This document shows, piece after piece, positions 1 to 36,123 of a stretch of 36,123 nt of DNA. The stretch is from positions 1 to 36,123 of the forward strand of contig JAEOTY010000214.1 of NCBI GenBank assembly GCA_016839625.1. The letters run 5' to 3'. The position numbers were made by a program, and so were the translations under genes. The notes under the pieces are model-generated. The model was not told the DNA's origin and made no database searches. It worked only from the letters and a program-made list of their open reading frames with translations. Position 1 is the stretch's first letter. Every line of letters begins with the position of its first letter. Source of the stretch: Candidatus Hodarchaeota archaeon. GTDB lineage: Archaea; Asgardarchaeota; Heimdallarchaeia; Hodarchaeales; Hodarchaeaceae.

Positions 1-1479
1 ATCAGTGAATCAAAAGGAGTTGAATGGCGTTCTGAGGGAGCAGGTCAATTCTCTGTTTCTTACATTGATAAACCAACCCGAGGAACAGATGTCATTCTGC
101 ATTTGAAGGAAGACGCCAAGGAGTTTGTCAATAAGTTTAAACTAGAATCAATTATCAAAAAATATAGTGATTTTGTTGGTTTTCCAATCTATGTTCAGGA
201 GATTAAGAAAGAAGAGGAGGAGGATGAAGAAGTAGAAGTAGAAGAATTAAAGCCAGTGAATCGTCAGATTCCAATCTGGCATCAGTCTGAAGATGAAGTA
301 AAAGACGAAGACTATAATGCTTTTTATCAGCAAGTGAGCCTTGATTGGACTGAACCTTTTCATCGTATTCAGTTAAATGTTGATGCTCCAATTCAATTTC
401 GTGCTCTTCTATTTCTTCCGAAACAGCGTAATAGAATGATGATGACCTCTATGTATCAGGATTATGGATTAAGACTCTACAGCAAGAAGATATTAGTTCA
501 GGAGAAAGCAAAGGATCTGCTTCCAGAGTTCCTCCGATTTATCATCGGTGTTGTAGACTCAGAGGACCTGCCACTAAATGTTAGTCGGGAGGTCATTCAG
601 GTAGATCGGACAATTCGACGAATTTCCAAAGTTATTACCAACAAAATTCTGAAGGAGCTCGAGAAAATATCTGATGAAAAAGAAGATCAATACTTGGAAT
701 GGTGGAAGCAATTTGGAGTTTTCATTAAAGAAGGTATTACACAAGATGAGAAACGAAGAAAAAAGCTTCTCAATCATCTCCGTGTTAAAACATCAAAATC
801 GGAGGATCAACTCATCACATTGGCAAAATATATAGATAATATGCCAGATGACCAGGAAGAAATTCTCTATCTCTTAGGAGAGAATCTTCAAGTTCTCAAG
901 CGAAGTCCCCATCTGGAACATTATACAAAACTTGACCAAGAAGTTATCTTCTTCGATGATCCTATTGATAGTTTTGTAGTAATGCATGTGACTGACTATA
1001 AAGACAAAAAATTCAAACCTATTGATCAAGCTGAACCAGAACCATCACCTTCCTCGGAGAAAGAAGACAAAAAATCTGAAGAAGAAGAGGAGGGGGAAAA
1101 GAAACCTGAAAAGGATGAGCTATTATCTAAAATGGCAGAATTACTTGGTGATAGAATCATTGACATTCGCTATACCGATTTGTTAACCGATAGTCCTTGC
1201 AGACTGGTCAATCCCGCTGGAATGGGTGCATTTACACGTGTTCTCAAATATATGGATGAAAGCTATTTACCTCAAAAAAAGATCATGGAGATTAATAAAA
1301 AACATACTCTCATTTCTCAGCTCGATACAATTCTTGAAAAAGAACCCGAGTCCCCATTAATTGAACTATGTACCTTTCTATTATTTGAAAGTCAAGAGCT
1401 AGCAGAAGGTGTTCTACAAGATCCAACGGAAATAGTAAAACGAGTAAATATTCTGATGAAAGAGGTTTTAAAAAATTAA
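1..1479 (+). CDS. htpG: Molecular chaperone HtpG/Hsp90, 5'-truncated by the window edge
   Basis: Frame 1 is open from base 1, upstream of the listed ORF (ISESKGVEWRSEGAGQFSVSYIDKPTRGTDVILHLKEDAKEF). Hsp90 middle-domain motifs follow: NRQIPIW, YGLRLYSKKILV, LLPEFLRFIIGVVDSEDLPLNVSREVIQ, and a C-terminal DSPCRLV...GMGAFTRVLKYM. Confidence 0.95.
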   Translation: MSESKGVEWRSEGAGQFSVSYIDKPTRGTDVILHLKEDAKEFVNKFKLESIIKKYSDFVGFPIYVQEIKKEEEEDEEVEVEELKPVNRQIPIWHQSEDEVKDEDYNAFYQQVSLDWTEPFHRIQLNVDAPIQFRALLFLPKQRNRMMMTSMYQDYGLRLYSKKILVQEKAKDLLPEFLRFIIGVVDSEDLPLNVSREVIQVDRTIRRISKVITNKILKELEKISDEKEDQYLEWWKQFGVFIKEGITQDEKRRKKLLNHLRVKTSKSEDQLITLAKYIDNMPDDQEEILYLLGENLQVLKRSPHLEHYTKLDQEVIFFDDPIDSFVVMHVTDYKDKKFKPIDQAEPEPSPSSEKEDKKSEEEEEGEKKPEKDELLSKMAELLGDRIIDIRYTDLLTDSPCRLVNPAGMGAFTRVLKYMDESYLPQKKIMEINKKHTLISQLDTILEKEPESPLIELCTFLLFESQELAEGVLQDPTEIVKRVNILMKEVLKN

Positions 1480-1496
1480 TTTAGAAAGAGGAATCC

Positions 1497-2807
1497 TTAT
1501 GCCTCTTCAATGATCTGATTGGCTAATCTTTTTGCAAAAGCCATCAAAGTCAGAATTAACGGACTTCCCATAGAACGAGGCAATATACTGGAATCACAAA
1601 CATATAGATTCGGGATTTTTGTCTGAAGATTGGAATCCACAACCTCTCCAATACTATTTGTACCTCCAGGATGAGCTCCCCGAATAGGAGTAGAGAAAAT
1701 TTGATTTGGTTTCGACCCTGCCTCTACCAAAACCTCTCGTGCTAGGGAGTCACCTTGTTCAAGACGCTTTTGATCTTCTTCAGTCAGAATTTTAGAGATT
1801 TTTATCCCAAATCTACCAGGAATTAGTGTACCATTTTTTTCGTCTTGGATCTTAGTCATTATTCCCATAAGACTACGATAATGACGAAATTTCAAGACTT
1901 TCAGCGGATTCCGTTGATATGCGAAGGTTATTAGAAAAAGTCCCCATGGATCTACAACAGGACTATGTAAAATCCCCTCCTCCTCATAGAATTTGAATGT
2001 GCCAACAGTCATTGGTATGTCGTGGATTGTTCGGTGGTTTTTTTCTGAGGCTACTGCATATGTAAAAACCATGGGATCCATGAAAAAACTTCCCCCTGCG
2101 TTCTTAATTCCAGATTTTTTCAATATGATTGGTGAATGTACTCCCCCTCCAGAGATAACGATTCTATTCGCCCTGAGTGTGTGTCCTCGATTGGGTTTTA
2201 CACCAATAGCTTTTCCATTCTCCATTACTACATGATCTACTTTCTTCTTTTGAATTTGAAGTCCTTTCGATTTTCCTTCTTCGATTAAGGTTCGTGCCGT
2301 GAATTTAGCATTTCGTTTACACCCTAACATACACGCTGAACAGTTTGGAACACAAATAGTAGGATCAATGAATTTATGAAATCTGATCCACTCGTGACCA
2401 ACACTGTTACCAGCATCTAAAAGATGAAGATTGCCTTTTCCAATCAATTCATCAGGTAGAATAGTTGTACCTGTTTCTTTTTCTGCCTCGTCTAATTCTC
2501 GTTCCAGATCAATTCCCCAGGGTTGAAAAAATTCTCGAGGTGGGCGGTAAGCTGTTCCAGCACTAATAACTGAGGAACCCCCTACTGTAATTCCAGATGC
2601 TACCAATAAATGCTCTTTTGTGTAGCGAAATCCCTTCCTATCAGCAATTCGAATAACTGCTAAGTGGTTTCCAAGAAATCGATGGTTCCCACCTTTTTCA
2701 AGTAGAAGCACACGTTGACCTGCTTTTGTGAGATCACATGCTAAAGTTGCTCCTGCAATGCCTGAACCGACGATAATTGTGTCAAAAGCAGTAGTCGTGG
2801 TATTCAC
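1497..2807 (-). CDS. GMC-family FAD-dependent oxidoreductase
   Basis: N-terminal Rossmann motif IIVGSGIAGATLACDLTKAGQRVLLLEKG; Cys cluster CVPNCSACMLGC; C-terminal GAHPGGTNSIGEVVDSNLQTKIPNLYVCDSSILPRSMGSPLILTLMAFAKRLA. Confidence 0.85.
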   Translation of the reverse strand: MNTTTTAFDTIIVGSGIAGATLACDLTKAGQRVLLLEKGGNHRFLGNHLAVIRIADRKGFRYTKEHLLVASGITVGGSSVISAGTAYRPPREFFQPWGIDLERELDEAEKETGTTILPDELIGKGNLHLLDAGNSVGHEWIRFHKFIDPTICVPNCSACMLGCKRNAKFTARTLIEEGKSKGLQIQKKKVDHVVMENGKAIGVKPNRGHTLRANRIVISGGGVHSPIILKKSGIKNAGGSFFMDPMVFTYAVASEKNHRTIHDIPMTVGTFKFYEEEGILHSPVVDPWGLFLITFAYQRNPLKVLKFRHYRSLMGIMTKIQDEKNGTLIPGRFGIKISKILTEEDQKRLEQGDSLAREVLVEAGSKPNQIFSTPIRGAHPGGTNSIGEVVDSNLQTKIPNLYVCDSSILPRSMGSPLILTLMAFAKRLANQIIEEA

Positions 2808-2868
2808 AACCTTCTTTCTTGATCATCTAATCTGAGGAATCTACTACAACGAAGGTTTATACTGAGAT

Positions 2869-3603
2869 TTAATTGAATAATGAATGAGAAAATTTTACTT
2901 TGAAGCCTATTCGTTGTAAATACCCAAGGAAGTTGATTGCTTCATCATTAGCTGTAGTTTTATAACTAATTACTACAGGAGGAATAATTTCTGCAACTGC
3001 TGTTTTCGCCATCTTCGCTGTAGTCGATTTGGTCTCAGATAACCTTTCTTCAACGATACTATTTCGAATTATACTAGTAGTATCGTCAAATCTTATATAA
3101 GTAAATCCTAGGATATCTTTTTCGTCAGGTTTGTCACTTCTTGATCTTCCTTTTGAGATGAATTCGAGGATACTATCTTGAACCTTACTCCCTGTTTTGA
3201 GGGCTATTTTAGCCACACTGTCAATACTCTGAACAAGGCCATCCACCATACCTTTTTTCTCCCCACTTTTATCTAAGGTAACGGTACTATATGTGATAGT
3301 ATAGTAACTCGGCTCGAAGATCACATTGTACCGAGGAGGATAACCTATTTGATCTTTAATTAGGCGAAAGGCAAATGATCCTCCTGGGATTAGCGAAAGA
3401 ATGCCATGAAAAGCTGATTCAATAGCTACAATTTTCGCAACCTCTGCAAAGCCTTCAATATTCTGTTTATTGATCCAGAAACAGCGAGGTACCCTACCAC
3501 TGTTACTTTTGATTTTCCCAGCAATGAGATACCCTTGATAGACCTCTAAGACCACAGGTTCTTTGAAATCAAGATAAATACTAGCGAATTGTTCGATCCT
3601 CAT
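2869..3603 (-). CDS. Conserved-looking hypothetical protein, 244 aa
   Basis: Long ORF in a minus-strand cluster, downstream of the Roadblock gene. No family recognised. Confidence 0.7.
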   Translation of the reverse strand: MRIEQFASIYLDFKEPVVLEVYQGYLIAGKIKSNSGRVPRCFWINKQNIEGFAEVAKIVAIESAFHGILSLIPGGSFAFRLIKDQIGYPPRYNVIFEPSYYTITYSTVTLDKSGEKKGMVDGLVQSIDSVAKIALKTGSKVQDSILEFISKGRSRSDKPDEKDILGFTYIRFDDTTSIIRNSIVEERLSETKSTTAKMAKTAVAEIIPPVVISYKTTANDEAINFLGYLQRIGFKVKFSHSLFN

Positions 3604-3741
3604 ATATAATCCTCAGAATTACTTGTTTGGTTTTATTACACTAAAAGAGAAAAGGATTTTCTTTGAAAGAACTATTTCTCAAAAGAAGGGTTACCGAATT
3701 ATTTTCTGTATAAGAGGAATTAGATCAAAGTCACGGTGCAA

Positions 3742-4125
3742 TTATAACATTTCTGATAAGATTTGTGCTAATTGCTTTGCTAAAACACGAACCAACCCCA
3801 TATTCTTTGAACCATTAGCAGTAATACTAACGACAGCATTCTCTCCCGCACTTTGAATGACAACAAAACCAAACTCCCCTGTAAGCATAACTTCTTTCAT
3901 TTCCCCCTGTTCCAACTGGGATAAAACACGTTCCGATAATGATTGACTCGCAGCAGTCATCGCGGCAATGACTGTTTCTTCTTCATCGGAAGTAGATGCA
4001 ATAGGAAGGCCATCTGGACTTACAACGGTGATAACCTGAATAGAAGGAGATTTGCCAATATATTTTGCCAGTATCGCATCTAGTCCTTGATTTCTAGAGT
4101 TTGTTTCTTTACTGATATCAATCAT
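3742..4125 (-). CDS. Roadblock/LC7 domain protein
   Basis: 127 aa; IQVITVVSPDGLPIAST...AAMTAASQSLSERVL...GEFGFVVIQSAGENAVVSITANGSKNMGLVRVLAKQLAQIL fits a small Roadblock fold. Confidence 0.85.
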   Translation of the reverse strand: MIDISKETNSRNQGLDAILAKYIGKSPSIQVITVVSPDGLPIASTSDEEETVIAAMTAASQSLSERVLSQLEQGEMKEVMLTGEFGFVVIQSAGENAVVSITANGSKNMGLVRVLAKQLAQILSEML

Positions 4126-4575
4126 CTGAAATCACGAGTGTTCTCAGGAAAGCTATTACCTCCGCTATTTCTTTAAATTATCTAGACAGAATGTTAGAAG
4201 GTTTAGAAGTATAGAAAATAACTTGAAGAAATAAGAAATACATTTATTCCAACAAATATCAGTAAATCAATGGTTAAAGTACATGAATCATTGTATTCGT
4301 AGATCAATAGTAAATTAATAGGGATTTTAAAATATGATTCGATTAAGAGAGAGTAGCCAGGAAATTGTACGATCTGCTTCCGATTTTAAGAAATGCATTT
4401 ATTCAACCTAGGGGAAAGAGATATTAAACGTGATTTTTAATCGAATAGATAGTATTTAATAACAGGATATTTCATGAGATCTTAGTTGCTATTTTATGCT
4501 AAAAGAGTAACTTCATATCTAAAAGATTCTGAACCTATTAAAAAAATTGAAAACGCCAGAAGCAAGGTGTTGTTC

Positions 4576-6156
4576 ATGACAGAACCCATAAAGATCATTC
4601 TTTTCAAAGGGCCTCATTGTGCTACTTGTAAGCCTGTAGCGAAGCATCTGAAACGGATTGTGGAAACGTCTCAAGGGGGAGCGACTATGACAACCATTGA
4701 CACTGACGAAAACCGAGACATTGCACTAAAATATGGTGTATACAACGTCCCGCATGTGCTATTTAACGATGAGGTTATTCTCACTGCAACCCAAGCTGCC
4801 TCAATGTTCTCTGCGTTTGGTCAAACCGATGATATGTCTATGTTTTCTTCGGATCAATATGACCTCTTTAACTTTCTTTTTAACAAATTGATAGAAGCAG
4901 GAGTCAAAGCGAGCGAAACTGATCTGGATCGTTGGCGAAAATTATCAATTATCACTGTTTCAGAAAGATTACTGAATATTGAAGAGTTAGAGACGGTTAC
5001 TCGCCCTTCAGTTGGAGATTATGTTCACATAGGTCATCTTCAATCTATTGTTACTTCTCTTTTGGCAATCAACCCTAGCGCGAAAACTTATCTATTCCGT
5101 TCTGGAGAATTAGCTGGAAAATTTGGATCAGCTCAATCTTGGATTCATAGGTTTAATCCTAAGATTATGGCGACTCACCGGATGAAGTCGCGCTTTAAAG
5201 AATTGCTAAAAGGATTAAAAGTTCTTTATGGGCCAAATCCTATGTCCGCTATAGCTTCAGAGCTTAATTTCACCCAAATAGAACCATATCACGCTCAATT
5301 GCAAATTAAAGATTCTGGCCTTGCTGTATTAAACTCTGATATTGGTCAAGATGTCTGTGGATTCATATCTGGGGAAATTGCAGGACTTATTGAAGTAACC
5401 TTGGGTGAGAAGGCTGCTGTTGAAGAGACAAAGTGCTGGGGATTAGGAGATGATTATTGTGAATTTGATATCAGACTGGGTGCCGAATCAGATCAATATA
5501 AAGCATCTACAGTTGAATCGAAGGAGTTTTTTAGTGACTCTGACCGATTACGATTTGACCTCTCGTTATCAACTATATCTCGAAACATGTACGATTCGAT
5601 TCTCAATCGGAGGATAATGAGACCTGGTATTGGTGATCTGATTCATATTTCTGTTTTACAGCATATTATTACCTCGGTCAAGTTTTCTGATCCATTTAAT
5701 TCCACTTTGTTGGCCTACGCAGGTCAAAACTATGGTCAAATTCTAGAAGATGTAGGAAGCATCAGTAGAATTATGATGCGACGAAATCTCAATTTTGCAT
5801 TTCCTATGGAATTTCCTCAAGCCTGTGAGGTGTTAGGACATTATTTTAACACGGCAGGAAGGCTCTTGACTCGAATTCATGGAGATGTTTCTGTTGAAAT
5901 TATTGATGATGAATCTGCTGTATTTAGAGTCTGGGAGAGTGCAGCTACCTCTGGAATTGATCTTTCGACTGTAGACCTTTCAGCTCTCTTTCCAGGAGCG
6001 GAGATACCCGCTAAAGTAACGACTTTGGACGATTTCATGGCTGGTTTTCTTAATGGACGACTAAACCTATTGGTTGAAGACGAGATTATCGTCCGTGAAA
6101 CCAAATGTCAAGCCCATGGTCATCCTTATTGTGAATTTGAAGCAGAGCTGGATTAG
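4576..6156 (+). CDS. Thioredoxin-like domain fused to two V4R (4-vinyl reductase) domains
   Basis: The in-frame ATG at 4576 (MTEPIKIILFKGPHCATCKPV) is a likelier start than 4486. CxxC and cis-Pro (NVPHVLF) indicate thioredoxin. Two repeats end in V4R-type Cys motifs: ETKCWGLGDDYCEFDI and ETKCQAHGHPYCEFEA. Confidence 0.8.
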   Translation: MTEPIKIILFKGPHCATCKPVAKHLKRIVETSQGGATMTTIDTDENRDIALKYGVYNVPHVLFNDEVILTATQAASMFSAFGQTDDMSMFSSDQYDLFNFLFNKLIEAGVKASETDLDRWRKLSIITVSERLLNIEELETVTRPSVGDYVHIGHLQSIVTSLLAINPSAKTYLFRSGELAGKFGSAQSWIHRFNPKIMATHRMKSRFKELLKGLKVLYGPNPMSAIASELNFTQIEPYHAQLQIKDSGLAVLNSDIGQDVCGFISGEIAGLIEVTLGEKAAVEETKCWGLGDDYCEFDIRLGAESDQYKASTVESKEFFSDSDRLRFDLSLSTISRNMYDSILNRRIMRPGIGDLIHISVLQHIITSVKFSDPFNSTLLAYAGQNYGQILEDVGSISRIMMRRNLNFAFPMEFPQACEVLGHYFNTAGRLLTRIHGDVSVEIIDDESAVFRVWESAATSGIDLSTVDLSALFPGAEIPAKVTTLDDFMAGFLNGRLNLLVEDEIIVRETKCQAHGHPYCEFEAELD

Positions 6157-6169
6157 CGAGAATTTTCTT

Positions 6170-6772
6170 TCACGAAAAATATTGTCGATGTATCCACATG
6201 ACTCCTATTCCACCGAGTAGACCAAATAAATGAGCGATAATGTTGGTATCACTTCCTATTGTTATCATAAAGAATAATATTATCAGATAAACCGCTTGCT
6301 TTTGTTCGTGCTTTGATTTTCCCTTGAGTTGGTAATATAGGGCTCCCAATAGTCCATAAATCGCTCCCGAAGCTCCGAGTGAAGCAAAATTAATGCCTAA
6401 AATAATCAGTAAAAGGGTTGCAATATTTCCTAGTAGTCCGCTACAAATAAATACAATTGTGACAATCCGGCCCTGGGTTAATTCCTCCAGTCGAGAACTG
6501 AATATTAGCAAAAAAAGTAGATTTGACCCCAAATGCACAACATTACTATGAATCCAGATTGCAGTGAATAATCGATAGATTTCACCTTGTAAAACTAGTT
6601 CATTATCTTGTATTATCAAATCAAGTGCTTCGGGAGATTGTACAAGGAGATTATAAGGAAATAAAACCATTAATAAAAGATAAATTCCAAGGATGGTAAT
6701 CGACAAAACAAAAGTTGTGAAAAAAGATGGGAGAACTCTATTCATTTCGAGATCTTTCAAAGGATTTTTCAA
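6170..6772 (-). CDS. Rhomboid-family intramembrane serine protease
   Basis: GASGAIYGLLGALYYQ (catalytic Ser), HSNVVHLGSNLLFLLIFSSRLEE, and a late-TM His in NIIAHLFGLLGG. Confidence 0.9.
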   Translation of the reverse strand: MKNPLKDLEMNRVLPSFFTTFVLSITILGIYLLLMVLFPYNLLVQSPEALDLIIQDNELVLQGEIYRLFTAIWIHSNVVHLGSNLLFLLIFSSRLEELTQGRIVTIVFICSGLLGNIATLLLIILGINFASLGASGAIYGLLGALYYQLKGKSKHEQKQAVYLIILFFMITIGSDTNIIAHLFGLLGGIGVMWIHRQYFS

Positions 6773-8043
6773 AACGTTATCTCCACATTTTTCACTCTAA
6801 AACCACTCATAGAGAGGAGAGAGGTTACTGAAGTAGTTACTAAGCCAATAACGCAAATTATTGATGATAGAAAGAATAAGGGATTGACCATATATGTCTC
6901 GTAGCCTTCATAAAACCAAAGAATCGACCACCACCCAGAACCTAAGTAAACTAAGAAGAGGCTAACGAACAAACCTAAAATAGATATGTCAATCATTCTT
7001 GATGTTTGTGGGGAATACCGCTCTGTAATCAATAAAAACAGTGAAAAAGTGAAAAACGGAAAGAAAAATGGAATGTAGTGGGGATGTAGAATCCGGTTGA
7101 GTGCCATGAAAATAGTTATGAAAGGGAGAGTTGCTTCAATCACTTGTTTTGTGTTCGTTGGGGGCTTTTTTTTGATGAATAATAGAATGTACACACCAAA
7201 AACAGCTAGTTGAATGAAAAAAGGGATCAAAGTTGTTGAGATTTCTGAAAAAAGATAGGTGTAGAAAGACATACTAGGGTCAGGCCGGTTAGTATGAATG
7301 AGAAAAACATCGCTAAGATAAGCTTCAGGGGCCAACAGCAAAAAGGGGAGTGATCCGCAAAGAAAAGTGAGACCCGCGGCGATCCAGATCATTATCGATT
7401 TTAAATCTTTGCTATGAATCCCCCAAACTAGGAGAGGTAGCATATATACACCCGCAATCGGTTTTATTAAGAGTGATAATCCGAAACATAACCCGCTCTG
7501 TATGTATTGGGTATGTTTAAACAGAATAAATCCTAAAAGGACAAAAAAAAGCATAAAATTTTCATGAAATCCCCCCAAGATAATTCCTAAGGTTGAAGGA
7601 TTAAGTAAAAACCAGTTCAATGCAATAATGGCAATCGTTTGGGCTTTAGGATGAGGACGGATGTAACTTAATATGATATAGTAAACCAGCAATCCCACAA
7701 TTAGATTAAATGCGATTAAAAACAACTTAGCCAATTGCCATGTGAATGTTTCTACCCCAATTAGAGCAATCAAAAAGCCTAAAGTGTAAAGATATAAAGG
7801 TGGATATTGTGGCCGTGGTAGTTCAGAGTTATTAACTATGATCTGACCAATATCTCGATAAAGTAGTTTCCCCCGTGCGATCTCTTTGGCTGCTTCAAGT
7901 TGAAGAATAAAGTCTATTGGATTATAATAACTCAATCCGATAATCAGATGAATTACTAAATTTCCAAACAAGGAAAGAAGGATCCATTGGTGATTCTTAT
8001 TGAAGCGGGGACTGAATGGAAGTACCACCTTTTTTTTAATCAT
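6769..8043 (-). CDS. Polytopic membrane protein, GT87/GT39-like glycosyltransferase candidate
   Basis: Multiple TM segments with a loop after TM1 (AAKEIARGKLLYRDIGQIIVNNSELPRPQYPPLYLYTLG) typical of GT-C transferases. Overlaps the rhomboid start by 4 nt. Confidence 0.6.
   Translation of the reverse strand: MIKKKVVLPFSPRFNKNHQWILLSLFGNLVIHLIIGLSYYNPIDFILQLEAAKEIARGKLLYRDIGQIIVNNSELPRPQYPPLYLYTLGFLIALIGVETFTWQLAKLFLIAFNLIVGLLVYYIILSYIRPHPKAQTIAIIALNWFLLNPSTLGIILGGFHENFMLFFVLLGFILFKHTQYIQSGLCFGLSLLIKPIAGVYMLPLLVWGIHSKDLKSIMIWIAAGLTFLCGSLPFLLLAPEAYLSDVFLIHTNRPDPSMSFYTYLFSEISTTLIPFFIQLAVFGVYILLFIKKKPPTNTKQVIEATLPFITIFMALNRILHPHYIPFFFPFFTFSLFLLITERYSPQTSRMIDISILGLFVSLFLVYLGSGWWSILWFYEGYETYMVNPLFFLSSIICVIGLVTTSVTSLLSMSGFRVKNVEITF
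8011..8038. repeat. Exact 28-bp repeat, copy 1
   Basis: ACTGAATGGAAGTACCACCTTTTTTTTA, identical to 13031-13058; this copy covers the first codons of the GT-like gene. Confidence 0.9.
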
Positions 8044-8283
8044 CCTGTACTACTAACATCCGTGTATGGTGCGAGCATTAGCTAAGAATATATATGGATA
8101 TTAATATTAGAATCCTTTCTGAATTCATATCCAATTTCATATTATTATTAAACAAGTAGCTGAAAGTACACTCGGTGCTAAAACTTCAGTAAGAACTCCA
8201 CTAATCCTCAAAATTCCCTTTGATACCAGTTAAATTATGTAATACTTGGACATCTCCTAATCTATTAAGGACATGACATAACT

Positions 8284-9048
8284 ATGGCGAGAAAAAAGCC
8301 TCAATGCCCACGGATGGCATTTTTTATTGTTACTCATGGAGTTCCAACTGTCTCAATAGGATTCTCAAGTGAGCAAAGTCTGTTGTTTGGGGGGATTCTA
8401 TCTGCAATTAATTCCTTAACAGAGTCCGAAACTGGTATGGGGCAATTAAATGACATTCAGGCGAAGGAGGGACGTATTTACATTCAAAGTACCGAACATG
8501 ATGCTCTGGTTGGATTCTTTGTTTGGAGTCGCACAGGTTTTCCAGATGAAATAAGTCAACAAATGAGGGTGTTATCTGGAGGGTTAGGTGCAAGGTATTT
8601 AGCTGAATATGTATTCAATGTAGATTTTAAACGGTTTTTACAAGTAGGTGCTCTCCCAGATAAATACCAGATTAAATTAGGTTATCAATCAATATTCAAT
8701 TGGCGTAAACAGTTAAAAGAATCACCTTTCCGAGAAACTGATACTTTGGAAAAACAACTGGGGAAAATTGATCGGTCAATTTTCGATCGACTCGGTCTAG
8801 ACCTTTCCGATTTGACTTTTCCCGAAAGAATAGAGAATGCCATTAATAACGCTGTGTGGATTGCTCTTAAGTCTACGCTAGAAGCTGATGTCTCTACATT
8901 AATCACATCTCGCAATATTGACCAACTTATCCCTAGTTTGAGATTAAAGATAAAAAATCTAATGACTGAAGAGATTCGACAGCTCGGTCCTGCTGCTCTA
9001 CTCAAAAAGGCATTATTACAAGGAGTTGTTTTTGATTGGCCTCGGTGA
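8284..9048 (+). CDS. Hypothetical protein, N-terminal Roadblock/longin-like domain possible
   Basis: 254 aa; the pattern MAFFIVTHGVPTVSIGFSS...FGGILSAINSLTES...AKEGRIYIQSTEHDALVGFFV resembles longin/Roadblock sensor folds. This is motif reading only. Confidence 0.7.
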   Translation: MARKKPQCPRMAFFIVTHGVPTVSIGFSSEQSLLFGGILSAINSLTESETGMGQLNDIQAKEGRIYIQSTEHDALVGFFVWSRTGFPDEISQQMRVLSGGLGARYLAEYVFNVDFKRFLQVGALPDKYQIKLGYQSIFNWRKQLKESPFRETDTLEKQLGKIDRSIFDRLGLDLSDLTFPERIENAINNAVWIALKSTLEADVSTLITSRNIDQLIPSLRLKIKNLMTEEIRQLGPAALLKKALLQGVVFDWPR

Positions 9049-10847
9049 ACACTGGTACAATAGAAAGTGTGACGGCTGGGAAACTCCTTCAGGAATTTAT
9101 TAGGGGATATGATGAAGAACCATTTGGGGAGCAGGGATTGGTTATTGTTACACAGTTACTGAAAAAAGCGTTTCCTAACCAACCTTTAAAACAAATTCTC
9201 GCTTCTGAGGAGCTTTGTGATTTACTAAACACTGCTTTAGCGCTTTATAAATTCAGAAATCAACCCATCTTTCTTGCGTTCATGGGATTCATCATGGAAA
9301 AGTCCCAAGAAGAATTACAGGAGATGGATGGCTCTCAGTTAAAGAAAGAAATGGCTTCCCTTCTAGATACAAAAACTTCTTTGTCACCACTGGAAATCGA
9401 ACGTTCTGCTTATGATTTATCTGGAAATCCCGAATCAGCATCACTTGCCAGAACCTTATTAGAAGGAGCGCTTATTAGTACTACTGCCTCATTGTTCAGT
9501 TATCTCTTGATTGAGGGAGAAAATCATGCCGGGAAGTTTTTTCGAGATTTAGATAACACTTGTAGATTCATTGCAGACCGTATTCGGAAGATAAACTCGA
9601 TTTTTATTTTCATAAGAGAATTATTGAACTTTAAATGGCGACGGGTCTCTATAGCAGGTTCGTTACCAACATTGAAAGAATTAGGAATAGAAGATATTTG
9701 TTTATATGTTGAAGAACACCCCCATGACTACTTAGAGTATGTTAAGGAAAAATTCTGTGCAAAACTAGATGCTGAATTTCGGAATCCCCTTCATTTTTTA
9801 ATTGAATCTTGTCAAGTCCAAATTCAAAACCGCGAAGACTTTCCTGAATTAGAAATTGAGCTAGAGCTGCTTCAAACTGAGAAAATCAAAAATAAGCTCA
9901 TACAAGACTTGAAAAAGCTTCAATCTCGATTCAAAGCTGGAAAAAAAGTCTCAATAAAGGAAGTAGAAGAGCTCAAAGAGGATTTTTCGAAGGATTATGA
10001 AAAATTAAAAGAGGAAATTTCAAAGGAATTCTCAAATTTTCAAAAGAATCTCGAAAGACTACTCTCTCAAGAACCCCCTTGGTTTAAGTTCCACAAAATT
10101 GATACAAAATGGGAATTAGAAGCATCCCAAATGATTTTTAACGAACTTAATGAGCAATTATCAATTACACAAGCGTTTCGATCCCAGAAGAAATCAAGAA
10201 CCCTTCAAAAGGCTGTTGCTATCTTCGAGCAGTTGGGAGGAATCCATTTTGCAATTGAAAACATCATTGCACACTCTTTTTATGAGTGTGTTCCCTCAAG
10301 ACTGGTGAAATTAGTTGAAACCCCAGCAAAACGTCAAAAAATAAAGGAACTTAAATTTCTCCAAGAAAAGCGTTATAATGAGGGGTTGGAATCTGTTAAG
10401 GATTTTCTTGTACCATATTCTGAAACAATTATTTCTAATTTACTTACTAGCGGTATTTCCGTTTTTGAGAACGCTTACATTAAAGACAATGCCTTTGTCT
10501 GCATCGATGAAGAAAAACCTAGACATCCGAGATATTTAGACCTTCTTGATATCCCTAAGGAATTCTTTTCTGACAATCCTCCAGAATCCTTCTTTGGAGA
10601 CGAATATTTCATCTTTCAAACAAATGACCGCTTTGTCACGTTGGGTTTTTTTCTGAAATCCCTACATGGGAGAGGAAATGATCTCTTCAAGTTGTTAGTT
10701 TCATCAACAGCCCTGAAAAACGCGGAAACATATAGAAGTGCTACTAAGATTCTTGGAAACTTTTCTGGTTATGTCAATTCAACTGCTATTGGAAATTTCC
10801 AAGTTTGTCCTCCCGCACTCAAAGCTATTGACGATCTTTTCATGTAG
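9036..10847 (+). CDS. Hypothetical 603-aa protein with a coiled-coil segment
   Basis: Start TTG 9036 or GTG 9045, overlapping the upstream stop. Charged helical region around KKLQSRFKAGKKVSIKEVEELKEDFSKDYEKLKEEISKEFSNFQKNLERLL. Confidence 0.75.
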   Translation: MASVNTGTIESVTAGKLLQEFIRGYDEEPFGEQGLVIVTQLLKKAFPNQPLKQILASEELCDLLNTALALYKFRNQPIFLAFMGFIMEKSQEELQEMDGSQLKKEMASLLDTKTSLSPLEIERSAYDLSGNPESASLARTLLEGALISTTASLFSYLLIEGENHAGKFFRDLDNTCRFIADRIRKINSIFIFIRELLNFKWRRVSIAGSLPTLKELGIEDICLYVEEHPHDYLEYVKEKFCAKLDAEFRNPLHFLIESCQVQIQNREDFPELEIELELLQTEKIKNKLIQDLKKLQSRFKAGKKVSIKEVEELKEDFSKDYEKLKEEISKEFSNFQKNLERLLSQEPPWFKFHKIDTKWELEASQMIFNELNEQLSITQAFRSQKKSRTLQKAVAIFEQLGGIHFAIENIIAHSFYECVPSRLVKLVETPAKRQKIKELKFLQEKRYNEGLESVKDFLVPYSETIISNLLTSGISVFENAYIKDNAFVCIDEEKPRHPRYLDLLDIPKEFFSDNPPESFFGDEYFIFQTNDRFVTLGFFLKSLHGRGNDLFKLLVSSTALKNAETYRSATKILGNFSGYVNSTAIGNFQVCPPALKAIDDLFM

Positions 10848-10872
10848 TAGTTACATATTCATTGAATTTTTC

Positions 10873-12240
10873 TTAATTTTTTTCACCATACAACTTGAAA
10901 ATCTTCTCACGCCATGCTAGAAATGTTTCAGGTGTCTTCGGAAAATTCTCATATAATTCTCTTGCAATCCCCATCTTTTTTATGACGGATCTGAATTTCA
11001 AAAGAGTTCCGAGTATTCTTTTCCCGCGATAAGCCCGTTGTAATGTTTTGATAAAGCCACCCGAAATTTCTCCTGTGGCATTTCCATAAAGTAAATCATT
11101 TCCTTCAATTATTTTGTTATGAAAAACAGTATTAAGGATTGAACTGGGAAGAGGAATGATAAAATCTTTCATAATTGCTAATGGTGCGTTCACGGGAGCA
11201 ATGGTTGTCATAAAATCGACATTATAATCCCAAAGTCCTTCCAAGGACACGTTATCATTCTCTAGAGCATTTGTGATTGTCTTCCCAGCCATCGCTGCCG
11301 CGTTAATCGAAATTCCAATACCTCCTCCGTCAGTAGGTTTGACTTGGGTTCCCGCGTCTCCAACAAGGAGAAAACCATTCCAAACTAGATTATCTTGGGG
11401 ACGACGAAGGGGAACTCGTCCACCGCCCCCGTGTATCAACTGGGAATCTTTATAGAATGCCTTTTCTCTTTCAAGGTACATGTTAAATTGACCGTGGGCA
11501 TTAAGCTTGTGATGTGACATCACTCCTAGCCCTGCATTCATTGAGTGAGGGCCTCTTGGAAATTCCCATAAATATCCACCAGGACACAATTCCTGGTCAA
11601 AGCTGAGGCGAATAAATCCTGGAGATTCGATTTCAGTTTCTACATCACGAACCTCACGATAACAGTTACAAACGTCTTTCGGAGCTAGTTCGCGGTTCAT
11701 GAAGGTCTTTTCGGGATTAAGTTTTGTACGAAGAATTGCGCCAATACCAGATGCGTCTACAACGACCTTTCCTGACATGTCATGCAAGTTTCTGTCCTTT
11801 CCCCGATATTTAACACCAACAACTTGATCTTGATCAATGATTGGTTCCTTTACAAAAGTAGAATCATACAACTCCGCTCCATAGTCAATGGCTTCCTTTA
11901 AAATTCTCATGCCAAGTTTAAAGCGGTCAATAATAATACCTGTTCCTCCCTCTTCAACAAGTTCAAACTTTATTTTTCTATCTGGACTGTACAACCATGC
12001 TCCTTCAACTTTTTGGCGAATTTCGTCACCTTTTGGGTCGTTGATATTGACTATCGAGCGAATTCGTGTGAAATGGCCAATACTTGTCGCATCCCCACAA
12101 ACTTTTACTCCTATTTTCTCTTTGGGATGCTTATCAATGAGCGCTACTTCGATACCTTTACTAGCTAGCGCGGCTGCTGTTACTGCCCCAGCAGTACCCG
12201 CACCCACTACAATAACATCGGGACCGACCATTAATTTCAC
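10873..12240 (-). CDS. Geranylgeranyl reductase family FAD-dependent oxidoreductase
   Basis: VIVVGAGTAGAVTAAALASKGIEVALIDK; GGYLWEFPRGPHSMNAGLGV; GFLLVGDAGTQVKPTDGGGIGISINAAAMAGKTI, the archaeal GGR flavoprotein pattern. Confidence 0.88.
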   Translation of the reverse strand: MKLMVGPDVIVVGAGTAGAVTAAALASKGIEVALIDKHPKEKIGVKVCGDATSIGHFTRIRSIVNINDPKGDEIRQKVEGAWLYSPDRKIKFELVEEGGTGIIIDRFKLGMRILKEAIDYGAELYDSTFVKEPIIDQDQVVGVKYRGKDRNLHDMSGKVVVDASGIGAILRTKLNPEKTFMNRELAPKDVCNCYREVRDVETEIESPGFIRLSFDQELCPGGYLWEFPRGPHSMNAGLGVMSHHKLNAHGQFNMYLEREKAFYKDSQLIHGGGGRVPLRRPQDNLVWNGFLLVGDAGTQVKPTDGGGIGISINAAAMAGKTITNALENDNVSLEGLWDYNVDFMTTIAPVNAPLAIMKDFIIPLPSSILNTVFHNKIIEGNDLLYGNATGEISGGFIKTLQRAYRGKRILGTLLKFRSVIKKMGIARELYENFPKTPETFLAWREKIFKLYGEKN

Positions 12241-12323
12241 CTAGGGTTTTAAGTACTATGAATTTTAACGAGAGAATAGAACGATTTTTTTTCGGGAGTT
12301 GAAAGTATTTAACAGATTATTTT

Positions 12324-12591
12324 TCATCTTACTCTTTTTTCCTGCTCATATACCAAAAAGAGACTGATACTTTTGATGTTTATCTTGGGTATCATAATGA
12401 ATTTGATCCTCGTCAGATTTTGTTTTAATTGTTTAGAGACAAGATCACAAATTAAATCAAGGTCATGTTCGTCCAAAGGTCGGTCTTCGATCAGTTTCAA
12501 CCGCATTTTTTTTTGCAATCCCGAGGCATCTCTGCTTGATATGGAAAACCTCTTCTTTGGAGCATTTAGTCACATTTAACTCGATATTCAT
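12324..12591 (-). pseudogene. Small ~88-aa ORF interrupted by a frameshift in an A9 tract
   Basis: ATG at 12591 gives MNIELNVTKCSKEEVFHIKQRCLGIAKK. Dropping one A from the A9 run (plus-strand T9, 12506-12514) joins it to MRLKLIEDRPLDEHDLDLICDL...EQEKRVR (listed ORF 12324-12518). Confidence 0.45.
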
Positions 12592-12599
12592 GACTTTGA

Positions 12600-12836
12600 T
12601 CACTGCTGAGAGAATCGCGTCTTGATGTACTCAGGCAAGAAGAGGGATAAAATTTCGCTTTGCTTTCGATATAAAACAACAAAAATACTGTCATCTTCGA
12701 ATTTAACCCTCGGTTTTACAGCCATTATCGCAATTCCTGTTCTTTTGCTAACCACTCTAATAATACTACGAACTAGAAGAAAAGATCCAGTATGATGATG
12801 ATACTGCTTTCGACTGTCCATGGACAATTGACCCAT
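12600..12836 (-). CDS. Small hypothetical protein, 78 aa
   Basis: ORF whose stop lies 8 nt upstream of the ATG of the frameshifted ORF, which suggests an operon. Confidence 0.4.
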   Translation of the reverse strand: MGQLSMDSRKQYHHHTGSFLLVRSIIRVVSKRTGIAIMAVKPRVKFEDDSIFVVLYRKQSEILSLFLPEYIKTRFSQQ

Positions 12837-13030
12837 AATTAAATTGAACTGTATAAAACAGTGACAGTTTGGAGGCTTGAATGGAATTTAAAAGCCAAAG
12901 AGAAGCCAATACCAACTTCTATTTTAGTAATCTATTGTCTAAATCTAAAGTCGTCTAAATAGAAATAATTTTATTCAGGCTCTCTTCTTGGTTCATCTCT
13001 ATCGAGTACCTCTAGTTATGGGTGAATGAA

Positions 13031-13058
13031 ACTGAATGGAAGTACCACCTTTTTTTTA
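13031..13058. repeat. Exact 28-bp repeat, copy 2
   Basis: Same 28 bases, in non-coding sequence downstream of the ABC ATPase gene. Confidence 0.9.
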
Positions 13059-13174
13059 CTTTCAGCCAGAGATAATCCCAGAACTATTCAGTAAAAGCAG
13101 GATGAAAAATCTTAAAGGTGGGCACTCTTTATTAGAGGAATTGGAGTGTAAATAATAGGAAATGAAAAACTATA

Positions 13175-14173
13175 CTATTTATCCATCTCGATTTTAGAGG
13201 GCTGCCAAAACACATGTCCACAGTTGGCACATTGGGCGAACTTCAACTCGATATGCGTTTTTTGTCCACCGCTTTCAGTCCACAAACCAGTTTTTGAGTC
13301 CATTTTCGGTATAATTATAGAGTTTGAGCCACAGGAACCACAAAATTTAGGTGGAAAGGGAATTGGTGCTGCTTTTTGTAGTTTTTCTTCCTCTGTGCCA
13401 CTAGGAGTGAGCTTGATATCTGTAACTGATTCTTTTGGTATTTCCCCTCTTATCGCGCCATCACGCATTTCTAAAACATGATCGCCGATTCCAGCTACTT
13501 TAGAATCATGTGTGACAAGAATCATGGTGTAATCCTCTAATTTTTTCAACTGGAGAAAAAGATCACATAACATCCGAGAATTCTCGTAATCTAATTCACC
13601 TGTAGGTTCATCCGCTAAAATTAACTTAGGCTTATTAGCAAATGCAGCAGCAACGGCTACCCTCTGTCTTTCACCACCCGAAAGAGCATCGGGACGATGG
13701 GTAGCTCTGTCAGATAAACCAACATTCTCTAATAATTCTTTGGCTCGTTTATTTCGGATCTCACGAGAAACACCAGCAAATATCAAGGGTAGCTCAACGT
13801 TTTCTTGAGCTGTATGAATAGGTGATAAATTATGTAATTGAAAAATAAAACCAACTGTCGATCGTCGGAAGTCCGTATGCGAAGCAGAGCTGAAAAATCG
13901 AGTCATCATATCTGGTGCTGTCAAGAAATAAGATCCAACTCGTGCAAAACCCGAGGTAGGAGTATCGATCCCTCCGAGAATATTTAGTAATGTAGTTTTA
14001 CCCGATCCAGATGGACCCATGATGGAAACAATCTCATTCTCGAACGCGTCCAAATTCAAATTCCTTAATGCAAGGATTGGAACTTCAGTAGCCGACATGT
14101 ATTGTTTCGTCAAATCTTTTACTTCAATAAAACTTTCCACTTTCATCCTACCATAATTATGTGTAATCTTCAT
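13175..14173 (-). CDS. ABC transporter ATPase (LolD/MacB type) with C-terminal zinc ribbon
   Basis: Walker A GPSGSGKTT, signature LSGGERQRV, Walker B LILADEPTGELD, H-loop VTHD; C-terminal CGSCG...CANCG. An alternative start M lies 10 codons in. Confidence 0.93.
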   Translation of the reverse strand: MKITHNYGRMKVESFIEVKDLTKQYMSATEVPILALRNLNLDAFENEIVSIMGPSGSGKTTLLNILGGIDTPTSGFARVGSYFLTAPDMMTRFFSSASHTDFRRSTVGFIFQLHNLSPIHTAQENVELPLIFAGVSREIRNKRAKELLENVGLSDRATHRPDALSGGERQRVAVAAAFANKPKLILADEPTGELDYENSRMLCDLFLQLKKLEDYTMILVTHDSKVAGIGDHVLEMRDGAIRGEIPKESVTDIKLTPSGTEEEKLQKAAPIPFPPKFCGSCGSNSIIIPKMDSKTGLWTESGGQKTHIELKFAQCANCGHVFWQPSKIEMDK

Positions 14174-16916
14174 ATCGAATTTGTTTTGAAATAGGGGTCA
14201 TCGTTACCCACATACCTACAAGAATAGTCATAATAATAATACCACAAATCATCAAGAATAACAAAACCCACATTTCTAGGGGAACAATTATATCAACAGG
14301 AATAAGAGAAACACCTTCAATTATGGTATTAAGTATAAAACCTTGAAAAGCAAGTACCATAGCTGTTCCAGTTATAATTCCAACTATAAACCCAAGAGTA
14401 CCAATACTAGCGGTTTCAACCACTAAGCCTTGTAATAGCTGACTATTGCTCATTCCTTTACTCCTCCAAGTTCCAAATTCTCTAGTACGCTCCCTCACTC
14501 TGATAATCATTAAGAAGGCTAGTGCAAAGATAGCAATAAAAGATAGTAACACCGCTTGTGTTTCCAAGATTCTGATAAGAAACACGAAGATATCAAAGGT
14601 TGCTTGGATATCTTCAGTACTTCTAACTTCAATTTTCGCGTTAAATTTCGCTTCCGAATCCTTACTTTTCACAAAATCATATAAACTTCTCACAGATTCA
14701 GTTGAAAGTTTGTTTAACTTAATTATATACCTTCCTGCTGTTAAAGTTGGATCTAATTGCTGATTAATAATTACTAGATGAGTACTCCCTATTGTTATTC
14801 CTGTACCTCCTAGAGCTTTGAAGGAACCAGCAATTGTATATTCAGTAGAGTTTATTGTTAAGGTGTCGTCAGGATTTAACCCCAAATCCTTAATAGTAGA
14901 CAATGAAGCCAAAATTGAAGAATCATTGAGAGATAGGAGATCTTCCTGTTTTAGTTGCCAAAACGGAGATATATTCGCAGATGATTCGTACTCAGATGAA
15001 TTCATGTAAACAATTGTAAGTATATACTCATACTTGATTTGAATCAGTGATGCAGCAGCTACTTCTGGCCTCTGTTTTAAGTTGTCTAAATTTAGGCTCG
15101 AATTACTACTAATATCAATCCGAACGTCTCCTCCTCTATTAAAATCACCCAGTTTATTATTATATGCTTCTAGTGATGCTGAAAGAATTAGGGGAAAGAT
15201 AATAAATGTTAACGCAAGTGCCATCACAAAAGCTATCCTTGAAATACGATACAGTTTTGAAAGAATCATACGTTCAGTTAATCCTTTTAGTCCTGGAAAT
15301 AATTTTGAATAAAAGTTAGCGATTGATGATAAAATCAATGGTTGTCGGGCTAGAAATGATGACAATCCATAAGATATCAAGAAAGGTGAAAAGGGTGCAA
15401 TATACAAAGCATAACCTCCCATAAAAGTTATCATAATAAAAAAAATGCTTGGTACTTGGAAGATTGAAAATAGATATAGTACTAGTAAAGTTCCTATTGG
15501 ATAAAAGCCAAGCAGTAGAAATGCTAGATCTCTTCTACCCCTTGTTCTTGTTGTTTCCCCTTCTTCAAATCTATATTGATGCATTAATTCATAAGGTGAT
15601 AAGCGGACATAAAAATGTGGGAGTCTCATTATGAAAAAGCCAACAGCCATGCCGATTAAAATGGACCACCCCAGCAATAAAATATTCTCCAAATAAAAAT
15701 TGACAACTAATTCATGTAAAGGCTCTTGAGGAATACTAACCGGAAGATAACTCGCTAAGATCAATCCAAAAATAGGGGTTAGCAAAAATGTGACAATACC
15801 ATTAATTAATCCAAGAATAACGCCCTCTGCAAAATACGATCGTTGAATTGTCCTCGTGTCGATTCCCCGTGTTAAAAATAATCCATATTGAATTCGACGT
15901 GACTCCAAGTTGAGATCGGAGGATAATCTTGAGATATAAAAAGCTAGAAAGAAAAAAGGGAGTAAAAAAATCAAAGTAATGACCAAAAAAATGAAAATAA
16001 ATAATTGAGCTCCTATTAGTTGGATTGAAACGGGGGAATAGAACCAATAATCGCGATATTTCAAGTTAAAACGATTAACTATTGAGTCCAGCTTGTTTGT
16101 TGTTCCTTGAATATCTTTGTAGTTGATTATATCAGAAATTAGCTTAATTTTTAACTGGACGTCAAAATGCTCAAACTTAGTCATCTTGGGTATCAAAGTG
16201 ATAAAAACAAAAGTCTGCGTGTTTTCTTGCATCAATTCCCCTATACTTTCGTCAAACACAGTATCAGTAACGTCAAAATTGACCCATCCAAGAATATCAA
16301 TTGTGTGATTTCTTTCATAACTGGCAATAATTACTGAGTCGTTTTCTATTTTCGGGGAAGTTGAAAATCCTATTACAGGGATATGAGTTGATGTGTTATT
16401 GTAATTTGAAAAATTACCAGTTCCTTCTATAATCCTTGAATTTTGAGATTCTAATACAGAATTCCAATCAGAGTCTCTAATGCCAAATATATAGTAATCT
16501 AAATTTGATACATAATCATAGACATTCGTAGATGCTAGAGGAGTAACAGATTGAATTTCAGGTTCAGTTTCAATCTCCTTCCACGTATCAGTGTCGTTTG
16601 CAATATTTTTTTGATTTACTCGCTCATTACGATAATAATAAGCGTTACCAATGATCTCATATCCTTCTGTCACGGTACTTTGAATAATTTCGTCTTGAGC
16701 TATATTTATATTGAAATTTAATACATTGAAAAGAAGTAATGATAGGAAAATACCTATTGTTAAAGAAACTCCGCTTCTACGATTACGAATGATATTTTTT
16801 AGTGCCAATCTTAGAAATAACAAGCAATATTCCTTCCAATACAGGGATAACATTGGATAATTATCGCTTAAAAGGTTTTCAATCTCAGAACAAATCACGG
16901 AGTCTAGAATTTTCAA
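14157..16916 (-). CDS. FtsX/MacB-type ABC transporter permease
   Basis: 919 aa; N-terminal LALKNIIRNRRSGVSLTIGIFLSLLLFNVLNF, extracytoplasmic regions, C-terminal RVRERTREFGTWRSKGMSNSQLLQGLVVETASIGTLGFIVGI. Its 3' end overlaps the ATPase gene. Confidence 0.88.
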   Translation of the reverse strand: MKILDSVICSEIENLLSDNYPMLSLYWKEYCLLFLRLALKNIIRNRRSGVSLTIGIFLSLLLFNVLNFNINIAQDEIIQSTVTEGYEIIGNAYYYRNERVNQKNIANDTDTWKEIETEPEIQSVTPLASTNVYDYVSNLDYYIFGIRDSDWNSVLESQNSRIIEGTGNFSNYNNTSTHIPVIGFSTSPKIENDSVIIASYERNHTIDILGWVNFDVTDTVFDESIGELMQENTQTFVFITLIPKMTKFEHFDVQLKIKLISDIINYKDIQGTTNKLDSIVNRFNLKYRDYWFYSPVSIQLIGAQLFIFIFLVITLIFLLPFFFLAFYISRLSSDLNLESRRIQYGLFLTRGIDTRTIQRSYFAEGVILGLINGIVTFLLTPIFGLILASYLPVSIPQEPLHELVVNFYLENILLLGWSILIGMAVGFFIMRLPHFYVRLSPYELMHQYRFEEGETTRTRGRRDLAFLLLGFYPIGTLLVLYLFSIFQVPSIFFIMITFMGGYALYIAPFSPFLISYGLSSFLARQPLILSSIANFYSKLFPGLKGLTERMILSKLYRISRIAFVMALALTFIIFPLILSASLEAYNNKLGDFNRGGDVRIDISSNSSLNLDNLKQRPEVAAASLIQIKYEYILTIVYMNSSEYESSANISPFWQLKQEDLLSLNDSSILASLSTIKDLGLNPDDTLTINSTEYTIAGSFKALGGTGITIGSTHLVIINQQLDPTLTAGRYIIKLNKLSTESVRSLYDFVKSKDSEAKFNAKIEVRSTEDIQATFDIFVFLIRILETQAVLLSFIAIFALAFLMIIRVRERTREFGTWRSKGMSNSQLLQGLVVETASIGTLGFIVGIITGTAMVLAFQGFILNTIIEGVSLIPVDIIVPLEMWVLLFLMICGIIIMTILVGMWVTMTPISKQIRYEDYT

Positions 16917-17226
16917 AAAGGCTAACTAAATAGAAAATTTTGTATTTCTAGGAGTTCGTTGCTGGCCTCATTTCACAAAAAATTATAGTTAACACACGAT
17001 ACTTTTCTCAAAACCCAACTTCAAACGACTAACTCTCCTAGTGAATTTATATATAATAATTTAACAATACAATTGAGTTCTATGAAGGTTTATTTCTTTT
17101 TATAGGCCTTGCTGGTGTTGGACAGAGTTCTCAGCTTTATTTGACGACTAAATTCGATTATAAATGTATTAAACCTATATACGTACATATACCCAAATAA
17201 ATGCTCGTGACTAAAGTTGGTCGTAA

Positions 17227-17430
17227 GTGAAAGAACTGAAAGCTATTATTGATGTAAAAGAATTAATAAAGAATTATGGTACATTCCCTGTATTCGATAG
17301 ACTATCATTGACAATCAACAAAGGTTCTTGTACGGGCCTAGCCGGGCTTAATGGGTCAGGTAAGACCACTTTGTTCAAATGCCTACTTGGGTTTACTGAT
17401 GTAAACCATCCAAGGCATCAAATAGCTTAG
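17227..17430 (+). pseudogene. 5' remnant of an ABC transporter ATPase gene
   Basis: IIDVKELIKNYGTFPVFDRLSLTINKGSCTGLAGLNGSGKTTLFKCLLGFTDV is an ABC N-terminus with Walker A. It then becomes NHPRHQIA-stop within the antisense pgi/pmi 3' end; no signature or Walker B. Confidence 0.75.
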
Positions 17431-18511
17431 TTTGGGTTTGTTCACGTTGTTCCAACTGTTCCTTGAGATAAACAATGCTATCTACTGTGCTTGGATCCTG
17501 GTTATTCAAAATAGCTAGATACATAGAAACGTAATCCCCAAAATAAGTAGCTGAGAACAACTGGCTCAATAGATCTGTACCTCTGGCGACAATTTCCACT
17601 ACCTCAACTTTGTCTTTAACGATTTCTTTTGTTATCTCTAAACGCAACTTAACATTAGGATGTTCGGCCTCAAAACGAAAAACGAGAACAACAAAGGGGT
17701 TTTCTCCTGTCAACGATTCCCATCCCACTATGTGGTTATGATTGAATTCTGGTAATTCTTCGGCCATTGCGAGTATCTTGGAATTTTCGTTTAGTTGACA
17801 TTTTATTCGATTCGCAACACATCCAAATGAGGACCATATCACAGGAATTCGTTCGTGTAATTTTTGTGCGATTTGTTTGGCCTGGTTTTCAGATGTTTCT
17901 TTTTTGGGGTGAAATTCCTCACGCATCTGTCGAAAGAGTGATAGAGTCTCCTCAATAGCAGAGTGATCAAGGGGAACGAGATTCAATGATGATAGAATCT
18001 TGAGTAATGGGAAAAATAGGAGAGAAAAAGCAGCTCTTGGTTGATATCCAGAAGGAATTAGGAAAAAAGGCAAATAATATCTTTGACAGAAACTCTTTAA
18101 TTTCCCCCCCGATCCAATTCCTACTATTTTGGCTGATTTCTTAATTGCAGCGATCGTACACGATATAGTTTCTTCTGTATTTCCAGAATATGATAGTAGA
18201 ATTATTAATGTGTTATTCGTAACAAATTTCGGGAGAGTATAATTTCGATTTATGATTATTGGCAGAGAAAACACTTCTTTGAGGTAAGTTTGTAAGTAGT
18301 CTCCACTGACCGCCGACCCACCCATACCGCAGATTAAGACTTGTGAAACAGGTTCAGTATAGGAAATTGTGTATTTCTCCACAGTAGCTTGAGCTGGAAC
18401 CTCAAAAGGATGTTGAACCAACTTTTCTACTAGTTCCGCCCAATCATATACCATCTGGAACATATTTTTGGAGTCCAGTTTGGAAATTTCAGTCAGATTA
18501 TCAAGAATCAT
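17393..18511 (-). CDS. SIS-domain bifunctional phosphoglucose/phosphomannose isomerase
   Basis: VLICGMGGSAVSGDYLQTYL; PIIINRNYTLPKFVTNNTLIILLSYSGNTEETISC; AEELPEFNHNHIVGWE; C-terminal YLAILNNQDPSTVDSIVYLKEQL. Confidence 0.9.
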   Translation of the reverse strand: MILDNLTEISKLDSKNMFQMVYDWAELVEKLVQHPFEVPAQATVEKYTISYTEPVSQVLICGMGGSAVSGDYLQTYLKEVFSLPIIINRNYTLPKFVTNNTLIILLSYSGNTEETISCTIAAIKKSAKIVGIGSGGKLKSFCQRYYLPFFLIPSGYQPRAAFSLLFFPLLKILSSLNLVPLDHSAIEETLSLFRQMREEFHPKKETSENQAKQIAQKLHERIPVIWSSFGCVANRIKCQLNENSKILAMAEELPEFNHNHIVGWESLTGENPFVVLVFRFEAEHPNVKLRLEITKEIVKDKVEVVEIVARGTDLLSQLFSATYFGDYVSMYLAILNNQDPSTVDSIVYLKEQLEQREQTQTKLFDALDGLHQ

Positions 18512-18695
18512 TAGCTAATCCACCGTATTATACTATAAAGGGAACTCTTCGTTGACGATTAAAGACAATTTGTCTATGATTTCGAGATATTATCCCAATG
18601 TTAGCAAGCTATTTCTTCAATCTTTCCTTAAAAATCGTTTGAATACTAGCTAGAACCCTAGCCAAATAAAGATTTTTTACAGAGTAAGTGATTCT

Positions 18696-19163
18696 ATGGA
18701 GACAACTTATCTTCGTATGCTACAATTTCTTGGTACGAATGGATATTATGCACGAACAGAGGCAGAAAAATCGTTACTACAGAAATTAGTGAATAAAGGG
18801 TACGTGCAAATCAAACGTGGGACTAAAAGCATCTTTCAGATAACTCCTGATGGAGAGAATAACTTAACGCGTGAATTGAATCCTAATACATCAATTGGGG
18901 ATCAAGAATTTCTATCTTGTCTGAGAAAGGCATATAAAGACCTTGCTAATCCCATGAAACCCCTTGTAAGGATTCCCGATGTTCGAAAGAAGTTGAATGA
19001 GAAGAGAATTCCCGATAATTTGTTTAACAAAAAAGTACTAGATTTGCACGACAAGGGAGTCATTACATTGCAAACAGCTTTATCAAAATCATATGCTGTC
19101 CATGGTGGGATTGAATCAGACTCTGGTACTGGTGTATTCTATTTTATGATGTTCGAGGCCTAA
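18696..19163 (+). CDS. Winged-helix-like DNA-binding protein, 155 aa
   Basis: Two HTH-like stretches: EKSLLQKLVNKGYVQIKRGTKSIFQITPDG and RIPDVRKKLNEKRIPDNLFNKKVLDLHDKGVITLQ. Ends 6 nt before the AAA ATPase gene. Confidence 0.65.
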   Translation: METTYLRMLQFLGTNGYYARTEAEKSLLQKLVNKGYVQIKRGTKSIFQITPDGENNLTRELNPNTSIGDQEFLSCLRKAYKDLANPMKPLVRIPDVRKKLNEKRIPDNLFNKKVLDLHDKGVITLQTALSKSYAVHGGIESDSGTGVFYFMMFEA

Positions 19164-19169
19164 TTAATT

Positions 19170-20537
19170 ATGACTCATGTAGCATCCTTGGTTATAGAGA
19201 ATCCATTCCATAGCTTTACTGCTCGTTCGGATGTTCCAGAATTTTTCAATCTAAACCGTCCAAATCAGGAAGCTTTGAAACACGTCATTCGTTTCTTGGA
19301 AATAGTGCGCAGAAAGAAAAGAGAATCTGTCATTTTACCCATAATCGCGGAAGCAGGGTATGGGAAAACTCATTTTTATTGGGTTCTTCGAGAAACAATT
19401 AGGGATGCATATGTAGTATATATTCCAGTTCCCACCAATCCCAATCGAGTATACTCCCATTTTTATTTCGAGACCATCAAAGCTGGGGGAGCCCCTCTGC
19501 TAGAGTATGTAGCAGATGCTTTAACACAGAAATATCGTAAAGTTGAACATGCAGCAGTCGATTTTCCTGGAATGGGGAATATTGTAATTGATGGTTTTTT
19601 TGCGTTAAAAGACCCAAGTCAATCAAAACTTGCGTTAAAATGGTTGACTGGATTTGATATTGACGATAATACCACTAATTTCAAAAGAACGATCATGGAT
19701 GATGAGGAACTCGCATTAGCAGCATTGAAGATTATTTTGAAGGTTATAGATAAACCAATCCTCTTCTTCGTTGATGAACTTGAATCCTTATTCATTGCTT
19801 TGGGACCCGAAGCAGAGCTTCAGTTTCTCGAGACCCTCAAGAAAATGCACAATGAAGCATCTAATTTCATTTTATGTTTGGCTTGTCTTGCTACATTATG
19901 GGATAAGATTCTCGATCTATCTAGTACTGCAGTTCAAAGTCGGATTGAACCTCCAGTTGTGTTAAAACGATTTTTAAAGAAAGACATTCAAGATTATTGC
20001 ATACAAATGCTACAAGATTTCCATCACAAGTTTGAAATTCTGCCATCAGATCAAGATTCTTTGTGGCCCCTTACTAAAGGAGACGTTGAATCATCCTATG
20101 CTTACTCTCATGGGAATCCGCGAGAAGCGATCAAATGGTTAGCAGGATGCATCGAAGAACGGAAAGCTCCTCTCCTGAAAGATCTAGAAAAGAACCAAAA
20201 GCATTTGACGAGTTCAGGAAAAAAAATTAAGGCAATTATCGATAAAATGAAAGAAACTAGCACTGGAATATTACAGAAGAATAATGGAGCCTTTATTTCA
20301 CTCTCAACATCCGAAAAGAGAGTATTGATTACAATTCCACCCCTACAGGGTATAGATGAAGTTTTTCATCAATCCTATTGGAGTAGCCTTAGAACCAACA
20401 TTGATAAAGAGGAATATTGCGAGGTTATCCTCATTGGAAGTATTCCAGAAGAGAAAGAGGAGGAAGATTGGAATCTAAAGTTATTCTCCGATACAGAGCT
20501 CAAAACAGAATTTTCTGAGTATCTAAGACAACTTTAG
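19170..20537 (+). CDS. AAA/ORC-like P-loop ATPase
   Basis: Walker A IIAEAGYGKTHFYWVL; Walker B ILFFVDELESLF; sensor-2-like SHGNPREAIKWLAG. Confidence 0.8.
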   Translation: MTHVASLVIENPFHSFTARSDVPEFFNLNRPNQEALKHVIRFLEIVRRKKRESVILPIIAEAGYGKTHFYWVLRETIRDAYVVYIPVPTNPNRVYSHFYFETIKAGGAPLLEYVADALTQKYRKVEHAAVDFPGMGNIVIDGFFALKDPSQSKLALKWLTGFDIDDNTTNFKRTIMDDEELALAALKIILKVIDKPILFFVDELESLFIALGPEAELQFLETLKKMHNEASNFILCLACLATLWDKILDLSSTAVQSRIEPPVVLKRFLKKDIQDYCIQMLQDFHHKFEILPSDQDSLWPLTKGDVESSYAYSHGNPREAIKWLAGCIEERKAPLLKDLEKNQKHLTSSGKKIKAIIDKMKETSTGILQKNNGAFISLSTSEKRVLITIPPLQGIDEVFHQSYWSSLRTNIDKEEYCEVILIGSIPEEKEEEDWNLKLFSDTELKTEFSEYLRQL

Positions 20538-20606
20538 GTATGAATAAATAGATTACATAGAGTTGGCTGATCGAGCCTCTAGTGTTTCTTCAACGGAGTA
20601 CGGATA

Positions 20607-21710
20607 TTGACCAAATCATTTCAAGACCCGACAGTTATCAATGAACTTAAAACAAAGATTCACGAGTTATCAGCCAAAATTGGTGATCGAAAGATCCGCA
20701 TTTGTCATGTTTGTGGAACCCATGAATATACGATCTCTCATTGGGGGATAAGATCTCTTCTACCAAAGAATATTGAAGTGATCGCTGGCCCAGGATGTCC
20801 CGTTTGTGTCTGTCCAAATGAGGATATCGAACAGAGTATTTGGCTTGCAAAGAATGGGTATGTATTAGCTACTTTTGGAGATATGTCTCGAGTTCCGAGT
20901 AATCAAGGGTCTCTCCTGACCGCTCGAGCAGGAGGGGCAGATATTCGTGTTGTTTATAGTTTTCTTGATGCTATTAAATTTGCTAATAGCAATCCTCAAA
21001 AAAGGGTTGTTTTCTTTTCCATCGGGTTTGAAACCACAGCTCCAACCGTTGCTATCGAACTCCTTAATCAACGGATTCCTACTAATCTTTTCATTCTTTG
21101 TGCTAATAGACTTGTGCCTCCAGCGATGGAAATTTTACTAGAACAACCTGAAATTCCCCTAGACGGTTTCATTGCACCTGGTCATGTTTCAGCAATAACA
21201 GGTTATGGTATATATGAGTCTATCAGCGATCAACACCACGTTCCAATAGTAGTGGCGGGTTTTGAACCAGCTGATGTTATGTTCGGCGTTCTTGCGATTC
21301 TTCAACAGCTGGCTCAATCTCGATCGAAAACAGAGAACCTCTACTCAAGGGTGGTTACTCGAGAAGGGAATAGAAAAGCATTAGCAGCAATGTCAGAAGC
21401 TTATTCTGTAGTTGATGCAAGATGGCGGGGCATTGGAATCATCCCAAAATCAGGCTATGACTTAGCTGAACAGTTTTCGAAATTTAATATCCGTTTAAAA
21501 GAAGAATTGCCTATGAGTAGTGGTGAGGACATACCTAAGGGGTGTAAGTGTGCAGAAGTTATGTTAGGGAAGATCTATCCCGAAGATTGTGGCCTCTTCA
21601 ATAAAAAATGTACTCCTGAAAATCCTATTGGGCCTTGTATGGTTGGAAATGAAGGAACTTGCTCCATTCACGCGAAATATGGAGGATATTTAGATCTAGA
21701 AGAGGATTAA
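20607..21710 (+). CDS. hypD: Hydrogenase maturation factor HypD
   Basis: CHVCGTHEYTISHWGIRSLLP; GPGCPVCVCP; GFETTAPTVA; C-terminal Cys-rich GCKCAEVMLGKIYPEDCGLFNKKCTPENPIGPCMVGNEGTC. TTG start. Confidence 0.96.
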   Translation: MTKSFQDPTVINELKTKIHELSAKIGDRKIRICHVCGTHEYTISHWGIRSLLPKNIEVIAGPGCPVCVCPNEDIEQSIWLAKNGYVLATFGDMSRVPSNQGSLLTARAGGADIRVVYSFLDAIKFANSNPQKRVVFFSIGFETTAPTVAIELLNQRIPTNLFILCANRLVPPAMEILLEQPEIPLDGFIAPGHVSAITGYGIYESISDQHHVPIVVAGFEPADVMFGVLAILQQLAQSRSKTENLYSRVVTREGNRKALAAMSEAYSVVDARWRGIGIIPKSGYDLAEQFSKFNIRLKEELPMSSGEDIPKGCKCAEVMLGKIYPEDCGLFNKKCTPENPIGPCMVGNEGTCSIHAKYGGYLDLEED

Positions 21711-21732
21711 TTAGGATTTTCTCCTGTTGTTT

Positions 21733-23385
21733 CTAATCTTGAGAGGTTAAATGAAATTTCATCACTAACCCTTCTAAGGGACGGAGTTGAATGAAATTCT
21801 CTGTCTCATGCGAGATTTTGAAATCATAAGTTGAAAAAATTGCAGTAGAAGAAGGATGGGGGTTGTCAATCTGGTTAACCTTGTTATGAAAATTGAGCGT
21901 GACCAATATTCCCTCCTGATTTGCTCGACGTTCATAAAGCAGGCATTTGTTATTGGATGTGGGGAGAAGTTCCAAATCACCCTCCTTAAGAACATATTCA
22001 CTCTTGCGAAGTTGGATAAGGCTCTTAAAAAATGACAACATTGATTTTTGATCCTTTTCTTGTGTTTCAACATTGATTGATGTTGAATCTGTAGAAATCG
22101 GTAACCATGGTTCAATATCAGGATCAGATGAAAAACCGGCATTTCGGGTGGAGGAGGTCCACTGCATCGGAGTACGACATCCGTCACGACCAAAGAATTT
22201 TCCGATAGGAATTCCCCATACCTTCAGTTTAGCAATGGGATCTTTTAGATATTTCTTTGGAATTCTTACTTGATGCATTCCAATTTCCTCCCCATAGTAA
22301 ATGAAAGGAGTACCTCGTAAGGTGAGTAAAAGAAGCATTAGCAATTTCGATCTTTTCTCTTCATTACCATATCGGGAGATCATGCGTTGTTCATCATGGT
22401 TTGATAATACATAACAGGGCCAATATGGTTCTGGTAGGATGCTCTCTGTTTCTTGGATGACTTGTTTAAATTTTTCTGCAGAAAAAGGTTGCTTAGTGAA
22501 TTTGAAGTTGAAAACAAGGTTCAATCCATCATTTTCTTCTCCATATAATGGGCGGATGATGTTTGGTCCTCCCATTGCTTCTCCCACGAGCATTCTTTCT
22601 GGTGTATAGGAATCTATTATTTTTCGAATCCTTGTACACATATTAATTGTTTCGGGGAGAAATGCAGTATACCGTGGGTCTTGGAATAGAAAAGCAGTAG
22701 AATCATGGGACGGTAGGAGCCGCCAACTTCGTGGGTTGTTACGAAAGTCTTGATCCTCGAAAAGCACATGGATTATATCTAGCCGAAATCCATCAACACC
22801 CTTATCTAACCAGAACTGTAGAGTGTTATGCATTTCTTCTTGAACTTCAGGGTTATGCCAATTAAGATCAGGCTGACACGGGAGGAATTGATGTAAATAG
22901 AATTGGTATGTGTGTTCATCCCACTCCCACGCTGATCCTCCAATGATCGCTCTCCAGTTATTTGGTGACTTTTTCCCCTTCCTGCCTCGTCCTTCCTTCC
23001 AAATGTACCATTCCCTTTTAGGATTAATTTTTTTTGCACGAGACTCTAGAAACCAAGGATGTTGGTCAGAAGTATGGTTTAACACCATGTCCAAGATTAT
23101 TTTGATATCCAAAGAATGAGCTTCTACTAATAATTCATCAAACTCAGTCATGGTTCCATATTCGGGATTAATCGCTCTATAATCCGATATATCGTACCCG
23201 TAATCTTCTTGAGGTGAGGAGAAAAATGGCGAAAACCAAATGGCATCTATTCCAAGCTCCTGTAAATAGTCCAACCGGTTGATAATACCTTGGAGATCTC
23301 CAATCCCGTTATTGGTACTATCTGCGAATGAACGGGGATATATCTGGTAAAAAACCGCTTTATACCACCATTTTTCCTTTTTCAT
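21733..23385 (-). CDS. GH13 alpha-glucosidase / oligo-1,6-glucosidase
   Basis: WWYKAVFYQIYPRSFADSTNNGIGDLQGI; DMVLNHTSDQHPWF; GFRLDIIHVLFED; MLVGEA; VLSNHDEQRM; RGTPFIYYGEEIGM. Confidence 0.94.
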   Translation of the reverse strand: MKKEKWWYKAVFYQIYPRSFADSTNNGIGDLQGIINRLDYLQELGIDAIWFSPFFSSPQEDYGYDISDYRAINPEYGTMTEFDELLVEAHSLDIKIILDMVLNHTSDQHPWFLESRAKKINPKREWYIWKEGRGRKGKKSPNNWRAIIGGSAWEWDEHTYQFYLHQFLPCQPDLNWHNPEVQEEMHNTLQFWLDKGVDGFRLDIIHVLFEDQDFRNNPRSWRLLPSHDSTAFLFQDPRYTAFLPETINMCTRIRKIIDSYTPERMLVGEAMGGPNIIRPLYGEENDGLNLVFNFKFTKQPFSAEKFKQVIQETESILPEPYWPCYVLSNHDEQRMISRYGNEEKRSKLLMLLLLTLRGTPFIYYGEEIGMHQVRIPKKYLKDPIAKLKVWGIPIGKFFGRDGCRTPMQWTSSTRNAGFSSDPDIEPWLPISTDSTSINVETQEKDQKSMLSFFKSLIQLRKSEYVLKEGDLELLPTSNNKCLLYERRANQEGILVTLNFHNKVNQIDNPHPSSTAIFSTYDFKISHETENFIQLRPLEGLVMKFHLTSQD

Positions 23386-23423
23386 GACTTCTCCCTTGAT
23401 TTTTAAGTTGTTTTTTCTTTATT

Positions 23424-24263
23424 CTAAAAAATCCCTGGATTCTTCTTTGTTCTCATTTGACGAACTTTTCGCATCACAAAAGGCCGCAGAATTTTCACAA
23501 GAAATCTGTGGAAGTTTTTTCCAGACATTGCGAGCATGTAGATATAGGAACGAAAGATTTTGTTGAGGTCTTCTAGAGAACGGGGCCGCAACTCCATTGT
23601 AACGGTTCCTGAAAAATGAATTTTCTTCAAGAATTCTTTGACAGGTTCAACTGGCATATCTCCATCTGTTAATAATGGAAAATGTGTGTCTTCTTCTCGT
23701 GTGCCTCCTGAAATGTGAATATATCCTGTTGGTGCCTGAAGTAAGTCCAAAAGGTGATTAGGCAGTTCTAAATAGTTCTTACCATGAGTTATATACGAAT
23801 GAGGAATATCAAAGCAAAAACCCAATTTATTATTGGTGTTAGCTTGTGTTGTCTCAAAAAATTGTAGAAATTCCTCCCACGATTGATATGGCATATTTTC
23901 GAGTAAAGGAAGTGGTAAATTCTCTATCCGCTTATAAAATTTTTCCCACGATCCGCTTGCATCGGAAGGAGGGTGCACCACTACTCCTATAATATTAAGA
24001 TTCCGTTGGTTGTTGATCACATTCTCGACAAACGTATCTACCTCTTTGTTATTAGATGAAAGATCTATTCCATAATCTTCCACATAAGGGGCATGAATTG
24101 TTGTTTGGGATGATTTCAATATCTGAAGTACGCCTTCCAAATCATCAAAAACAGTCTGATCAAACTCTATGTGCTTCAACCGGATAACAGACGCAATTTT
24201 AACCCATTGTGAGGGTTGGATAGTGTTTACTTTTTGTATAGTTAATCCTGTTGTAAAGGTCAT
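23424..24263 (-). CDS. Xylose-isomerase-like / AP endonuclease 2-type TIM-barrel protein
   Basis: TIHAPYVEDYGIDLSS, IIGVVVHPPSD, LLENMPYQSW, GFCFDIPHSYITHG, YIHISGG, GTVTMELRP. Confidence 0.75.
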   Translation of the reverse strand: MTFTTGLTIQKVNTIQPSQWVKIASVIRLKHIEFDQTVFDDLEGVLQILKSSQTTIHAPYVEDYGIDLSSNNKEVDTFVENVINNQRNLNIIGVVVHPPSDASGSWEKFYKRIENLPLPLLENMPYQSWEEFLQFFETTQANTNNKLGFCFDIPHSYITHGKNYLELPNHLLDLLQAPTGYIHISGGTREEDTHFPLLTDGDMPVEPVKEFLKKIHFSGTVTMELRPRSLEDLNKIFRSYIYMLAMSGKNFHRFLVKILRPFVMRKVRQMRTKKNPGIF

Positions 24264-24298
24264 ACCTTTGTCCTGCTGTCATTCATTGGATAGTACTG

Positions 24299-25603
24299 TT
24301 ACCATGGCCCGTTTTCTGGGAATTTAGGATTCCATTTCTCGGGGATTGTACCAGTGGCATACACTGTCATGTTTAAATGTTTAAATATCTGGTCTTTAGC
24401 TTTTTGAATGTCATTTGGAGAGATTTGAAAGATTTTCTCTTGGAAATCCGTTGTCGAGAACCATTGGTGGAATTTGACGTATTTTTGAAGAAGATCAATC
24501 CCATAATTGGTAGGATCCTCGATTTCAGAAATGTGAGATCCCCAAATTTCTTCTTTTAAATCGGTAACAATTTGAGAGGTTATTTTGAGGTCATGAATAT
24601 CAATTAGTAGTTCTAGGATCCTTGTAAAGACTTCGTCGGTTTTATTTGGAGGAGCAACGAAAAAAATGGTACTGGCTGAGATATCAAAAAGCGGTTCAAA
24701 TCCATAGCGACAAACTCCAGCCAATCCTTTGCTGGTTATTTCTCGATATAATAAGGAAGTGCGAGAATTTCCAATGAAAGTATTTAGTAACAGTAATGGG
24801 AAAAAATCAGAAGTGGAGGTACCAGGGCTGGTCCAGCACAAAGCTACGTATGTTAGAGGTTTTGGTCTTTCAAGAAAATGATATGAGATATCACTTTTTT
24901 GAACAACAGAATCAACTTTTGGCGGACTGATGGGATTGGTTTTTGGTTGTGAGATTGGATCATTGAAAGTAGAAGATAAAAATTCCTTTTCTGCCTGTAA
25001 ATCGAACCCTCCTACCAAGGTTATTACGGCATTATCTAGGGAGTAAAATTGTGAGATGTAATCGGTTATCATGTCTGCTGTAATCGCCCCAACCGAATTC
25101 TGTGTTCCTAATATGCTGTGTTCTAGTGGTGTTCCAGTAAAATGCGTTTTACGAACTTTAAAGAGAGTGTCTGTTTCTGGCATGTCTTCATACCATTGGA
25201 TTTCCTGTAAAACAACCTGTTTCTCCGCTTTAAACTCTTCTGGATCAACTTTTCTGTCTGTTAACAAATCCTTCCAGATTTCAGCAGCTTTGTGTAAATT
25301 TCGGCTTGGTACTTTAGCAAAATAGGCTGTATGATCATAGGTTGTATAAGCGTTTAAATCAGCACCTAATCGAGTAAATTCTTCGTTTACTTGCTTTGTT
25401 GTTTTCGTTGGGGTTCCCTTGAAGAACATGTGCTCCAAAAAATGGCTAATACCATCATTTGACCCAGAACCGAATCCCTCCTCATACATACTCCCAGCAA
25501 AATAACCAACTGCAAATAACGATGTTTTTCCACTAGGGATCGAAACAAGGTGCAATTTTAAATTATTGTCTAAGGTAATAATCTCTGATTGTTCAGTACT
25601 CAT
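24299..25603 (-). CDS. M16 family zinc metallopeptidase, predicted active subunit
   Basis: Probable start MSTEQSEIITLDNNLK at 25603; the listed 25795 start overlaps the upstream gene. HxxEH in GISHFLEHMFFKGT; downstream EIQWYEDMPETD region. Confidence 0.9.
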   Translation of the reverse strand: MSTEQSEIITLDNNLKLHLVSIPSGKTSLFAVGYFAGSMYEEGFGSGSNDGISHFLEHMFFKGTPTKTTKQVNEEFTRLGADLNAYTTYDHTAYFAKVPSRNLHKAAEIWKDLLTDRKVDPEEFKAEKQVVLQEIQWYEDMPETDTLFKVRKTHFTGTPLEHSILGTQNSVGAITADMITDYISQFYSLDNAVITLVGGFDLQAEKEFLSSTFNDPISQPKTNPISPPKVDSVVQKSDISYHFLERPKPLTYVALCWTSPGTSTSDFFPLLLLNTFIGNSRTSLLYREITSKGLAGVCRYGFEPLFDISASTIFFVAPPNKTDEVFTRILELLIDIHDLKITSQIVTDLKEEIWGSHISEIEDPTNYGIDLLQKYVKFHQWFSTTDFQEKIFQISPNDIQKAKDQIFKHLNMTVYATGTIPEKWNPKFPENGPW

Positions 25604-25613
25604 TGGTATCCCT

Positions 25614-26864
25614 TTAATCACTGTTGAAAGTTTTGTTCTTCCAGTTTTCCTGGATCTTAGTGGGATCCATATCACCGATAATGGCCAGACTGAAATTCTT
25701 TGGGTGAAGAAGTTTTTTCCACAATGAATGAATATCTTCAGTTTTGACTGTTTCAATTTCCTTATATCTTGACTCAACCGTAGGTGAAAGACCATGAACT
25801 CCCCTGTTAATAATTCGTGAAGTCAATGCCCGCGAATCGTCGAATGATAAATCTAACTGACCTAAGATAAAATCACGAGTCGTATTATATTCCTCTTCTG
25901 AGACTGGATTTTTACCTAAGTCGGAAATAATTTCTACAAGCGAATCTATTGCTTCTTCCGTCCGTGTTGGGTTAGTTTCCATATAACAACGAAGAATTAA
26001 CGCCGTGTCTAAGAGTTTCAACGTTGCTCCAGTCAAATAACCGAATGCTTTCTGATCTCGTAAAATTGAAAACATTCTTGATCCAAATGATTCACCGAGG
26101 AGAGCACTAGAGAAACGAGCTAACCCTATAGTAGTTGGTTTGATATCTGATATAATGTTGACACAAAGATAAACACTTCCATCTTCTTTAGAAGATGATG
26201 CTATGATATTGTTTGGGGGGACTGTTTTTTGAGGGAAAGAATGGGTCTTTTTTGGTTCAAAGTTCTGCGACGAAAGAAAGTTGGAAAATTCCTGATCGAT
26301 TTGGGACTGAAGGGTTTCTGATATCGCTCCGACAGCAAATCCCCACGGACTGACTAGTAGTTTCTGATGGGTTTCATGAAGATTGTCGAGGGTTATTTGG
26401 TTTATTGATTCGGGTGTCCCAATTTGAGATCGTCCTAGAGGATGGGTTTCTCCAAAGACTGCTTTATCTGCGTCAAAGATCAGCATTCGTCGGATCGCAT
26501 TCGACTGAACTTGATGATAGAGTTGCACCAAATTCTGTTTTTCGATTTGGAAATGAGAATCTTCGAGGGAAGGAGTCGTTATCATTTCAAAAAGGAGTTC
26601 TAATGTCCTCATAGCATGTTTTGGCTGAACTTGAGCCCCAATAACGGCAAAGTCTTTATCTGTTGTAGTAAATAATGATCCTCCTGTTCCATCGATTAAT
26701 TTTGCGATTTCTAACTCATCGTGCTGCTCTGTTCCACGACCCATTGTTTGTAACAAAACTTGAGTTGTACCTGCAAGTGAATCATGAGCAGCTCCATGAT
26801 AGGTTACAATTCCAAGACACACAGTGCGTAAATTTAAATAAGGGTGAATCTCTGTTTTGATCAT
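25614..26864 (-). CDS. M16 family peptidase-like protein, predicted inactive subunit
   Basis: M16 architecture (YHGAAHDSLAGTTQVLLQTMGRGTEQHDELEIAKLIDGTGG; ALLGESFGSRMFSILRDQKAFGYLTGA) without HxxEH. Confidence 0.85.
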   Translation of the reverse strand: MIKTEIHPYLNLRTVCLGIVTYHGAAHDSLAGTTQVLLQTMGRGTEQHDELEIAKLIDGTGGSLFTTTDKDFAVIGAQVQPKHAMRTLELLFEMITTPSLEDSHFQIEKQNLVQLYHQVQSNAIRRMLIFDADKAVFGETHPLGRSQIGTPESINQITLDNLHETHQKLLVSPWGFAVGAISETLQSQIDQEFSNFLSSQNFEPKKTHSFPQKTVPPNNIIASSSKEDGSVYLCVNIISDIKPTTIGLARFSSALLGESFGSRMFSILRDQKAFGYLTGATLKLLDTALILRCYMETNPTRTEEAIDSLVEIISDLGKNPVSEEEYNTTRDFILGQLDLSFDDSRALTSRIINRGVHGLSPTVESRYKEIETVKTEDIHSLWKKLLHPKNFSLAIIGDMDPTKIQENWKNKTFNSD

Positions 26865-26922
26865 TGACGAATCTCCGTACAGACCTGACTAACTGTTCAT
26901 TTTCTTTAGTATTAGTGCCTGA

Positions 26923-28572
26923 TTATTGGGAAATTTGGAGGTTTTTGGCTTGTTCTGGGGCAACTTTTGCTCGTCCTTTTCTCCACCACCAAAGAAGAGC
27001 CGTACCCAAGGTTAAAATGATAAAGATTACTTGAGCAGCCATCACCATTGTCAACAGGTCGTTGACAGATAACGTAGCTTGTGGAAGAACATAATCCAAT
27101 TGATTTGCAAGAGTTCTCTGAAGATTAAGATTAAATAAGAAGTCCAATGCGGGCATTGATCCACCACCGACCATTCCTGCTAGTGCAGCTATTTGACTGA
27201 CACGGTGACTAGCAACACACAACTTTGGAAGGTCTAATTTTAACAATGTTGCTCCTTTCTCGTTTCTTACATAAATAGCTCCAGTGAGAGAAGTTGCCCT
27301 GAACCCTGTTTCAACCAATGGGGTGACAAAGAAGGTTAATTTCTTGGGGAGATTTTGGGGCCGTGGATCAACAAATATTGATGTTGGTTGTACTAAACAT
27401 CCGCTCAATAATGGTTCCACGGCTATTCGCTTAGTTATTTCACGTAGCTCAAACTCCCCGCGAGTTTCTTTTTCTTTTTCACCTGATAACAAGTGGGTTT
27501 TATCAGCAGCGATCTTAATAGCTATACTTGATAGTGTTACTGTAAATGGATAAGTCTTATGTGAGTTCATTCGGGAATAATAGTGAACATGCGTATGAAT
27601 TGTGTCTCTTCTCACTGTTTCAGAACGTAATGCAGGGGTCGGTGCTGGAAGTTCCGCTGCTTCTGCCTTCGGTGCTCTCTTTCTGGCTTTTTTGCTCATT
27701 TCTTTTTGCATTTTGTCCATAAGTCCCTCAATATCTTTCTCATATGGGGGGATTTCTGCTTCAGAATCTTTGGTTGTTGCGACAGGAGCAGCAGGAGGAG
27801 CGCCTGCAGCTGGTGCTGGTGCAGCTGTTGGCTGTGGTGTTGGCGCTGCTGGCGGACCAGCTGGAGGTCTAGGGGGGGCTGCTTTAGGAGCAGGAGTGGG
27901 AGTTGGTCTTGTAACAGGAGAAGGAGGAGGAAGAGATTCAGGAACAGCTGGTTCGGGTTCTAGCAGTTCTTCTTCAAATTCTTCGTCTGCAAGTTCAAAC
28001 TCTGGTTCTGAAACTCTGGAGGGTGCGAGGGGAATTTCATCCTCTGCCACACGTGAGAGTTCATCATGTTCAGAAGAACCTCGGATAGCCTGCCTCGCCA
28101 TGGCAAGTTCTTCTAAAGCTCCACCTAGAATATCATCAAGAACTTCTTCTTTCTTTTCCTGGGGTGCAACCTCAGTCATTTCTGCCATCCCTCGTTTGAG
28201 CTGAAGATCCTCCAATTTGCTTGAAAGACTAGCGGCGCCTTTTGAGTAAAGCTTATCGGTTGATAAAGCTAATTCTGTTAATGCCGGTTGTAGTCTTTCA
28301 TCTTGTGCAAGTATTGGCCAACTATTCTCAGCAAAGAGTAATGTTTCTATCAAAACAAATTTCCCGTGTTCTGTTGCTTCATTAAGAATCGAATATATGA
28401 TGGAAAGAAATCCAGCAGGCGCTTCTGCTAAGTAAGCTTCCAATGTTGAAGCTAAATAATGATGAAAATCCTTGTTATCGACATATTTCGAATCACCAGG
28501 AAGATTTATCAGAAAATCGGGGACAAACTCCAACCAATTGGCTGCAGATTTGAGAGAAAATGGGAAAAACAT
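26923..28572 (-). CDS. Tail-anchored hypothetical protein with an acidic and Pro/Ala-rich linker
   Basis: 549 aa: helical N-terminus, acidic stretch, PTPTPAPKAAPPRPPAGPPAAPTPQPTAAPAPAAGAPPAAP linker, beta-rich C-domain, terminal TM (VIFIILTLGTALLWWWRKGRAK). Confidence 0.75.
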   Translation of the reverse strand: MFFPFSLKSAANWLEFVPDFLINLPGDSKYVDNKDFHHYLASTLEAYLAEAPAGFLSIIYSILNEATEHGKFVLIETLLFAENSWPILAQDERLQPALTELALSTDKLYSKGAASLSSKLEDLQLKRGMAEMTEVAPQEKKEEVLDDILGGALEELAMARQAIRGSSEHDELSRVAEDEIPLAPSRVSEPEFELADEEFEEELLEPEPAVPESLPPPSPVTRPTPTPAPKAAPPRPPAGPPAAPTPQPTAAPAPAAGAPPAAPVATTKDSEAEIPPYEKDIEGLMDKMQKEMSKKARKRAPKAEAAELPAPTPALRSETVRRDTIHTHVHYYSRMNSHKTYPFTVTLSSIAIKIAADKTHLLSGEKEKETRGEFELREITKRIAVEPLLSGCLVQPTSIFVDPRPQNLPKKLTFFVTPLVETGFRATSLTGAIYVRNEKGATLLKLDLPKLCVASHRVSQIAALAGMVGGGSMPALDFLFNLNLQRTLANQLDYVLPQATLSVNDLLTMVMAAQVIFIILTLGTALLWWWRKGRAKVAPEQAKNLQISQ

Positions 28573-28688
28573 GTTATTAACCTTCTTTGCACTTTCTTGA
28601 ATAAGAGCGTAATATACTCTTAAATCATTTTAGATTTGAAAAACAAAATTCTCTAAATGCATTCTTTCGAGTTTGATGAAGTGGTCTT

Positions 28689-29066
28689 CTAGGGTTCGTT
28701 TTGAGCTCTCATTTTACCGATTTCGCCTTTAATTTCTTGAATTAGTTGCTCATACGGACAGAGAAGGCATAGATTAATATCTTCGTGTCCATTATCATGA
28801 TTAATGTCTAAAAAAGCTCCCTCTTCGACTAATGTAGGCAACCCTTGTGGGAGATATACAATCCCCTCCTGAATAAGCCTGAAAATTTCTTGTAGGACGT
28901 TCTTCTTCTCCTGTATTGTTCGAATATCAAGTAGGTTCAGTAAGTACCCCAAACTTTGTTTTACACTCTCGGAGAGAGATAATAAGATGAGAGCTCGATC
29001 CGTTAATTGTGCCATTTCTTCTTCAGAAACTTTCATTTCCTTAAGTAGACTTTTCTCCAGCTTCAT
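28689..29066 (-). CDS. Family B paralog 3 (unknown, wHTH-like), 125 aa
   Basis: Shares DRALILLSL...DIRTIQEKKNVLQEIFRLIQEGIVYLPQGLP...INLCLLCPYEQLIQEI with ORFs 29079-29507 and 32606-33082. Confidence 0.75.
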   Translation of the reverse strand: MKLEKSLLKEMKVSEEEMAQLTDRALILLSLSESVKQSLGYLLNLLDIRTIQEKKNVLQEIFRLIQEGIVYLPQGLPTLVEEGAFLDINHDNGHEDINLCLLCPYEQLIQEIKGEIGKMRAQNEP

Positions 29067-29078
29067 CGTAATTCAGTC

Positions 29079-29507
29079 CTAGAGGGTAGAAGAGGCTTTA
29101 CGCGTTTGCAACTTCATTATTTCACTTTGTAATTCTCTGATTATCTGCTCGTAAGGACGAAGAAGGCATAAATCAATATTCTCTGGTTCTGAAGAGTTAT
29201 TTGTATCGAAAAGAGAACCCTGGTCTATTAATTGATGAAGTCCCTTGGGAATATACACAATCCCCTCCCGAATTAACCGATAAATCTGTTGAAGAACTTT
29301 CTTTTTCTCTTCTAGCGTGCGAATACCAAGAACATTCATCACGTAACGCAGATTTTGAGTAGGAGTATCTTTGAAGGACAATAGTAGAAGAGCTCTGTCA
29401 GCTAAAATAGCCATTTCTTCCTCATTAAGTTTTATTGTAAGAGATTCTTGATCTCCTTCTTCTTGGATTAGTTTTTCTTTGTGGATTGTTACATATTTTT
29501 GGTACAT
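29079..29507 (-). CDS. Family B paralog 1 (unknown, wHTH-like), 142 aa
   Basis: LADRALLLLSFKDTPTQNLRYVMNVLGIRTLEEKKKVLQQIYRLIREGIVYIPKGL...NIDLCLLRPYEQIIREL; nearly the same core as 32606-33082. Confidence 0.8.
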   Translation of the reverse strand: MYQKYVTIHKEKLIQEEGDQESLTIKLNEEEMAILADRALLLLSFKDTPTQNLRYVMNVLGIRTLEEKKKVLQQIYRLIREGIVYIPKGLHQLIDQGSLFDTNNSSEPENIDLCLLRPYEQIIRELQSEIMKLQTRKASSTL

Positions 29508-29509
29508 AG

Positions 29510-29779
29510 TTAAAATCCTCCATTAAGAGCATAACGAGAATTTTCTGCTGGATCTTGGATCAAATGTAGCCGTTCGTGCGAAAAAACTTCAATTAAATCA
29601 AGAAAATACGTTAAGAGATGTTGTAGCTCCGATTCAGAATATTGATCGTCATCATCAATTTTTAGAAAACAAAGTTCATTTTGATACTCAAATGTTGTAA
29701 ATAAATTAATGGATATGAATATCAGTTGTAATAAACGATCCAACGTCTTCCTTAGTCCAAACTGTTCCGTAAGTTGCAT
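29510..29779 (-). CDS. Family A paralog 1 (unknown), 89 aa
   Basis: MQLTEQFGLRKTLDRLLQLIFISINLF...ELQHLLTYFLDLIEVFSHERLHLIQDPAENSRYALNGGF; paralog of 33085-33369. Confidence 0.8.
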   Translation of the reverse strand: MQLTEQFGLRKTLDRLLQLIFISINLFTTFEYQNELCFLKIDDDDQYSESELQHLLTYFLDLIEVFSHERLHLIQDPAENSRYALNGGF

Positions 29780-29851
29780 TTTGATTTCATCCGTATGTTT
29801 CTACACAACTTCGCCTTGTATGACAGATGAAAGTCGTAACTTGATATAATG

Positions 29852-29874
29852 GAAAGATATTCGAATCTGACATC
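29852..29874 (-). promoter_or_regulatory. Shared upstream motif, copy 1
   Basis: Plus strand GAAAGATATTCGAATCTGACATC matches 33427-33449 at 19/23 positions; lies upstream of family A paralog 1. Confidence 0.5.
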
Positions 29875-30296
29875 AATAGAGAAAAAATGTCACATTTTTT
29901 TTCTACAAATTCATATTGTAAGAAAGGTAAAAAAAACTGCGAATGTACTGTATTTCACCTGAAAGAGAAGAAAATCCCTCCCTCATTAACTAAACAAGTA
30001 ATTTGTCTGAATAAAAATCAGTTGGTTAAAGACATCAGAAATTACTAAGGGCTATTAAAAAGCGATATATTACCTAGGAAGGATTACCATATTATGTTAA
30101 GTACCTAATGTAACATGATGGAGTATTGAGATTCATCCTAGGTTTATCTTTGTGAATGTCCTCATTTTCAAGGACATTTAATGAACTTATTTCTGTTTGT
30201 TTCTTGTTGGATCATGGCGTGCTTATTCATTTTATTACTCTTATAAATACGAAAGAAATACGTTCTACTCTGAAATTGTAGCCCTAATTTCAATTT

Positions 30297-30452
30297 TTAA
30301 TCTAGTATTGTTTGAATTGGTCCACCTGCAGCAGCAGCAGTTCCTAACGACGTTGCTGTGAGGTAGAGTAATATGATGAATAACCAAGGAACTAATCTCA
30401 ACAGTATTAATTCAATTTCATTTCTCATTTCACGATTTCTAACTTTTCTCAT
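30297..30452 (-). CDS. 51-aa single-TM microprotein, not in the ORF track
   Basis: Direct translation: MRKVRNREMRNEIELILLRLVPWLFIILLYLTATSLGTAAAAGGPIQTILD*. Basic N-terminus plus hydrophobic helix; SD-like AAGGTG about 10 nt upstream. Confidence 0.5.
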   Translation of the reverse strand: MRKVRNREMRNEIELILLRLVPWLFIILLYLTATSLGTAAAAGGPIQTILD

Positions 30453-30508
30453 TGTTTTTTACACACCTTATTTTTTTATTCGGTTTTTTTTCATATTTTT
30501 TGCATAAT

Positions 30509-30525
30509 ACGCAAGTATTTTGCGT
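30509..30525. promoter_or_regulatory. Operator-like inverted repeat ACGCAA-N5-TTGCGT
   Basis: Perfect 6-bp arms with a 5-nt spacer, between the microprotein start and the double-HTH regulator. Confidence 0.4.
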
Positions 30526-30544
30526 TTCTGCATATTCGAAGATT

Positions 30545-30566
30545 TTGTCTAGACAAGTTTATAAAT
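30545..30566 (+). promoter_or_regulatory. 12-bp palindrome TTGTCTAGACAA next to TATA-like TTTATAAAT
   Basis: Palindrome at 30545-30556, TATA-like box at 30558-30566, ATG at 30593. Confidence 0.5.
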
Positions 30567-30592
30567 GATACTACTCTTCTTTTCGGCATCAA

Positions 30593-32032
30593 ATGCCTCT
30601 CCCTCAACAAAATTCTTTAATCCTTGATAATTTCCGACAAAAACCCGAAGAGTATAAAATAGAGGAATTTGTACTTGATTTTCTCAATATCTGGAAACAT
30701 ATCCATGAGAAAGCGAAGAACTATTCACTTGAAGACACCTTAGAGTTCGCAAAGACTATTCTAGAGTCTCATATTCTCCCATTTTATAGGAAATTTGAAC
30801 AAGATGACATTTTAGAATTAAATGAGAGTTGGCTCAAAACTTATGGTTCAATTGTACTAAAGTGGAGGAAAAGGGGTAATATCCTTTTCCCTTTAAAGCT
30901 AGTAACTTATGAAATCTGTTTTCACGATAAACAACTCTTGGGATTTTTCCTCCAAAAACTGTCAACGAAAGAGATACGGGGAAATAAAGAGTCCCTATTT
31001 GAATTTATATTTCCTGTACTAGTTAATTTTACAGTCCCGCTTGATAATTTGTATATATCTTTATTAAAAGCCTTTCAGGGTTTAGAAAAGCATAATGCGG
31101 TATATTATCGCCAACCAACTCAGACAGACTTCGCAAAACATTTAGAAGTCTCCCCCAGAACCGTTTTACGTCGTATGAATGTAATTCGGTTATTACAAAT
31201 GGTAAATGCCCTTCATTTCTTAGATATGGGTAAGCTTGGTTACGAGACTACTTTATTTGTGCATTCAAACACTTTTCCTAAACAATACGAGAAGTATCTA
31301 ATCCTTTCGACCAATTTAACACTAGGAACCTTTAGTATTGTTCAGGTTCCCTATAAAAAGCCAAAGGAAATGTTTTCACTCGAGAGAAATCTTGATATTC
31401 TAATCTCTCAACCAATAGGAACAAAAATTTCCTCTTGGAATTTAACAGGCCTATCACAAGGAGAAGTTACATGGCAACATCCTCCTCCTTTTCTTCACGG
31501 TGATGCCGACATTTCCTTAATTTCTCCCAGCCCTGATCTTTTTTTCTCTCTTAAACCTTCATTTAATTCATTTCGAACACTTACTCCAGCTGATATAAAA
31601 ATCCTTGATTTTCTTACCACTAGGGGTAGTTTTTCAAGTATTAAACAACTTAGTAATACTATTAGTGTTTCCTCACCTGAGATCTCCAAACGGCTTAAAG
31701 AATACGGTGATGCTGATTTATTAGTAAAAATGAACCAATATTACAACATTGGTTTAGATCTAACGATTTTCATCTTTGCTTCAACAGAAAACAATAATAT
31801 TCCATGGGTTCCACATTTCCTTAGCTTTCCGAGATGTGATATATATTACCAAGATGACGAATCACCTTATTATTATTTCGGTTATCTTAAAATTCCTAAT
31901 TATTGGATAAAGGCTTTTGCGAGGAAGATTGATTTAATCAAGAGAGATTTTGATGTCAAAATATATTATAAGATAGCTAGTTCTGTTGATTATGCTAAAT
32001 GGGGCGTTAATTTACAGGAAACTTATTTCTGA
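30593..32032 (+). CDS. Double-HTH transcriptional regulator-like protein, 479 aa
   Basis: Two HTH-like segments: PTQTDFAKHLEVSPRTVLRRMNVIRLLQM and SSIKQLSNTISVSSPEISKRLKEYGDADLLVKM. TATA-like TTTATAAAT about 30 nt before the ATG. Confidence 0.75.
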   Translation: MPLPQQNSLILDNFRQKPEEYKIEEFVLDFLNIWKHIHEKAKNYSLEDTLEFAKTILESHILPFYRKFEQDDILELNESWLKTYGSIVLKWRKRGNILFPLKLVTYEICFHDKQLLGFFLQKLSTKEIRGNKESLFEFIFPVLVNFTVPLDNLYISLLKAFQGLEKHNAVYYRQPTQTDFAKHLEVSPRTVLRRMNVIRLLQMVNALHFLDMGKLGYETTLFVHSNTFPKQYEKYLILSTNLTLGTFSIVQVPYKKPKEMFSLERNLDILISQPIGTKISSWNLTGLSQGEVTWQHPPPFLHGDADISLISPSPDLFFSLKPSFNSFRTLTPADIKILDFLTTRGSFSSIKQLSNTISVSSPEISKRLKEYGDADLLVKMNQYYNIGLDLTIFIFASTENNNIPWVPHFLSFPRCDIYYQDDESPYYYFGYLKIPNYWIKAFARKIDLIKRDFDVKIYYKIASSVDYAKWGVNLQETYF

Positions 32033-32279
32033 AATAATTTCCATTGATTAATATCACCACAAGATGAAAAAAAGGCGAATCAGTAAGAATATCAGCCAAA
32101 AAAAGGATATGAACATAAAAGCACTTTGATTTTTCTTTTATATTCGAAAATAGGTTTTGATATATTACACAAGGACTCCCTAGGTAACATTTCCTCTTAT
32201 AATGGCCAAGACAATACTCTTTGGAGTATTCGTTGAAGAATTTTTCAAGGTTAATTTCAGAATTTTTGTTTTAAATCTG

Positions 32280-32588
32280 TTATTGCGCAACTGTGAAATA
32301 TGTTTTAGGTCGACCTCTGTGTTTACGATCTTCAGGATAACTGATTACATACCCTTTCACAATTAATCGTATTAAGCTGTCATAGAGGGTTGACCGTGCG
32401 ATTCCAGTTGTTGACACTAATTTACTCCTCGTTATCGGACCTTTTTTTCTTAGAATTTCTAAAATAGTCCGATCTATTTCATATTTTATTGCTGGTTTGT
32501 CTTTTCTTCTCTTAGAACTTGATTCTATAGGAAATTGTTCTCTTCCTTCAATAACATTCATCATTTGATTATTTGACATGATGTCCAC
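32280..32588 (-). CDS. Winged-helix transcriptional regulator, 102 aa
   Basis: IDRTILEILRKKGPITRSKLVSTTGIARSTLYDSLIRLIVKGYVISYPEDRKHRGRPKTYFTV. Confidence 0.85.
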   Translation of the reverse strand: MDIMSNNQMMNVIEGREQFPIESSSKRRKDKPAIKYEIDRTILEILRKKGPITRSKLVSTTGIARSTLYDSLIRLIVKGYVISYPEDRKHRGRPKTYFTVAQ

Positions 32589-32605
32589 CTTAATTTCTTC
32601 TTAAT

Positions 32606-33082
32606 TCACAACAATAATTCCTGGTTTCTTTCTTCTTTTCTTTGCATTTCAGCTATATCATTTTGAATTTCTTTGATTATCTGGTCATAAGGACGTAACA
32701 GGCACAAATCAATATTTCCTGCTTCTAGATTATCAGCGTCGAGGGAAGATCCCAATTGAGCAAATTGAGGAAAGCCTTTGGAAATATAGACAATACCTTC
32801 TCTAATTAAACGATAAATTTCTTGTAGAACTTCCTTTTTATCCTCCAACGTCCGAATGCCTAGCACTTTCAGTACATATCGTAAGTTCTGAGTCGTAGTG
32901 TCTTTAAACGATAATAACAGTAGAGCACGATTTGCTAAATGAGCTCTTTCTTCGTTTACTCTTTCATTTTCTTTCTTGATTCTTTCTTCGTGACTCATCT
33001 TTTGTAAATTCCTGATTAAATCACGATCTATTTTCTCTTGATTATAATCCTCCTTACGAACATGAGTATATTGTGTCACCAT
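32606..33082 (-). CDS. Family B paralog 2 (unknown, wHTH-like), 158 aa
   Basis: LANRALLLLSFKDTTTQNLRYVLKVLGIRTLEDKKEVLQEIYRLIREGIVYISKGF...NIDLCLLRPYDQIIKEI. Confidence 0.8.
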   Translation of the reverse strand: MVTQYTHVRKEDYNQEKIDRDLIRNLQKMSHEERIKKENERVNEERAHLANRALLLLSFKDTTTQNLRYVLKVLGIRTLEDKKEVLQEIYRLIREGIVYISKGFPQFAQLGSSLDADNLEAGNIDLCLLRPYDQIIKEIQNDIAEMQRKEERNQELLL

Positions 33083-33084
33083 TC

Positions 33085-33369
33085 TTAGAAACCTCCACTA
33101 AGAGCATAACGAGAATTATCATCTACATCCTGTATGAGCTGAACTTTTTCGTGGGTGAAATAATCAACCAGATCAAGAAAATACGCTAGTAGTTGTTGGA
33201 GTTCCGATTGAGACTTTTGTTCTGTGTCGTCAATTGTAATAAATCCTAAGCCATTTTCAAACTCCATTGACGCAAATAAGTTAGTTGAAATGAAAATTAG
33301 CTGGAATAAGTGATCTAACGATTTCTTCAACCCAAATTGTTCTGTTATTTGCATCTTTTCTCTATCCAT
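33085..33369 (-). CDS. Family A paralog 2 (unknown), 94 aa
   Basis: MQITEQFGLKKSLDHLFQLIFISTNLF...ELQQLLAYFLDLVDYFTHEKVQLIQDVDDNSRYALSGGF. Confidence 0.8.
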   Translation of the reverse strand: MDREKMQITEQFGLKKSLDHLFQLIFISTNLFASMEFENGLGFITIDDTEQKSQSELQQLLAYFLDLVDYFTHEKVQLIQDVDDNSRYALSGGF

Positions 33370-33426
33370 GTGTTTTTGGGTAATTTTGCTTCAATTAACA
33401 TAAGGAATACAATAATAGAAATAGTA

Positions 33427-33449
33427 GAAAGGTATTCGAAGTGGACATC
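33427..33449 (-). promoter_or_regulatory. Shared upstream motif, copy 2
   Basis: Plus strand GAAAGGTATTCGAAGTGGACATC; equivalent position upstream of family A paralog 2. Confidence 0.5.
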
Positions 33450-33604
33450 TTTTCGGAAAAATTGTCGGAAATCATAAGGTATGAGGTGAGAGATCATAGC
33501 TTAATTGTTGATAATATAAGACCATAAGTACTTATTTAGAAGACTTATCAATCACTAATCACTTCATTATTTCAATATAACGTCAGATTTGACCAAAATA
33601 AGAA

Positions 33605-34414
33605 ATGAAGGAACTTTTTATGCAATCAAACTTAGAGCAACTTGAAAAAGAGATCAAATCTCATATGAAAGGGATTAAACGAAAGATTGTTGTTTTATCT
33701 GGAAAGGGAGGGGTAGGAAAATCGACAGTGGCAGCCAATCTTGCATTAGCATTTGCTGAAAAATATCCAAAAGGCAAGGTTGGGATTGCTGATTTAGATT
33801 TTTCTGGGCCAAACATCCCCAAGATCCTTGGTGTGGAGAACAAAAGGTTGGAAGCTCCTGAAGATGAGAAGTTTCATCCAATCACAGGTCCAATGGGTCT
33901 CAAGGTAGTATCTATGGCTTTTTTTCTAGATTCACCTTCCACCCCAGTTATCTGGCGCGGGCCATTAAAAATCAAGGCACTACGGCAGTTTCTTACTGAT
34001 TTTTTCTGGGGCGATTTGGAAGTATTAGTCTTTGATATGCCCCCAGGGACAGGAGATGAAGCGATTTCCATCATGCAGATGATTCCCGATATGGATGGTG
34101 TAGTCATTGTTACTACACCTCAAGAGGTTAGTCTTCTCGATACCGGTAAATCGCTGGTTATGTCTCGCAAAATGGATCGTCCTGTCATCGGAATCATAGA
34201 AAACATGTCTTCATTCGTTTGTCCATCGTGTGGGGAAAAACATGCCTTATTTGGAGAAGGAGGGGGCGCTAAAATGGCACAAGAATTTGGCACAGAGCTT
34301 CTCGGGCAGATCCCACTTGATCCGAAAATTCGTGCTGACGAGGATCGGGGTATTTCCCAAGCGTTTGATTATTTCAAACCTATTGTCGATAGAATTCTAG
34401 AAAAGACCAAATAA
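33605..34414 (+). CDS. Mrp/NBP35 (ApbC) family P-loop ATPase, Fe-S carrier type
   Basis: VVLSGKGGVGKSTVAANLALAFA; DLDFSGPNIPKILG; VFDMPPGTGDEAI; VTTPQEVSLLD; CPSCGE. Confidence 0.95.
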   Translation: MKELFMQSNLEQLEKEIKSHMKGIKRKIVVLSGKGGVGKSTVAANLALAFAEKYPKGKVGIADLDFSGPNIPKILGVENKRLEAPEDEKFHPITGPMGLKVVSMAFFLDSPSTPVIWRGPLKIKALRQFLTDFFWGDLEVLVFDMPPGTGDEAISIMQMIPDMDGVVIVTTPQEVSLLDTGKSLVMSRKMDRPVIGIIENMSSFVCPSCGEKHALFGEGGGAKMAQEFGTELLGQIPLDPKIRADEDRGISQAFDYFKPIVDRILEKTK

Positions 34415-34608
34415 TTTGCTAGAAGAGGGAGTTTTTCTCTTATTTTAGATTAATAGCCTCTCAACATATCTACACCATTATTATCGGGAAAGTTTCGCAA
34501 TTAAGATCAAACTTCATGGTGTAGTCTCGCAAAAAACTGAACATAACTCTTTTAATTAAAATTGAACAAGGGATTTTATTCAACTTAATTTCTATAAGGT
34601 GAAAAAAA

Positions 34609-35970
34609 ATGACTGAAGCTCAAATGTTTACTGCAAATCGTTTCCAAAAGACAGCTTATTCTGTTGCTACTTTTGGTAATTCACTAGTAGGAGCAGTTAT
34701 TACCGTTTTTACTTTCTTTTTCTATAAGAACATTGTCTATGAGAATCTAATTGGAGATAATGAGTTTCTTATTCTTACTTTACTTGGAACTGCGTTAGCT
34801 ATCGGATGGTGGGTTCAAGCTCTGATGAATCCCGTTGCTGGTTGGCTTTCTGACAAAATGGCGTCAGCTCGTTTTGGTCGCCGAAAACCATGGTTAATAA
34901 TAGGTTCCCCAATCATGGCTCTCAGTTTTATTGCCATTTTCCTGATTCCCGCCCCTGCTTCTGAATTATACTTTCCTATTATCTGGTTGGCATTCTTTGA
35001 GGCAATCTTTAATGCTGCTTATGCAGCAACAGTCTGTGTTTATTTATCCATTATTCCTGAAATTTGTCCTACCCCTGAAGAACGAACAAGTATCTCCACT
35101 TATCGTCAGGGTTTCTATCTTGTGGGCTATATCATTGGAGCATTACTCGGAGCTTTAGTCAGTTTTCAAGTATTCATTGTTGTAGTATTAGCAGGTTTCA
35201 TGGTTCTATGTTTCTATATTGCAGCGTTTGGAATTAAAGAACCTGAACAAACCCCAGAATTACCAACTTTCGGCATAGTCGAAGCTCTGGTGGTTACATT
35301 CAGAAACAAACCTTTTTTGCCCTATCTTGGATATACTATTTTTGCCACGGCGTTTCAGTCTATGTTAATAGCCGCTTTACCCGACTTTGGATTACATGTC
35401 ATCTATCAGGGAGATGAAGATCAAATCATTTCATCTTTCATTCCTGCTGCTTTCGTTATCACTGGTATATTAGCTATTGCTCCTGCAATGTACTGGATTA
35501 ATAAGGTCGGTAAAAAGAAAGCCGCATCCTATGGGATGTTAGCTGCAACAATTATAACGATGTTCTTAGCCACAGTGGGTATGATCCCTGGGTTAGAATT
35601 ACCGCAGACCTTGGTTATAGTACTCCTCCTAGGTATTCCTGCAGCCCCTCTGTTGATCCTTCCTGATTCGATCATTGCTGATCTCACTGATTATGACGAA
35701 ATGGTAACAGGCACTCGTCGAGAAGCCATGCATTTTGCATCACAGGGATTATTAACTCGTTTTGCTGGTGGTATTTCTATCCAATTAATGGGGCTTATCT
35801 TGGGGCTCTTTGGTGCAACCTATACTGCAGGAGAACCATTCAATGGGACACTAGGGCTCTTACTCATCGGTCCTGTGTGTGCTATATTCCTCCTGGTTGG
35901 TCTTCTAATCTTCCAAAAGTACCCCGAAGAGGAAGTATTGAAAGCCTCTGCAAAGAAAGCTCAAGCTTAA
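34609..35970 (+). CDS. MFS transporter, GPH (glycoside-pentoside-hexuronide) type
   Basis: 12-TM-like; LMNPVAGWLSDKMASARFGRRKPWLIIGSPIMA; DLTDYDEMVTGTRREAMHFASQGLLTRFAGG. Confidence 0.88.
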   Translation: MTEAQMFTANRFQKTAYSVATFGNSLVGAVITVFTFFFYKNIVYENLIGDNEFLILTLLGTALAIGWWVQALMNPVAGWLSDKMASARFGRRKPWLIIGSPIMALSFIAIFLIPAPASELYFPIIWLAFFEAIFNAAYAATVCVYLSIIPEICPTPEERTSISTYRQGFYLVGYIIGALLGALVSFQVFIVVVLAGFMVLCFYIAAFGIKEPEQTPELPTFGIVEALVVTFRNKPFLPYLGYTIFATAFQSMLIAALPDFGLHVIYQGDEDQIISSFIPAAFVITGILAIAPAMYWINKVGKKKAASYGMLAATIITMFLATVGMIPGLELPQTLVIVLLLGIPAAPLLILPDSIIADLTDYDEMVTGTRREAMHFASQGLLTRFAGGISIQLMGLILGLFGATYTAGEPFNGTLGLLLIGPVCAIFLLVGLLIFQKYPEEEVLKASAKKAQA

Positions 35971-35982
35971 CCTAATAGCAAA

Positions 35983-36011
35983 TTTTTTTCTCTTCTCCCT
36001 TTCTTTTTTTT
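35983..36011 (+). terminator. Poly-T terminator candidate
   Basis: Two T-tracts (T7 at 35983-35989, T8 at 36004-36011) in pyrimidine-rich sequence just after the MFS stop. Confidence 0.4.
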
Positions 36012-36025
36012 AGTGACTATTTCAG

Positions 36026-36123
36026 ATGGATCGTACAGATTTACTTGATATTCTAATTACATCAGGTAATACCTCCAGGATGACGATCTTTGTAGGCAGT
36101 ATGGATGAAAGACTAGGTTCCAC
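36026..36123 (+). CDS. Possible CDS start running off the window
   Basis: ATG at 36026, open to the edge: MDRTDLLDILITSGNTSRMTIFVGSMDERLGS. Confidence 0.35.
   Translation, partial: MDRTDLLDILITSGNTSRMTIFVGSMDERLGS

Follow-up and report, generated by a model that had tools for sequence, protein, structure and literature searches.

The closest described systems are regulators of the TrmB family, above all its single-domain members such as OxsR. Activating TrmB proteins have a palindromic site upstream of the TATA box (PMC4158304, PMC9426492), sites upstream of BRE/TATA accompany activation, and a Y-D pair (Y50 and D51 in P. furiosus TrmB) constitutes DNA-contact residues (PMC4158304). The window analysed here is a whole stretch of 36,123 nucleotides from a Candidatus Hodarchaeota archaeon (contig JAEOTY010000214.1), and contains two cassettes of two orphan gene families, A and B. 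Judging from sequence comparisons, these genes are probably the conserved targets of a small autoregulated circuit of a TrmB-like winged helix-turn-helix (wHTH) protein, WH, in one Heimdallarchaeia genus.

Cassette layout and families A and B

Cassette 1 contains A1 (29510-29779(-), 89 aa, acidic), B1 (29079-29507(-), 142 aa, A-linked type) and a third B paralogue, B3 (28689-29066(-), 125 aa, c5-adjacent type, with a CLLC motif). Cassette 2 shows A2 (33085-33369(-), 94 aa), B2 (32606-33082(-), 158 aa, also A-linked type) and, as third gene, WH (32280-32588(-), 102 aa), a single TrmB-like winged HTH. In each cassette, exactly 2 nt separate the A stop from the B start (29508-29509 in cassette 1, 33083-33084 in cassette 2). 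In sequence comparison, A1 and A2 are 64% identical over 89 aa, and the identity to B3 is 50% for B1 and 45% for B2, far beyond chance. These coordinates and identities agree with the sequence-only reading, in which A1-B1 and A2-B2 were paralogous, in the same strand and order and with 2-nt junctions, cassette 1 had an extra B copy and cassette 2 terminated in a wHTH gene. Since A1 and A2 show a dN of 0.23 against a dS of 1.75, and an excess of third-position differences (23/12/44 at codon positions 1/2/3), they are constrained coding genes. Of the segmental duplication proposed in that reading, the paralogy stands, but the event is old, since dS between A1 and A2 is close to the value for A1 against another species, and the paralogue clade of B3 spans genomes (support 91/88, with copies from G005, G006 and G009). 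A B3-type copy lies beside c5, in the same place, in G005, G006, G009, G003 and G007. The gene c5 (26923-28572(-), 549 aa, proline-rich, with a C-terminal hydrophobic segment) is a conserved neighbour of the locus containing A, B, the helical protein gene C6 and B3, and its membership of the module is uncertain.

Families A and B had been taken as unrecognised, and neither matched a characterised family in the HMM searches: A, B and C6 are without a family match in Pfam, NCBIfam, PHROGs, PADLOC and PDB. Rfam gave no match. Possible in-frame stops in some B and C6 matches fall upstream of the likely start codon, and the ORFs are open. Profile-profile comparisons of B-C6, B-A, A-DH, B-DH and B-WH showed no hidden homology (DH is the double-HTH gene between the cassettes). 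AlphaFold models of A (pLDDT 51, two alignment rows) and B (low confidence, pLDDT 46, four alignment rows) were not counted as evidence, and Foldseek with the poor B model gave a best E of 0.79. The NSRYAL[NS]GGF ending reported for family A is present as described, and in 15 of the 16 A proteins of the genus a GG pair and one further residue form the C-terminus. A ubiquitin-like identity, to which this ending could point, was set aside: A matches no ubiquitin-like model and looks mainly helical in sequence. Matches of A to DUF6382 (one of 15 A proteins) and of B to UbiE (three of 35 B proteins) were rejected as chance-level. A viral origin was also discarded: within its sensitivity, the related-locus search of IMG/VR contigs turned up relatives of neither A nor B. 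The same applies to a mobile element, the window having no tRNA and the cassettes no obvious terminal repeats around them.

Both families are present in 12/12 genomes of this Heimdallarchaeia genus, with 16 copies of A and 38 of B, and no convincing copy of either was found among 216 other Asgard genomes. Within reach of these searches, the A-B module is limited to one genus. The expected conservation of the A-B adjacency is found elsewhere: B lies directly after A for 15/15 assessable A genes, in 12/12 genomes. The locus occupies mostly one conserved position, and extra A-B copies are found in G000, G003, G007 and G011. B genes often occur without A, and A never without B where testable. Two small, tightly coupled genes with an operator, additional copies in four genomes and an A always accompanied by B would suit a toxin-antitoxin-like pair, that is, a small autoregulated two-gene operon of variable copy number. 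This is very unlikely, since the locus is present in all 12 genomes at a mostly conserved position, B is found many times without A, and neither protein matches a known toxin, antitoxin or defence family.

The shared promoter element

A putative operator/promoter precedes both cassettes. In cassette 1 it is located at 29843-29892(-) and shows TGACA-N15-TGTCA (TTCGAATATCTTTC) and a TATA-like TTATATC, with 0 mismatches and an E of 3.7e-10; in cassette 2 it is located at 33418-33467(-) and shows CGACA-N15-TGTCC (TTCGAATACCTTTC) and a TATA-like CTATTTC, with three mismatches and an E of 2.7e-10. The dyad lies upstream of the TATA-like box, at a fixed distance from it. It is found before 14 of the 15 A-B cassettes, the fifteenth (G002) having a degenerate second half-site, and also before stand-alone WH, C6-WH fusion and C6 genes, one DH copy in G011 (L065 9388-) and one response-regulator gene. 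With a spacing of exactly 15 there are 34 pattern matches in 948 kb, a count that takes in both strands of palindromes, versus 0-9 at other spacings, and a PWM scan of 724 kb gave 29 real matches above 8 bits versus two chance matches in the control. Half-sites are about 89% identical between unrelated gene classes and flanks about 31%, at background. As a shared promoter element, the putative operator is solid.

It is scarcely probable that this element is the lineage's general strong-promoter signature, with A-B as a plain housekeeping pair outside any circuit. The segment downstream of the dyad has a TATA-like box, possible in any promoter, but the profile search of 12 whole genomes gave only 18 sites at E <1e-4, all 18 preceding an A-B, WH, C6-WH, DH or response-regulator gene and thus within a handful of linked families, and core promoters are not characterised by a dyad of exact spacing. 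No gene closely follows any of the seven weak matches (E 1e-3 to 1e-2) that were inspected. Some observations speak against a WH circuit: two C6-WH fusions (L126 and L137) and several stand-alone C6 genes show no recognisable site, other C6-WH fusions show weaker ones (14-29 bits), and none was found upstream of the genes of the WH paralogue WH0.

WH, B and DH as candidate regulators

Of these three, WH, the small wHTH gene, is the most probable regulator, ahead of DH and B. Among solved structures, PDB 2d1h is closest to the WH profile (E 8.8e-9), and the match takes in the GRPK end of the wing. The window WH scores 24.7 bits with Pfam PF01978, just under the gathering cut-off of 25.6, and the same-genome WH0 (29.0) and WH0b (29.9) and a C6-WH fusion (33.6) score above it. 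The recognition helix TGIARSTLYDSL is common to WH and WH0, and its Y-D pair is invariant in 17/17 WH-type proteins and seven fusions. On this sequence evidence, WH is likely the protein that binds the operator. A point against WH is that G007, G003 and G001 have the operator though they contain only WH0-type WH genes; in these genomes the operator must be bound by WH0 or another protein.

B, being present in every genome, is a possible binder itself, which counts against a WH circuit. In that case A-B would be a pair regulating itself, with B binding the dyad and A modulating B, and the WH and C6 genes would merely be further targets. B occurs in every operator-carrying genome, and its helix pattern looks wHTH-like by eye, with a three-helix core in the low-confidence model. 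However, B shows no significant match to any HTH or wHTH model or structure (Pfam, NCBIfam, PHROGs, PDB sequences), its profile comparison with WH is insignificant, and most B proteins are acidic to neutral. Moreover, the operator is absent at B genes that have no linked A and at the conserved B0 genes, and the loci of operator-bearing C6-WH genes hold no B. Binding by B is thus unlikely. The motif proposed for family B, I[DN]LCLL.PY[ED]QLI.E, is confirmed, but the wHTH-like core attributed to it was seen by eye alone, with no HMM backing.

DH (30593-32032(+), 479 aa) belongs to an expanded family and shows two HTH regions (~173-236 and ~329-380), Lrp/AsnC-like. Residues 329-418 match Lrp/AsnC-type HTH proteins (7fby, E 6e-5), with a weaker match at 173-236. 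The module had been described as built around this double-HTH regulator; DH does adjoin the cassettes here, but it is no constant partner, being a neighbour in about half of the genomes.

C6, the proposed circuit and known regulators

The usual third cassette gene encodes the helical protein C6: the order A-B-C6 is found in 10 genomes, and A-B-WH in G000 and G011. In cassette 2 WH itself takes the third position instead of C6. Since C6 was not found in the window's genome, the window shows a reduced version of the cassette. C6 and WH form a single ORF in seven genes of five genomes (three in G006 and one in each of G002, G008, G010 and G011) and an operon in G004. Given their fusion in further regulon members, C6 may be an input or partner domain of WH.

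In the proposed WH circuit, a dimer of WH, or of WH0, the paralogue that shares its recognition helix, would bind TGACA-N15-TGTCA. Bound just upstream of the TATA-like element, it would most likely activate A-B and the third gene, either C6 or WH itself; the fixed spacing between operator and TATA-like element suggests activation, repression being less likely. A and B would be protein partners feeding a signal into the circuit or damping it. The coupled A-B regulatory module proposed from the letters is supported, and the common operator and the C6-WH fusions strengthen it. A tentative and rather doubtful extension is that A-B-C6 forms an undescribed signalling relay of Heimdallarchaeia, in which partner exchange controls the TrmB-like regulator, C6 is a new sensor domain, either fused or a separate partner, and cassette duplication gives parallel circuits.

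Among known prokaryotes, the Asgard archaea are the closest relatives of eukaryotes and, to our knowledge, little is known of Asgard-specific gene control. Here, two orphan protein families are placed under a candidate WH regulator, and three families of uncharacterised proteins are joined in a single hypothesis open to in vitro tests, with no culturing needed. Its testable parts are an exact-spacing operator, a candidate regulator whose recognition helix can be identified and a new helical domain fused to this regulator.

Compared with Lrp/AsnC regulators, DH shares the HTH match at 329-418, which spans the HTH and only part of the region that follows it, where RAM would be expected; DH differs in its ~480 aa, two HTH regions and large N-terminal part, an unmatched architecture. 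WH is of similar size to the small archaeal regulators Lrs14 and Sta1 and likewise a wHTH, and its best NCBIfam scores are with their models NF040939 and NF053606, but at 25.9 and 23.2 bits they are far below the curated cut-offs of 90 and 80. The closest solved relative, 2d1h, is a 109-aa hypothetical transcriptional regulator with no known tie to the A, B or C6 families. WH resembles the TrmB family in its lone wHTH, its Y-D pair and a candidate palindrome upstream of a TATA-like box (PMC4158304, PMC9426492). The TrmB effector-binding domain PF11495, carried by many TrmB members but not by all, has no match in WH (102 aa) or C6-WH, and it is also absent from single-domain TrmB members such as OxsR. 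The system differs from the TrmB family in further features: in the fusions the wHTH comes after C6, an unrelated helical domain; the half-site is TGACA with N15, in contrast to TACT-N3-AGTA and TATCAC-N5-GTGATA; and the proposed regulon targets are A-B, whereas those of the TrmB family are sugar or stress genes.

Cassettes of the window and distribution of the A, B and C6 families

The window corresponds to contig C142 of a genome of 4.83 Mb in 494 contigs. All the genes named by the sequence-only reading are present where it placed them, and the cassettes A1-B1 and A2-B2 are paralogous as it described: A1 and A2 show 64% identity, the third B paralogue (B3) shows 50% identity with B1 and 45% with B2, and the A-B junction is exactly 2 nt in both cassettes. 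Codon-position differences and a dN/dS of 0.13, from a codon-based comparison of the two copies, show that A1 and A2 are constrained coding genes. Every family test tried on A and B failed, in agreement with their description as families of no recognised type. The A-B adjacency extends beyond the window, with B directly after A in the 15 cases with downstream DNA (15/15); this count leaves out the sixteenth A gene (L075), at a contig end.

Profiles built from the Heimdallarchaeia genus were searched in its 12 genomes (G000-G011) and in 216 other Asgard genomes. Family A contains 16 genes and family B 38, each in 12/12 genomes of the genus. In the 216 other genomes, the B profile found no gene (0/216) and the A profile only one insignificant fragment of 24 residues with a stop (E 0.007). 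C6, a helical protein usually encoded by the third cassette gene, is present in 11 of the 12 genomes, the window's genome being the sole one without it, and shows no match outside the genus in the genomes searched. At the sensitivity of these searches, A, B and C6 are genus-restricted orphan families. The sole named record that contains a B homologue is CP070760 ("Candidatus Heimdallarchaeota archaeon isolate bin272").

The B genes are of three kinds: 15 are A-linked, 10 belong to a divergent conserved type (B0), and 13 are others, some beside the gene of the proline-rich protein c5 and some scattered. B0 (L082-L091, one per genome in 10 genomes) is extended at the C-terminus by a conserved stretch (GKY[IV]), always adjoins an HhH-GPD (endonuclease III-like) gene and lacks the operator described below. 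B genes unlinked to A (window 28689-29066; scattered L076-L081) mostly show CLLC (C-x-x-C), at the position where CLLR or VLLK stands in A-linked B genes. A function related to metal or redox chemistry is possible.

Locus layout and age of the duplication

The usual gene order across the genus is A-B-C6-(B3)-c5, with two peptidase-like genes after c5 in many genomes (M16 type, recognised by eye) and an ApbC/Mrp-type ATPase gene flanking the locus at its opposite end. The conserved neighbour c5 (window 26923-28572, minus strand), without family match, shows an N-terminal part, a long proline-rich linker, a conserved HTHVHYYSRMN...KTYPF domain and a C-terminal hydrophobic segment. The window contains a reduced and duplicated version of this locus: B1 is followed by B3 without an intervening C6, and another cassette, A2-B2-WH, which ends in a small wHTH gene (WH), is located between DH, a double-HTH Lrp-like gene, and the ATPase gene. 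L065 of G011 also has the order A-B-WH, with several DH paralogues around it, and G007 contains two A-B-C6 cassettes. Since both cassette types are seen, the place after B is taken by either C6 or WH.

The duplication inferred in the earlier reading is old: the synonymous distance between A1 and A2 (1.75) is comparable to that between A1 and G006 (1.22), and B3 clusters with the B genes next to c5 in G005, G006 and G009 (support 91/88). In the tree of A the branching is not resolved.

DH is expanded in the genus, with weak relatives within the same order. Arrays of three to five paralogues on one contig adjoin the A-B-WH cassette in L065 (5022-14006, G011:C234) and a lone divergent A gene in L075 (1037-5816, G003:C14). 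Elsewhere in the window (3742-6156), two proteins were recognised by eye only: a small one resembling Roadblock, and one whose thioredoxin-like start precedes two V4R-like halves.

Putative WH regulators and the operator

WH is TrmB-like, with PF01978 as its best Pfam match and 2d1h as its best solved relative. Its recognition helix shows an invariant Y-D pair, which matters for DNA binding in TrmB (PMC4158304). C6 and WH are read as one ORF, about 220 aa long, in G002, G008, G010, G011 and, twice, in G006, which also contains a longer variant (L137), and they are adjacent genes in G004; the fusion links C6 to a DNA-binding domain. WH0, a paralogue whose recognition helix is identical to that of WH, is present in 11 of the 12 genomes, so WH or WH0 occurs wherever the operator is found, except in G005, an incomplete genome (1.4 Mb, partial). 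In the window's own genome WH0 adjoins an Orc1/Cdc6 gene, with same-size ORFs at that place in several others. L173 (3495-6412) shows WH0 near an Orc1/Cdc6 gene (Pfam-tested in this locus only), together with genes for a DUF6788 protein and for a wHTH protein of 160 aa, and similar ORFs are found in L174, L176, L179, L180 and L188. Several genomes contain a further divergent WH paralogue at a distance of about 1.5 kb. A link of the WH family to a replication-initiator locus is possible.

Alignment of the DNA upstream of all A genes shows a common element, TGACA-N15-TGTCA, followed by TTCGAATATCTTTC and next by a TATA-like TTATATC, roughly 50-100 nt upstream of the A start codon; the second half-site is degenerate in G002, and the element is absent from the lone A gene of L075. 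The strict pattern has 0-4 matches per genome in the 12 genomes, most of the genomes searched being incomplete metagenome assemblies. When 724 kb of retrieved loci were scanned with a PWM, 29 matches exceeded 8 bits, versus two in the reversed/complemented control. Over all 12 genomes, the operator profile gave 18 matches with E < 1e-4, the scores of its 16 training sites being partly circular. These 18 sites precede A-B cassettes, DH of G011, two stand-alone WH genes, in G006 and in G009, a C6-WH gene in G010 and a response-regulator gene in G006. The 16-row profile includes the sites of WH, DH, the response-regulator gene and L133, but these were first detected with a pattern or PWM derived from A promoters only. 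Support outside the training set comes from the strict spacing (34 matches with N15, 0-9 with other spacings) and from weaker, well-placed sites before four other C6-WH genes (L131, L134, L135 and L136), the WH-C6 operon in L127 and a lone C6 gene in L124. Half-sites are 89-90% identical across promoters of unrelated gene classes, whereas upstream flanks are 30-32% identical, which argues that the operator is more than inherited flanking DNA. The receiver-domain gene (L139 7340-7810; G006:C1, about 2399339) shows a full operator in this one genome and possibly links the circuit to two-component signalling.

Proposed circuit and comparison with known regulators

A WH-type dimer would most likely bind the pair of TGACA half-sites, which lie at a distance of 20 bp (two helical turns) from each other and shortly before the TATA-like box. 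Activation seems more likely than repression, by analogy with TrmB-type regulators, in which sites upstream of BRE/TATA accompany activation (PMC4158304, PMC9426492); the constant distance from the TATA-like box agrees with this. The circuit would control its own regulator, since the operator precedes stand-alone WH, C6-WH and A-B-WH. C6 may be a sensing or partner domain, and we infer that A, an acidic protein of about 90 aa, and B, which has about 120-175 aa, act as its co-regulated protein partners, the weakest step of the mechanism.

None of the libraries searched describes the C6 domain, the operator or the A-B targets, the literature being covered lightly. WH would work like the TrmB-type single-domain regulators, and most features place it with them; WH of the window is 0.9 bits under the Pfam cut-off and its paralogues are above it. 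Relative to the searches made, this would be a regulatory circuit of known type acting on target proteins, A and B, without family match.
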